This document shows, one piece after another, positions 1 to 53,413 of a DNA stretch of 53,413 nt; the stretch's first letter is position 1; the number at the start of each line of letters is the position of its first letter. Source of the DNA: an uncultured Bacilli bacterium (GTDB taxonomy: Bacteria > Bacillota_I > Bacilli_A > RF39 > UBA660); contig CANQCI010000006.1 of assembly GCA_947589675.1 (NCBI GenBank), positions 1 to 53,413 of the forward strand, written 5' to 3'. The translations under genes and the position numbers were made by a program. The notes under the pieces were generated by a model, which saw nothing but the letters and a program-made list of their open reading frames with translations, was not told where the DNA came from and searched no databases.

Positions 1-79
1 TACCAATTTTTTATTTCATTTACTTTGAGACTTTATTTGCTAGGCAAATCAGTTTCATTTACTTTGAGAAGTCACCTAA
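1..79. mobile_element. Terminus of an insertion sequence running off the left edge
   Basis: The reverse complement of this stretch matches the last ~80 bases of the window (53334-53413) with only scattered mismatches. It contains a 17-base motif twice, at 14-30 and 53-69 (core CATTTACTTTGAGA). Paired short repeats behind a TG tip are typical of IS ends where transposase binds, and the IS21 family is my best guess. The tip lies at or near position 74, or at 79 if the CCTAA shared by both ends belongs to the element. No transposase is in the window. Confidence 0.65.
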
Positions 80-83
80 GAAG

Positions 84-432
84 AATAAAATATCGGTGTT
101 ATCATTAATGTACAGATGATTATGGATTTGCAAGTGCATCAAGCAGTTGGACATCAACCTTATATAATTATGATAATTCCGGTAATAATAACCGAGAAAA
201 TAACTGGTTATTTAACAATGTAATGGAATGGACTATATCGCGCAGCTCCAGCTATTCCAACTATGCGTTCATTGTCAGCAGCCTCGGGCGTGTGATCAGC
301 TACAGCGTCAGCGGCGTCAACGGCAGCCGTGCGTACGGGGTTCGGCCGTCCTTTTATCTGAAGTCTGATGTGAAGATTAAAGTTGATGATGCAACAGGTG
401 ATGTTAATCATCCATTCCGTATTGTTGTGTAG
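84..432 (+). pseudogene. C-terminal remnant of an exported DGR-target-like protein
   Basis: From 109 the frame reads a domain that aligns with the C-terminus of the intact protein encoded at 46784-48400. Shared features are the DYGFA/DYAYA motif, a W-T-S motif, NNWL, a VMEW/VYEW motif and a final VRPxFYL. Upstream the frame is broken. A TAA lies at 106-108, and the expected L-M-Y that precedes the DY motif is in another frame at 105-113, so there is a frameshift near 111-117. The 5' part is removed by the IS end at 1-79. No start codon with a ribosome site precedes the surviving part, so it is probably dead, although the last domain has no stop until 432. The final 120 bases have very different composition from the rest (see the variable-region entry). 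Confidence 0.7.
241..360 (+). other. Probable DGR variable region (VR)
   Basis: Counting by hand, 72 of 120 bases are G or C (60%) in a genome of about 30% GC. The codons are dominated by AGC, TCC, TAC, AAC, ATC, GTC, GGC and CGC. That is the set produced when the two adenines of AAC codons are randomised, the signature of adenine-directed mutagenesis in diversity-generating retroelements. It sits at the extreme C-terminus just before a conserved GVRPSFYL, where VRs of C-type-lectin-like targets usually end. No reverse transcriptase or template repeat is visible in this window, so the donor would have to lie elsewhere in the genome. Confidence 0.55.
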
Positions 433-449
433 CAAAAAGAGAACCAAAG

Positions 450-469
450 CTCTTGAAATATTTCAAGAG
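450..469. other. Perfect 20-bp palindrome downstream of the VR
   Basis: Positions 450-469 read CTCTTGAAATATTTCAAGAG, a perfect dyad that can be drawn as an 8-bp stem with a 4-base loop. It begins 18 bases after the stop codon of the DGR-type fragment. Some DGRs have such a hairpin downstream of the VR that aids retrohoming. There is no T-run directly after it, so it is not a standard terminator, although a T-run occurs at 485-491. Confidence 0.45.
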
Positions 470-539
470 AAACTTAAAATGGTGCTTTTTTCGTACTTAG
501 TTAACTAAAATTATGATAAAATAAAATTAGGTGATTAAT

Positions 540-2201
540 GTGTATAAAAGCAATGAGGAATTAATTAAAACTTTAAATGAATTATTATTAAATGCTGAAA
601 ATGAATGTGTAGAGTTTAAAAAAGCTACAAATAATTTTGATATTGATACTTTAGGTAAATATTTTTCCGCTCTTGGTAATGAAGCTAATTTAAAAAATAG
701 ACAATATTCATGGATTGTTTTTGGGGTTGATGATAGAACTCATGAAATAATAAATACTAATTTTTATAAAGATAGTAACTTTAATAAATTAAAAAAACAA
801 ATTTCTGATAATACTACCGATAATATAAGTTTTATCGAAATATATGAAGTATTAAAAGATAATAAAAGAGTGATAATGTTTCAAGTTCCCGCCGCATCGG
901 GTACTCCTATCAATTGGAAAGGATTTCCATATGGAAGAAATGGCGAGTCTTTATCGCCTTTAGCTCCTAATAAAATAGAACAAATTAAAGCAACCGCTAA
1001 TTATGATTGGTCAAGACAAGTTATAGAAGAAGCAACAATAGATAATTTAGAAAAAAAGGCAATTCAAAAGGCTAGGGAACAATTTAAAATAAAATATAAA
1101 GATAAAAGTATTGCGGATGAAGTTGATGATTTATCAGATATTGATTTTTTAAATAAAGCAAAATTAACTTTGAATAATAAAATTACTATGGCTTGTATGT
1201 TATTATTAGGTAAAAATGAAGATGATTATTTAATGAATGGTTATACACCTAGAATGACATGGAAATTATATGATGAATTTAATGTTATAGATTATGAACA
1301 TTTTGGTATTCCTTTTATTATAAATGTTGAAAAAATAAAAGCTAAAATAAGAAATTTAAGATATAGATATATGATTAATGATAATACATTGTTTCCAAAT
1401 GAAGTAGATCAATATGATAATTACATTCTTCGCAAGCTTATCAACAACAGCATTGTCCATCAGTGCTACTTGCTACATGGAATAATAAATGTTATGGAAT
1501 TTAAAGATAAGTTAATAATAACTAATGAAGGTAGTTTTATTCCTGAAACAATTGAAAATGTTTTAAAAGATGGATTTTCATCACCATACTATCGAAATCA
1601 ATTTTTAGCAAATGCCATGGTTAATTTAAATATGATTGATACTGTGGGAAGTGGAATAAGAAGAGTTTATGATATTCAAAAGAAAAAATTCTTTCCAATG
1701 CCTGATTATGACTTAAGTGAAAGTAATCGTGTCAAAGTAACTTTATATGGCAAAATAATAGATGAAAATTATAGTAAAATATTGTTTGAAAAAACAAATT
1801 TAGATATTGATAAAGTTATGCTACTTGATAGAGTCCAAAAAGGTTATGAAATAACTAAAGAACAAAGTGATTATTTAAGAAAAGATAATTTGATTGAAGG
1901 TAGATATCCAAATATTTATATTTCTTCTGATATTGCTAAAATAACTGGCAACAAAGAAGAATATGTATATAACTCTGGATTAGAAAATGAATTTTATATG
2001 GAAATAATTATGAAATACATAAATGAATATGGTTCAGCAACTAGAAAAGAAATTATTGCTTTATTAAATGATAAGCTTCCTAAGTCATTAGATAGTAAAA
2101 ATAAAGTTAATAGGGTAAGATATTTATTAGATACATTAAAAAAAGAAGGAAAGATTTATAATGATGCAAAATCAGGAGGCTCATGTTGGAAAGCTAAGTA
2201 A
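540..2201 (+). CDS. AlbA_2/Schlafen-type putative ATP- and nucleic-acid-binding protein
   Basis: The N-terminus has the AlbA_2 (SLFN) signature, with an ECVEFK motif followed by a long helix and WIVFGVDD. The middle (~residues 300-400) has the HATPase_c_4-like module of this family: NNSIVH, INVMEF, a GS.IPETI-like stretch and TVGSGIRR. The C-terminal ~80 residues look like a winged helix (E-F-Y-M-E-I-I to the end). These proteins are described as predicted transcriptional regulators or ATP-dependent nucleic-acid-binding factors, often in mobile or defence contexts. I chose the GTG at 540 because AGGTGATTAAT lies just upstream, matching the site of several other genes here; a GTG at 531 would overlap that site. 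A 57-base patch at 1426-1482 has about 44% GC against a very AT-rich background. Confidence 0.7.
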   Translation: MYKSNEELIKTLNELLLNAENECVEFKKATNNFDIDTLGKYFSALGNEANLKNRQYSWIVFGVDDRTHEIINTNFYKDSNFNKLKKQISDNTTDNISFIEIYEVLKDNKRVIMFQVPAASGTPINWKGFPYGRNGESLSPLAPNKIEQIKATANYDWSRQVIEEATIDNLEKKAIQKAREQFKIKYKDKSIADEVDDLSDIDFLNKAKLTLNNKITMACMLLLGKNEDDYLMNGYTPRMTWKLYDEFNVIDYEHFGIPFIINVEKIKAKIRNLRYRYMINDNTLFPNEVDQYDNYILRKLINNSIVHQCYLLHGIINVMEFKDKLIITNEGSFIPETIENVLKDGFSSPYYRNQFLANAMVNLNMIDTVGSGIRRVYDIQKKKFFPMPDYDLSESNRVKVTLYGKIIDENYSKILFEKTNLDIDKVMLLDRVQKGYEITKEQSDYLRKDNLIEGRYPNIYISSDIAKITGNKEEYVYNSGLENEFYMEIIMKYINEYGSATRKEIIALLNDKLPKSLDSKNKVNRVRYLLDTLKKEGKIYNDAKSGGSCWKAK

Positions 2202-2219
2202 ATTTTCTTGATTGGTTTT

Positions 2220-2323
2220 GCCGCTTTTTTGCCGCTTTCGCCGCTTTTTTGCCGCTTTTTTGCCACTTTCGCCGCTTTTTTGCCACTTTTTTTGCCACTT
2301 TCGCCACTTTTTTTGCCACTTTG
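2220..2323. repeat. GC-containing short tandem repeat array
   Basis: About ten imperfect units of 9-12 bases, GCCGCTTTTTT, GCCGCTTTC, GCCACTTTC and GCCACTTTTTTT, follow one another without spacers. They lie between the AlbA_2 gene and nfo. Early units have GCCGC and later ones mostly GCCAC, which suggests stepwise expansion. The frame through it is open and in frame with nfo, but its translation is a low-complexity run of Phe, Pro, Leu, Cys and His that is not part of any Nfo protein. Confidence 0.85.
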
Positions 2324-2394
2324 CAATTTTCTTTTGCTTAAAGAAAGATGACATTCTTTCTTTTTTTCTTTATAATATAGATGGTGATGAAGTT

Positions 2395-3294
2395 ATGCTT
2401 ATTATTGGTTCTCATGTTAATTTTGGCTCTAATCAATTAGTCGGGGCAGTAAACCGAGCCCTAAGTTATGGGGCAAATACATTTATGTTTTATACGGGAG
2501 CTCCTCAAAATACGATACGAAAAAAATTAGAACCAGCTTATATTAATGAAGCAAAAAAATTAATGCAAGAGGGAGGAATTAATCTTGAAAATGTGATTTG
2601 TCATGCCCCTTATATTGTTAATTTAGCTAATAAGGAAAAAGAAGAGGCTTGGCATTTTTCCATTAATTTTTTAAAACAAGAAATCCAAAGAGTAGAAGAA
2701 CTAGGGGTTAAATATTTAGTATTGCATCCAGGGAACGCTCTTAAAATAGAAAGAGATGTAGCTCTTAATAATATTAGTGAAGCTTTAAATGCGATTATAA
2801 ATGAAGATAGTAAAGTAATGATTCTTTTAGAAACCATGGCTGGCAAAGGGACTGAATGTGGTAAAACGACTGAGGAAATTAAAACTATCATGGATGGGGT
2901 TTTACTTCAAGATAAAGTGGGGGTTTGCCTAGATACTTGTCATTTAAATGATGCTGGTTATGATATAAATGAATTTGATGAATACTTAAAAGAATTTGCT
3001 TCCATAATTGGGATAGATAAAATAAAATGTGTCCATATTAATGATAGTAAAAATGGTTTAGGAAGTCATAAGGATCGCCATGCTAATCTGGGATATGGAA
3101 CTATTGGCTTTACTAATCTTGTTAAAGTCGTATATCATGAATTATTAAAAGATGTTCCTAAAATATTAGAAACACCTTGGCTTGGAGATTATCCTCCTTA
3201 TAAATTTGAAATTGCCATGCTTAAAGATAAGACTTTTAATCCTAACTTAGAAGCTGATGTTAAGGAATTTTATAAAAATGAACGAAATTTTTGA
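2395..3294 (+). CDS. nfo: Endonuclease IV (AP endonuclease)
   Basis: Zn-dependent apurinic/apyrimidinic endonuclease of base excision repair. It cuts the backbone 5' of abasic sites. The 299-residue protein begins with IIGSHV and continues with ANTFMFYTGAPQN, then HAPYIVNLA, LVLHPG, a LLETMAG glutamate, VCLDTCH, VHINDSK and DRHANLGYG, which supply the His/Glu/Asp ligands of the three-metal site. It ends near ILETPW. The start is the ATG at 2395, because the upstream in-frame extension is only the tandem repeat. In Bacillus subtilis nfo (yqfS) is next to yqfT, and the same neighbour is present here on the opposite strand, overlapping the 3' end by 25 bases. Confidence 0.93.
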   Translation: MLIIGSHVNFGSNQLVGAVNRALSYGANTFMFYTGAPQNTIRKKLEPAYINEAKKLMQEGGINLENVICHAPYIVNLANKEKEEAWHFSINFLKQEIQRVEELGVKYLVLHPGNALKIERDVALNNISEALNAIINEDSKVMILLETMAGKGTECGKTTEEIKTIMDGVLLQDKVGVCLDTCHLNDAGYDINEFDEYLKEFASIIGIDKIKCVHINDSKNGLGSHKDRHANLGYGTIGFTNLVKVVYHELLKDVPKILETPWLGDYPPYKFEIAMLKDKTFNPNLEADVKEFYKNERNF

Positions 3295-3530
3295 AAGTAT
3301 TCATTAAAAACTTGTTTAACTTTTTTAAAGTTTTCCTCAGAGTAATGACTTTTATAACGATTTATATCAAAAACATCAGGATTTTTTAAAATATCTTGCC
3401 AATTTTTCTTGATAAAATCATAAGTAAACTCAGATTCAGACTCACTTAGTTCACAGTTTTTACTTCGAGCAAAGCGAATAACATCTTCTTTGCTAAAATT
3501 TTGCATATACCTTTCAATTATATTATACAT
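3270..3530 (-). CDS. DUF2624 (YqfT-like) protein
   Basis: An 86-residue soluble, mostly helical protein with a K-E-D-V-I-R-F-A motif near the N-terminus. That pattern and the position beside nfo fit the DUF2624/YqfT family, which is of unknown function. In Bacillus subtilis yqfS (nfo) and yqfT are also neighbours. Here the gene is convergent with nfo, and the last 25 bases of the two genes overlap. A purine-rich stretch with AGGTGATTTT lies directly upstream of the start on the minus strand. The family assignment rests mainly on synteny and size. Confidence 0.55.
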   Translation of the reverse strand: MYNIIERYMQNFSKEDVIRFARSKNCELSESESEFTYDFIKKNWQDILKNPDVFDINRYKSHYSEENFKKVKQVFNEYFQKFRSFL

Positions 3531-3582
3531 AAAATCACCTAATATATTGTATGAAAAAAGAATTTATTGAAATACTAATAAT

Positions 3583-5535
3583 ATGAAAAAAAGTAAAGTA
3601 TTTGGTATTTTATTATTAATATTATTTTTTAGTATCTTAACTATTAAGTTAATCTTTTTAAATGGGGTAAAACATGAATATTATGAAGATTTACTTAAAA
3701 ATAAAACGCAAGTTTATATAAATGGAACAAGTGCTCCACGGGGAAGAATAATTGATTGTAATGGCAAAGTTTTAGTGGATAATATTGGCGTTAATACGAT
3801 AATTTATCATAAGATAAAGGGTATAACCAGTGGGGAAGAAATAAATATTGCTCGCACCCTTGCTTCTTTTTTAAATACCGAATTAGCTAATGAAAGTGAG
3901 TTAAAGAATTTTTGGTTAGTTTTAAATAATAATGGTAAAAATTTAATCACCGAAGAAGAATATCAACTTTTAGAAGAAAGAAAATTAACTAAAGACGATT
4001 TAGAAAGATTAAAAAAAGAAAGAATTACCGAAGAATTATTAAGTACTTTAGATGAATTAGATCAAAAGAGTGCTCATATTTATGCCTTAATGAATGCGGG
4101 ATATAATTATCAAAATAAGATAATTTATCAAAATCCTAGTCCTGAGGAATATGCGTTAGTTTTAGAAAAAGGGATTCCCGGAATTACGGGGGAAATGACT
4201 TGGGAGAGAGTATATAATTATAATGATACTTTAAAAAGTATCTTGGGAAGTATAGGAAGTATTTCGAAAGAAGAAAAAGAAGAATATTTAAAAAAGGGTT
4301 ATGAATTAAGTGATATTGTGGGGATTAGTTATTTAGAAAAAGAATATGAAGATTATTTAAAAGGGACAAAAGCTTTATATCGAGTAAATAAAGATAATAC
4401 TTTAAATTTAGTTAAGGAAGCTAGTCGGGGAAATGATTTAGTTTTAGCAATTGATATTGAAACCCAGATGAAAGTAGAAGAAATATTGAAAGAAAAAATC
4501 TTGGCGAAGAAAAATTATCGCAATACCGAATATTATAAAGACTCTTATGCTATTGTGGGTTCTCCTTCCACGGGGGAAATTGTTGCCATGGCAGGAGTAC
4601 GGCTTAATGATGATGGCACTTTTAGTGATATAACTAGTAATATTATTAATACCTCTTATACCATGGGTTCGGCAGTGAAAGGAGCCACCATTAGTGTAGG
4701 TTATAAAAATAATTTAATTGAAATGGGAAAGTATATCACGGATAGTTGTGTTAAATTACATTTAGTTCCTTATAAATGTAGTCATGCTAGGTTAGGACGA
4801 ATTAATGACTTAGATGCTTTAGCTCAGTCATCAAATTATTATCAATATATGATAGCAATTAATTTGGTTGGAAAAAAATATTATAAAGATATGGTTTTAG
4901 GAGCCACCAAAGAACACTTTGATATTTATCGGGATACTTTAAAAGAATATGGGCTTGGCACTTTAACGGGGATTGATTTACCAAATGAAGAAATTGGGAT
5001 TATTGGTTCCACGATAGCTGATGATTTGCTTCTTAATTTAGCCATTGGGCAATATGATACTTATACGCCAATTGAAATGCTTCAATATATTAATAGTATT
5101 GCCACAGGCTCTCGTTTAAAATTAAGTTTGATGCAAAGTATTGTTAAAGATGATCAAGTTATTAAGAAAAATTCGCAAGAAGTTTTAAATAAAATTAATC
5201 TTGACCCCATTTATTTAGACCGCATTAGATTGGGGATGCAAAAAGTTTTACAAGAGGGAACCGGTCGAGGTTTTACAAACCAAGCCCTTAATGCAGTCGG
5301 GAAAACGGGGACTAGTGAATCTTTTTATGATGCGGATAATGATGGGAAAGTAGATGTGGAAACTATTACCTCTACTTTTGTTGGTTACTTTCCCAAAGAT
5401 AATCCAGAGTATAGTGTGGTAGTAATAACCCCGAATATTTCCCATAAGAATGGCAAAGATAATACCAAATACTATGGAGCTTATAAAATAACCCGAGCCA
5501 TAACTGATTATTTAGGAAATATTATTGAAAGATGA
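3583..5535 (+). CDS. Class B penicillin-binding protein (PBP2-like transpeptidase)
   Basis: Membrane-anchored D,D-transpeptidase that cross-links peptidoglycan. One transmembrane segment (about residues 6-26) is followed by the dimerisation domain, which opens with a SAPRGRIID motif. The transpeptidase domain has all three active-site motifs: SxxK as S363-A-V-K366, SxN as S416-S-N418, and KTG at K574. At 650 residues it is a usual size. There is an unusual charged helical insert around residues 105-160. No clear Shine-Dalgarno site precedes the ATG. The two nearest upstream elements are a weak TTGTAT and a TACTAAT only a few bases before the start, so a leaderless or nearly leaderless transcript is possible. 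A terminator follows at 5562. Confidence 0.9.
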   Translation: MKKSKVFGILLLILFFSILTIKLIFLNGVKHEYYEDLLKNKTQVYINGTSAPRGRIIDCNGKVLVDNIGVNTIIYHKIKGITSGEEINIARTLASFLNTELANESELKNFWLVLNNNGKNLITEEEYQLLEERKLTKDDLERLKKERITEELLSTLDELDQKSAHIYALMNAGYNYQNKIIYQNPSPEEYALVLEKGIPGITGEMTWERVYNYNDTLKSILGSIGSISKEEKEEYLKKGYELSDIVGISYLEKEYEDYLKGTKALYRVNKDNTLNLVKEASRGNDLVLAIDIETQMKVEEILKEKILAKKNYRNTEYYKDSYAIVGSPSTGEIVAMAGVRLNDDGTFSDITSNIINTSYTMGSAVKGATISVGYKNNLIEMGKYITDSCVKLHLVPYKCSHARLGRINDLDALAQSSNYYQYMIAINLVGKKYYKDMVLGATKEHFDIYRDTLKEYGLGTLTGIDLPNEEIGIIGSTIADDLLLNLAIGQYDTYTPIEMLQYINSIATGSRLKLSLMQSIVKDDQVIKKNSQEVLNKINLDPIYLDRIRLGMQKVLQEGTGRGFTNQALNAVGKTGTSESFYDADNDGKVDVETITSTFVGYFPKDNPEYSVVVITPNISHKNGKDNTKYYGAYKITRAITDYLGNIIER

Positions 5536-5561
5536 CTAAAAAATTTTTCGGGGTAATTTAA

Positions 5562-5604
5562 AAAATAGTAGCGATTGACTTAAAATAATGCCTACTATTT
5601 TTTT
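5562..5604 (+). terminator. Rho-independent terminator after the PBP gene
   Basis: Arms AAAATAGTAG (5562-5571) and CTACTATTTT (5592-5601) pair perfectly around a 20-base loop, and a run of seven T follows. It lies 27 bases after the PBP stop codon. Confidence 0.7.
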
Positions 5605-5731
5605 ATTTTCGGAAAAAGGAAATTGATTTTTAAAATGTTTTTAGTATAATAAGTATGAGGCAGTTAATGTTATGAAACTTTAAGAATTGGGATTTATTTT
5701 GGATTTAAGAAGAAAGGAGAAGATAGATATT

Positions 5732-6166
5732 ATGAATATAGAATTTAATAATCGGGAAGATTGGCAAAAAGGGATTAAAATATTTTTGGAAAATTCCACA
5801 GTTCCCTACGAAAGTGAATATAAGTGGCCACCAGCTATTTATGATGAAAATGGCAATGTATTTTTTGAATTTAATGAATATACTGATTATGTTCCTGAGA
5901 AAAGAAATATTATGGACTTATCTGATGAAGAAAAGGAAAAAATAGTAAGATTATTTAATTTTAATGATTTTAAGGAATTATTAGAATTGTTTAATATTAG
6001 GGAAGAAGCCTACTTTAAAGCTTGGGTTGGAATAGATAAAGATAATATGGAAGAAGAAATAGATAGGGCATTAAAAGAAGCTTTTGGATATAGTCTTACA
6101 ACAATTAGTGAAGAAGAATATAATGAGAGTATGGAATTAAACGAATTAGATTTAGAAGATGAGTAA
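5732..6166 (+). CDS. Hypothetical acidic protein
   Basis: I do not recognise this 144-residue protein. It is soluble, strongly acidic, rich in aromatic residues in the first third (YKWPPAIYDENGN) and helical and charged towards the end (many Glu and Asp, ending in EDE). There is no signal peptide or membrane segment. The start is the ATG at 5732, preceded by AAAGGAGA; an upstream in-frame ATG at 5687 lacks a ribosome site. It stands alone between the PBP gene and rpmG, each with its own signals. Confidence 0.6.
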   Translation: MNIEFNNREDWQKGIKIFLENSTVPYESEYKWPPAIYDENGNVFFEFNEYTDYVPEKRNIMDLSDEEKEKIVRLFNFNDFKELLELFNIREEAYFKAWVGIDKDNMEEEIDRALKEAFGYSLTTISEEEYNESMELNELDLEDE

Positions 6167-6207
6167 TCCTTTTTAAGGATAATTTCATCTTTTTAGGGAC
6201 AATTTAC

Positions 6208-6235
6208 TTGTAATTTGCCGATTATTTGGTATAAT
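6208..6235 (+). promoter_or_regulatory. Sigma-A-type promoter for rpmG-efp
   Basis: TTGTAA (6208-6213), a 16-base spacer and a perfect TATAAT (6230-6235) lie about 30 bases ahead of the rpmG start. A strong GAGGAG ribosome site follows. Confidence 0.65.
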
Positions 6236-6265
6236 TAAGGAGATTGTTAGTGAGGAGGATAAATT

Positions 6266-6430
6266 ATGGCTAAGAAAGAAAACCGGAGCGAAGTAACGAT
6301 GAGATGTTCAGTATGTGGGTATGAATTACGTCCTGTTAGTAAAAATAAAAAGAATACTCCGGATCGTTTAGAATTAAATAGATATTGTCCAAAATGTCGT
6401 AAGACAGTTCTAGCTAAAGAAAAAAAATAA
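6266..6430 (+). CDS. rpmG: 50S ribosomal protein bL33, zinc-binding form
   Basis: A 54-residue small basic ribosomal protein with the bL33 signature NKKNTPDRLELNRYCPKCRK. Four cysteines in two CxxC pairs (C14/C17 and C41/C44) mark it as the zinc-binding (C+) type rather than the zinc-free paralogue used under zinc limitation. It has a strong GAGGAG ribosome site and its own promoter. efp starts 23 bases downstream, so the two are probably co-transcribed. Confidence 0.93.
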   Translation: MAKKENRSEVTMRCSVCGYELRPVSKNKKNTPDRLELNRYCPKCRKTVLAKEKK

Positions 6431-6452
6431 CAAATAGAAAAGGTGAAATTAA

Positions 6453-7013
6453 GTGGATATAAATATTAATGATATAAAAAATGGTATGACCATTATTATG
6501 GATGGTAACCTTTGTAATATTGTGGAATTTCAACATGTAAAACCAGGAAAAGGACCAGCATTTGTCCGGATTAAACTTAAGAATTTACGCACTGGGTCAG
6601 TTGTCGAAAATACTTATAATACTAATATTAAAGTAACGAAAGCTCATATTGATAAAGTTCATGCTCAATACTTATATAGTAGTGGTGATAACTATGTTTT
6701 TATGAATAATACTAGTTATGAACAAATTGAAATTAATTCTAGTGTTTTAGGAGATGCGGTTAACTTTATTAAAGAAGGTTTAGAAATTGATATTGATTCT
6801 TATGAAGGCGAAATAATTGGCATAACTTTACCTGAAAAAGTGGAATATGAAGTTATTGAAACTGAACCAGCGGTAAAAGGTAATACGGCAACAAATGCTT
6901 CTAAAGATGCCAAGATTGAAACTGGTTATATTGTAAAGGTTCCTTTATTTATTAATCAAGGGGAAAAAATTATTATTTCAACTAAAGACGGAAAGTATTC
7001 TAGTCGAGCTTAA
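6453..7013 (+). CDS. efp: Elongation factor P
   Basis: Translation factor that relieves ribosomes stalled at proline runs by entering the E site. The 186-residue length is standard. The KOW-like N-terminal domain has NGMTIIMDGNLCNIVEFQHV and then KPGKGPAFVR, the loop that carries the modifiable lysine. Two OB domains follow, ending with the usual VPLFINQGEKIIISTKDGKY. It starts with GTG, preceded by AAAAGGTGAAATTAA. It is downstream of rpmG and is followed at once by a terminator. Confidence 0.95.
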   Translation: MDININDIKNGMTIIMDGNLCNIVEFQHVKPGKGPAFVRIKLKNLRTGSVVENTYNTNIKVTKAHIDKVHAQYLYSSGDNYVFMNNTSYEQIEINSSVLGDAVNFIKEGLEIDIDSYEGEIIGITLPEKVEYEVIETEPAVKGNTATNASKDAKIETGYIVKVPLFINQGEKIIISTKDGKYSSRA

Positions 7014-7041
7014 AATTGTTAGAGAAATTTAACAATTTTTT
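7013..7041 (+). terminator. Rho-independent terminator after efp
   Basis: AAATTGTTA (7013-7021) pairs with TAACAATTT (7030-7038), followed by T-rich sequence. The stem starts on the last base of the efp stop codon. Confidence 0.75.
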
Positions 7042-7069
7042 TGTTTTTTTAAAAACTTTATTGTATACT
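7041..7069 (+). promoter_or_regulatory. Promoter of the first giant paralogue
   Basis: TTGTTT (7041-7046), exactly 17 bases, then TATACT (7064-7069). The -10 is embedded in TTTATTGTATACT, which also occurs just before the second and third paralogues (around 10622 and 14936), followed each time by a TTAAGATAGG-like leader. Confidence 0.65.
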
Positions 7070-7094
7070 TTATTTAAGATAGGGTGTATAAATA

Positions 7095-10000
7095 GTGAAA
7101 TTAAAGAATATGACTTTAAAAGAGATTTATAATAGATATGGGCTAGGAGATATCTTTGCTAAGGAGATAATAAAGCGTTATAAAAAAGATAGGCGAAACT
7201 ATCCTAATAATAATGCTAGATTAGATTTTAAGGAATTAAAGCAAATATTTAATTCAGAATTAATAGCTGTGGATTATTTATTAAATCTTTTACATATAGA
7301 TTTTTTAAAATTAGCTAGATTAATGGATAGTATATCAAGAGAAGTTTGTGAAAAATACTTATCTTATGATTATGACTGGTTAGATAATTATGATTTAGTC
7401 GAGGAAGTAGATTCCGAATTTTTATTAAAAACTTTATTAATAGATGAACAAATAATTAATTATTCGTATGTTGATTTAAGGAATCTTTTAAAAAATATAT
7501 CTAGTGATGATATTAATAAATTTATTCTAAATAATAATATAGATTATGATATAGTATTATTTTTTTGGAGTAAATCTATTAATGAATATGAAATATCTAA
7601 TGAATTATTTAATAAATATTTAACTAATAATTATAGTTGGTTAAATGAATATAATTTAGTAGAAAAAATAAATCCTCTTAAGTTATTAGAAATATTATTA
7701 ATAGATAAACAAATAATTAATTATCCTCATATTGATTTAAGTAAATTATTAATGAAAGTATTAAGTAGTGATATTAATGATTTTATTTTAAATAATAATA
7801 TTGAAGCTGATATAGTATTATTATTTTTAGGACGAGAAGATATTGCTGGTTATAAAATATTAGGGGATATGTGGGGATATAAAGTAGCGGGAGAAATATT
7901 TAATAGATATTTAGTTAAAGATTATAGATGGCTTAATAATAAAGATATTTTAAATAAAATAGATGATAATGATTTAATAAAGTATTTTATGGAACATCAA
8001 GATATAATTATTAATAATTATGAAAATAAAAAAGCTTTTTTTAATATTAATGATATTATTACGGTTAAAATAATAGAAGTTAGTTTATTAAAAAAAGAAT
8101 ATGATAATATTATTGAATTAATTAAAAATGATGAAAGTTTAGCTTGGTTAATTCCGGAGAAACTAAATAATGAAGAAGAAAAAAGAAAAGTATTAATTAT
8201 TTGTAAAGAATATAGTAGTTTAAAATATAATAAGAATAATTTTAAAGTATATGTTAATAAAAATTATGAGCAAATTAATGAAAAAAATATTAAGTATATA
8301 ATTAAATTAATTAATCGGGTTAGTTTATCTAATTCAAGTGAGTTAAGACGGGTTAGTGATGAGGTTATTAAGGCTTTGATTAATGCTTCCAATGCTTTTG
8401 GCAAACTGGAGAGGATTGAAAATTTATTTTTGAAAAATAATATTCCTTTCGTGGGCAAAGCTTATGCGGTGTTTGATATATTATATCCGGATAAAACGAA
8501 AGTAGGGCAAGAGATGCTTTCCCCAGTTTTACAAAATTGGCAAGGGTTTTACCGTGAGGTTATTATTTTTGCCGATTTAATTAAGGCTTCCTTTGGTTCC
8601 AATAATCGCTCGATTAGAGATTATTTACAAAATATTGAAAAGGGTAATACTTTATTTAATAAAATTAGTAAGGGCGAAGTAAGTTATGAAAATTTATGTA
8701 ATGAAGAAAAAATCGTAATAGATACCTTTTGTAATCATTTAATTACTTTGTATGAAAGAACGAAAAAGGGGAAAAAGGAAGAGTTAGATTTTCATAAAAA
8801 CCCCGTGGAAACTTTACAAATATTAAAAGAAAAGTTTTCGACAGATGGGCATGTAGACTATGATTTACCCAATCGAATTGTCAAAATGTTTTGTCACTTC
8901 GCAGGTATTAATACTTTAAAAGATGCCAAAGCTTATATGGAAATGAAGGTAAAAAAAGCGGATGCGAGAAACCGGCAAAGAGGTATGCAGCCTTTGGAAT
9001 TTAAAGAGGGCGATTTTGTTAAGGGGATTGGTGAGATAACTTATTTAAGAACCATTTTACAAAATGGTTCGGTCGCTCGAGAGTTTTTAGGTGGTAATGC
9101 GGATAGTGATGCCACTCCCCTTGATACTGATGTATGTCGGCTTGCGAATGACCAAAATATTGGTGATGCTATAGCTAAAACGCCGGCGATAGACTATGGA
9201 CCAATTTACTTTGTTCTTAAAAATGATAGTCGCTTTGTGTTAACTCGGGATAGGAAAGGAAATACCTATCAGGGAAGTCCGAATAAGTTAGAAGTATTTT
9301 ATACGGGTTATCTTGGCGATACCCATTATGGGATTCGCACCGGCTTTGCTTCGAGTGAAATTGATTATATTGTGGTTCAAGATTATGATGAACGGCTGGG
9401 TTTAGAAATAGCTATCAATGGTTTTTATATTCCGGTGAGTGATTTTAATGGCAAAATTGTTTTTACGCCCAAAGACTATGATAATCTCAGAGGAAAAATG
9501 CAAGGTTTAAGTTATTTAGGAAGTAATAATTATCAAGTATCTCCCTATTTAAATAACGAGGGAACCAAAGAAATGCTTACAATCAAGCAGGTATTAGCCC
9601 CGACCGAAAATAAGAAATTAAGTAAAATTACCAAAATAATAAAGGAAGCGGTAGAAAAATGCCATTTAGAATTAAAGCTGGGTTATGATGGGAATTTAGA
9701 AGAGGGCAAAGTTGAATTATTAAATACAGGTTCTACGGCAAGGCAAACCAATCTTCCCCGTAATGCTGATTATGATTATATTTTAAGAATCGATACCACT
9801 ATTATGAAAGATAAGGATAACTTAGCAAAATTTTTAAATAATTTAAAACAATATATTCAAGCAGAACAAGTAATAATTGATGCTAATAAAATAAGATTTT
9901 TAAAGGTTGATTTGGGCGATGGTGAAAGAGCCGACATTGACTTAAGTTATATGGCTAAATTAGATAAACTGGAATATTCGACGGAAGTAGCCCTAGAAGA

Positions 10001-10595
10001 AAGATTAAAAACGATCAAGAAAATAAATGCCCAAAGCTATGATTATACTTTAGCGAATATTTTATTAGCTAAAAAAGTTTTAAAAGAAAATGGTGTTTAT
10101 AAGCCTTATCATAGTCCTGAATGCCAAAATAACCTAGGTGGACTTGGGGGTGTGGGAATCGAAAATTGGATATTACAAAACAATGGTTCTTTTTTTGAAG
10201 CCCTAAATAGTTTTTTACAAGTGGCTCAAGATAAAGATTTTAAGAAATTTTGCCAAGAATATTTTATCTGGGACTTCGGGGAAAATCATTATGCTTTAAA
10301 AGCTAATGATTTAGATAGTTATTCTTATCGTTATCCTCATGATGATTTTGTTGCCCAAAATATGAATGAAGCTGGTTATAACCAAATGAAAAAAGTATTA
10401 GCTTCTTGCCAAAGGCAATATGTTACTTATTTATTAAATAATCTTGATCATAATTATCTAAGTAATAATATAACCAAAGATGTCTATATAGCTAGTTTAG
10501 AAAAATTAAAAAATGATGTTGGTAATTTGGCACTTCAAAGGGAAATTGCCAAGCATTTAGATCAAGTTTGCCAAGATACAGGAAAACATTATTAG
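7095..10595 (+). CDS. Giant paralogue 1: helical repeats, conserved core, CCA-enzyme-like nucleotidyltransferase
   Basis: 1166 residues, function unknown. The N-terminal third has about two full copies (plus degenerate ones) of an ~80-residue helical repeat with motifs such as DYDWLDNYDLV and FLLKTLLIDEQI. A core from about residue 400 to 830 is almost identical in all three paralogues. The C-terminus carries a nucleotidyltransferase signature: G879-S880-T-A-R, D892-Y-D894, and a third acid in D947-I-D949-L. It is followed by ILLAKKVLKENGVYKP, GGLGGVGIENWI and NNGSF, which closely parallel the neck and body of archaeal class I CCA-adding enzymes. No membrane segment or signal peptide. It starts with GTG in the same place as the ATG of its paralogues and has its own promoter. 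Alternatives are an OAS/CD-NTase-type enzyme or a toxin. Confidence 0.75.
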   Translation: MKLKNMTLKEIYNRYGLGDIFAKEIIKRYKKDRRNYPNNNARLDFKELKQIFNSELIAVDYLLNLLHIDFLKLARLMDSISREVCEKYLSYDYDWLDNYDLVEEVDSEFLLKTLLIDEQIINYSYVDLRNLLKNISSDDINKFILNNNIDYDIVLFFWSKSINEYEISNELFNKYLTNNYSWLNEYNLVEKINPLKLLEILLIDKQIINYPHIDLSKLLMKVLSSDINDFILNNNIEADIVLLFLGREDIAGYKILGDMWGYKVAGEIFNRYLVKDYRWLNNKDILNKIDDNDLIKYFMEHQDIIINNYENKKAFFNINDIITVKIIEVSLLKKEYDNIIELIKNDESLAWLIPEKLNNEEEKRKVLIICKEYSSLKYNKNNFKVYVNKNYEQINEKNIKYIIKLINRVSLSNSSELRRVSDEVIKALINASNAFGKLERIENLFLKNNIPFVGKAYAVFDILYPDKTKVGQEMLSPVLQNWQGFYREVIIFADLIKASFGSNNRSIRDYLQNIEKGNTLFNKISKGEVSYENLCNEEKIVIDTFCNHLITLYERTKKGKKEELDFHKNPVETLQILKEKFSTDGHVDYDLPNRIVKMFCHFAGINTLKDAKAYMEMKVKKADARNRQRGMQPLEFKEGDFVKGIGEITYLRTILQNGSVAREFLGGNADSDATPLDTDVCRLANDQNIGDAIAKTPAIDYGPIYFVLKNDSRFVLTRDRKGNTYQGSPNKLEVFYTGYLGDTHYGIRTGFASSEIDYIVVQDYDERLGLEIAINGFYIPVSDFNGKIVFTPKDYDNLRGKMQGLSYLGSNNYQVSPYLNNEGTKEMLTIKQVLAPTENKKLSKITKIIKEAVEKCHLELKLGYDGNLEEGKVELLNTGSTARQTNLPRNADYDYILRIDTTIMKDKDNLAKFLNNLKQYIQAEQVIIDANKIRFLKVDLGDGERADIDLSYMAKLDKLEYSTEVALEERLKTIKKINAQSYDYTLANILLAKKVLKENGVYKPYHSPECQNNLGGLGGVGIENWILQNNGSFFEALNSFLQVAQDKDFKKFCQEYFIWDFGENHYALKANDLDSYSYRYPHDDFVAQNMNEAGYNQMKKVLASCQRQYVTYLLNNLDHNYLSNNITKDVYIASLEKLKNDVGNLALQREIAKHLDQVCQDTGKHY

Positions 10596-10605
10596 TTTTG
10601 TAAGC

Positions 10606-10634
10606 TTCTTTTTTTTAAAATTTTATTGTATACT
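10606..10634 (+). promoter_or_regulatory. Promoter of the second giant paralogue
   Basis: TATACT (10629-10634), with a weak TTCTTT (10606-10611) 17 bases upstream. The surrounding TTTTATTGTATACT and the TTAAGGTAGG leader match the promoters of the neighbouring paralogues, which is the main support. Confidence 0.5.
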
Positions 10635-10657
10635 ATATTTAAGGTAGGTTTGAAAAA

Positions 10658-13600
10658 ATGAATTTAGAAAATATGAGTTTAAAAGAAATATATGAAAAAT
10701 GTGGAGTAAAGGTGTTTGATGAGGAAGTAAAGCGAAAGTATTATTCCTTGATGACAAAGCTAGATCCTAAGCCTGATGAGTGTTTTAATATCAAAGAACT
10801 GGGCGAAATATTGGGGACAGAAATTAAAGCGATGGATCATTTAATGAACCTTTTGCAACTTGATTGTGTAAGAATTACCAAATATTTAGATGAAATACCC
10901 CAAAGTGTTTTTGATAAATATTTAGTTGATGCTGATATTTGGAATAAAACAGATATTTTAAAAAAGCTAGATCCGCAATGGGTACTTGAGAATTGGTTTT
11001 TTAAAGATAAAATTAAACATATTGGGAGAATAAATGCTAAGTTTTTACCTCGAGATTTAGTAGATAACTTCCTTTTAAAGAATGATATTAAATTAAATAA
11101 TGTTATAACTTTTCTCGCTAAATGTGAATATTATGATAATATTCCGCGAGAAATTTGTGAAAAATATTTAACGCAAAATTATGATTGGTTAGATCACAAA
11201 TATTTAGTAGAATATGTTGATACTAATTTCTTATTAGAAGTATTACTAATTAAAAAAAATATCCATAAAACCCATTACTATTCCCAACCCAATTTTGATA
11301 ATGAGACATTAAATAACTTTTTATTAACCCATAATATTGACAAGAATACTGTTATGAAATTTATTAATGCCTTTGGGCAATATAATTATTATTTAACTGA
11401 GGAAGTCGTAACAAAATACTTTGGAAATTATAAAAAATGGTTAAATAAAAGTTTTTCTAAGTATGTTGATCCGAATTATTTATTAAAAATTTTATTAGTT
11501 GATAAAGTAATTTTAAATTATCCCAATTATGATACTAGTTTTATAAAATCTAATATCGTAAATAACTTTTTATTAACCCATGATATAGACCAAGAGGTTT
11601 TCTTAAAATATCTTTATTCTCCGAATGGTTGTGTTATAACTGAAAAGATATTTTCTAAGTATATAAAAGATTATAAATACTTAAAAGATGCTAATATTGC
11701 TCGTAAATTAGAAAGTAATTTCGCTTTAAAAGTTATCTATTTTTATAATTGGCCAGCTAATTGTAAAGTTAATATGAGGTATATCACTTTCGAATATTTA
11801 TATAATTTTTTATTAACTTATAATCTGGAATATAACTCTTTTATTAGACTTATAAAAGATGTTCTAGCCGTGATGCCTGACATAGCTAAAAAAAATTATC
11901 TTATTCCTGAGAAGATTACGAGAAAATATTTAACGCAAAGTTATGATTGGTTAAATGATAAAGACATCGTTAGTATTGTGGATGAAGAATTTTTATTTAA
12001 AGTTTTATTTATTGATAAAAAAATAAAGGATATTCCCAATTATGGATCCCGTGTTATAAAAATAGATGAAAAAAAGATAACTGATTATTTACTAAAAAAT
12101 GATGTTGAACTTGATATTGTCATAAGTTTATTAAATAATTCATTTTTTAATGGTTATAAGGGACATAACTTTTTTAAGGATATATTTGATAAGTATTTAG
12201 CTCACACTGATGAATGGCTAAAAAATGAAAAAATATTAAGTAGATTTGGGATTGATTTTATTAAAAAATATTTTAAGGAACATCAAGAAATGATTTTAGC
12301 TAATCCAGAGTATAAAAAATGTTTTTTAAAAAGTGCAGATGTTGGTATGTATAACAATGATGTTGCTTTGACTATTATTGATGATTCTTTAGCCAAAAAA
12401 GATTATGATGTGGTAATTGATGTATTTAAAAATGATGATGATCTAAATTGGTGGTTAATACCTAAGGATAAGGAAATTAATGATGAAGAATTTAAAAAAA
12501 TTATTGCTATTTTTAAAGAATATAGCAATATGCATTATGATACAGGTGAATTTAAAATCTTTGTGGCTAATAATTATGAGAGAATGACAGAAAATAATAT
12601 AAAGTATATTATAAAATTAATTCATAGAATCTGCTTATCTAATTCAAGTGAATTAAGACGGCTTAGTGATGAAGTTGTCAATATTATTAGTAATTCTTCT
12701 AATGTATTTGGTAAACTCGAACGAATTGAAAATATATTTTTAAAAAATAATGTTCCTTTTGTTGGCAAAAGTTATGCGGTGTTTGATATCTTACATCCGG
12801 ATAAAACGAAAGTGGGAAGTGAAATGCTTTCACCTGTTTTACAAAACTGGCAAGGGTATTATCGGGAGATTATTATTTTTGCCGATTTAATTAAGGCTTC
12901 CTTTGGTTCGAATAATCGCTCGGTTAGAGACTATTTACAAAATATTGAAGATGGGAATATTTTATTTAATAAGATTAGTAAGGGGGAAGTAAGTTATGAG
13001 AATTTAAGTAATGAAGAAAAAATCGTCATGGATACATTCTGTAATCATTTAATTACGTTGTATCAAAGAACGAAAAAAGGGAAAAAGGAAGAATTAGATT
13101 TTCATAAAAACCCCGTGGAAACTTTACAAATATTAAAAGAAAAGTTTTCAACAGATGGGCATATTGACTATGATTTACCCGACCGGATTGTCAAAATGTT
13201 TTGTCACTTTGCGGGGATTGATACTTTTAAACAAGCCAAAGATTATCTAAAAACCAAGGTTCAAAAAGCTGATGAAAGAAACCGCAAAAGAGCTGAATTT
13301 CCTTTAGAATTTAAAGAAGGTGATTTTGTTAAAGGTATCGGTGATATAGCTTATGTCGGTAGGATTCTGCAAAATGGTTCGGTAGCCCAAGAGTTTTTAG
13401 GAAGTAATGCGAAAAGTGATTTCACTCCCCTTGATACTGATGTTTGTATGCTTCCAAAAGCCAAAACGATTGGGGCGGCAATAAGAAAAACGGCGGCAAT
13501 TGACTATGGTCCAATTTACTTTGTCCTTAAAAATGATAATCGCTTTGTATTAACAAGGGATAGTAAAGGAAATACTTATAAGGGCAATCCCAATAAATTA

Positions 13601-14905
13601 GAGGTCTTTTATACAGGCGTAACAAGTAATGATCACTATGGGATTAGAACGGGTTTTGCTTCGAGTGAAATCGATTATATAGTGACGAAAGAATATGATA
13701 AGAGTCTTGGCTTAGAAATAGCTATCAATGGTTTTTATATTCCGGTGTATGATTTTAATGGCAATATTATTTTTACACCTAAAGACTACGATGAACTAAG
13801 AAATAAAATGCAAGGTTTAACGCATTTAGGAAGTAATAGTTTTAACTTATCAGCTTATTTAAATATTCCTGGGGTTAAGGAGTTAATCGTTGAAAAGCAA
13901 AATCTTCGCCCCCAAGAACAAGAAAAAATCCAAAATATTAATGAGATAATAAAAGAAGCGGTGGAAAAATATCATTTAAAATTAAAACTGGGTTATGATG
14001 GTAGTTTTGAAGAAGGGGTTGTGGAATTAATAAATACGGGTTCCACTGCCAGAGAAACGAATGTTCCAAATAGTGCTGATTATGATTATATAATCAGGGC
14101 TGATGCCACTATTATGAAATATGATAAAAATTTAGAAGAATTTATAAAAAATTTATTCCAAAATATTATAGCTGATAGAAAAATACCAGATTTCAATAAA
14201 TTGAGATTTTTAGGAGTAAAACTTAAAGATGGGTCGAAGATTGATTTAGATTTAAGTTATATGCCTAAGTTAGATAAACTGGAATATTCAACGGAAGTAG
14301 CTTTAGAAGAAAAATTAAAAACGATAAAGAAAATAAGTCCCCAAGGCTATGATTATGTTATAGGTAATATTTTATTAGCCAAGAAAATTTTAAAAGAGAA
14401 TGGAGTTTATAAGCCTCGTTTTAGTCCAGAATGTAAAAATAGAGTTGGTGGACTTGGTGGGGCAGGTATTGAAAACTGGATTTTACAAAACAATGGATCA
14501 TTTTTTGAAGCTCTAAATAGTTTTTTGAAAGTTGCTCATGATAAAGATTTAAAAGAATTTAAAAAACAATATTTTATCTGGGATTTTGGTGAAAATCACT
14601 ATGCTTTTAAAAAAGAAGATGAATCGGGACATTATTTTTATCCTCATGATAACTTTGTTGAGAATCTGAATAAGGCTGGTTATAAGAAAATGCAAGAAGT
14701 TTTAGCGACCTATCAAGAACAATATGTAACAAGTTTATTAGAAAATCTTTATAACAATTATTTTAATAGTAATATAACTTTGGAAGTATATGTTGCTAGT
14801 TTAGAAAAGTTAAAGAATGAAGTTGGTGATAATAATCCTAAAGTTACTGAGGAGATTGCTAAGTATTTTGCTTTAGCTAAGACCGATGGGATGAAACGAG
14901 GGTAA
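10658..14905 (+). CDS. Giant paralogue 2: helical repeats, conserved core, CCA-enzyme-like nucleotidyltransferase
   Basis: 1415 residues with the same plan as its neighbours and function unknown. The N-terminal ~650 residues hold about five or six copies of the ~80-residue helical repeat (for example NFLLEVLLIKKNI, NYLLKILLVDKVI, EFLFKVLFIDKKI), three or more beyond paralogue 1, which explains the ~250-residue difference. The core contains GEVSYENLSNEEKIVMDTF, ILQNGSVAQEFLG, TPLDTDVC, DYGPIYFVLKND and GIRTGFASSEIDYIV. The nucleotidyltransferase motifs are G1128-S1129, D1141-Y-D1143 and D1196-L-D1198, then NGVYKP, GGLGGAGIENWI and NNGSF. All three catalytic carboxylates are intact, which argues for an active enzyme. 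The stop codon lies inside the loop of a terminator. Confidence 0.75.
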   Translation: MNLENMSLKEIYEKCGVKVFDEEVKRKYYSLMTKLDPKPDECFNIKELGEILGTEIKAMDHLMNLLQLDCVRITKYLDEIPQSVFDKYLVDADIWNKTDILKKLDPQWVLENWFFKDKIKHIGRINAKFLPRDLVDNFLLKNDIKLNNVITFLAKCEYYDNIPREICEKYLTQNYDWLDHKYLVEYVDTNFLLEVLLIKKNIHKTHYYSQPNFDNETLNNFLLTHNIDKNTVMKFINAFGQYNYYLTEEVVTKYFGNYKKWLNKSFSKYVDPNYLLKILLVDKVILNYPNYDTSFIKSNIVNNFLLTHDIDQEVFLKYLYSPNGCVITEKIFSKYIKDYKYLKDANIARKLESNFALKVIYFYNWPANCKVNMRYITFEYLYNFLLTYNLEYNSFIRLIKDVLAVMPDIAKKNYLIPEKITRKYLTQSYDWLNDKDIVSIVDEEFLFKVLFIDKKIKDIPNYGSRVIKIDEKKITDYLLKNDVELDIVISLLNNSFFNGYKGHNFFKDIFDKYLAHTDEWLKNEKILSRFGIDFIKKYFKEHQEMILANPEYKKCFLKSADVGMYNNDVALTIIDDSLAKKDYDVVIDVFKNDDDLNWWLIPKDKEINDEEFKKIIAIFKEYSNMHYDTGEFKIFVANNYERMTENNIKYIIKLIHRICLSNSSELRRLSDEVVNIISNSSNVFGKLERIENIFLKNNVPFVGKSYAVFDILHPDKTKVGSEMLSPVLQNWQGYYREIIIFADLIKASFGSNNRSVRDYLQNIEDGNILFNKISKGEVSYENLSNEEKIVMDTFCNHLITLYQRTKKGKKEELDFHKNPVETLQILKEKFSTDGHIDYDLPDRIVKMFCHFAGIDTFKQAKDYLKTKVQKADERNRKRAEFPLEFKEGDFVKGIGDIAYVGRILQNGSVAQEFLGSNAKSDFTPLDTDVCMLPKAKTIGAAIRKTAAIDYGPIYFVLKNDNRFVLTRDSKGNTYKGNPNKLEVFYTGVTSNDHYGIRTGFASSEIDYIVTKEYDKSLGLEIAINGFYIPVYDFNGNIIFTPKDYDELRNKMQGLTHLGSNSFNLSAYLNIPGVKELIVEKQNLRPQEQEKIQNINEIIKEAVEKYHLKLKLGYDGSFEEGVVELINTGSTARETNVPNSADYDYIIRADATIMKYDKNLEEFIKNLFQNIIADRKIPDFNKLRFLGVKLKDGSKIDLDLSYMPKLDKLEYSTEVALEEKLKTIKKISPQGYDYVIGNILLAKKILKENGVYKPRFSPECKNRVGGLGGAGIENWILQNNGSFFEALNSFLKVAHDKDLKEFKKQYFIWDFGENHYAFKKEDESGHYFYPHDNFVENLNKAGYKKMQEVLATYQEQYVTSLLENLYNNYFNSNITLEVYVASLEKLKNEVGDNNPKVTEEIAKYFALAKTDGMKRG

Positions 14906-14918
14906 GCTCTCGTTTTTT
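14895..14918 (+). terminator. Terminator overlapping the end of paralogue 2
   Basis: AACGAG (14895-14900) pairs with CTCGTT (14909-14914), followed by more T. The TAA stop of paralogue 2 is in the loop. It separates the transcripts of the second and third genes. Confidence 0.65.
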
Positions 14919-14919
14919 A

Positions 14920-14948
14920 GTGACAGAAAAAAAATTTTATTGTATACT
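14920..14948 (+). promoter_or_regulatory. Promoter of the third giant paralogue
   Basis: GTGACA (14920-14925, one base from TTGACA), 17 bases, TATACT (14943-14948). This is the best -35 of the three paralogue promoters. The -10 context TTTTATTGTATACTTT and the GATAGGTGTAGATA leader are shared with them. Confidence 0.65.
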
Positions 14949-14972
14949 TTTAAGTAAAGATAGGTGTAGATA

Positions 14973-17900
14973 ATGGATTTAGAAAAGATGAGTTTAAAAG
15001 AAATATATGAAAAATATGGATTAACAGCGACCTTTGATCAAGAAGTATTAAGGCGATATAAAGATAGATGGAAAGCGGGATTTTGTTTTAAGCTGGGTGA
15101 ATTTAAAGAAATCTTTGGCTCAGAAATGAAAGCGATAGATTATTTACTTAAGGTTTTAAATATTAATTTTTATAAACTGAGTTTTGATTTAGATTATATA
15201 CCCACAGAAGCAATAGATAAGTATTTATCCAAGGTTTATATCTTAGATAAAAGATTTATTTTAAAAAAATTAGATTATCAATTTGTTTTAGATTATCTAT
15301 TAATTAAAGAACATATAAAAGAAGTTGAACAGTACATTGATTTAGATTTTATCCCTGAAAATGTTGTCAATGATTTTTTATTAAATAAAAAAATTGTCAA
15401 AAATACCGCCATAAAGTTTTTACGGAAAGCTTTGTATTGTCGGGTAATACCCTTAGAAGTTTGTGAAAAGTACTTATCTATTGGCTATAAATGGCTAAAT
15501 GATAGTCGTTTAATATCTTATGTTGATACTAATTTTTTATTAGATGCCTTGTTTATTAAAAAACAACTTCGGAATAGATATTATGATGAAAAACCAAATA
15601 TAGATAATGCTTCTTTAAATAAATTTTTATTAGCTAATGATGTTGAACCAGAACTTGTCCAAAAATTTTTAGAGATATTTTACGATACTAATTATAGATT
15701 AACTGAGGAAGTAGTCAAAAAATACTTTGGTGATTATAAAAATTGGTTAAATACCGAGCTTAGTGAAAAAGTTGATATTAATTATTTATTAAAAATCTTA
15801 TTAATTGATAAACAAATAATTAATTATCCTGATATCGGTTTTTATTTATATGGTAATAATAGTAAAATAATTAATGATTTTATCTTAAATAATGATATTG
15901 ATCAAAATGTCCTTCAAGCTTTTATTATGGCACCAAAGATAAAATGGGAAATCAGTAAGGAAGTATGTAATAAATATTTAACTAAAGATTATAGCTGGTT
16001 AGGTAATTATGCTATTGTTGAAAAAATAAGTCCAGAATTTTTACTAAAAGCTTTATTAATTGATAAACAAATAAATAATTATCCTGAGGCGGGATCATCA
16101 ATACCAAAGGAAGAAGTAAGTAACTTTTTCTTAACTAATGATATTGATTATGATTTATTTATTAAATTTATGAGTGAGTATGAAGACCTTTATTATATTA
16201 TGCCTAGGGAAATTTGTGAGAAATATTTGTCGCAAAATAGTGATTGGTTGCAAGTTAAGAACATTGTTAGGCATACCGAGCCGGAATTTTTACTAAAAGT
16301 CTTATTAATTGATAAAAAAATAAAAGATTTTCCTAATTATCCTAGTTATATATTTAAAACAAATGATAAAATGATAGATGAATTTTTATTAAAAAATGAT
16401 ATTGATATAAATACGGTATTAAGTTTTCTAAATAATACTATTTGTAATTATATATCCAATAATGTCTATGATAAATATTTAGCCCCAACTACTGAATGGC
16501 TTAAATATGATAGGCTATTACGTAAATTGGGATATGATTATGTTAATAAATATTTTACTAATAATCAAGATATGATTTTAGCTAATTGGGAATACAAAAA
16601 AGGTCTTTTAGAATTTATGAAAAGTCATAAGTATAAAGACCAAATACCAAAGATAATTATTGAAGATAGTTTAGTAAAAAAAGAATATGATTTTATAATT
16701 GAAGTCTTAAAAACAGATTATTATTTAAAGTGGTTAATACCTGAGGGTAAAGAAATTAATACTGAGGAAGAGAAATTGAAAATTGTCAGTATTTTTAAAG
16801 AATATTTAAATTTACAATATAATAAAGATGATTTTGAAGATTTTGTTGCTAATAACTATGAAGTAATCACAGCTACTAATATAAAGTATTTAATTAATTT
16901 AATTCATCGTATTGGTTTATCTAATTCAAGTGAATTAAGACGGGTTAGCTATGATATTATTAAGATGATTATTAATTCCCCTAATTCTTATGGTAAATTA
17001 GAGCGAATTGAAAATTTATTTTTGAAAAATAACATTCCATTTGTCGGGAAAGCTTATTCAGTATTTGATATTATTTATCCTGATAAAACGAAAGTGGGAA
17101 AGGAAGGTAGGTTATCACCAGTCTTACAAGAATGGCAAGGGTATTATCGGGAAGTTATTATTTTTGCCGATTTAATTAAGGCTTCCTTTGGTTCCAATAA
17201 TCGCTCTGTAAGAGATTATTTACAAAATATTGAAAAAGGTAATATTTTATTTAATAAGATTAGTAAAGGCGAAGTAAGTTATGAAAATTTAAGTAATGAA
17301 GAAAAAATAGTCATAGATACATTTTGTAATCATTTAATTACTTTGTATGAAAGAACGAAAAAAGGGAAAAAAGAAGAATTAGATTTTCATAAAGAACCAG
17401 TGGAAACTTTACAAATATTAAAAGAAAAGTTTGCTTTTAATGGGCAAATAGATTATGATTTACAAGATCGGATAGTGAAAATGTTTTGTCACTTCGCGGG
17501 GATTGATACTTTAAATGATGCCAAAGCTTATCTAAAAACCAAGGTTCAAAGAGCTGATGCAAGAAACCGAGAAAGAGCTAAATTTCCTTTAGAATTTAAA
17601 AAAGGGGATTTTGTTAAAGGCATCGGGGATATAGAGTATTTAGGTAATATTTTGCAAAATGGTTCGGTAGCTAAAGAGTTTTTAGGGGGTAATGCCTATA
17701 GTGATCATACTCCACTTGATACTGATGTTTGTATGCTTCCAAAAGCAAATACCATTGGGGAAGCCATAAAAAAAACGGCGACAATTGACTATGGACCAAT
17801 TTACTTTGTTCTTAAAAATGATAATCGGTTTGTATTAACAAGGGATAGTAAAGGAAATATTTATAAGGGTAATCCGAATAAATTAGAAGCTTTTTATACC

Positions 17901-19193
17901 GGTGTTATCGGTAGTGAACACTATGGGATTAGAACGGGTTTTGCTTCGAGTGAAATTGACTATATTGTGATTAATAAGTATGATGAACGCCTTGGCTTAG
18001 AAATAGCTATCAATGGTTTTTATATTCCGGTGTGTGATTTTAATGGGAAAATTATTTTTACACCCAAAGACTATGATGAACTCAGAAGTAAAATGCAAGG
18101 TTTAACGCATTTAGGGAATAATAGTTTTAAATTATCACCGTATTTAAATATTCCTGGGGTTAATGAGTTAATAATGCAAAAACAAAATCTTCGCCAAAAA
18201 GAACAAGAGAATTTACAAAATATTAATGAGGTAATAAAAGAAGCTGTGGAAAAGGCTAATTTAAAATTAAAAATTGGTTATGATGGGAATTTAGAAGAAG
18301 GGGTTGTCGAATTATTAAATACGGGTTCAACGGCAAGAGAAACGAATATCCCGCATCATGCTGATTATGATTATATAATAAGAATTGATACTAATATTAT
18401 CAAAGATGATAATAAATTAGAAGAATTTTTAGATATATTAGAAGAAGCCGTTCCAGCTGATAAAGTAAAGGTCGATGCAAGTAAGTTAAGATTTTTAGGA
18501 ATAAAATTAGCTAATGGAGCGAAGATTGATTTAGATTTAAGTTATATGGCTAAATTAGATAAACTGGAATATTCAACTGAAGTAGCTTTAGAAGATAGAT
18601 TAAAAACAATAAAGGAAATTAATCCTCAGGGCTATGATTATGTAATAGCTAATATTTTATTAGCCAAGAAAGTTTTAAAAGATAATGGGGTTTATAAGCC
18701 TCGTTATAGTCCAGAATGTCAAAATGGCTTAGGAGGACTTGGGGGTGTCGGTATTGAAAACTGGATTTTACAAAACAATGGATCATTTTTTGAAGCTCTA
18801 AATAGTTTTTTACAAGTTGCCCAAGAAAGTGATTTTGAAACATTCCAAAAGAAATATTTTGTTTGGGATTTTGGGGAAAATCACTATGCTCTTAAAGATA
18901 ATGATGAATCTTCCCGCTATCATTACCCTCATGATAACTTTATTAGTCGGAATCTAAATGAAGCTGGTTATAACCAAATGAAAAAAGTTTTACTTTCATG
19001 CCAAGATCAATATGTAACTAGTTTATTAGAAAATCTTTATGAAAATTATCTTAATAATAATATAACTTTAGAAATATATGTGGCTAATTTAGAAAAATTG
19101 GCAAAAGAAGTTGGTAATACGAAAGTTAGGGCGAAAATTGACAAGTATTTTGCCTTCGCGGGCTTAAATCCAAGTGAACAAAAGAAAAAATAG
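14973..19193 (+). CDS. Giant paralogue 3: helical repeats, conserved core, CCA-enzyme-like nucleotidyltransferase
   Basis: 1406 residues, third tandem copy, function unknown. Five clear N-terminal repeat units are visible from motifs such as QFVLDYLLIKEHI, NYLLKILLIDKQI, EFLLKALLIDKQI and EFLLKVLLIDKKI. The core is nearly identical to paralogues 1 and 2, including long stretches of identical DNA near 8570, 12880 and 17160, while the N-terminal repeats have diverged. The nucleotidyltransferase motifs are G1118-S1119, D1131-Y-D1133 and D1186-L-D1188. The spacing of 55 residues between the second and third motif is the same in all three proteins. The C-terminus is charged and helical. It has its own promoter, and a terminator follows at 19222. 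Confidence 0.75.
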   Translation: MDLEKMSLKEIYEKYGLTATFDQEVLRRYKDRWKAGFCFKLGEFKEIFGSEMKAIDYLLKVLNINFYKLSFDLDYIPTEAIDKYLSKVYILDKRFILKKLDYQFVLDYLLIKEHIKEVEQYIDLDFIPENVVNDFLLNKKIVKNTAIKFLRKALYCRVIPLEVCEKYLSIGYKWLNDSRLISYVDTNFLLDALFIKKQLRNRYYDEKPNIDNASLNKFLLANDVEPELVQKFLEIFYDTNYRLTEEVVKKYFGDYKNWLNTELSEKVDINYLLKILLIDKQIINYPDIGFYLYGNNSKIINDFILNNDIDQNVLQAFIMAPKIKWEISKEVCNKYLTKDYSWLGNYAIVEKISPEFLLKALLIDKQINNYPEAGSSIPKEEVSNFFLTNDIDYDLFIKFMSEYEDLYYIMPREICEKYLSQNSDWLQVKNIVRHTEPEFLLKVLLIDKKIKDFPNYPSYIFKTNDKMIDEFLLKNDIDINTVLSFLNNTICNYISNNVYDKYLAPTTEWLKYDRLLRKLGYDYVNKYFTNNQDMILANWEYKKGLLEFMKSHKYKDQIPKIIIEDSLVKKEYDFIIEVLKTDYYLKWLIPEGKEINTEEEKLKIVSIFKEYLNLQYNKDDFEDFVANNYEVITATNIKYLINLIHRIGLSNSSELRRVSYDIIKMIINSPNSYGKLERIENLFLKNNIPFVGKAYSVFDIIYPDKTKVGKEGRLSPVLQEWQGYYREVIIFADLIKASFGSNNRSVRDYLQNIEKGNILFNKISKGEVSYENLSNEEKIVIDTFCNHLITLYERTKKGKKEELDFHKEPVETLQILKEKFAFNGQIDYDLQDRIVKMFCHFAGIDTLNDAKAYLKTKVQRADARNRERAKFPLEFKKGDFVKGIGDIEYLGNILQNGSVAKEFLGGNAYSDHTPLDTDVCMLPKANTIGEAIKKTATIDYGPIYFVLKNDNRFVLTRDSKGNIYKGNPNKLEAFYTGVIGSEHYGIRTGFASSEIDYIVINKYDERLGLEIAINGFYIPVCDFNGKIIFTPKDYDELRSKMQGLTHLGNNSFKLSPYLNIPGVNELIMQKQNLRQKEQENLQNINEVIKEAVEKANLKLKIGYDGNLEEGVVELLNTGSTARETNIPHHADYDYIIRIDTNIIKDDNKLEEFLDILEEAVPADKVKVDASKLRFLGIKLANGAKIDLDLSYMAKLDKLEYSTEVALEDRLKTIKEINPQGYDYVIANILLAKKVLKDNGVYKPRYSPECQNGLGGLGGVGIENWILQNNGSFFEALNSFLQVAQESDFETFQKKYFVWDFGENHYALKDNDESSRYHYPHDNFISRNLNEAGYNQMKKVLLSCQDQYVTSLLENLYENYLNNNITLEIYVANLEKLAKEVGNTKVRAKIDKYFAFAGLNPSEQKKK

Positions 19194-19220
19194 TATTTTA
19201 AGTCTAAGTAGTTTAAAGTG

Positions 19221-19405
19221 AGAATTATCTTATTTTGAAAGATGATTCTTTTTTTATTGATTGTATTTATTAATATAACCCAATATAGGTTATATTGTGG
19301 GTAAAATAGGTCATTTTTATTAAAATTTGCAAATTTTTTAAAAAAATTGTCAAAAAAAGAAGTAAAATGCCACTTTAGTGGACTATATATAAGTGAGGGG
19401 AGGAA
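19221..19405 (+). repeat. Upstream regulatory repeat, copy A
   Basis: About 185 bases nearly the same as copy C (20946-21133). In order it has a terminator-like hairpin, an inverted repeat AATATAACC-7-GGTTATATT, a GTCATTTTT-type block, an A-rich block GCAAATTTTTTAAAAAAATTG, and AGTGGACTATATATA just before a purine-rich ribosome-site-like stretch. From 19406 to 19500 there is a leader with the hairpin AAGGTT-AGTC-AACCTT and a possible larger pairing AGTCAA/TTGACT, ahead of the Rpn gene. The 307-base gap 19194-19500 is filled by these elements and holds no gene. Confidence 0.7.
19222..19255 (+). terminator. Terminator after paralogue 3
   Basis: GAATTATCTT (19222-19231) pairs with AAGATGATTC (19239-19248) with one G-U, then seven T. 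The same stem-loop recurs at about 20384-20410 and 20948-20976 as part of a longer repeat. Confidence 0.75.
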
Positions 19406-19500
19406 TTTCAGCATGAAGTAAAAAACAAAAATAATCCAGTAGAAGGTTAGTCAACCTTGGTTAAAATTTTGACTAAAAAATAAAGAAGGAGAAAATTGAA

Positions 19501-20358
19501 ATGGCAAAAAACGAAGAAAATAAAAATAACAAAGCTCCCATACCTCTTGTTTATGATAATATGTTCAAATATTTTATCAAAGATTATCGGGTTCGCTGGT
19601 ATGTAATCAAAGTTATTTCTGAATTAATTAATCAAGATGAAAATGCGGTGGAACGAAAAATCCAATTTTTGGATACCGAGTTAACTGGTAAACCAAAATT
19701 TAAGGGAAAACGCAGTGATGTTGTTTGTAAAGTTGGACATTATATTATTAATATAGAAATGAATAACTGGCGGAGAAGTAATACTTATGAGGATAAACAA
19801 AGATATGTCAATTTTTTATACAATAAGTATTATCCGAAAGATGATAATCAAAAAATGAAGTACTATATTATCCAGGTACATATCAATAATTTTGATGATG
19901 ATATCAAAATTAGGAATGAGTATCGAATAAGAGATTTTGCAGGCAAAGTCCTAATTCCCAAGATAAAAATCATAAAATTTAATCTTGTCAAAATAAAACA
20001 AAAATGGGATAATGGACTTGAGTTAAGTAAGTTGGAGAAATTGTTATTGATATTAAAATTAAGTGAAAATATGACAAGATTAAAAAAATTTATCGAGGAG
20101 GATGAAGATATGACTAAATTAGAAAAAGAAAAACAATTTTTTGAACAAATAATGGATGAATTTTATACAGAGTTTGATGAGGAAGAAGAACTAGCTCGAA
20201 CAAGAGCTGATGAAGTTAGTACTGCTCGAGCAGATGGAAAATATGAAGAAAAAAGAAATGTAGCTCGCAATATGATAAAAATGGCTTTACCTAAAGAAAC
20301 AATATTAAAAGCAACAGGAATAAATGCCGAAGAATATGATAAATTAGTTACTACATAA
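19501..20358 (+). CDS. Rpn/PD-(D/E)XK transposase-like nuclease family protein
   Basis: 285 residues. The first ~200 residues match the Rpn/PDDEXK_2 family, with DNMFKYF near the N-terminus (the usual D-x-x-F-K motif) and then KRSDVVCK followed 12 residues after the Asp by IEMNNW, the D...ExN/Q nuclease core. Rpn proteins are predicted recombination-promoting nucleases, frequent in gut Firmicutes. The C-terminus has the typical acidic and Arg/Ala-rich helical tail (ARTRADEVSTARADG) and ends in GINAEEYDKLVTT. A strong AAGGAG precedes the ATG. Lying between regulatory repeats A and B, it is probably transcribed from within copy A. Confidence 0.75.
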   Translation: MAKNEENKNNKAPIPLVYDNMFKYFIKDYRVRWYVIKVISELINQDENAVERKIQFLDTELTGKPKFKGKRSDVVCKVGHYIINIEMNNWRRSNTYEDKQRYVNFLYNKYYPKDDNQKMKYYIIQVHINNFDDDIKIRNEYRIRDFAGKVLIPKIKIIKFNLVKIKQKWDNGLELSKLEKLLLILKLSENMTRLKKFIEEDEDMTKLEKEKQFFEQIMDEFYTEFDEEEELARTRADEVSTARADGKYEEKRNVARNMIKMALPKETILKATGINAEEYDKLVTT

Positions 20359-20380
20359 TTTAATATTTATAAAAACTTTA

Positions 20381-20500
20381 AAGAGTTATCTTATTCGTAA
20401 GATGATTCTTTTTTATTGATTGACTGTTGTTATTAGTGTAACCCAAAATAGGTTATATTATAGACAAAATAAGGCAATTTTATTATAATAATTTTACATT
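20381..20500 (+). repeat. Upstream regulatory repeat, copy B (partial)
   Basis: Contains the hairpin (GAGTTATCTTATTCGTAAGATGATTC, T-run), the TAACC-7-GGTTA inverted repeat and the following GACAAAATAAGG block of copies A and C. It then breaks off into the remnant of a second Rpn gene. The A-rich block and ATATATA end are missing. Confidence 0.7.
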
Positions 20501-20579
20501 AAGTAAATTAGAAAATTTACTATTGTTATTTAAATTAAGTGTTGATTTAGAAGAATTAAAAAATTTATTGGGAGAATGA
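20487..20579 (+). pseudogene. Internal fragment of a deleted Rpn-type gene
   Basis: Read in frame from 20487, this translates to NNFTLSKLENLLLLFKLS and a further 12 residues before a TGA at 20577. It corresponds to the ELSKLEKLLLILKLSE region of the intact Rpn protein (about residues 175-200). The nuclease core that should precede it is absent. Confidence 0.65.
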
Positions 20580-20651
20580 AGATATTAGTAAAATGATTCT
20601 TTTTATAAGTTGATGATATTAATTAAATAATAACTAGGAAAGGATAAGTAC

Positions 20652-20924
20652 ATGACAAAAGAAGAAAAAGAAAAATTATATTTTTATCAAGTTATGGAAG
20701 AGTTTTATAAAGAGTTCGATTACGACAAAGAATTAGCTCGAACAAGAGCTGATGAAGTTAGTACAGCTCGAGCTGAGGGACGTGCTGAGGGTCGAGCTGA
20801 GGGTAAAGCTCAAAGTATCGCCTATATAGTTTCTAATATGATAAAAATGGGTTTACCTAAAGAAGAAATATTAGAATTAACAGGAATAAATGCCGAAGAA
20901 TATGATAAATTAATTACTACATAA
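20652..20924 (+). CDS. C-terminal Rpn-type fragment, possibly expressed
   Basis: 90 residues equal to the last third of the Rpn protein at 19501. It has the same acidic helix, the same ARTRADEVSTAR, then an expanded AEGRAEGRAEGKA tract, and it ends in GINAEEYDKLITT. It has its own ATG with an AGGAAAGGA site, so it may be translated, but it lacks the nuclease residues. It is most likely the 3' part of a duplicated Rpn gene whose 5' part and core were lost (see 20487-20579). Internal short forms of Rpn proteins are known in other bacteria, so a regulatory role cannot be excluded. Confidence 0.55.
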   Translation: MTKEEKEKLYFYQVMEEFYKEFDYDKELARTRADEVSTARAEGRAEGRAEGKAQSIAYIVSNMIKMGLPKEEILELTGINAEEYDKLITT

Positions 20925-20945
20925 TTTAATATTTATATTAACTTT

Positions 20946-21133
20946 AAAGAGTTATCTTATGCGTAAGATGATTCTTTTTTTATTGACTGACTGTTTTTAT
21001 TAGCATAACCCAAAATAGGTTATATTATGGACAAAAAGGGTCATTTTTACAAAAAAATGCAAATTTTTTAAAAAAATTGCAAAAAAAAGAAGTAAAATGA
21101 CAAATTAGTGGACTATATATATATGAAGGGAGA
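20946..21133 (+). repeat. Upstream regulatory repeat, copy C, leading into the bacteriocin exporter
   Basis: Near-copy of 19221-19405, with hairpin plus T-run, TAACC-7-GGTTATATTATGG, GGTCATTTTTAC, GCAAATTTTTTAAAAAAATTGC, GTAAAATGAC and AGTGGACTATATATATATG. It fills the gap between the Rpn fragment and the ABC exporter and probably carries the promoter of the latter. The inverted repeat conserved in all three copies could be an operator. Confidence 0.7.
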
Positions 21134-21138
21134 AATTT

Positions 21139-23196
21139 TTGCTAATAATGAAAGTCATTAAACAACGAGATTTAAAAGATTGCGGCGTATGCTGTTTAGC
21201 CTCAATAATCAAGCATTATGGAGGAAATGTATCACTAGAAAGATTAAGGCTTGATACGCATACCGATGCAACCGGAACTAATGCTTTAAATTTAATTAAT
21301 GCTAGTAAAAAATATGGCTTCGAAGCAATGGGTGTTAAAATTAGTAATATTTATAATGAAAATATTAAATTACCGGCTATAGCCCATGTGACTTCCAAAA
21401 AAGGTTTAGAGCATTTTGTCGTGATTTATAAAATAACTGTAAAAAATGTCTACTTAATGGATCCAGCAAAGGGCAAAATAATAATGACTGTGGATGACTT
21501 TGATGTTATATGGAATAATATTTTAATTCTTTTTTATCCCAAAATGCCAATTATCTTTTTACCTAAGGAAAATACTTTAGGAAAGTTATTGATGGAGATT
21601 TTAAAAAAAGAAAAGAAATTATTTATAATCATTTTAATATCAAGTATTCTCTTTAGCATTTTTACAATTATTGATAGTTATTACTTTAAGATTACCTTGG
21701 AAGCAATTGTTTCTTATAAAGAAAAAGTTTACTTAATGTTTATCGTGATTATTTTTGGTAGTGTTTTAGTTTTTAAACTATTATTTAATAATTTGAGAAA
21801 GTATTTACTTAATCATTTTAGTAAAAATGTTGATGTTTACATTATTAGTGATTTTATTAAATATTTATTTAATATCCCTTTAGAAGCTATTGTTAGTCGA
21901 ACTAGTGGCGAGATAACAACGAGAATGAGTGAGATTATGAATATCAAAACTCTGATTACCGATATATTTTTGGCTTGGTCGTTAGATTCTATCCTAATGA
22001 TAGCTTCTTTACCTATTTTGTATTTACTTAATGATAAGTTATTTATGATTTTAGTATTCGTCTTTTTAAGTTATCTTTTAATAGGTATTATTAGTACGAA
22101 ATTAATCTACGAAAGGGCTTATCAAAATATTGAAAAGGAGGCTGATTTTAATAATTGCTTACAGGAACAACTAAAATTAATTTATAGTTTAAAAAATTTA
22201 AATAGGATTGATTTTGCTTTAAAAAAATTAGAAGAAAAAGGAAGTTATTATTTATATGATAATTATAATTTAATGAAAATTATTAATTTGACTAATAACT
22301 TAAAGATAGCTACTAGTGAAATTGGGGTATTTTTAATTAATACCTTGGGATTAGTTTTAATTTATAAAGATATTATATCAATCAGTGATTTAATAACTTT
22401 TAATACGCTTAGTTTTTATTTTCTTGACCCTATTAAAAATATTGTTAATTGTATGCCTAAATTTAGTTTTATGAAAGCGACATTTACAAAAATAAATGAC
22501 TTCTTAGGTTTAGGTAACGAAAAGTTAGGTGATAGCATGACTTTTAATAATTGGGAAATAGAAATTACCAATCTAAGTTATCGGTATAATGATTACAATT
22601 TAGTTTTAGATAAAGTAAATTTAAAAATTAAAGACCGAGATTTTGTGCTTTTAAAAGGACAAAGTGGACAAGGTAAATCAACGCTTTGTAAGTTGTTAAT
22701 GAAACAATTAACAGGGTATGAGGGCACTATTAAACTGGGGGATTATAATTTACTAGATTGTAGTTTAAAAGCTATTCGGGAAAATATAGTGTATATTTCC
22801 CAAAATGAAGCAATATTTACGGGGACTATCAAAGAAAATATTTTAATGTCGCGTCCAATTAGGGAAACTGATTTTTTTGAAGTTTGTAAGATATGTCAAA
22901 TAGAAAAAATAATTATGAATAAGCCTTTAAGATATGAAACCTTAATTAGTAATGATGTAACTTATCTTTCAGGTGGGGAAAGACAAAGAATAATTTTAGC
23001 TAGAGCTTTATTAGAAAAAGCTAGTATTTATTTAATTGATGAAGCATTAAGTGAGGTAGATTACGAAATGGAAAAAGAAATTATCAATAATTTAAAACAG
23101 TATTTACAAGATAAAACGGTAATTTATATTACCCACAAAAAGCAAGATGATTTATTTACAACTATTATCGATTTAAATCAAGATGAAATATTATGA
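21139..23196 (+). CDS. Bacteriocin ABC exporter with C39 peptidase domain
   Basis: Processes and exports double-glycine-leader peptides. The N-terminal C39 cysteine peptidase has DCGVCCLASI (catalytic Cys15), GLEHFVVIY (His) and MDPAKG (Asp). A six-helix transmembrane domain follows (about residues 155-440), then the ATPase with Walker A GQSGQGKST (K513), signature LSGGERQR (from L610) and Walker B IYLIDEALSEVD. The 685-residue length fits the LagD/ComA/SunT class. I prefer the TTG at 21139, since GGGAGA lies 5 bases upstream; an ATG at 21148 would be 14 bases away. It overlaps the next gene by 14 bases, and the substrates are very likely the two peptides at 23595-23893. Confidence 0.9.
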   Translation: MLIMKVIKQRDLKDCGVCCLASIIKHYGGNVSLERLRLDTHTDATGTNALNLINASKKYGFEAMGVKISNIYNENIKLPAIAHVTSKKGLEHFVVIYKITVKNVYLMDPAKGKIIMTVDDFDVIWNNILILFYPKMPIIFLPKENTLGKLLMEILKKEKKLFIIILISSILFSIFTIIDSYYFKITLEAIVSYKEKVYLMFIVIIFGSVLVFKLLFNNLRKYLLNHFSKNVDVYIISDFIKYLFNIPLEAIVSRTSGEITTRMSEIMNIKTLITDIFLAWSLDSILMIASLPILYLLNDKLFMILVFVFLSYLLIGIISTKLIYERAYQNIEKEADFNNCLQEQLKLIYSLKNLNRIDFALKKLEEKGSYYLYDNYNLMKIINLTNNLKIATSEIGVFLINTLGLVLIYKDIISISDLITFNTLSFYFLDPIKNIVNCMPKFSFMKATFTKINDFLGLGNEKLGDSMTFNNWEIEITNLSYRYNDYNLVLDKVNLKIKDRDFVLLKGQSGQGKSTLCKLLMKQLTGYEGTIKLGDYNLLDCSLKAIRENIVYISQNEAIFTGTIKENILMSRPIRETDFFEVCKICQIEKIIMNKPLRYETLISNDVTYLSGGERQRIILARALLEKASIYLIDEALSEVDYEMEKEIINNLKQYLQDKTVIYITHKKQDDLFTTIIDLNQDEIL

Positions 23197-23593
23197 TAGC
23201 TTACTAAATATTAAAATTAATTATCAATTTTATTTACTGATTAGTGGTCTTCTATTTTTATTTCTTCTTTGTTTAGCTGGAAATATTAAATGGCAAGATA
23301 CACAAAGGTACCAAGGAATATGCGAAAATGATTTATGCTATTTAAAAATTTTAACCGATAACCTTGATACAATAAAAAATGGGGAATTTTTAAAAATAGA
23401 TAAAATTAAATATTATTATCAAATTATTTCCCTTGGGGACTTGTTAGTAGATGAAACTTATTTAGTTAATTATAATATTGTAACTATTAAAATAAATAAA
23501 TCTTATAACCAAAGAGAAGTTGTAAATATAATCATCTATGCTCCTAAAGAAAAAATATGGCAAAAAATAAAGAAAATATTAAGAAAGGAGTAA
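23183..23593 (+). CDS. Small membrane-anchored accessory protein of the bacteriocin exporter
   Basis: 136 residues, one N-terminal transmembrane segment (about residues 17-35), then an extracytoplasmic domain of beta-strand character with two Cys (CENDLC). It overlaps the exporter by 14 bases and ends 1 base before the first peptide gene, so it is clearly part of the same operon. Position suggests the role of the HlyD/LcnD-type accessory protein, but at 136 residues it is far too short for that family and I see no coiled-coil hairpin. It could instead be an immunity protein. Confidence 0.55.
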   Translation: MKYYDSLLNIKINYQFYLLISGLLFLFLLCLAGNIKWQDTQRYQGICENDLCYLKILTDNLDTIKNGEFLKIDKIKYYYQIISLGDLLVDETYLVNYNIVTIKINKSYNQREVVNIIIYAPKEKIWQKIKKILRKE

Positions 23594-23594
23594 T

Positions 23595-23732
23595 ATGGAA
23601 AAATTAACAAATGAAGAATTAGTTACAATAAATGGTGGTAATCAAAGTATGTGGCTGATTATTGGTGGCGTTATTCTTTTGGGAATAGCGATAATTGATG
23701 GCATTGTTAATCCTAATAAGTGTAATAACTAA
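23595..23732 (+). CDS. Double-glycine-leader bacteriocin peptide A
   Basis: 45 residues. The leader MEKLTNEELVTINGG ends in GG, the C39 cleavage site. The predicted mature 30-residue peptide is strongly hydrophobic with a glycine zipper-like IIGGVILLGI stretch and ends in KCNN. GAAAGGAG lies just before the ATG. The stop codon overlaps the start of the second peptide (TAATG), which indicates translational coupling. The pairing of two such peptides is typical of two-peptide class IIb bacteriocins. I do not recognise the mature sequence. Confidence 0.75.
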   Translation: MEKLTNEELVTINGGNQSMWLIIGGVILLGIAIIDGIVNPNKCNN

Positions 23733-23893
23733 TGCAAAAATTAACGAAGGAAGAACTATTTGCTATCAAGGGTGGATCAATCAGTGGCACGATGGTTAAT
23801 GCCATTACCAAAATGCTAACTACCATCTATGATTTAGGGCGTTCAATTGGGTCAACAATTCGCCGCCTTATTGATAATGATTTCTGTTCTTAA
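23732..23893 (+). CDS. Double-glycine-leader bacteriocin peptide B
   Basis: 53 residues. The leader MQKLTKEELFAIKGG is nearly the same as that of peptide A, so the same exporter should process both. The predicted mature 38-residue peptide (starting SISGTMVNAITKML, containing LGRSIGSTIRRLI, ending DFCS) is an amphipathic cationic helix with one Cys near the end. Peptide A also has one Cys near its C-terminus, so an intermolecular disulfide is possible. It starts on the last base of the previous stop codon. It could also be a signalling peptide, but no histidine kinase or response regulator is nearby. Confidence 0.75.
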   Translation: MQKLTKEELFAIKGGSISGTMVNAITKMLTTIYDLGRSIGSTIRRLIDNDFCS

Positions 23894-23925
23894 CGAAATA
23901 AAAAGTAAAAAAAATAGGGAAATTG

Positions 23926-23954
23926 TTGCAACAAATTAGTCGTAATGTTATAAT
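23926..23954 (+). promoter_or_regulatory. Strong promoter of rpsU-yqeY
   Basis: TTGCAA (23926-23931), 17 bases, TATAAT (23949-23954), both near consensus. The -35 lies inside the palindrome TTGTTGCAACAA (23923-23934), a possible operator. The rpsU start is 36 bases beyond the -10. Confidence 0.75.
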
Positions 23955-23989
23955 AATCTTAGAAAAAACGCAGAAGGGAGGGCGAAAAA

Positions 23990-24178
23990 ATGACAAAAGT
24001 TGTGGTTCAAAACGGAAATGTAGATTTAGCAATCAAGAAATTTAAAGTTAAATTTGCGAAAAGCGGTGTCCCTTCGGAAATTAAAAAAAGGAAACATTAT
24101 GAAAAACCGGGAGTTAGAAGAAGAAATGAAATAAAAGAAGGAATTAAAAACTCTCGTAAAAAGAATCGCCGAGGTTAG
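23990..24178 (+). CDS. rpsU: 30S ribosomal protein bS21
   Basis: 62 residues, highly basic, with VVVQNGNVDLAIKKFKVK and KKRKHYEKPGVRR, the standard bS21 pattern. It binds the small subunit near the anti-Shine-Dalgarno end of 16S rRNA and helps initiation. AGGGAGG lies before the ATG. yqeY follows 4 bases later, the usual order in Bacillus. Confidence 0.95.
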   Translation: MTKVVVQNGNVDLAIKKFKVKFAKSGVPSEIKKRKHYEKPGVRRRNEIKEGIKNSRKKNRRG

Positions 24179-24182
24179 AATT

Positions 24183-24617
24183 ATGTTTGAACAAATAAAT
24201 AATGATTTAAAAGAAGCTATGAAAAATCAAGATAAATTTAGATTGGGAGTTCTAAGAATGGTGAAAAGTGCCTTACAATTAGAAAAAATCAATTTAAAAA
24301 AAGATCTTGAAGATAACGATGTAGTAGCCGTTTTAAAAAAACAAGTTAAATTACGGAAAGACTCTATCAGTGAATTTAGTAAATATGGTAAAGATGAAGA
24401 AGTAGCTAATTTAAAAAAAGAAATTGAAGTTATCAATAAATATTTACCAGCCGAGATGACTGAGGAAGAAATAAAAAAAGTAATCGAGGAAGTATTTGCA
24501 GAATTAAAACCAACTTCAATTAAAGAAATGGGATTAGTTATGAAAACATTGAACCCTCGATTACCTAATGCTGATATGGCTTTAGTAAGTAAACTAGTAA
24601 AAGAAAAACTAAGTTAA
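24183..24617 (+). CDS. yqeY: YqeY family protein (GatB/YqeY domain)
   Basis: 144 residues, entirely helical, with LRMVKSALQLEKI, YLPAEMTEEEI and the C-terminal TSIKEMGLVMKTL motif. The domain resembles the tail of the aspartyl/glutamyl-tRNA amidotransferase subunit GatB and is thought to bind tRNA; the free-standing protein has no settled function. It directly follows rpsU as in Bacillus, and a terminator closes the pair. Confidence 0.92.
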   Translation: MFEQINNDLKEAMKNQDKFRLGVLRMVKSALQLEKINLKKDLEDNDVVAVLKKQVKLRKDSISEFSKYGKDEEVANLKKEIEVINKYLPAEMTEEEIKKVIEEVFAELKPTSIKEMGLVMKTLNPRLPNADMALVSKLVKEKLS

Positions 24618-24644
24618 GGAACCAATTGGTTTCTTAATTTTTTT
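24614..24644 (+). terminator. Terminator after yqeY
   Basis: TTAAGGAACC (24614-24623) pairs with GGTTTCTTAA (24628-24637) with one G-U, loop AATT, then a run of T. Confidence 0.75.
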
Positions 24645-24691
24645 GATTTCAAAAGTTATTTAGTTATGCATATAATTAAGTGGTGAATTAG

Positions 24692-24937
24692 ATGCATATA
24701 AAAGAAAATATTCTTAATTTTTTATATGATAAAGATTATTTTATAACAATCTATGAACGTTATATATATGTCTTTAATTATCAAGAATTAATTGCGATAA
24801 ATGGCGAGAATATAAAATTAAAACTCCCAAAATTTAAATTAGCAATTGAGGGAAGTGATTTATTCATTACCCAAATGGATCCTAAAGAAATTTTAATTAA
24901 AGGTAATATTACTAAAGTAGGTTTTATTTATGATTAA
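24692..24937 (+). CDS. yqfC: Sporulation-type protein YqfC
   Basis: 81 residues of mostly beta strand (YERYIYVFNYQELIAINGENIKLKLP), the YabP/YqfC-type fold. It overlaps yqfD by 8 bases. In Bacillus the yqfCD pair is under the mother-cell factor sigma-E, and yqfD (spoIVV) is needed late in sporulation. Upstream, CATATAAT (24669-24676) resembles a sigma-E -10 element better than a housekeeping promoter, but the -35 is not clear. Confidence 0.8.
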   Translation: MHIKENILNFLYDKDYFITIYERYIYVFNYQELIAINGENIKLKLPKFKLAIEGSDLFITQMDPKEILIKGNITKVGFIYD

Positions 24938-26078
24938 ACATTATATTTTAGTAAAAGCTAAGTGTGCTAATTATTATAATTTTATTAATAAAGTTCAATA
25001 TCTTTGTTTAAAAATTAAAGAAATTAAATATCAAGATGGTTATATTTATTTTAAAATAGCTAAGAATGATTATGAGAAATTAACCAAATATTTAATTAGT
25101 TATAAGTTTGAAAAAGAAGAAATGGGGATTTTTAATATAATCCAGAAAGTAAAGAAAAACTTTTTCTTGGGGGTTATTTTGGCTAGTGGTTTAGGATTAT
25201 ATTTTCTTTTAACTAATTTAATTGTGGAGGTTAATGTTGTTCATGAAAATGCCCAGATTAGGGAATTATTAAAAGAAGAACTGGCGAGCTACGGAATAAA
25301 AGTTTTAGCTTTTAAAAAAAGTTATCAAGAGATTACGAGAATAAAACAAGCAATATTAGATAAATATCCAGATAAAATTGACTGGTTAGAAATTGAAGAA
25401 CATGGAATGAGTTATGATGTAAAAATAGAGGAAAGAATAATTACGGATACTAATAAAGAAAATAAAACGTGTGATTTAATTGCTAAGAAAAATGGCATGA
25501 TTAGTAATATTGAACTTTTTGATGGCGAAGTTTTAGTGGATTTAAATGATTATGTCAAAGAAGGCGATGTCTTAATCACTGGCAAAATTATGTATAATAA
25601 CGAAGAAAAGCGTAATACTTGTGCTAGAGGCGAAGTCTATGCGAAAGTTTGGTACACCGTTAAAGTAAGTGTTCCTTTTAATTATAAAGAAAATATGAAA
25701 ACCGGTAAGACTAAATATAATTTAGTATATGAAATAAATGATAATAAGAAAAGAATTTTAAAGAATCGGTTTACTAATTTTGAAAGTAAATATAAAACTT
25801 TATTAAAAATATTTAATTTTAAATTATATTTAGAAAAAGAAATTGAAGTAAAAAAAACGACGCAAAAATATAGTAAAGATGAAGCATTACAAATAGCTTT
25901 AAATAAAGCTCAAGAAAATATTAAGAAAAAATTAGGAGTTAAGGACCATGTAATTGATGAAAAAGTTTTGAAAAAAAACCTAAATGATAGTACAATGGAT
26001 GTAGAGATATTTGTTATTACGGAAGAACTAATAAGTACCGAAAAAATAACAGTTCCCGAGGCAAATCTCAAGGAGTGA
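24930..26078 (+). CDS. yqfD: Sporulation-type membrane protein YqfD
   Basis: 382 residues. The N-terminal domain is cytoplasmic, one transmembrane segment lies near residues 75-95 (FFLGVILASGLGLYFLLTNL), and an extracytoplasmic domain follows with WLEIEEHGMSYDVKIEER and IAKKNGMISNIELFDGEVLV, as in the YqfD family. It has an 8-base overlap with yqfC. In the usual Bacillus order phoH and pgpH follow; here a VanZ-like gene takes their place. Confidence 0.85.
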   Translation: MIKHYILVKAKCANYYNFINKVQYLCLKIKEIKYQDGYIYFKIAKNDYEKLTKYLISYKFEKEEMGIFNIIQKVKKNFFLGVILASGLGLYFLLTNLIVEVNVVHENAQIRELLKEELASYGIKVLAFKKSYQEITRIKQAILDKYPDKIDWLEIEEHGMSYDVKIEERIITDTNKENKTCDLIAKKNGMISNIELFDGEVLVDLNDYVKEGDVLITGKIMYNNEEKRNTCARGEVYAKVWYTVKVSVPFNYKENMKTGKTKYNLVYEINDNKKRILKNRFTNFESKYKTLLKIFNFKLYLEKEIEVKKTTQKYSKDEALQIALNKAQENIKKKLGVKDHVIDEKVLKKNLNDSTMDVEIFVITEELISTEKITVPEANLKE

Positions 26079-26083
26079 ATAAG

Positions 26084-26701
26084 ATGGTATTTAAAACCAT
26101 TAAGGGTGTATTTGTTGATAACTGGCCAATTTTAGTTATTTTTTTAGTAACTGTCATAACGATGCGTTTTTATTATTTAAAAAATCATCGAGAAAAAGTT
26201 TGTTTTTATAAAGAATTTTTAACTATTTTAAGTATAATATATATATTTTTACTTTTTCAATTATTAACTAAAGTAGAATTAAATCATGGGGGAGGTTATA
26301 ACTTAGTGCCTTTCACTGAGATTTTACGATATAAATTTGGGAGTAAATTATTTATTTATAATGTTTTAGGCAATTTATGTATTTTTATTCCTTTTGGGTT
26401 AATTGTAGCAGAGTATATCCAGCCTAAGACTATCTTTCCCCCTTTAATTATTGCCTTAATTGTTAGTACGACTATCGAATTTGTCCAACTTCATATTGGG
26501 CGGAGTTTTGATGTCGATGATATTATTTTAAATATTGTGGGAAGTATAGTTGGGTATTTACTTTATATTGCCTTGAGTGCAGTCCGTAGTCACTTACCAC
26601 GGATTTTTCAAAGAGATGGCTTATACAATTTAATATGTATTATTCTTTTACTAATAATGGGCATATATGTTTTAAAAATGATGGGGGTAATTAATTTTTA
26701 A
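26084..26701 (+). CDS. VanZ family membrane protein
   Basis: About 205 residues with five or six transmembrane segments. The VanZ signature is present: YNLVPFTEI, then GNLCIFIPFGL, TTIEFVQLHIGRSFDVDDIILN and GSIVGY. VanZ homologues confer low-level teicoplanin resistance in enterococci, but most chromosomal copies are uncharacterised, and this context (between yqfD and ybeY) says nothing about glycopeptides. I chose the ATG at 26084, 8 bases after AAGGAG; an in-frame GTG at 26075 overlaps that site. Its stop codon overlaps the ybeY start (TAATG). Confidence 0.85.
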   Translation: MVFKTIKGVFVDNWPILVIFLVTVITMRFYYLKNHREKVCFYKEFLTILSIIYIFLLFQLLTKVELNHGGGYNLVPFTEILRYKFGSKLFIYNVLGNLCIFIPFGLIVAEYIQPKTIFPPLIIALIVSTTIEFVQLHIGRSFDVDDIILNIVGSIVGYLLYIALSAVRSHLPRIFQRDGLYNLICIILLLIMGIYVLKMMGVINF

Positions 26702-27162
26702 TGAATACTTATGATATAATAGATGAATATGGTTATCAAGATTATAATTTCTTAGATAAAATTATTAAAAAAACTTTGGCAATGGAACAAGTTAAAGCTA
26801 GTTTTTTTAGCTTAGTTTTGATTGATGATGAGAAAATGCATGAACTTAATTATAATTACCGGGGGATAGATCGCAGTACGGATGTTTTATCTTTTGCATT
26901 TGAAGATAATAATAAACTTTGTTATAATATTAGACAACTTGGCGAAATATATATTTCGATTCCCAAGATGAAAGCCCAAGCCAAAGAGTACGGGCATAGT
27001 GAAAAGCGGGAATTAGCTTTTTTGACCGTGCATGGCTTACTTCATCTATTAGGTTATGATCATACCAAAGGACAAAAAGAAGAAGCGGAAATGTTTGCAA
27101 AGCAGGAGTTGGTTTTAGATGAATTTGAAGAAACAAAAAGAAAAAAAGAAAATGAGTTTTAA
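26701..27162 (+). CDS. ybeY: Endoribonuclease YbeY
   Basis: 153 residues, single-strand-specific metalloendoribonuclease used in 16S rRNA 3'-end maturation and ribosome quality control. The zinc site HGLLHLLGYDH is intact, and the conserved STDVLSFAF and LGEIYIS motifs precede it. It starts on the last base of the VanZ stop and overlaps the next gene by up to 44 bases, so translation along this cluster is probably coupled. Confidence 0.95.
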   Translation: MNTYDIIDEYGYQDYNFLDKIIKKTLAMEQVKASFFSLVLIDDEKMHELNYNYRGIDRSTDVLSFAFEDNNKLCYNIRQLGEIYISIPKMKAQAKEYGHSEKRELAFLTVHGLLHLLGYDHTKGQKEEAEMFAKQELVLDEFEETKRKKENEF

Positions 27163-27514
27163 AAGATTTTTAAATAGTATTAAATTTTCAATTGAAGGTT
27201 TAATTTATGCTTATGGTAATGAACAAAGTTTATGGATTCATGGCATTGGAACTTTTATCATTATTATTTTAGGTCTTTTATTACAAATTAGTTTTAACCA
27301 ATGGGCAATTTTAGTGATTGCTTTAGTGGTAGTTTTGTCCGTGGAACTTTTAAATACTGCGATTGAAGCAACGGTTGATTTAGTTACCAAAGAAATTCAC
27401 CCTTTAGCGAAGATTGCCAAAGACTGTGGGAGTGCCGCAGCTTTTGTGGCTGGGGTGATGCTTACCATCATTTCTTTATTCATCTTTATTCCCTATATTA
27501 TTGCTTGGTTTTAG
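27119..27514 (+). CDS. dgkA: Diacylglycerol/undecaprenol kinase
   Basis: Small integral membrane lipid kinase with three transmembrane helices. Typical motifs are SIKFSIEGLIYAYGNEQSLWIH, VVVLSVELLNTAIEATVDL and AKIAKDCGSAAAF. In Gram-positive bacteria the enzyme phosphorylates undecaprenol for cell-wall carrier recycling. The start is uncertain between the ATG at 27119 (131 aa) and one at 27152 (120 aa, MSFKRFLNSI, closer to the family length). It sits between ybeY and era, as in Bacillus. Confidence 0.92.
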   Translation: MNLKKQKEKKKMSFKRFLNSIKFSIEGLIYAYGNEQSLWIHGIGTFIIIILGLLLQISFNQWAILVIALVVVLSVELLNTAIEATVDLVTKEIHPLAKIAKDCGSAAAFVAGVMLTIISLFIFIPYIIAWF

Positions 27515-27522
27515 GTGATGAC

Positions 27523-28407
27523 ATGAAAAGTGGTTTTGTTAGTATAATTGGGCGTCCCAATGTAGGCAAAAGTACTCTTGTTAATGCGATTATTAATAAA
27601 AAAGTCGCAATAACTAGTGATAAATCAGGGACAACTCGTAATATTATTCAAGGAATATATAATGAAGATGGTTATCAAATTGTTTTTGTAGATACCCCAG
27701 GGATCCATAAACCTCTTGGTAAATTTGGTAAAATTTTAAATAAGCAAGCTTTAGCTTTGACTAAAGATGTTGATTTAATTTTATTTGTGGTTGATGTTGC
27801 TTCCGGAATAGGTAAGGGTGATAAATTTATTTTAGAATCGCTTGCCAAAAATAAAGTACCAGTAGCTTTAGTTTTAAATAAAATAGATGAAATAAAAGAA
27901 AGTGAATTATTAGAAATAATTGCTCAAAATAAAGATATTTATCATTTTGTGGAAATAGTTCCAGTTTCCGCTTTAAAAAAAGATAATATTGAAAGACTAA
28001 TTGCTGTTATAAAAAAATATTTAAATGATGAAGTCCAATATTTTCCAACGGATATGTATACTAGTAGTACAATAAAATTTATGGCAAGTGAAATAGTTCG
28101 GGAAAAGTTATTAGACGTAACTGAGGATGAAGTTCCTCATAGTATAACTTGTTATACTACTTCTTATGAAGAAAAAAAAGATATTGATAATATTTGTGTG
28201 GATATTATTGTTGATAGAGATTCCTTAAAAAAAATTGTTATTGGTAAAAATGGGGCTCGGTTAAAACAAGTAGGTATTTTAGCCAGAAGAGATATTGAAG
28301 AGTTAGTTAATAAACGCATATATTTAGAGTTATATGTTAAGACGATTAAAAATTGGAAAGAAAAAGAACGTTATTTAGTCGAGTTAGGTTTTATTGATCA
28401 AGAATAA
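27523..28407 (+). CDS. era: GTPase Era
   Basis: 294 residues, ribosome-associated GTPase that binds the 3' end of 16S rRNA and assists 30S maturation. The GTPase domain has GRPNVGKST (G1), the G2 Thr in SGTTRN, DTPG (G3) and NKID (G4). The C-terminal KH domain has IVIGKNGARLKQVG. I chose the ATG at 27523, which follows AGGTGATGAC; the in-frame TTG at 27505 lies inside dgkA. Confidence 0.96.
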   Translation: MKSGFVSIIGRPNVGKSTLVNAIINKKVAITSDKSGTTRNIIQGIYNEDGYQIVFVDTPGIHKPLGKFGKILNKQALALTKDVDLILFVVDVASGIGKGDKFILESLAKNKVPVALVLNKIDEIKESELLEIIAQNKDIYHFVEIVPVSALKKDNIERLIAVIKKYLNDEVQYFPTDMYTSSTIKFMASEIVREKLLDVTEDEVPHSITCYTTSYEEKKDIDNICVDIIVDRDSLKKIVIGKNGARLKQVGILARRDIEELVNKRIYLELYVKTIKNWKEKERYLVELGFIDQE

Positions 28408-28448
28408 AATAAAGAATTTTTTCACATTATTTATAATGAGGTGAAAAA

Positions 28449-28547
28449 ATGCAAAAAGATGAGCTTTGGGAAAAATTTAAACAAAGTGGCAAGATTGAAG
28501 ATTATTTGAAGTATAAAGATGCTTTACGCGAAAAAGAAAAAAATTAA
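28449..28547 (+). CDS. yqzL: YqzL-like micropeptide
   Basis: 32 residues, MQKDELWEKFKQSGKIEDYL and then KYKDALREKEKN. It follows era directly, and pattern W-x2-F-x2-(S/T)-G-x-I-x2-Y-L-x(2)-K matches YqzL, the tiny protein between era and recO in Bacillus. GAGGTGAAAAA precedes the ATG. Function unknown. Confidence 0.75.
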   Translation: MQKDELWEKFKQSGKIEDYLKYKDALREKEKN

Positions 28548-28553
28548 AAGGAT

Positions 28554-28589
28554 AAATACTTAGTCTAGTTTAGATTAAGTATTTTTATT
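28554..28589 (+). terminator. Terminator after era-yqzL
   Basis: AAATACTTA (28554-28562) pairs with TAAGTATTT (28576-28584), with an inner TCTA/TAGA pairing, then more T. It closes the yqfC-to-yqzL cluster. Confidence 0.75.
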
Positions 28590-28636
28590 AAAGTTATTTT
28601 TAAAAATATGATATACTAAAGAAAAAAGGTGATTAA

Positions 28637-29563
28637 ATGAAAAATAAAAAAATTGTATTTATGGGAACTCCTGAGTTTGCCGTGCCTATTTTGAAGGTTT
28701 TAAAAGAATTAACTAATGTTGTCTTGGTGGTAACTCAACCGGATAAAGAAAAGGGAAGAAAAAAAGAATTAGTTAAAAGTCCAGTGAAATTAACCGCAGA
28801 ACAAGCGGGCATACCTGTTTTTCAGCCCAGAAGAATTAGGGAAGACTTTGCGATAATAAAAGATTTACAACCCGATTTAATTGTTACTTGTGCTTATGGA
28901 CAAATTCTTCCTGAGGAATTGCTTGCTATTCCCAAGTTTAAAGCGGTGAATGTTCATGCTTCGCTTTTACCTTTATATCGGGGAGCATCTCCCATCGAGC
29001 GAGCTATTATGGATAATCAAAAGGAAACAGGGATTACTTTAATGTATATGGATGCTGGCATGGATACGGGCGATATTATTGCAACATCAAAGCTAGCTAT
29101 TTTACCAAGTGATACGGGAGGAAGTCTTCGAGCTAAATTAAGTGAAGAAGCAAGTAAACTTTTAAAAGCTAATTTAGAAGCCATTTGTACTGGGAAAGCT
29201 AAGGCAACACCTCAACCTGCAGGAGTTACTTATGCTCCGCTTTTAAAAAGAAGTGATGAACATATTAACTTTCAAGAAAAGGGGGTTAATGTTATTAATA
29301 AAATTAGAGCTTTAAATCCCACCCCACTTGCAAACTTTCTTCTTGATGATAAAGAAATAAAGGTGGAAGAAGCCATATTTGTTCCTAAGAAAGTTTCTCA
29401 AGCTGGTTTAACTCTTTTAGAAGATAATAAATTAGGAATAACGGTTTTAGATGGGATAATATATTTAACGAAAATAAAACCAGCAGGTAAAAAGAAGATG
29501 GATATTAAAAACTATTTAAATGGTTGTGATAAAAAGAAAATTTTAGCTAGTAAAATTAGTTAG
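28637..29563 (+). CDS. fmt: Methionyl-tRNA formyltransferase
   Basis: 308 residues; formylates initiator Met-tRNA with 10-formyl-THF. The N-terminal Rossmann domain has VFMGTPEFAVPIL, VTQPDKEKGR, the catalytic N/H in VNVHASLLPLYRGASPI and the catalytic Asp in DAGMDTGDI. The C-terminal OB domain ends in ITKIKPAGKKKM. AGGTGATTAA precedes the ATG. pgsA follows 44 bases later. Confidence 0.96.
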   Translation: MKNKKIVFMGTPEFAVPILKVLKELTNVVLVVTQPDKEKGRKKELVKSPVKLTAEQAGIPVFQPRRIREDFAIIKDLQPDLIVTCAYGQILPEELLAIPKFKAVNVHASLLPLYRGASPIERAIMDNQKETGITLMYMDAGMDTGDIIATSKLAILPSDTGGSLRAKLSEEASKLLKANLEAICTGKAKATPQPAGVTYAPLLKRSDEHINFQEKGVNVINKIRALNPTPLANFLLDDKEIKVEEAIFVPKKVSQAGLTLLEDNKLGITVLDGIIYLTKIKPAGKKKMDIKNYLNGCDKKKILASKIS

Positions 29564-29606
29564 TTTTACTAATATAATTTAAAGATAATGGAAAATGGGT
29601 GATTTA

Positions 29607-30266
29607 ATGCAAAAAGGGCGTTTTTTCTTAGTTAATTTTGTAACATCGCTTCGGGTTGTAGGCATATTTTTACTAATTCCCCTTTTTTTTAAGTATGGGG
29701 GCTTAGCCGTGGGAATTTTAAATATCTTTTGTTTTTTAACGGATTTTTTAGATGGACGGTTAGCTACATGGTTTAAGTGTGCGACCTTCTTTGGCAGTAT
29801 TTATGATGGACTGGCTGATAAAGCCTTTTTAGCAGTTAATTTAGCTCTTTTAATTCATTTTATGCCTTGGGCAATTCTTTCCATCATATTAGAATTAATC
29901 ATCATAATTATTCAATATCTAAAATACCGGCATAATTTAAATGTTAAATCTTCCTTTTTAGGGAAAATTAAAATGTGGGTTGCCGGCATTTGTATTATTG
30001 TTATTGACTTTAGTTTGCCCCAAGTTACTTTAGGCAAAAGAATATTAATGGTTTTAATTGTTTTTGAAATTTTAACCATTATAAGTTATTTAAAAGAATC
30101 TAAATTAGCCAAGCAAAATACTAATGAAAAAAGAAAAGTTAAAACAATGGAAAATTATACTTTAAAAGAAGCTCTATTTAGTCCGGATTTTTATCAAAAG
30201 CATAAAAATGATGATGGATTAATGCTTTTAAAAAGTGGAGCTAAGAAAATATTAAAGAAGAACTAG
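29607..30266 (+). CDS. pgsA: CDP-alcohol phosphatidyltransferase (PgsA-like)
   Basis: 219 residues with four or five transmembrane segments. It carries the CDP-alcohol phosphotransferase motif with all four aspartates: DFLD49-G50-R-L-A53, then G63, D67 and D71. The Arg of the usual D-G-x2-A-R is Thr54 here. PgsA makes phosphatidylglycerol phosphate from CDP-diacylglycerol, but related enzymes use other alcohols, so the substrate is not certain. A ~45-residue polar C-terminal tail is unusual. I chose the ATG at 29607, preceded by GGGTGATTTA, over one at 29595. Confidence 0.8.
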   Translation: MQKGRFFLVNFVTSLRVVGIFLLIPLFFKYGGLAVGILNIFCFLTDFLDGRLATWFKCATFFGSIYDGLADKAFLAVNLALLIHFMPWAILSIILELIIIIIQYLKYRHNLNVKSSFLGKIKMWVAGICIIVIDFSLPQVTLGKRILMVLIVFEILTIISYLKESKLAKQNTNEKRKVKTMENYTLKEALFSPDFYQKHKNDDGLMLLKSGAKKILKKN

Positions 30267-30296
30267 GAAAATTGTTTCCAATATCTTAGAAAGTGA

Positions 30297-30302
30297 TATA
30301 AT
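30297..30302 (+). promoter_or_regulatory. -10 element placing the rlmN start at the transcript 5' end
   Basis: A perfect TATAAT ends only 6 bases before the rlmN ATG, where transcription would normally begin. Upstream, TTTCCA (30276-30281) or TTGTTT (30273-30278) could be the -35. No Shine-Dalgarno site fits in the gap, so the mRNA may be leaderless. Confidence 0.5.
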
Positions 30303-30308
30303 AAAGCT

Positions 30309-31328
30309 ATGAAAGAAAATATATTTAATTATTCCCGTTTAAAGTTGGAAAATTATTTTTTGGAAAATGGTGAGAAAAAATTTAAAGCTGTACAAGTAAT
30401 GGAATGGCTATATGATAAGCGGGAATATAATTTTTATAATTTTAGTAATTTAAAAAAAGAATTACAAAAAAAGTTAGATGAAGATTTTACAACAGAATTT
30501 ATAGAAATCGAAAAATTCTTAGAGGGTAAGGATGTTAAAAAATTTTTATTTCGCTTAAAAGACCAAGAGAAAATTGAAGCGGTTTTAATGATTCACGATT
30601 ATGGCATAAGTGTATGCATCTCAAGTCAAGTTGGTTGTAATATGGGTTGTAAGTTTTGTGAAAGTGGACGGCTTAAAAAGGTTCGTAATTTAGAAACTTA
30701 TGAAATGGTTGAACAAATCTTATTAATTGAAAAGTACATAAATAAACGAGTTGAACGGGTAGTTATTATGGGGATTGGTGAACCTTTTGATAATTATGAT
30801 AATGTTATTAATTTTATTAAGATTATCAATGATTCCAAGGCTTTAGCTATTGGAGCAAGGCATATTACTGTTTCGACTTGTGGTTTAGTGTCCAAGATTG
30901 ATGATTTTAGTAATTTAGATTTACAAGTTAATTTAGCTTTATCCTTACATGCTCCAACAGATGAATTACGAAGTAAGTTAATGCCTGTCAACCAAGTGTA
31001 TAATCTTGACACCGTTATGAAAAGCATTAAGGCGTATATTGCTAAAACTAATAGACGAGTAACCATAGAATATGTTATGCTTAATATGGTTAATGATAAC
31101 ATTGCTGATGCCTTAAATTTAGTTAAGTTAATTAAAGGGATGAATGTTTATGTTAATTTAATTCCTTACAATGAAACGAGTCATATAGAATTTAATAAAA
31201 GTAGTAAAGAAAGAATTAATAAATTTTATGAAGTTCTCAAAAATAATAAGGTGAATGTTACTGTTCGGAAAGAATTTGGTGGTAATATTAAAGCCGCCTG
31301 TGGACAGTTAAGAAGCGAGAGTGATTAG
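30309..31328 (+). CDS. rlmN: 23S rRNA/tRNA adenine-C2 methyltransferase RlmN
   Basis: 339 residues, radical-SAM enzyme that methylates A2503 of 23S rRNA and A37 of some tRNAs. The 4Fe-4S motif is C110-N-M-G-C114-K-F-C117, followed by VIMGIGEPFDNYDNV, HITVSTCGLV and LSLHAP, and the second catalytic Cys lies near the end in AACGQLR. It overlaps prpC by 8 bases, opening the run rlmN-prpC-prkC-rsgA-rpe, as in many Firmicutes. Confidence 0.95.
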   Translation: MKENIFNYSRLKLENYFLENGEKKFKAVQVMEWLYDKREYNFYNFSNLKKELQKKLDEDFTTEFIEIEKFLEGKDVKKFLFRLKDQEKIEAVLMIHDYGISVCISSQVGCNMGCKFCESGRLKKVRNLETYEMVEQILLIEKYINKRVERVVIMGIGEPFDNYDNVINFIKIINDSKALAIGARHITVSTCGLVSKIDDFSNLDLQVNLALSLHAPTDELRSKLMPVNQVYNLDTVMKSIKAYIAKTNRRVTIEYVMLNMVNDNIADALNLVKLIKGMNVYVNLIPYNETSHIEFNKSSKERINKFYEVLKNNKVNVTVRKEFGGNIKAACGQLRSESD

Positions 31329-32076
31329 ATTGAAAACATTTTATTTAACTGATACGGGAAGAGTTCGAACCCATAATGAAGATAGTGTTACGATTTTAAA
31401 AAACATCAGTGGCGAATACTTAATGATTGTTGCCGATGGCATGGGGGGACACCGGAAAGGGGAAGTCGCCAGTTCCATTGTGGTAACTCATTTAGGAAAA
31501 CGCTTTACGGAGTTAGCTTCCGTGGGAACCAAAATTGATGCGGTTAACTGGTTAAATGATAATATTAATGAAATAAATAAAGAAATACTAGAATATGGGG
31601 AACAGAATGAAAACTCGAAGGGACTGGGAACTACGGTAGTAACAGCAATTGTTACAAAAGAGTTTTTAATCTTTGGCAACATTGGTGATTCCTCAGGTTA
31701 TGTTATAAAGAATAATAAAATGCATAAAGTAACTAAGGATCATACCCTTGTTAATCTTTTGGTTGATGCGGGTAATCTTACTTTAGAAGAAGCCAAGAGT
31801 CATCCGAAGAAAAATGTTTTAATGAAAGCTTTGGGAGCAGCCGAGAAATGCGAACTTGATATTTTTGATGTTGATAATGACTCTAACGAAGTTTTACTTT
31901 GTAGTGATGGTTTAACATCAATGCTTAGTTTAGAACAAATTGAAAAGGTTTTATTAGAACCGGATTTAACAATTGAAGAAAAAGTGGTAAAATTAATCAA
32001 AAAATGCAATGCACGAGGGGGGACTGATAATATATCTGTTGCTTATTTGGTTCGAGAAAGTGGTGATATAGCGTGA
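31321..32076 (+). CDS. prpC: PP2C-type serine/threonine phosphatase PrpC/Stp
   Basis: 251 residues, Mn-dependent protein phosphatase partner of PrkC. PP2C motifs in order are RTHNEDS, IVADGMGGHRKGEVAS, GLGTTVVTA, NIGDSSGYV, LLCSDGLTSML and GGTDNISV. The start is either the GTG at 31321 or the TTG at 31330; the latter lies behind GAGTGATTAGA, the spacing seen at other genes here. It overlaps prkC by 4 bases. Confidence 0.95.
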   Translation: MIRLKTFYLTDTGRVRTHNEDSVTILKNISGEYLMIVADGMGGHRKGEVASSIVVTHLGKRFTELASVGTKIDAVNWLNDNINEINKEILEYGEQNENSKGLGTTVVTAIVTKEFLIFGNIGDSSGYVIKNNKMHKVTKDHTLVNLLVDAGNLTLEEAKSHPKKNVLMKALGAAEKCELDIFDVDNDSNEVLLCSDGLTSMLSLEQIEKVLLEPDLTIEEKVVKLIKKCNARGGTDNISVAYLVRESGDIA

Positions 32077-33833
32077 TAATGAAAGGGCAAAAGATTAGTG
32101 ATCGCTATCAAATAATTAAATCCATCGGTGAGGGCGGTATGGCTAATGTTTATTTAGCATATGATACTATTTTAGATCGCAATGTAGCGGTTAAAGTTTT
32201 AAGAGGTGATTTAGCAACTGATGAAAAGTTTGTTCGACGCTTTCAAAGGGAAGCACTCTCAGCCAGTAGTTTAAGTAACCCTAATATTGTGGAAGTTTAT
32301 GATGTTGGGGAAGATAATGGGGAATACTACATTGTTATGGAATATGTTGAGGGGAAACACTTAAAGAGTTTGCTTAAAAAACGGGGCAAATTAACGACCG
32401 CAGAGGTTATTGATATTGTCTTACAAATTACCAATGGGTTAAGTGTTGCTCATGATTCGTATATAATTCACCGCGATATTAAACCCCAAAATATTTTAAT
32501 TTTAGAAAATGGCTTAATTAAAATAACTGACTTTGGGATTGCGGTTGCCATGAACTCGACCCAACTTACGCAAACTAATTCGGTGATGGGTAGCGTTCAT
32601 TATATTCCTCCTGAACAAGCTAGTGGCAAAGGAGCTACTTTACAAAGTGATATATATTCCATTGGGATTTTGATGTATGAACTTTTAACGGGAAAACTTC
32701 CCTTTCGAGGCGATAATGCTGTCGAGATTGCTTTAAAGCATTTGAAAGAACCAATTCCCTCAATTCGGGAAGAGCTTCCAGATTTACCCCAAAGTGTTGA
32801 AAATATAATTTTAAAAGCAACCGCTAAAAATCCCAAAAATCGCTATAGTGATGCTCGGGAAATGCACGAGGATTTACAGACTTGTTTAGATGAATCACGT
32901 GCTAATGAATTAAAAATATCTTTTAAATATCCAGAAAATGATTACGATGATACGAAAATTCTTGAAGCTGTTAAAGAAGCAGATATTAGTAGTGCTAAGC
33001 CAAAGAAAAAAGAAAGTGGTGAGGAAGTTATAGCAAGGAAAATTAATAAAAATGAAAGTAATAGTCAAAACAAAATTTTAATTATTCTCGGCAGTATCTT
33101 TGTGGGATTAGTTGTGATTGTAACCACAATCTTTGTTTTAATTCCCTATGTTACTTCTTCCAAGTCAACAGCTATTCCAGATGTAACTGGTATGAGTGTA
33201 ACCGAAGCCATTAAGACTTTACAAGATGCTGGGTTTACGGTAGCTGATGACCAAGTTGAAGAAGATAGTGACCATATTGATGAAGGGGATATTACACGTA
33301 CTTCGCCTCGGGCAGGAACGGAACGCAAAGGCGGATTTGAAGTAACCCTTTATGTTTCCGTCGGGGATACGAAAATAACTATTGAAGATTATACGCAAAA
33401 AAATTACATTGAAATTCAAGCAAAATTGGAAACTTTAGGTTTACAAGTTTTAATTGAAAGACAAGAAATTCCTACTGAGGATATTGCTAATTATCAAGAA
33501 GGAATGATTATTAAGCAATCAGTTAATCCTGGAGAAAAATTATCAAAAGGCGATCGTATAACTTTATATATTCCTAAATTAGATCAAAAGTATCCTGACT
33601 TTTTGAATGAAGAATATACGGTGGAAGATGCTCAAGATTTTGCTGATGAAATGGGCATAAATTTGATTGTTCAAGAAGTAGAAACTAGTGAATATCCTCC
33701 AGGAACAATTTTTTATCAAAGTCGGGAAGCCGGAAAAATCGTAGTACCTGGTGTTGATTTAAGAATTAAAGTAGCTAAAGAAGCTATCGCTGATGAAGAA
33801 ATGCCTGAGGAAGATGAAGGTAATTTAGATTAA
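32073..33833 (+). CDS. prkC: Membrane serine/threonine kinase PrkC with PASTA domains
   Basis: 586 residues. The N-terminal kinase has GEGGMANVY, VAVKVL, HRDIKPQN and DFGIA. A juxtamembrane linker is followed by one transmembrane segment (about residues 330-350) and three extracellular PASTA domains, starting near AIPDVTGMSV, ITIEDYTQKNY and YPDFLNEEY. PASTA domains bind muropeptides or lipid II and link cell-wall state to growth and, in spore formers, germination. The start is GTG at 32073 or ATG at 32079. Its stop overlaps the rsgA start. Confidence 0.95.
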   Translation: MIMKGQKISDRYQIIKSIGEGGMANVYLAYDTILDRNVAVKVLRGDLATDEKFVRRFQREALSASSLSNPNIVEVYDVGEDNGEYYIVMEYVEGKHLKSLLKKRGKLTTAEVIDIVLQITNGLSVAHDSYIIHRDIKPQNILILENGLIKITDFGIAVAMNSTQLTQTNSVMGSVHYIPPEQASGKGATLQSDIYSIGILMYELLTGKLPFRGDNAVEIALKHLKEPIPSIREELPDLPQSVENIILKATAKNPKNRYSDAREMHEDLQTCLDESRANELKISFKYPENDYDDTKILEAVKEADISSAKPKKKESGEEVIARKINKNESNSQNKILIILGSIFVGLVVIVTTIFVLIPYVTSSKSTAIPDVTGMSVTEAIKTLQDAGFTVADDQVEEDSDHIDEGDITRTSPRAGTERKGGFEVTLYVSVGDTKITIEDYTQKNYIEIQAKLETLGLQVLIERQEIPTEDIANYQEGMIIKQSVNPGEKLSKGDRITLYIPKLDQKYPDFLNEEYTVEDAQDFADEMGINLIVQEVETSEYPPGTIFYQSREAGKIVVPGVDLRIKVAKEAIADEEMPEEDEGNLD

Positions 33834-34696
33834 TGATTACCCAAGGACAAATCATCAAAATTATTAGTAATCAATTTACGGTTTTAGTAAATGGCAAAGA
33901 AGTTGTTTGCTCAGCTCGAGGGAAATTTCGAAATGATAAAATTTCCCCCGTGGTGGGTGATAAAGTAAAAATTGCTTGGGAAAATAAGCAAATCACTGAA
34001 ATTATGCCCCGGCAAAATTACTTTGAACGCCCCTTAGTTGCCAATGTGGATGTCGCCGTGTTAGTAACTAGCGTTAAAAAGCCTGATTTATCATTATTTT
34101 TACTAGATAAATTAATTAGTAATGTTTTAATTAATAAATGTGTTCCGATTATCTGTTTTTCCAAACTAGATTTATTATCTGGTAAAGAAGGAAAAGAAAT
34201 TAAAAAAATTCAGAAATATTATCAAAGTATTGGTATAAAAGTTATTACGAATAATGATTTACGGAAGATAAAAAAATATTTAAAAAATAAAGTTGCTTTT
34301 TTAACGGGGCAAACAGGTGCTGGCAAATCAACTTTATTAAATAAGTTAGATAAAAATTTAAATTTAGAAACTAAACCCATTAGTGAAGCTTTAAATCGCG
34401 GGGTTCATACGACCAGACATGTGGAATTATTTAAAGTTGCTCATAGTTATATCGTGGATACCCCTGGTTTTTCCGCTCTTGATTTTAAGAATGTTACAAT
34501 CAATGATTTAAAAATGAGTTTCCCTGAATTTGCTAAATATCAATGCAAATTTCCAGATTGTTCCCACCATTTAGAAAAAGATTGTGGGGTAAGAAATGCC
34601 GTTTTAGCTGGGAAAATAGCTAAAACTCGTTATGAAAATTATTTGAAGTTTTTAGGTGAAGTAAATGAAAATAACCGCAAGTTATTTAAAAAGTAA
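33833..34696 (+). CDS. rsgA: Small ribosomal subunit biogenesis GTPase RsgA
   Basis: 287 residues, circularly permuted GTPase that checks late 30S assembly. An N-terminal OB domain is followed by G4 as FSKLD, then G1 GQTGAGKST and G3 DTPGFSALD, the permuted order. The C-terminal zinc finger has CKFPDCSHHLEKDCGV. It starts on the last base of the prkC stop and overlaps rpe by 32 bases. Confidence 0.95.
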   Translation: MITQGQIIKIISNQFTVLVNGKEVVCSARGKFRNDKISPVVGDKVKIAWENKQITEIMPRQNYFERPLVANVDVAVLVTSVKKPDLSLFLLDKLISNVLINKCVPIICFSKLDLLSGKEGKEIKKIQKYYQSIGIKVITNNDLRKIKKYLKNKVAFLTGQTGAGKSTLLNKLDKNLNLETKPISEALNRGVHTTRHVELFKVAHSYIVDTPGFSALDFKNVTINDLKMSFPEFAKYQCKFPDCSHHLEKDCGVRNAVLAGKIAKTRYENYLKFLGEVNENNRKLFKK

Positions 34697-35303
34697 ATAT
34701 AATTTAGAAGAAACATTAAATAGATTAGCTCAAACTGATGTTGATGCTATTCATTTAGATTTAATGGATGGAACCTATATTCCCATCACTAATTTTGATA
34801 TTAAAAAATTACCATATCTTTTTAAGGATATTAATAAACCTTTAGATGTCCATTTAATGCTTGATAATCCGCATCGCTATGTAGATACTTTGTATGAGAT
34901 GAATACCAATATTATTTTTTTTCATCCTAAGCGAGCCATGGATGCAATAAATTTAATTGAAGATATCAGAGAGCATTATAAAAAAGCGGGGATTGTAATT
35001 AATCCTGATGAAGATATTAAGGATTATAAAGAATATTTAGATTATGTTGATGCGGTATTAATTATGAGTGTGATGCCAGGGCATGGGGGACAAAAGTTTA
35101 TGCGGAAGGCTTTAATTAATTATGAATTTATCAAAATGGAAAAGCGGGGACGTTTCTATGACATTTATGTGGATGGGGGAATTAATGAGGAAACCATTAC
35201 TTTTGTAAGTCAAGCGGATGGCATAATATCAGGTTCCTATATTTGCGAAGCTGATGATTTTCAACAACAAATTGATAATTTACGAGCTAAAGTTAATTCT
35301 TAA
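34665..35303 (+). CDS. rpe: Ribulose-phosphate 3-epimerase family protein
   Basis: 212 residues, TIM barrel that interconverts ribulose-5-P and xylulose-5-P in the pentose phosphate pathway. Metal and acid-base residues are in IHLDLMDG, DVHLML and YVDGGI, with MSVMPGHGGQKF as the phosphate-side loop. It follows rsgA with a 32-base overlap, as in Bacillus. The sequence is somewhat divergent (FFHPK instead of the usual F-H-x-E), so a related sugar epimerase is possible. Confidence 0.88.
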   Translation: MKITASYLKSKYNLEETLNRLAQTDVDAIHLDLMDGTYIPITNFDIKKLPYLFKDINKPLDVHLMLDNPHRYVDTLYEMNTNIIFFHPKRAMDAINLIEDIREHYKKAGIVINPDEDIKDYKEYLDYVDAVLIMSVMPGHGGQKFMRKALINYEFIKMEKRGRFYDIYVDGGINEETITFVSQADGIISGSYICEADDFQQQIDNLRAKVNS

Positions 35304-35330
35304 AATAACTATTTAGATGGTTATTTTTTT
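35303..35330 (+). terminator. Terminator after rpe
   Basis: AAATAAC (35303-35309) pairs with GTTATTT (35320-35326), the stem extending inward with a G-U, followed by a T-run. Confidence 0.7.
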
Positions 35331-35345
35331 TATTTCTTGTATCAA

Positions 35346-35439
35346 AAGTTTTACGGCTGTAACCGTAAAACTTTTAAAAAAACATTTTTTTGCGGTTACA
35401 GCCGTAAAACTTGACAAAGGCTAAAATATTATATATCAT
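35346..35439 (+). promoter_or_regulatory. 20-bp inverted repeat and promoter of the DUF4143 ATPase gene
   Basis: AAGTTTTACGGCTGTAACCG (35346-35365) recurs as an exact reverse complement at 35393-35412. The left copy extends into an internal dyad, AAGTTTTACGG-6-CCGTAAAACTT (35346-35373). The right copy abuts a perfect TTGACA (35411-35416), followed by 17 bases and TATCAT (35434-35439). The arrangement looks like an operator, with the repeat positioned to block the -35 box. Confidence 0.65.
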
Positions 35440-35462
35440 TATTAAAGAGGGAGATTTTTAAG

Positions 35463-36662
35463 ATGTTAATAAGAAAAAATTATTTGGATAAATTAATTGC
35501 GAGTAAAGATTTAAAATTAATCAAAGTTATTACAGGCGTAAGACGGTCTGGGAAAAGTACGCTCATGTTACAATATAAAGATTATTTAGAAAAAGCAAAA
35601 GTAAAAAAGACCAATATTATTTATATGAATTTTGAAAGTGCGGAATTTTATGACATTAAAGATTATCGGGATTTATATAATTATCTTAAAGAAAGAATAT
35701 CTAAGAAAGAAAAGTATTATATATTATTAGATGAAGTCCAAAATATTTTCAGTTGGGAAAAAGCAGTTAATTCCCTTTTAGTGGATTTTGATACCGATAT
35801 TTATATCACTGGTTCTAATGCTTATCTTTTATCTAGTGAACTAACGACCCTTTTAGCAGGAAGAGTTTTAACTATCAAAATATATCCGTTTTCTTATAAA
35901 GAATTTATTTTAGAATATCCATTTAAAGAAAATGAAGATAAGTACACTAAATTTGATAAGTATTTAAAATACGGGGGAATGCCCATGCTTGTAAATATGC
36001 AAGATAATGAAGAGTTAATCTTTAATTATTTAAATGATTTAAAAGAAGTCGTCTTAAAAAAAGATGTTATCAATCGGAATAAAATAAAGGATACAGTTTT
36101 TTTAGATAATTTAATAAAATATATGGCTTCCACTATTGGCAATTTTACTACTCCCAATTCTATTGCTGAATTTATGCGAAAAAACGGGAGTGTGATAACT
36201 AATGAAACGATTGATGCTTATTTAAAAATGTTAGAAAATGCTTATATTATCTATAAAGTTCCCAGATATGAATTAAAAGGTAAACAATTATTAAAAACAC
36301 AAGGCAAATATTATTTTATTGATAATGGTTTAAAAAATGCCGTTGCCGGACTTTCCGCCTATGATTCAGGGAGTAGTTATAAAAATTTAATTTATATTGA
36401 GTTATTACGCCGGGGCTATGAAGTGTATGTAGGTCAATATAATGATTTAGAAGTAGATTTTATTGCTCAAAATGCTAAAGAAACCATTTATTATCAAGTA
36501 GCAAGAAGTATATTAGATGAAAAAGTCGAAGAAAGAGAAAAAAAATCATTGTTAGCAATAAATGATAATTATAAAAAAATAATTTTAACAATGGATAATG
36601 TTAAAAATAAACAAATTGCAGGAATAGAGGTTGTAAATATAATAGATTTTTTACAAGAATAA
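35463..36662 (+). CDS. AAA_14/DUF4143 ATPase
   Basis: 399 residues. The N-terminal P-loop ATPase has Walker A GVRRSGKST, Walker B YYILLDEVQN, and sensor TGSNAYLLSSEL with LAGR, as in the AAA_14 family. The C-terminal DUF4143 domain has YFIDNGLKNAV, ELLRRGYEVYVG and EVDFIAQ, a PD-(D/E)XK-like end. These proteins are very common in gut Firmicutes and Bacteroidetes; their role is unknown, with mobile or toxin-like roles proposed. It stands alone with its own promoter, operator-like repeat and GAGGGAG ribosome site, so it is likely an acquired gene. Confidence 0.9.
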   Translation: MLIRKNYLDKLIASKDLKLIKVITGVRRSGKSTLMLQYKDYLEKAKVKKTNIIYMNFESAEFYDIKDYRDLYNYLKERISKKEKYYILLDEVQNIFSWEKAVNSLLVDFDTDIYITGSNAYLLSSELTTLLAGRVLTIKIYPFSYKEFILEYPFKENEDKYTKFDKYLKYGGMPMLVNMQDNEELIFNYLNDLKEVVLKKDVINRNKIKDTVFLDNLIKYMASTIGNFTTPNSIAEFMRKNGSVITNETIDAYLKMLENAYIIYKVPRYELKGKQLLKTQGKYYFIDNGLKNAVAGLSAYDSGSSYKNLIYIELLRRGYEVYVGQYNDLEVDFIAQNAKETIYYQVARSILDEKVEEREKKSLLAINDNYKKIILTMDNVKNKQIAGIEVVNIIDFLQE

Positions 36663-36671
36663 AAATATACA

Positions 36672-36709
36672 AATAAATAAAGCTACCTTGTTAGGCAGCT
36701 TTATTTATT
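36672..36709. terminator. Bidirectional terminator between the ATPase gene and rpmB
   Basis: AATAAATAAAGCT (36672-36684) and AGCTTTATTTATT (36697-36709) pair perfectly. The stem works in both directions for the two convergent genes. The rpmB stop codon (36691-36693) is in the loop. Confidence 0.7.
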
Positions 36710-36858
36710 GTTCTTGCTTCTCTCGCACTTATGATAACTTTTTCTCCATTAATAGTTTTCTTTTGTAAATTTGGCTTTTGTTTCATTTTAGTTGCATTTA
36801 AAGCGTGTGATCTTCTATTACCTGTTAAAGGTTTTTTAGTTGTAACTTTTGTCGCCAT
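36691..36858 (-). CDS. rpmB: 50S ribosomal protein bL28
   Basis: 55 residues, basic, with KKPLTGNRRSHALNATK and KPNLQKKTINGEK, the bL28 pattern, but without the N-terminal CxxC zinc pair of some bL28 proteins. The ATG at 36858 is preceded by AAAGGAGG at ideal spacing; an upstream in-frame ATG at 36879 is not credible. In Bacillus rpmB also lies near the prkC-rsgA-rpe region on the opposite strand, which supports the assignment. Confidence 0.93.
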   Translation of the reverse strand: MATKVTTKKPLTGNRRSHALNATKMKQKPNLQKKTINGEKVIISAREARTINKAA

Positions 36859-36967
36859 TATTATGCCTCCTTTGTCCATTAAAGTTTACCAAATTACCTG
36901 AGGTTTGTCAAATAATTATCTCGATAATTTTGGCAATTATAACATATATATTAATTAGGTGAAAAAA

Positions 36968-37735
36968 ATGAAGTTTTTTAAAACTATTGGTTTAATGGCG
37001 ATTGTTTTATTTAGTTTTTATTATACCGAAAAAATTGCTAATTTTGTCTTAGTTAATAATGAGTTATATCAAACTATTTTAGAAAATAAAGATCAGTATG
37101 AAGTTAGTAGTATTGCCGCTTCGATTGAAGATGATTACATTATTCCTGGTCTTGATGGCATCAAAGTGGATGTAAAAGATAGTTATTATAATATGAAAGC
37201 GGTTAGTGCTTTTAATGCTTATTATTTAATATATAAAGAAGATGAACCCACAATATCAATTGAGCAAAATAAAGATAAAATAATTAAAGAAGGGAATAAA
37301 GAAAAAAATAGTATTGCTTTAGTTTTAGAATATGATGAAAATTTAATTAATCATTTAAGTAATTATCCGATAAGTGTTTTAGTAAATTATGGAAATTTTC
37401 ACAATAATGTATCTTATGAAGTTATTAATAATGAAGTAATGGAGTTTAAAAAGTTAGAAAGTTTAATTAATAAATATCTTACTAATCCTAATATTTGTTT
37501 TATTAATAGTCAAAATGAGCAAATATGTCGGGATAATCATAAGTATTTAGTGGAAGCTAGTAAGATATTAAATAATAGTACTTATTTAAATGTTTTAAAT
37601 GAAGTTAAGTCAGGAGATATTATTTTAATAAATAAAGGAACCAACCCAAAGTATGTTGATTCCTTACTTAAAACCATTGCTTTTAAAGATTATGAACTTA
37701 ATTATTTAAGTAAACATATTAGTGAAGATCGTTAA
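36968..37735 (+). CDS. Exported protein, possibly degenerate polysaccharide-deacetylase-like
   Basis: 255 residues. An N-terminal hydrophobic segment (about residues 3-20) is followed by YYTEKI and an extracytoplasmic domain with IIPGLDGIKVDV, SYYNMK and a KIIKEGNKEKNSIALVLEY stretch. This resembles the part that precedes polysaccharide deacetylase domains in some Bacilli, but the metal-binding Asp/His motifs are not seen, so no enzyme activity can be claimed. The start is the ATG at 36968 behind TAGGTGAAAAAA. It converges with the next gene and overlaps it by 4 bases. Confidence 0.5.
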   Translation: MKFFKTIGLMAIVLFSFYYTEKIANFVLVNNELYQTILENKDQYEVSSIAASIEDDYIIPGLDGIKVDVKDSYYNMKAVSAFNAYYLIYKEDEPTISIEQNKDKIIKEGNKEKNSIALVLEYDENLINHLSNYPISVLVNYGNFHNNVSYEVINNEVMEFKKLESLINKYLTNPNICFINSQNEQICRDNHKYLVEASKILNNSTYLNVLNEVKSGDIILINKGTNPKYVDSLLKTIAFKDYELNYLSKHISEDR

Positions 37736-38373
37736 TCAATAACTCTTAATTTTGGAAATTTTTGTTTAATTAATTCATCAGGAACTTTTTTATCAATAAG
37801 TTGCATGATTTTACTGGAAGCCGCAATGCCTTTTACTCTTTTAGCATACCTAATAGTAATTAAGACCGTTAGGGTGATATTAAAGAGCATAAAAATAAAT
37901 AAAATAATTGTTAGAATAAATAACTGGGGTGAATAAAACTTGGTAAATAATTTAGCTAAATAAGGGTAGATATACTTAATAAAGACAAAAGCAATAGCCC
38001 CCCAGGCAAAGCAATAAGGAAGATATATTCGCCCATTTAAATTTAAATTAAAGCTTTCATATGTCCAAGTATAAGTATTAAAAAAGTATTCTTGAAAAAA
38101 GGAAGCAAAGTATTCAAAGAAAGTCCCAATTATAACCCCATTTATAAAAATTGTAATGGGGCTTTTGTTTTTAAGTCTTTTAAAAAAGAGCATTATAACT
38201 AAAAGACCAAAGCCATATATGGGTTTAAATGGGCCAAACCATAAGCCTTGTTTATTAATAAATTCGCCATGCTTAATAAAGTAAAAAATAGTTTCTAATA
38301 AGTAGCCAAAAAAAGCTCCGATTATAAAGAGCCAGACAGTCTGGACAAATAACTTTTTATATTTTTCTTTCAA
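37732..38373 (-). CDS. CmpB-like putative ABC-transporter permease (membrane protein)
   Basis: 213 residues with five predicted transmembrane segments. Motifs WLFIIGAFFGYLLETIFY, GLWFGPFKPIYGFG, FFEYFASFFQEY and TWTYESFNLNLNGRIYLPYC fit the family annotated as CmpB-type putative ABC transporter permease. Function is unproven, and no ATPase partner is adjacent. It has a cytoplasmic C-terminal tail. Confidence 0.75.
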   Translation of the reverse strand: MKEKYKKLFVQTVWLFIIGAFFGYLLETIFYFIKHGEFINKQGLWFGPFKPIYGFGLLVIMLFFKRLKNKSPITIFINGVIIGTFFEYFASFFQEYFFNTYTWTYESFNLNLNGRIYLPYCFAWGAIAFVFIKYIYPYLAKLFTKFYSPQLFILTIILFIFMLFNITLTVLITIRYAKRVKGIAASSKIMQLIDKKVPDELIKQKFPKLRVID

Positions 38374-38480
38374 AATATATCACCACTTTAATTATATCGT
38401 AGATTAGTTCTAAACAAAACTATTTTTAGATAATGAATTAGAAGAAAAATTATGATACAATGAAACAAAGGAGCTAGCTT

Positions 38481-41327
38481 ATGAATGCACCACTTAAAGT
38501 TATCACCGATTATTCTCTTTTAAAAAGTTTAATAAAAATTCCTGATTTAATGGAATTTTTAAAAGCCCGGCAAATAACTTGCTGTGGGATTTGTGATGAA
38601 AATTTATTTGGGGTTATGGATTTTTATACTCATTGCTTGAAAAATGGGATTAAACCCTTAATTGGGCTTAGTCTTATCTTAGATGGCTATGAAATAGATT
38701 TATATGCTAAAAATTATAATGGGTATAAAAATTTATTAAAGCTTCATACTTTAAAACATAAAAATATATTAAGTATAAATGATTTACAAACTTATGCTCA
38801 AGATATTGTTTTAGTTATTCCTTATGATAGTTTAGATTTCCAAAAAGAATTAACCTTTTTTGAAGATATTTATTATGGTTATAGGAATATTGAAGAAAAA
38901 AATAATTTAAAGGAAGATAAAAAAATCTATTTTCAAGAAGTGCGAGCTTTAAATAAAGATGATTTAAAATATATGGAATATTTAGATATATTAAGAAAAG
39001 AAGAGAAGGGGAATTATTATAAATGCTATTATGATGAATCCTTTAAAGATGAGAAAATAGAGGAGTTTACTGATTTATGTAATATAGAAATACCATTTAA
39101 TAATCGTTATATTCCTAAATATAATAAAGATATTTTTTCTTGGGATTTTTTAAATAATTTAGCTCATAAAGGTTTATACCGGCGTCTTAATAATCAAAGA
39201 AATCCCGTTTATGAAAAAAGATTAGAGTATGAATTAAGTGTTATTAAGAATATGAATTTCGTGGATTATTTTTTAATTGTTTATGATTATGTTTTATTTG
39301 CGAAAAAAAATCATATTTTGGTAGGTCCTGGTCGGGGGTCAGCCGCCGGTTCTTTAGTTAGTTATTCCCTAGGGATTACAGATATTGACCCTCTTAAGTA
39401 TAATTTGTTATTTGAAAGGTTTTTAAATCCCGCCCGGGTTACAATGCCGGATATAGATATTGATTTTGATGCGATGAAAAGAGAACAAGTAATTAATTAT
39501 GTTAAAGAAAAATATGGGGAAGAAAAAGTAGCTTTGGGAATTACTTTTAGTACGTTAAAAAGTAAGTTAGTTTTAAGAGAAATAGGAAAAATTTTAAAGA
39601 TTGATAGTAATTTATTAGAGAAATTTTTAAAAGAGATTGATGGAAATAAAAATTTAAAAAGTAATCTTTTAAATACTAATATTAATAATTATTTAAAAAA
39701 CTATGAAGAATTAAGAAAGTTATACCAAGTATCTTTAAAACTTGAGGGAATAAAGAAGAATATGTCTACTCATGCCGCCGGGGTGGTTATTTCAAGTGTT
39801 GATTTAGATACAGTAATTCCCGTTTATCCCGAAGAAAAATTCCTTTTAACGGGGGTAACAATGGAATTTTTAGAAGACTTGGGTCTTTTAAAAATGGATT
39901 TTTTAGGTTTAAAAAATTTAACAACGATTGCCAATATTAAAAAGGCAATCAATAATGAAGATGTTTTAAAAGATATTAATTTAAATGATGAACTTGTTTA
40001 CCAACTATTTAAAACAGGGAAAACCGAAGGGATATTTCAATTTGAAACTCCGGCGATGCGAAATTTAGTTTTAAAAATGCAACCTCGATGTTTTAAAGAT
40101 TTAATTAATGCCGTGGCTTTAGGTCGCCCTGGCCCCAAAGATCATGTTGATAGCTTTATTAGACGCATGAATAATGAAGAAACTGTTAGTTATTTAAATG
40201 AAACTTTAGAAGATATCCTAAAAGAAACTTATGGGATTATATTATATCAAGAACAAATTATTGCCATATTGGGTAAAGTAGCCGGATATAGTTATCAGGA
40301 AGCTGATGTGATAAGAAGAGCAATTAGTAAAAAGAAAGAAAGTGTTTTACAAGAAGAACAAACTAAATTTGTTTTACGAGCGGTTAATAATCATTATGAA
40401 GAAAAAGAAGCTTTAAAAATTTATGCAGAAATTAGTAAATTTGCTTCTTATGGCTTTAATAAAAGTCATAGTGTAGCTTATGCTTTAATTGCTTATCAAA
40501 TGGCTTATCTTAAAACTTATTATGCCGCCCAGTTTATCGTGGAGCTTTTAAATGAAGCCGGGAATAATAAAAGTAATTATTATTTAACTTATTTAAAACA
40601 AAGTAATATTATATTTAAATATCCGAGTGTTAATAATGATAGTCTTTATTATGTAATTAAAGATAAAAAGTTAATAATGCCTTTAACTATTATTAAAGGC
40701 ATTACGTTGGAAATGGCCAAAAAAATTATGATGGCTAAAGAAGCTGGGTATGTTAGTTTTTTAGATTTTGTTTGTAAAACTAAAGATTTTATAACTCCCG
40801 AAGTATTAACTAATTTAATATATGGAGGAGCTTTTCAAGAGTTTAACTATAACTATCAAACTTTAATTAATAATATTGATAGTGCTTTAAATTATGCTTC
40901 TTTAGCTGAATTTGGTAGTAGTTTAATAATGGCTCCCGAGATGCAAATTTATCCAGAGTATGATTTAGCTTTAGTGCGGCAAAAAGAATATGAAGTTTTA
41001 GGCTTTTATTTAAGTAATCATCCGGCGAGTAAATATCAAGAGGGAATTATGAAATTAAATAATAGTTCTAATTATTTATTTAAAAGGGTTGTAACGGTTT
41101 GTTTAATTGAGACAATTAAAACTCTAAAGACCAAAAAGGGAGATGATATGGCTTTTTTTAGCGGGAGTGATGAAACGGGAGTGTTAGATTTTACCGTTTT
41201 TCCGAATACTTATCCGCTTTTTAAAAATTTAAAAAGCCATGATTTAGTAAAAGTTAAGGGGGAAGTAGTTAGGAGGCTAGCCAAAATACAAATAGTTGTT
41301 AGTGATATTGTAAAATTGGAGGAATAG
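38481..41327 (+). CDS. dnaE: DNA polymerase III alpha subunit DnaE
   Basis: 948 residues, shorter than the usual ~1100. The N-terminal PHP domain is degenerate: VITDYSLLK replaces the metal-binding His motif, so it has no proofreading capacity. The C-family polymerase core has GPGRGSAAGSLVSY, the catalytic aspartates in PDIDIDFD, and GRPGPKDHVDSF, with SHSVAYALIAYQMAYLK later. A C-terminal OB fold ends the protein. In PolC-containing bacteria DnaE extends RNA primers on the lagging strand. AAAGGAG precedes the ATG, and polC follows after 4 bases. Confidence 0.95.
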   Translation: MNAPLKVITDYSLLKSLIKIPDLMEFLKARQITCCGICDENLFGVMDFYTHCLKNGIKPLIGLSLILDGYEIDLYAKNYNGYKNLLKLHTLKHKNILSINDLQTYAQDIVLVIPYDSLDFQKELTFFEDIYYGYRNIEEKNNLKEDKKIYFQEVRALNKDDLKYMEYLDILRKEEKGNYYKCYYDESFKDEKIEEFTDLCNIEIPFNNRYIPKYNKDIFSWDFLNNLAHKGLYRRLNNQRNPVYEKRLEYELSVIKNMNFVDYFLIVYDYVLFAKKNHILVGPGRGSAAGSLVSYSLGITDIDPLKYNLLFERFLNPARVTMPDIDIDFDAMKREQVINYVKEKYGEEKVALGITFSTLKSKLVLREIGKILKIDSNLLEKFLKEIDGNKNLKSNLLNTNINNYLKNYEELRKLYQVSLKLEGIKKNMSTHAAGVVISSVDLDTVIPVYPEEKFLLTGVTMEFLEDLGLLKMDFLGLKNLTTIANIKKAINNEDVLKDINLNDELVYQLFKTGKTEGIFQFETPAMRNLVLKMQPRCFKDLINAVALGRPGPKDHVDSFIRRMNNEETVSYLNETLEDILKETYGIILYQEQIIAILGKVAGYSYQEADVIRRAISKKKESVLQEEQTKFVLRAVNNHYEEKEALKIYAEISKFASYGFNKSHSVAYALIAYQMAYLKTYYAAQFIVELLNEAGNNKSNYYLTYLKQSNIIFKYPSVNNDSLYYVIKDKKLIMPLTIIKGITLEMAKKIMMAKEAGYVSFLDFVCKTKDFITPEVLTNLIYGGAFQEFNYNYQTLINNIDSALNYASLAEFGSSLIMAPEMQIYPEYDLALVRQKEYEVLGFYLSNHPASKYQEGIMKLNNSSNYLFKRVVTVCLIETIKTLKTKKGDDMAFFSGSDETGVLDFTVFPNTYPLFKNLKSHDLVKVKGEVVRRLAKIQIVVSDIVKLEE

Positions 41328-41331
41328 TAGT

Positions 41332-44300
41332 ATGAATGAAGTGCAAAAGTTTTTAGCAAGTATTGGTTATACCAAAAATGATTTAGATAATGCCCAAATT
41401 AAAAAAGTAATTGTTAATCGGGATAAAGAAGAAATTATCGTCATTTTAAATATGCCTTATGTTTTAGATATAAAAGTTATCAATGAATTAATGATGTGTG
41501 CTAGTAATGGAATTAATCAAGATAAAGTATGTGTTATTAAAATGGAATATGATAATATTACCATAGATGATATAGAAAATTATGTTTATTATTTATTAGA
41601 TGATATTATTTTAAAAAAACCATCATTAATTGGACTTAAGAGTCAAGCTTTAGAAGTAGTTGATAATAAAATTTATTTTAATGTTTTAAGTGAATTTGAA
41701 CAACAAGATTTATTAAAAGAAGCTTATTTAATAACTGAGGGGTTAGAAAAATATGGTTTAGGTAAATATGAAGTTTTAGTAAATATTAATGCCGAGATGC
41801 AAAAACAAATAAAAGAAGAAATTGAAAGTGATAAAGTAACGGTCGAATATGAAGAAAAACATTCTCCAGTTATTTTAGGAAAACATAAAGATGGAGATGT
41901 TACGAAAATTAATAATATTTTAGGAGAAACCAAGAATGTTATTATTGAAGCATATGTTTTTGGGAAAGAAGTGATTGAAAGACAAGGAAAAAAAGGACCA
42001 ATATTTATTATAAAGTTAAAGGTTAGTGATAAAACTGATAGTTATTTATTAAAAATTGTCAAGTTTGATGAAGAAGAGTTTGTTACGATTAATAAACGAA
42101 TTGTGGTTGGAGGTTGGTACCGTATTCATGGGCATGCGGAAATGGATACTTACGAAAGATGCATGATTTTTAATGTTCGCAATATGGAAGAAATACCAAG
42201 CAAAGATATCAAGGTTACTGATGATGCTCCAGTAAAGAGGGTAGAACTTCATAGCCATACCATGATGAGTATGATGGATGGGGTTATTGCTCCAAATGAT
42301 TTAGTTAAGTTTGCTTATAAGTTAGGACATAAAGCGGTCGCAATTACTGACCATAATGTTTTACAAGCTTATCCTGATGTCTTTAATACTTTAGCCGCTT
42401 TAAATAAGGGCAAAGATGAGCAAGATAAATTTAAAGCTTTATATGGGACAGAGTTAAATGTTTTTGATATAGAATCTAATATTGTTTTTAAAAATAAAAA
42501 GTTTTCATTATTTGACCAAGAATATGTTGTTTATGATACCGAAACAACAGGGTTTCATCATGGCACTGACCAAATGATTGAAATTGGGGCTGTCAAAGTT
42601 AAAAATGATGAAGTTATTGAAAGATTTGATGAACTAATTGCTTGTCCTACGCCATTACCTAAAGTTATTACGGAACTAACTAATATTACGGATGAGATGT
42701 TAGTGGGTAAAGATAGTGAAGAAAATGTTACACGGCGTTTTTTAGAGTTTATTGGCGATTTACCTTTAGTAGCTCATAATGCCGCATTTGATATTGCTTT
42801 CGTTACGGCGGCAGTTAAAAAATATAATTTAGGAAAATTTGATAATGCGGTTGTTGATACCATGGGGCTAGCTCGCAATATTCACCCTGAATGGCGAAAT
42901 CATAAGTTATCGACTTTAGTTAAAAACTTAAATGTTGAATGGGTCGAAGATAAGCACCACCGAGCCGATTATGATAGCGAGGGAACGGCGAAGTGTTTTT
43001 ACCGGTTATTAGATGAAATAAAAGGACGGGGGATTAAAACAACTTTTGATTTACAAAATTTAGCTGACCAAGAAAATGCTATTAAGTTTGCTCGTCCCTT
43101 TCATTTAACTATTTTAGCTAAAAATCAAGTGGGGCTTAAAAACTTATTTAAGATAATAAGTTTAGCTAATACAAAATATTTATATCGGTTAAAAGAACCT
43201 AAATTACCCCGTAATGATTTAATTGATTTAAAAGAAGGATTAATTATTGGGAGCGGTTGTGTTAATGGAGAAATCTTTGAAAAAGGTTTAAGTTTAAATG
43301 ATGAAGAATTAATTGATTTAATGAGTTTTTATGACTATATTGAAGTACAACCAGCGAATTGTGTTAGTCATTTAATTGGGCTAAATAAAACTTTTAAAAC
43401 CGTTTTAGAATATCAAAATTATATTCGCCGGTTGGTTAATTTAGGTAAAAAAGCGGGGAAGTTAGTTTGTGCTACGGGGGATGTTCATAATCTTCGCCCT
43501 GAGGATTTAATTTATCGAAAAGTTATTATTCATCAAAAAACTAATGGACGCATTCATCCTTTAAATCGCCCAGATATTGAAATACCTAATATGTATTTTA
43601 TGACAACTGAGGAAATGCTTGAAGCTTTTGATTTCCTAGATGAAGAAACTCGGGAAGAAATAGTTATAACTAATCCGAATAAAGTTGCGGATATGGTTGA
43701 GGAATTAAAAATTATTCATGATAAATTATATACACCAATTTTGGAAAATTCCGCAGAATTAACGAAAGAAATGGTTTATAAAAAAGCTCATGAAATTTAT
43801 GGTGAAGTCTTACCCCAAGTTATTGAAGAACGCCTAGAGCGAGAATTAAATGGGATAATTGGGGGTGGCTATGATGTTATTTATCTTATTGCTGAAAAAT
43901 TAGTTAAGAAAAGTAATGAAGATGGTTATTTCGTAGGTTCCCGGGGGTCAGTAGGCTCAAGCTTGGTAGCGACCATGATGGGCATTACCGAAGTTAATGG
44001 TTTAGCTCCTCATTATGTTTGTCCCAAGTGTCAAAAATCGGAATTTAATGATGAAGATGGAACCCCTTTAGCTAGCAAATATGCTAGTGGTTATGATATG
44101 CCTGATCATTATTGTAGTTGCGGGGAAAAAATGAAAAAAGAAGGGCAAGATATTCCGTTTGCGACCTTCTTAGGCTTCAAAGCGGAAAAAGTTCCCGACA
44201 TTGACTTAAATTTCTCCGGAGATAATCAAGCTGATGCTCATAACCATGTTAAAGTTTTGTTCGGGGAAGACCATGCTTATCGGGCGGGAACTATTTCCAC

Positions 44301-45636
44301 TGTTGCAGAAAAAACCGCTTATATTTATGTTAAATCTTATTGTGAAGATAATAATATTATTTTAAATCCCATTGAAATGGAAAGACTGGCGATTGGCTGT
44401 ACGGGTGTTAAAAGAACTACGGGGCAACACCCTGGGGGAATTATTGTTATTCCGCAGTATATGGATGTTTTTGATTTTACGCCTTACCAATATCCAGCAG
44501 ATGAACCCGATTCAACTTGGTATACAACCCATTTTGATTTCCATGCTATCCATGATAACGTTTTAAAGCTGGATATTCTGGGACATGATGACCCAACCAT
44601 GCTTCGCTATTTGGGCGATACAACTAAAGTTAATATTTTGGATATTCCGTTTGATGATGAAAAAATTATTAGTTTATTTACATCACCTAAAGCTTTAAAT
44701 GTAACCGAAGAACAAATTTTATGTAAAACCGGAACTTTAGGTATTCCGGAATTTGGAACTAATTTTGCGATTAACATGCTTTTAGAAATTAAGCCAACCC
44801 ATTTTGCCGACTTAGTCAAAATTGCTGGATTATCCCACGGAACCAATGTTTGGCAAGGTAATGTGCGGGATTTAATTATTAATAATATAGCTTCCTTTGA
44901 CCAAGTAGTGGGTTGTCGGGATGATATAACTGTCAGTTTAATTAATTATGGTATGGAAGATTCCGCTTCTTTTAAAATTAGTGAGTTTGTCCGGAAAGGA
45001 CAAGCGAAAAAGAAGCCGGATGTTTGGCTTGAACATGCCGAAAATATGCGTAATCATAATGTTCCTGAATGGTTTATTGAATGTTGCCGGAAAATAGAAT
45101 ACATGTTTCCCAAGGCTCATGCTTGTGCCTATGTTATGATGGCTTACCGGGTTGCTTGGTTTAAAGTTTATTATCCTTTATATTATTATTCCGCTTTCTT
45201 TAGTATTAGAAGAAGTGATTTTGATGTCAAAGCTATGCTTCAAGGTTATGATGGAATTAAAAGAAGACTAATTGAAATTAAAGAAAAGGGCTTTAATGCC
45301 TCAGCTAAAGAAGAAGCTGTTGCGGATACTTTAGCCGTTGCTTTAGAAATGCTAGCTCGGGGCTTTAGTTTTAAAAATATTGATATAACGAAATCTTTAG
45401 CCAAAACCTTCTATATTGATGAAGAAAATAAATGTTTATATTTACCATTCATGGCGGTTGATGGCTTAGGGGAAAACGTGGCCAAGAAAATTGTGGAAGA
45501 AAGAGAAAAGAAACCTTTTTACTGTATTGAAGATTTTGCTAATCGTGGTAAAGTCAATAAAACAACTGTTGATGTTTTAAGAGAATTAGGGATATTTAAA
45601 GATTTACCTGAATCAGCTCAATTAAGTTTATTTTAA
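41332..45636 (+). CDS. polC: DNA polymerase III PolC
   Basis: 1434 residues, the main replicative polymerase of low-GC Gram-positives. In order: N-terminal domain, OB fold, split PHP domain with an intact metal motif (VELHSHTMMSMMDG), an inserted DnaQ-type 3'-5' exonuclease (VYDTETTG, HNAAFD), the second PHP part (ATGDVHNL), a Cys-rich zinc module (CPKCQKS and CSCGEK), and the polymerase core with GSRGSVGSSL and PDIDLNFSGD. It ends in LPESAQLSLF, the beta-clamp-binding type tail. It has a GGAGGAAT ribosome site and is next to dnaE, an unusual arrangement. Confidence 0.97.
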   Translation: MNEVQKFLASIGYTKNDLDNAQIKKVIVNRDKEEIIVILNMPYVLDIKVINELMMCASNGINQDKVCVIKMEYDNITIDDIENYVYYLLDDIILKKPSLIGLKSQALEVVDNKIYFNVLSEFEQQDLLKEAYLITEGLEKYGLGKYEVLVNINAEMQKQIKEEIESDKVTVEYEEKHSPVILGKHKDGDVTKINNILGETKNVIIEAYVFGKEVIERQGKKGPIFIIKLKVSDKTDSYLLKIVKFDEEEFVTINKRIVVGGWYRIHGHAEMDTYERCMIFNVRNMEEIPSKDIKVTDDAPVKRVELHSHTMMSMMDGVIAPNDLVKFAYKLGHKAVAITDHNVLQAYPDVFNTLAALNKGKDEQDKFKALYGTELNVFDIESNIVFKNKKFSLFDQEYVVYDTETTGFHHGTDQMIEIGAVKVKNDEVIERFDELIACPTPLPKVITELTNITDEMLVGKDSEENVTRRFLEFIGDLPLVAHNAAFDIAFVTAAVKKYNLGKFDNAVVDTMGLARNIHPEWRNHKLSTLVKNLNVEWVEDKHHRADYDSEGTAKCFYRLLDEIKGRGIKTTFDLQNLADQENAIKFARPFHLTILAKNQVGLKNLFKIISLANTKYLYRLKEPKLPRNDLIDLKEGLIIGSGCVNGEIFEKGLSLNDEELIDLMSFYDYIEVQPANCVSHLIGLNKTFKTVLEYQNYIRRLVNLGKKAGKLVCATGDVHNLRPEDLIYRKVIIHQKTNGRIHPLNRPDIEIPNMYFMTTEEMLEAFDFLDEETREEIVITNPNKVADMVEELKIIHDKLYTPILENSAELTKEMVYKKAHEIYGEVLPQVIEERLERELNGIIGGGYDVIYLIAEKLVKKSNEDGYFVGSRGSVGSSLVATMMGITEVNGLAPHYVCPKCQKSEFNDEDGTPLASKYASGYDMPDHYCSCGEKMKKEGQDIPFATFLGFKAEKVPDIDLNFSGDNQADAHNHVKVLFGEDHAYRAGTISTVAEKTAYIYVKSYCEDNNIILNPIEMERLAIGCTGVKRTTGQHPGGIIVIPQYMDVFDFTPYQYPADEPDSTWYTTHFDFHAIHDNVLKLDILGHDDPTMLRYLGDTTKVNILDIPFDDEKIISLFTSPKALNVTEEQILCKTGTLGIPEFGTNFAINMLLEIKPTHFADLVKIAGLSHGTNVWQGNVRDLIINNIASFDQVVGCRDDITVSLINYGMEDSASFKISEFVRKGQAKKKPDVWLEHAENMRNHNVPEWFIECCRKIEYMFPKAHACAYVMMAYRVAWFKVYYPLYYYSAFFSIRRSDFDVKAMLQGYDGIKRRLIEIKEKGFNASAKEEAVADTLAVALEMLARGFSFKNIDITKSLAKTFYIDEENKCLYLPFMAVDGLGENVAKKIVEEREKKPFYCIEDFANRGKVNKTTVDVLRELGIFKDLPESAQLSLF

Positions 45637-45638
45637 AG

Positions 45639-45664
45639 AATGTAGCCCAAGTGGTTACATTTTG
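45639..45664 (+). terminator. Terminator after polC
   Basis: AATGTAGCC (45639-45647) pairs with GGTTACATT (45653-45661) with one G-U, followed by a short T-rich stretch. Confidence 0.65.
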
Positions 45665-45697
45665 TTATATAATTTATGCTAAGGGTGGTGATATATC

Positions 45698-46681
45698 ATG
45701 GAACTAAATAAAATGAAATTTATTGATTTATTTGCTGGCATTGGAGGATTTCGATATGCTCTTGAGTCGTTTGGGAGCCAGTGTGTTTTTTCATCGGAAT
45801 GGGATAAATATTGTCAAGAAAGTTATAATTTAAATTTTGGTGAAATCCCTTATGGCGATATAACCAAAATAGCTGAAAAAGATATTCCTAATTTTGATAT
45901 TTTATGTGCTGGATTTCCTTGCCAACCATTTAGTATCTCGGGAAAACAAAAAGGTTTTGAAGATACACGAGGAACTTTATTTTTTGATATCGTACGAATT
46001 GTTAGATATCATAAACCTAAAGTTATTTTTTTAGAGAATGTTAAAAATTTAAAAGCTCATAATGGGGGAGCAACTTTTAAAGTTATTTCTAATACCTTTG
46101 ATAGCTTAAATTATAATATATATTATAAAGTTTTAAATGCTAAAGATTTTAATTTACCCCAAAATAGAGAAAGAATTACTATTGTTTGTATAAGAAAAGA
46201 TATTGATAATGGTAAATTTAAGTTTCCTGATGCATCCCCAGAATTTACCACGATTAGTGATATAAAAGAAGATGATTCTCTTACAAGTAAATATATCATT
46301 GATAGACAAGATATTTATATAGATGAAAACAAATTAAATGAAGCTATAAAAAATGGACGAGTTTCTAAGCCCTTACAAATTGGGGTTATAGGAAAAGGGG
46401 GGCAAGGAAATCGAATTTACCATGAAAATGGGATAGGAATAACTTTAGCCGCTTCAAGTGGTGGTGCCGCCTCCAAAACAGGTGCTTACTATATTAATGG
46501 TAAAGTAAGAAAGTTAAGTCCAAGGGAAGCCGCAAGATTACAAGGTTTTCCCGAAGAATTTAAGATAATAGAAAATGACAATCAATCATTAAAACAATTT
46601 GGTAATAGTGTTCCAATTAATTTACTAAAAGAAATTTTAAAAGGTTTAAAAGATATTGATAGAGAGATATTACCAAATTAA
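45698..46681 (+). CDS. DNA (cytosine-5) methyltransferase, orphan
   Basis: 327 residues with all C5-methyltransferase motifs: FIDLFAGIGGFRYAL (I), the catalytic loop GFPCQPFSISGKQ (Cys75), VIFLENVKNL (VI), LPQNRERI (VIII), a target-recognition region, and GNSVP near the end (X). It methylates cytosine in double-stranded DNA; the target is not readable from sequence. No restriction enzyme or very-short-patch repair gene is next to it, so it acts as an orphan or lost its partner. The ATG is preceded by GGGTGGTGAT. It lies in an accessory patch between polC and the flavoproteins, which suggests acquisition. Confidence 0.9.
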   Translation: MELNKMKFIDLFAGIGGFRYALESFGSQCVFSSEWDKYCQESYNLNFGEIPYGDITKIAEKDIPNFDILCAGFPCQPFSISGKQKGFEDTRGTLFFDIVRIVRYHKPKVIFLENVKNLKAHNGGATFKVISNTFDSLNYNIYYKVLNAKDFNLPQNRERITIVCIRKDIDNGKFKFPDASPEFTTISDIKEDDSLTSKYIIDRQDIYIDENKLNEAIKNGRVSKPLQIGVIGKGGQGNRIYHENGIGITLAASSGGAASKTGAYYINGKVRKLSPREAARLQGFPEEFKIIENDNQSLKQFGNSVPINLLKEILKGLKDIDREILPN

Positions 46682-46715
46682 ATTCGTAAGTCTTTTTACG
46701 TCAAATAATGCTAAC

Positions 46716-46758
46716 TATAATATTTGCTTATTGCAAATATTATATCTACGTAGATATA
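46716..46758 (+). promoter_or_regulatory. Two adjoining palindromes upstream of the exported protein gene
   Basis: TATAATATTTGC (46716-46727), 5 bases, GCAAATATTATA (46733-46744) is a perfect 12-bp inverted repeat. It runs into TATATCTACGTAGATATA (46741-46758), a perfect 18-bp palindrome. The ATG lies 26 bases further on. They could be operators or a transcript-end hairpin for the methyltransferase gene; there is no long T-run. Confidence 0.6.
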
Positions 46759-46783
46759 ATAAAAATATAAGGTTGATGATAAA

Positions 46784-48400
46784 ATGACAGGAAAGAAAAA
46801 AATAAGTATTATAGCATTATTACTTTTACTGGTGTGTGTAATTAGTGCGACTTATGCTTACTTTGTTGCTCAAAAGGGAAGTGGAGGGAGTGCTAATATT
46901 AATGTGGAAGCTGGCACTACTGATTCACTAACTTTTAAAAGTGGTCCAGCCATAAATATTATCGCTAATAGTGATAACTTTGCTAAGAACAAAGGTAATC
47001 AATCTGGTGAAACCCAAGTTAGTGCTCATTTAGTTGCCAATAATGGTAATTATACAGCAACTGAACAATATTATGTCTATGTTGAAGTTCAAGAAAATCC
47101 TTTTTTATATTCTCAAGAGGAAACACCAGAGTTAATATTACAAATAACTGATCCTGAGGGAAATGCCGTAGATACCATTGAAATGAAAGGTATAGATTAT
47201 GTAACAATAAATGCTAATAGTGAAAATGAAATTAAAGGATTTGATATTACAACTTATGAGGGATTAATAGCGATTAAAAATAAAGAAGAAATAAGTGCTG
47301 AACCAAATGAAGAAGTTCCTGAACAAAATGGAATTGCTGATGAAACATGGCAAATTAAAGTCATCTTTATTAATTTAGATACTGACCAACAAGTAAATAC
47401 CGGAAAAACTTTTCGAGCTCAAGCTTTAATTCAACATGAAGAAAAAAAGATAGTTCGAACATTAGCTAATTATGTTACTAGTCAATATCAATCGCAAGGT
47501 TATAATGGCATTTATCTTCATGATGAAACTTTAGATAATGGTGCCGCAGATAATTCGTATCGTTATACGGGAAGTAATCCTAATAATTATGTTTGCTTTG
47601 GTTCAGGTAGTGAAGAATATAATCGTGATGGCACAGGTGAATGTCCCGACACTAATCTCTATCGGATAATTGGCGTATTTGATAATCAAGTTAAATTAAT
47701 AAAATCAGAATATATTACAAAAGAAGAATTAGGGTTAGGTGATTTAGAATTTGGTCAAAATGAAAACGGTTTAAATGTTAAAGATACTTATACAGAAGTA
47801 GCCCGAGTTAAAAAGAAAGAAAATATTCATTCATTTTCTTGGAGCGGTAACCCCAGTGTTAAAGATAATAATTGGTCGAATAGTGAACTTAAAAATGCTT
47901 TAAATAATCCTGATGTTAATTATTATTTAGGAAAACTAGGGGATTGGGAAAGTTTAATAGCCAAAACTAAGTGGCATGTTGCTGATTATGATGTTCCTAA
48001 TGTAACTCCTAAACAAATATTAGAACAAGAAAATAGTGAAGATGCTACAATAGTAGAAGCTAAAATTGGTTTGATGTACCCTAGTGATTATGCTTATGCC
48101 GCGAGTAGTGATAATTGGACAAGTAATCTTGCTGATTATAATAATGAAACTAATTGTAATAATAATTGGTTATATAATGGTGTTTATGAATGGTTGCTTT
48201 TAAGTGAAACCTTGTTTGGCAATATATTTTCCTATACCACCTTTAGTTCTGGCTTAGTAGGAGGATTAAATGCTGAGTCCCAATCAGCAGTAAGACCAGC
48301 CTTTTATTTAGATAGCAAAAAAGCTACAATTGTTGATGATGAAACTAAAGATGGTTCCGTTACCAAGCCAATTCGGCTAAATGTTCCTGAAAGTAACTAA
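46784..48400 (+). CDS. Large exported protein with DGR-target-like C-terminal domain
   Basis: 538 residues. A signal peptide (residues 1-25, with SIIALLLLLVCVISATYAYF) resembles those of the TasA/CalY type handled by SipW-like peptidases. Residues ~26-215 form a strand-rich domain. From about residue 230 there is a second domain with NNYVCFGSG, LYRIIGVFDNQVKLIK, SFSWSG, NNWSNSELKNALN, LMYPSDYAYAAS, NNWLYNGVYEWLL and VRPAFYLDS. The C-terminal part aligns with the fragment at 109-432. Here the stretch before VRPAFYL is AT-rich, so no active variable region is apparent. No sortase motif or membrane anchor is visible at the end. The protein is probably secreted and could bind a ligand or surface. 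Confidence 0.65.
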   Translation: MTGKKKISIIALLLLLVCVISATYAYFVAQKGSGGSANINVEAGTTDSLTFKSGPAINIIANSDNFAKNKGNQSGETQVSAHLVANNGNYTATEQYYVYVEVQENPFLYSQEETPELILQITDPEGNAVDTIEMKGIDYVTINANSENEIKGFDITTYEGLIAIKNKEEISAEPNEEVPEQNGIADETWQIKVIFINLDTDQQVNTGKTFRAQALIQHEEKKIVRTLANYVTSQYQSQGYNGIYLHDETLDNGAADNSYRYTGSNPNNYVCFGSGSEEYNRDGTGECPDTNLYRIIGVFDNQVKLIKSEYITKEELGLGDLEFGQNENGLNVKDTYTEVARVKKKENIHSFSWSGNPSVKDNNWSNSELKNALNNPDVNYYLGKLGDWESLIAKTKWHVADYDVPNVTPKQILEQENSEDATIVEAKIGLMYPSDYAYAASSDNWTSNLADYNNETNCNNNWLYNGVYEWLLLSETLFGNIFSYTTFSSGLVGGLNAESQSAVRPAFYLDSKKATIVDDETKDGSVTKPIRLNVPESN

Positions 48401-48427
48401 AAAAAGCACAGTCGTGCTTTTTTTAGT
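48396..48427. terminator. Bidirectional terminator with 14-bp perfect arms
   Basis: ACTAAAAAAAGCAC (48396-48409) and GTGCTTTTTTTAGT (48414-48427) pair perfectly around a 4-base loop. It holds the stop codons of both convergent genes and serves both directions. Confidence 0.85.
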
Positions 48428-49997
48428 TATGATATTCTTTAATGATTGCCTCAGCTACTCTAATGCCATCCATAGCCGAAGTGGTTATACCGCCCGCATA
48501 TCCAGCTCCCTCGCCACAAGGATAAATTCCTTTAATATTGGCTTCGTAATTTAAATCCCGCAATATTCGGACGGGGGAAGATGTTCTGGTTTCAATTGCC
48601 GCAAAAAGAGTATCAGGGTTGGCAAAGCCTTGGATTTTTTTGGCAAATTCCGGCATCGCCTCGGTAATTGCCTCAATCATAAAGTCAGGTAATATTTCAT
48701 GTAAATTGGCTAAAGTATAGTTTCCTTTAGTTAAAGGTTCAAAATTTAATTTTTGACTTTTTTCTTTTAAAAGAAAATCTTGATAAGTTTGAATAGGGAT
48801 ATAGCCTTTTCCTACTTGATAAGCTTTAGCTTCTAGTTTTTCTTGAAAACTTATGCCATCTAAAGGATTAGCACCAAAATCATTTGGCGTGATGGTAACT
48901 ACAATTGCACTGTTAGCTTGCTTAGAATCTCGTTTATAATTACTCATTCCATTTATGGCTAAATGATTTTTAACGCTTGAGGCATTAACGACATAACCAC
49001 CGGGACACATACAAAATGTATATACGCCACGGTTGTTCTTAGCTTTATAAGTTAATTTGTAACTAGCTGGAGGTAAAAGAGAAGCATATTTACCATACTG
49101 AGCTTCATTTATTAATTTTTGGTCATGCATAACTCTAATTCCCATGGCAAAAGGCTTAGCTTCCATCACGATATTTTTTTCATAAAGTAAACGGAAAGTA
49201 TCTCTAGCACTGTGGCCAATAGCAAGAATTAAATGCCCACAGGGGATAATTTCTTTTTGGTTAATTTCAATTCCCGTTAATACATTATCAGTAATGATTA
49301 GGTTCGTAAGCTTGGTTTCAAAAAGAAACTTTCCACCCATAGCAATAATTTTTTGCCGTAAGTTTTTAATGACAATTCGTAATTTATCAGTGCCAATGTG
49401 AGGCTTTTGTAAATATTTAATTTCCGCCGGTGCTCCACATTCAACAAAGATTTCCATGACTTTTTTTTGTAAAAAATTCGGGTCTTTTTTTAAAGTATTT
49501 AACTTACCATCAGAAAATGTCCCAGCACCGCCTTCACCAAATTGGACATTACTTGTTTCATTTAATTTATTAGTTTGCCAAAATAAATTAACATCTTGGC
49601 ATCTTTCCTCAAGGCTTTTTCCTTGTTCAATAACTAAAGGCTTATAGCCAAGATGAGCTAAAAGATAAGCCGCAAATAAACCAGCTGGCCCGGCTCCCAC
49701 GATTATAATTTGTCCTCTTAAAGTTTTGGTACCAGGGGTAGGGTAGATATATTTTTCTTGTGGTGCTAAAAATATATCAGGGTTATGTAAATGTTTTAAA
49801 ATATTTTTTTCATTTTTTAATTTAACATCAAATTCATAAATATAAACAACTTCTTGACGAGCATCCAAAGATTTTTTTTGAATAATAATCTCTTCAATAT
49901 TCTTAACATCAGTTTTTAATAACTTAGCTATTTTCTTTTGTTGATATAATAAATTATCCTCAGAAATGGGAATTTTTACTTGTCTTAAGCGAATCAT
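48423..49997 (-). CDS. FAD-dependent dehydrogenase of the COG2509 type
   Basis: 524 residues, Rossmann-type flavoprotein. The first ~95 residues form a separate alpha/beta domain. The FAD site is IIVGAGPAGLFAAYLL with LVIEQG, followed by SNVQFGEGGAGTFSDGKL, then TFCMCPGGYVVNAS and YPCGEGAGYAGGITTSAMDG, the usual signatures of this uncharacterised family. The substrate is unknown. AGGAGGAAGAA lies before the ATG. The start overlaps the 3' end of the next minus-strand gene by 38 bases, so the two flavoproteins are an operon read right to left. Confidence 0.9.
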   Translation of the reverse strand: MIRLRQVKIPISEDNLLYQQKKIAKLLKTDVKNIEEIIIQKKSLDARQEVVYIYEFDVKLKNEKNILKHLHNPDIFLAPQEKYIYPTPGTKTLRGQIIIVGAGPAGLFAAYLLAHLGYKPLVIEQGKSLEERCQDVNLFWQTNKLNETSNVQFGEGGAGTFSDGKLNTLKKDPNFLQKKVMEIFVECGAPAEIKYLQKPHIGTDKLRIVIKNLRQKIIAMGGKFLFETKLTNLIITDNVLTGIEINQKEIIPCGHLILAIGHSARDTFRLLYEKNIVMEAKPFAMGIRVMHDQKLINEAQYGKYASLLPPASYKLTYKAKNNRGVYTFCMCPGGYVVNASSVKNHLAINGMSNYKRDSKQANSAIVVTITPNDFGANPLDGISFQEKLEAKAYQVGKGYIPIQTYQDFLLKEKSQKLNFEPLTKGNYTLANLHEILPDFMIEAITEAMPEFAKKIQGFANPDTLFAAIETRTSSPVRILRDLNYEANIKGIYPCGEGAGYAGGITTSAMDGIRVAEAIIKEYHN

Positions 49998-51192
49998 TTC
50001 TTCCTCCTACTTTAAGTCCGGTAATCCAAGCTAAACCTAAATTATAGCCGCCACAGATACCATCCGCATCAATTACTTCTCCAACAAAATATAAGTCTTT
50101 TACTTTTTTCGATTCTAAAGTTTGGGGATTTATTTCTTCTAAAGATACTCCCCCAGTGCAAACTTGAGCTGAATCAAAATCATCGACTTCTTTAACAGAA
50201 AAAGGAAAACTTAATAAATAATCAATAATTAAATCTTGATTTACTTTACTCCACTTACTATCTGGTTTTGTTTTAGTTAATTTTAAAATTAAATTAACAA
50301 TTTTATAATTTAAAAAGCCTTCTAAAAGTTGGGTAACATTAAATGGTTCTACTAGCTTAGCTTGATAATTTAACCAGTTTTTAAATTTAAGTTTATTTTG
50401 GGGATACCAAGGAACAAAATTAATCGTAATTTTTTCGGAGTAATCTTGGGCTAACCCCTTGGCAATATGCCCACTTAAATTAAAAGCCACAATCCCACTG
50501 ATACCATTTTTAGTTAGTTGGACTTCCCCCAGTTCTTCTTTAATTAATTTTTGATTTTCCCATAAACTTAATTTGACTTCCGCTCTAACCCCATCCCAAT
50601 CATGGTAAAATGAGTCATTGCCAATTAACCTAGTTAAAGCTGGATAAATTGGATAAATTGTATGTCCTAAGTTAGCAAGAACTGGGATAAGGGAGGCATC
50701 ACTTCCCGTCTTTGGTGCCGCTTTAAGACCACAGGCAATTACGACTTTATCAGCTTGATAACTTTTAGTATCAGTATTAATAATAAATTTTTTATCTTTA
50801 TATATATTAGTAACTAAAGTATTAAAAATAATATTAACTTTTAAGGCTTGAGCTTTATTAGAAAGAGCATTAACGATACTGGTAGTTTGATTAGAAAAAG
50901 GATAATAACAATTATTAATAACTTTAGGAATTATTCCAAGAGAAGCAAAAAAATCTAAGACATTATCTTCTTCATCACTAATTATTTCTTCGAGTATTTG
51001 GACGTGATGCGTTTCATAATTATTAATATTTAAAAAACGATGCCAATAATTACAACGGCCATTTCCTGTTAATAAAAGTTTTTTCCCCACTTTATTATTT
51101 CTTTCTAAAACGGTAACTTTTGCTCCTTTTTGAGCCCAATTAATGGCACTAACTAAACCTGATGCTCCCGCTCCAATTACTATTACTTCCAT
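49960..51192 (-). CDS. BaiN/HI0933-type flavoprotein
   Basis: 410 residues, NAD(P)/FAD-dependent oxidoreductase family (COG2081). Features are VIVIGAGASGLVSAINWA, VLERNNKVGKKLLLTGNGRCNY, GLKAAPKTGSD, and C-terminal CTGGVSLEEINPQTLESK, LYFVGEVIDADGICGGYNL. Family members include the bile-acid enzyme BaiN, but most are uncharacterised housekeeping proteins, so no bile-acid role is claimed. I chose the ATG at 51192 behind GAGGGA rather than the in-frame ATG at 51204. It is the first gene of the minus-strand pair. Confidence 0.9.
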   Translation of the reverse strand: MEVIVIGAGASGLVSAINWAQKGAKVTVLERNNKVGKKLLLTGNGRCNYWHRFLNINNYETHHVQILEEIISDEEDNVLDFFASLGIIPKVINNCYYPFSNQTTSIVNALSNKAQALKVNIIFNTLVTNIYKDKKFIINTDTKSYQADKVVIACGLKAAPKTGSDASLIPVLANLGHTIYPIYPALTRLIGNDSFYHDWDGVRAEVKLSLWENQKLIKEELGEVQLTKNGISGIVAFNLSGHIAKGLAQDYSEKITINFVPWYPQNKLKFKNWLNYQAKLVEPFNVTQLLEGFLNYKIVNLILKLTKTKPDSKWSKVNQDLIIDYLLSFPFSVKEVDDFDSAQVCTGGVSLEEINPQTLESKKVKDLYFVGEVIDADGICGGYNLGLAWITGLKVGGRNDSLKTSKNSHF

Positions 51193-51294
51193 AATTTCCC
51201 TCATTTCTTCTTTAGTATATCAAATAAATAGTGCTTATAATAGCATTTTTAAATAAGTTATGATATAATCTTGAATGTGACGGAGGTGGAGTTT

Positions 51295-51414
51295 GTGCGA
51301 ACTTATAAAGTAAATTTACCAGAAGGAGTAAAAAAGACTTTTGGAGCTTCTAAAGGGGTAAAAGTAAGATTAATTAATAAAAATAAAAAGAAAAATAAAA
51401 CTATAAAAAAGTAA
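51295..51414 (+). CDS. Small basic hypothetical protein
   Basis: 39 residues, starting with GTG behind a very strong GGAGGTGGAG site, with TATAAT at 51264-51269. Half the protein is Lys or Arg, and the end is NKNKKKNKTIKK. It looks like an RNA- or ribosome-binding peptide, but I do not recognise the family. It is isolated between the divergent flavoprotein pair and the next gene. Confidence 0.5.
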   Translation: MRTYKVNLPEGVKKTFGASKGVKVRLINKNKKKNKTIKK

Positions 51415-51502
51415 GGTATTATTGTGATTAACAATAAGCCTTTTTTATTTGTCAAAAGCTTATTTTTGGTTTACAATGTAATTACATAATGGAGGGATAA
51501 AA

Positions 51503-52603
51503 TTGATTACAATTGAAGAGGTACATAGTTTATTAAAAGATAATAATTTAATTCATGATAATGGTTTATGTTTTTATGGTTGGGTAGATGTGGCTAATAC
51601 TAATTTAGAAATAATTAATGTTATTATAAAAAATGCCAAAGAACAAAAAGTTATAGCTCTAGGGGTAAGTGATGCCGATTTAATTGTTATACCTTATAGT
51701 AGTTTAAATAAACAATTTTTATTAAATCAAAAAAGTGTTTTTAATTTGTCTGAAATTAACCGAGCTATTGTGAAAAAAAGTCTTAATAAATATAGTTTAA
51801 CCATTGCTTTAATGAATAGTAGTTTAATAACTATTATTTTTGAAAAAAGGCATTTAGAAAATCCAACATTTAAAAGTAATATTTTAAAATTTTTAGATAA
51901 GATACCGAGTGAGGGTAAAGAAATTATTGCAACAGCTACTAAAGATAAGGGACAAATTGATTTTGCTAATTTAGCCGAGGCTAATCCTAATATTCCTAAC
52001 CAAGCTCCGGGAATACCAGTTACCCCAGGGATTCCTACCCCTCAAGAGCCAAGTACACCACCGGCAAGTGTAGCCACACCAAAGCCATCTAATCCTCCTA
52101 ATTACCAAATGCCGAAAACCAATAAAGCCAAAGATGCTGGGGGATTAATTTGCCAATTTAAAGCCACAGTCATTCCGACAACTTTACTCGAAAATCCTGA
52201 GGAATCCAATGTCCAAAAATTAGACCCTATTAAAGCGACCATTTCTTTTTATGAAAATAATTTAACAATTAATTCTTTTACCTTAAATTATAATATTGAT
52301 AAAAATCGGATTTCTAGTATTATTGTTAAAAGAAATGATGATGATACCTTAAGATTAAGAGTTTTATCGAGAAATGATGAAATTTTCGCTGTTTTAATCC
52401 AATATAGTGATATGGGGAATAGTAATTATAAAGAAAATGTCTTAAGTTTAATTAATAGTTTTATTCATACAGGTGAGGGTATAGAAAATTTAGTGGCTTC
52501 CCATAAAGATAAAAAAGTTAGTAATTCTTTTGCCACTTTAGGCTGGTTTCTTTTGCTAGCTCTTATCATCGGGGCGATTGTTTGGTTTAATATTAAAGGT
52601 TAA
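51503..52603 (+). CDS. Tail-anchored protein of unknown function
   Basis: 366 residues. An N-terminal cytoplasmic domain (about 1-150) is followed by a Pro/Thr-rich linker (residues ~165-210, with repeated PGIP and TPP-like motifs), a second strand-rich domain (about 215-325) and one C-terminal transmembrane segment (FATLGWFLLLALIIGAIVWF), leaving only four residues after it. Both domains look like small beta-rich folds with LITIIFEK and ISSIIVKRNDDDTLRLRV. TTGs and a GGAGGG site precede the start at 51503. recO starts 3 bases after the stop, so they are co-transcribed. Confidence 0.6.
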   Translation: MITIEEVHSLLKDNNLIHDNGLCFYGWVDVANTNLEIINVIIKNAKEQKVIALGVSDADLIVIPYSSLNKQFLLNQKSVFNLSEINRAIVKKSLNKYSLTIALMNSSLITIIFEKRHLENPTFKSNILKFLDKIPSEGKEIIATATKDKGQIDFANLAEANPNIPNQAPGIPVTPGIPTPQEPSTPPASVATPKPSNPPNYQMPKTNKAKDAGGLICQFKATVIPTTLLENPEESNVQKLDPIKATISFYENNLTINSFTLNYNIDKNRISSIIVKRNDDDTLRLRVLSRNDEIFAVLIQYSDMGNSNYKENVLSLINSFIHTGEGIENLVASHKDKKVSNSFATLGWFLLLALIIGAIVWFNIKG

Positions 52604-52605
52604 GA

Positions 52606-53337
52606 ATGTTAATTAAAATTGCGGGTTTTATATTAAGTGAAGTTCCCTATGGGGAAAGTAGTAAAATAATTAATGTTTTAACCGAGGAATATGGTCTAAT
52701 TGGAATTATGGCAAAGGGAGCTAAAAGTATTAAAAGTAAGAATCGGGTTGCTACTTTAAAATATAGTTATAGTGAATTTTCAATTTATTATAAAAAAGAT
52801 AAATTATCTTTATTGAAAAGTGCGGATATTATTAATCCTTTAAAAAATATTAAAAGTGATATTATTTTAATAAGTTATGTAACTTATTTAGCTGAGTTAG
52901 CTAATCAAGTAATGAAACAAAGTAATGGGGATAATATTTATAATGATTTTATTAAAGGAATATTAAAGATTGAAGAAGGATTAGATCCTTTAGTAATTAC
53001 CAATATTTTAGAAGTAAAGTTTTTAGATTGTTTAGGTGTGGGTTTTAATATTGATAGTTGTGTTAAATGTGGAACGCAAAAAAAGATTATTACGATAAGT
53101 CCTGATGCGGGTGGTTTTATTTGTGAAGATTGTTTAACTAATGAATATTTAGTACCAATTAATGTTATTAAACTTATAAGAATGTATTATTATGTAGATA
53201 TAAAAAGTATTACGAAATTAAATATAGTTAAAGAAGAAAAACAAATTATTAATAAATTTTTAGATAATTATTATGAAAAATATACAGGAATATATTTAAA
53301 TAGTAAGAAGTTTTTAAAAAATATCTTAGGTTATTAG
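52606..53337 (+). CDS. recO: DNA repair protein RecO
   Basis: 243 residues, RecFOR recombination mediator that loads RecA on SSB-coated DNA. The N-terminal OB fold has VLTEEYGLIGIMAKGAKS, and the helical domain carries the four-Cys zinc site (CVKCGTQ and CEDC). The length is near that of Bacillus RecO, and the end (YLNSKKFLKNILGY) looks complete. The stop codon lies within the TTAGG shared by both IS ends, so the element inserted at or right next to the end of the gene. In Bacillus recO follows era-yqzL; here it lies 25 kb away. Confidence 0.93.
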   Translation: MLIKIAGFILSEVPYGESSKIINVLTEEYGLIGIMAKGAKSIKSKNRVATLKYSYSEFSIYYKKDKLSLLKSADIINPLKNIKSDIILISYVTYLAELANQVMKQSNGDNIYNDFIKGILKIEEGLDPLVITNILEVKFLDCLGVGFNIDSCVKCGTQKKIITISPDAGGFICEDCLTNEYLVPINVIKLIRMYYYVDIKSITKLNIVKEEKQIINKFLDNYYEKYTGIYLNSKKFLKNILGY

Positions 53338-53413
53338 GTGAATTCTAAAAGTAAATGCAACTGACAAATTAAGAAAATAAAGTCTAAAAGTAAATACAAT
53401 TAAAAATTGGCAA
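53334..53413. mobile_element. Terminus of an insertion sequence running off the right edge
   Basis: From TTAGGTGAATTCT onward this matches the reverse complement of positions 1-79. The 17-base motif TCTAAAAGTAAATGCAA and a near copy ending TACAA occur about 40 bases apart, as on the left. The two ends differ at about a fifth of positions, so they belong to related but not identical elements, both pointing out of the window. Confidence 0.65.

Follow-up and report, generated by a model that had tools for sequence, protein, structure and literature searches.

The window analysed here is a stretch of 53,413 nucleotides that makes up the whole of contig C6 in the draft genome (60 contigs, 1.46 Mb) of an uncultured bacterium, a gut-type member of the Bacilli. 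An initial annotation, made from the letters alone, had noted near its start a GC-rich 120-base stretch at the C-terminus of a lectin-like domain, and had proposed that it was probably the variable region (VR) of a diversity-generating retroelement (DGR), with no reverse transcriptase nearby. The GC contrast was confirmed: positions 236-355 contain 60% GC against 28.7% across the window, the top-ranked 120-base GC windows all lie at 229-239, and none that reaches 55% GC starts past base 460. The surrounding open frame, 109-432, was likewise confirmed. It starts right after a TAA stop codon at 106-108, has no upstream start codon, and finishes in ...GVRPSFYLKSDVKIKVDDATGDVNHPFRIVV; the motif GVRPSFYL, previously noted as the end of the region, is present at 337-360. 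The features of the window are as follows.

1-77, no strand assigned: end of an IS/MITE-like repeated element; the contig starts inside the element, and 4-77 matches the end of contig C56 at 100% identity.
78-117, no strand assigned: junction without homology to the target family, including the TAA stop at 106-108; local alignments with intact paralogs (C29, C4, C34) begin at 118.
109-432, plus strand: probable C-terminal fragment of a DGR target gene, truncated at its 5' end and lacking a start codon, with a DUF6273-like domain of C-type-lectin fold (from translation and paralog alignment).
241-348, plus strand: very probable DGR VR of 108 bases; 17/33 template adenines and 2/63 other bases changed in a gapped comparison (p = 4e-8).
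241-294, plus strand: ungapped VR block, with differences only on template adenines (10/19 adenines, 0/35 other bases).
295-336, plus strand: part of the VR whose length differs in frame, being four codons longer than the template on contig C37 within an AAC/GTC tract, from codon listings.
337-360, plus strand: shared 3' flank GGGGTTCGGCCGTCCTTTTATCTG (GVRPSFYL), a candidate IMH-type recognition site; its first 13 bases are common to the template, which diverges after GTTCGGCCGT.
46784-48400, plus strand: low-GC paralog of the target family, an ORF with a weak domain match and no template-matching VR, serving as a non-target control within the window.

A genome search with window positions 200-440 returned a dozen related 3' ends and a 71%-identical stretch of 99 bases (C37:15239-15337), located about 1 kb upstream of a reverse transcriptase (RT) gene at C37:13260-14333. 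The search for a template repeat (TR) beside a DGR-type RT, which the initial annotation had recommended, thus succeeded in the same genome: the TR is a non-coding repeat of about 97 bases, CGCAACTCCAGCAATTCCAACAATGCGTTCAATGTCAACAACAACGGGAATGTGAACAACAACAACGTCAACAAAATTGCGTTCGGGGTTCGGCCGT. On the minus strand of C37, the order is the 3' end of a target gene with its VR, the TR, a 124-aa MutS_I-like ORF, a 121-aa Avd-like ORF and the RT of 358 aa. The arrangement combines a TR near an RT with a VR at a target-gene 3' end that differs from the TR at template adenines. The RT contains LPIGNMTSQ and YMDD, conforming to the DGR-type motifs GxxxSQ (instead of QGxxxSP) and YxDD. It matches PHROG 1423 at 1e-69, and its best PDB match is 8ub7 (9.5e-26), which we take to be the BPP-1 enzyme. 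Two DGR-type accessory proteins accompany it: the MutS_I-like ORF, which scores above its profile cut-off, and the Avd-like ORF, whose E-values are significant (NCBIfam DivGenRetAVD 4e-9; PHROG 'Avd protein of DGR' 2.5e-9; Pfam bAvd 7e-5) but whose scores lie below the curated cut-offs of NCBIfam (36.7 of 80 bits) and Pfam. The gene resembling MutS domain I (L054, 3664-4035, minus strand) lies between the template and the Avd gene and is kept in a relative, G011.

RVT_1 matches in the genome fall on C37, C19, C5 and C9. None lies on C6, and no RT was present among the ORFs inspected at 1-8000 and 46500-49000 of the window, in agreement with the absence of a nearby RT noted initially. The C5 enzyme was ruled out as the server of the window VR by its group II intron maturase domain, and the C9 match is a short fragment with internal stops. 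The C5 gene (L056, 4178-5482) encodes a group II intron reverse transcriptase/maturase distinct from DGRs. The C37 DGR looks chromosomal, the location that we prefer because the cassette is followed on the contig by an ORF that, read by eye, resembles pyruvate phosphate dikinase. A prophage location was also considered; GGGGTTCGGCCGTCCTTTTATCTG had no exact match in viral contigs and RT matches there were only 31% identical.

We compared the window with the C37 template base by base. In the ungapped 54-base block 241-294, 10 of the 19 template adenines differ and none of the 35 other bases does (Fisher p = 4e-6). This block is the sole place in the window, on either strand, with no mismatch outside adenines; the next best place has 15. 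The gapped counts for the full VR listed above rest on a codon alignment biased towards adenine changes, and the ungapped block is therefore the cleaner test. The earlier expectation that differences would be limited to template adenines held in the ungapped block; over the gapped VR it failed at two non-adenine differences near the 3' end. The codons themselves are those expected from randomised AAC/AAT, as had been proposed.

The same pattern recurs in other genes. Against the C37 template, the VR of the C37 target differs at 19/33 adenines and 1/63 other bases, that of C7a at 21/33 and 2/63, C8 at 13/33 and 3/63, C40 at 22/33 and 4/63, and C43 at 15/32 and 4/61, while the VRs of C29, C4, C15 and C34a each show 6/63 non-adenine differences. 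Three paralogs have decayed, with 11 (C7b), 14 (C23) and 21 (C34b) non-adenine differences. The template fits about ten genes, namely the C37 gene, eight intact remote genes and the window fragment, which bears out the suggestion that a remote template and RT could serve several targets. The eight intact remote targets are 730-973 aa long and carry a hydrophobic segment at the N-terminus, after which comes an ATYAYF-type motif. In an alignment with 12 paralogs of the genome, the window copy is 70% identical to the C37 target.

The GC-rich 3' end of the VR, GGGGTTCGGCCGT, is common to the template, which diverges right after it, making this a candidate IMH-type site; the GGGGTTCGGCCGTCCTTTTATCTG flank is conserved in nearly all VR genes. 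A conserved hairpin just after the VR, as in BPP-1, was sought among the VR genes and not found. Hairpins occur about 90-180 bases past the VR, at varied places and without a common sequence, and are more terminator-like.

Taken together, these results indicate that window positions 241-348, the template-derived part, are the VR of a gene that is, or once was, targeted by a chromosomal DGR whose template and RT lie on C37 (probability roughly 0.94). By established DGR biology, copying of the template RNA would place random bases opposite adenines, and the resulting cDNA would replace the VR through homing at the shared GC-rich 3' flank. The outcome would be a varied binding face on surface proteins that keep their N-terminal membrane/signal segment. 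That C37 and C6 belong to the same genome rests on the binning of the 60-contig draft; a binning error is unlikely to matter because the template resembles ten loci.

The C37 template as it now reads leaves some differences in the window VR unexplained. Codon counts for the 3' half of the VR are 19 in the window, 15 in the C37 template and 14-17 in other VRs, always in frame. The window VR is 12 bases (four codons) longer than the template and has the two non-adenine differences near its 3' end, and therefore was not derived from that template in its current form. For the same two reasons, the exact parental template is absent from the assembly, in which the C37 template is the only one of its kind found. 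Several VRs end with an AAT-type codon, GCG, T[A/T/G]C and GGG; the C37 template reads ATT-GCG-TTC-GGG and that of G011 AAT-GCG-TTC. A template of the form GTG(AAC)4 GTC(AAC)2 GTC(AAC)3 AAT GCG TAC GGG, a reconstructed rather than observed sequence, would fully explain the window VR.

One refinement compatible with the C37 DGR reading is that the window VR was written by another template, either a third, unassembled one or a sister allele of the C37 template. We regard this as a genuine possibility, though somewhat short of an even chance. The length and 3' end of the window VR are unlike the C37 template, and the VRs of C6, C29, C4 and C40 have GCG-T[A/G]C-GGG instead of its ATT-GCG-TTC-GGG; an AAT-GCG form exists in the genus in the G011 template, and an additional pair of RT fragments occurs on C55 and C19. 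Against it, no further template of the C37 kind was found in the genome, the C55 template is unrelated in sequence, and slippage of DGR AAC tracts in steps of three has been described (PMC12875486). The C55 template, which belongs to a second DGR, has no match to the window and was ruled out as the source of its VR. The four extra codons may thus reflect either in-frame slippage in the AAC tract, as proposed for AAC repeats in DGRs (PMC12875486), or an older or sister template allele. More tentatively, and in our view rather doubtfully, the DGR may vary both the length and the sequence of its many dispersed surface proteins, with one AAC-rich template family slipping during reverse transcription to yield 14-19 codons in the 3' half, so that the AAC tract would act as a programmed randomiser over about ten targets.

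The window copy is probably a 5'-truncated remnant of a target gene, since the 5' part is lost where the IS-like element now ends. Its homology to intact paralogs starts at 118, and the sequence before that position is not homologous to the family. Given the missing start codon and the IS-like element on the 5' side, the present function of this copy is doubtful. Neither this truncation nor the extra length of the VR had been anticipated in the initial annotation. The element end at 4-77 shows about 80% identity with C6 positions 53331-53410, with C8 and with the end of C23, and 78% with C13; copies, complete or partial, occur where other contigs end and next to the targets on C8 and C23. Alternatively, the fragment could be functional, with the contig edge hiding an intact gene that is joined differently and the IS-like junction being an assembly chimera. 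The fragment does touch the contig end, repeats often cause mis-joins, and the VR frame is intact and resembles that of intact paralogs. We nevertheless consider this unlikely, as the element and the gene part are separated by 40 non-family bases and a stop codon, and other target genes (C8, C23) likewise have an end of the element at or near them. The lost 5' part was sought on C56, which carries the same element; other genes lie there. The element end, which has internal TTTCATTTACTTTGAGA repeats, is found at both C6 ends, on C56, C8, C23 and C13, and adjoins two other DGR targets. A 27-base tandem repeat encoding PVPPVAPTE units occupies positions 1-237 of L135 on C56.

Ordinary paralogous divergence or gene conversion in a surface-protein family, with the GC-rich stretch as a conserved or horizontally acquired module, is very improbable: the genome does hold about 30 paralogs of the domain, with repeated elements close to several copies, but the differences fall on template adenines (10/19 vs 0/35), such a bias is absent or marginal in low-GC paralogs, and a complete DGR with a matching template is present. 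Non-target paralogs used as controls differ from the C37 template at 42-64% of adenines and 43-59% of other bases. Among the low-GC controls, adenine bias is absent in C35, C14 and C39 and marginal in C19a (p = 0.046). Only part of the roughly 30 paralogs of the DUF6273-like, C-type-lectin-fold domain in this 1.46 Mb genome are DGR targets, and one gene on C12 carries two copies of the domain.

We predicted the structure of the C-terminal domain of the C37 target, which adopts a C-type lectin fold in the model (pLDDT 93, pTM 0.92). The model was built from a diverse set of 24 sequences; 13 near-identical ones gave a pLDDT of 32. Fold matches included the N-terminal part of a Thomasclavelia IgA peptidase (Z 15.9) and, at Z values below 8 that are supportive only, Treponema denticola variable protein 1 (Z 6.2), Legionella Lcl (Z 6.0), phage Mtd (Z 4.2) and C-type lectins (Z 4-5). 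The likeness to Legionella pneumophila Lcl and Mtd (8q4e, 1yu2) lies in the common C-type lectin fold and is one of fold similarity alone (Z 4-6).

Bordetella phage BPP-1 carries the DGR prototype, in which the target lies beside the RT. The present system shares with it the RT, Avd, template, adenine-directed change and a target with the C-type lectin fold, and AAC-tract slippage has been reported there (PMC12875486); unlike it, the system is chromosomal with mostly remote targets. Remote and multiple DGR targets have precedents in T. denticola, cyanobacteria and Thiohalocapsa (PMC4891356, PMC7517822, PMC10907252). In T. denticola, one template and one RT serve up to seven dispersed surface-protein targets, and truncated leftover targets of about 91 aa occur (PMC4891356). 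The C37 system resembles these TvpA-type remote targets in its single template and RT, dispersed targets, truncated remnants and C-type lectin fold. It differs in its occurrence in Bacilli, its DUF6273-type targets, of which about ten match the template and three are decayed, its in-frame VR length differences and the MutS_I-like ORF in the cassette. Thiohalocapsa PB-PSB1 is comparable in having several DGR loci, 15 target genes, targets in trans and transposon remodelling (PMC10907252). That multicellular proteobacterium has nine loci and conflict-system targets, whereas here two template families and surface-type proteins occur in a 1.46 Mb genome. Dispersed multi-target DGRs are therefore already documented, and the C37 system belongs among them; less ordinary are how many intact remote targets one template has within a small genome, and the fact that VR lengths differ in frame. 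A large metagenome survey states that remote targets are undetectable by its method (PMC8144416). The window illustrates how a DGR target can be identified from a lone GC-rich stretch at the edge of a contig, even with no template close by.

The second DGR has its template at C55:2731-2814. Its own target VR on C55 is changed at 9/25 adenines and 0/59 other bases, and its remote target on C8 at 14/25 adenines and 0/59 other bases. The RT of this DGR seems to be split, with one piece at an end of C55 and the other at an end of C19 (L088 on C55, 2219-4136; C19, 27866-28870). The breakpoints have inverted GTTCGGAAACTAA-type ends (read by eye), which suggests that an insertion split the RT while the remote VRs persist, on the assumption that C55 and C19 are joined.

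A related RT was found in 27 of the 59 genomes searched, the present genome included, and the named carriers of this kind of RT are mostly uncultured gut Bacilli/Tenericutes MAGs. The G011 cassette has the same gene order as that of C37, and seven further VR places in the G011 genome match its template. Of four G011 VRs checked without gaps, three have 0-3/63 non-adenine changes and the fourth 4/63. DGRs are thus widespread in the host genus, where many surface-protein genes of a small genome share one template. This makes the genus well suited to asking how a single RT can act on many targets and what causes changes in VR length.

A second cassette layout also occurs in the genus. In G014:C41, G004:C15, G012:C32, G017:C98 and G013:C17 (L146, L147, L156, L149 and L152, respectively), a template-like AAC-rich repeat lies directly 3' of the RT, compared with about 900 bases upstream in the other layout, and most of these repeats share the tail ...GAGCCCTAAATGTTTG. 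Within the window itself, positions 2216-2337 hold an imperfect tandem array between two genes, with units TTTTGCCGCTT and TTTTGCCACTTTCGCCGCTT.
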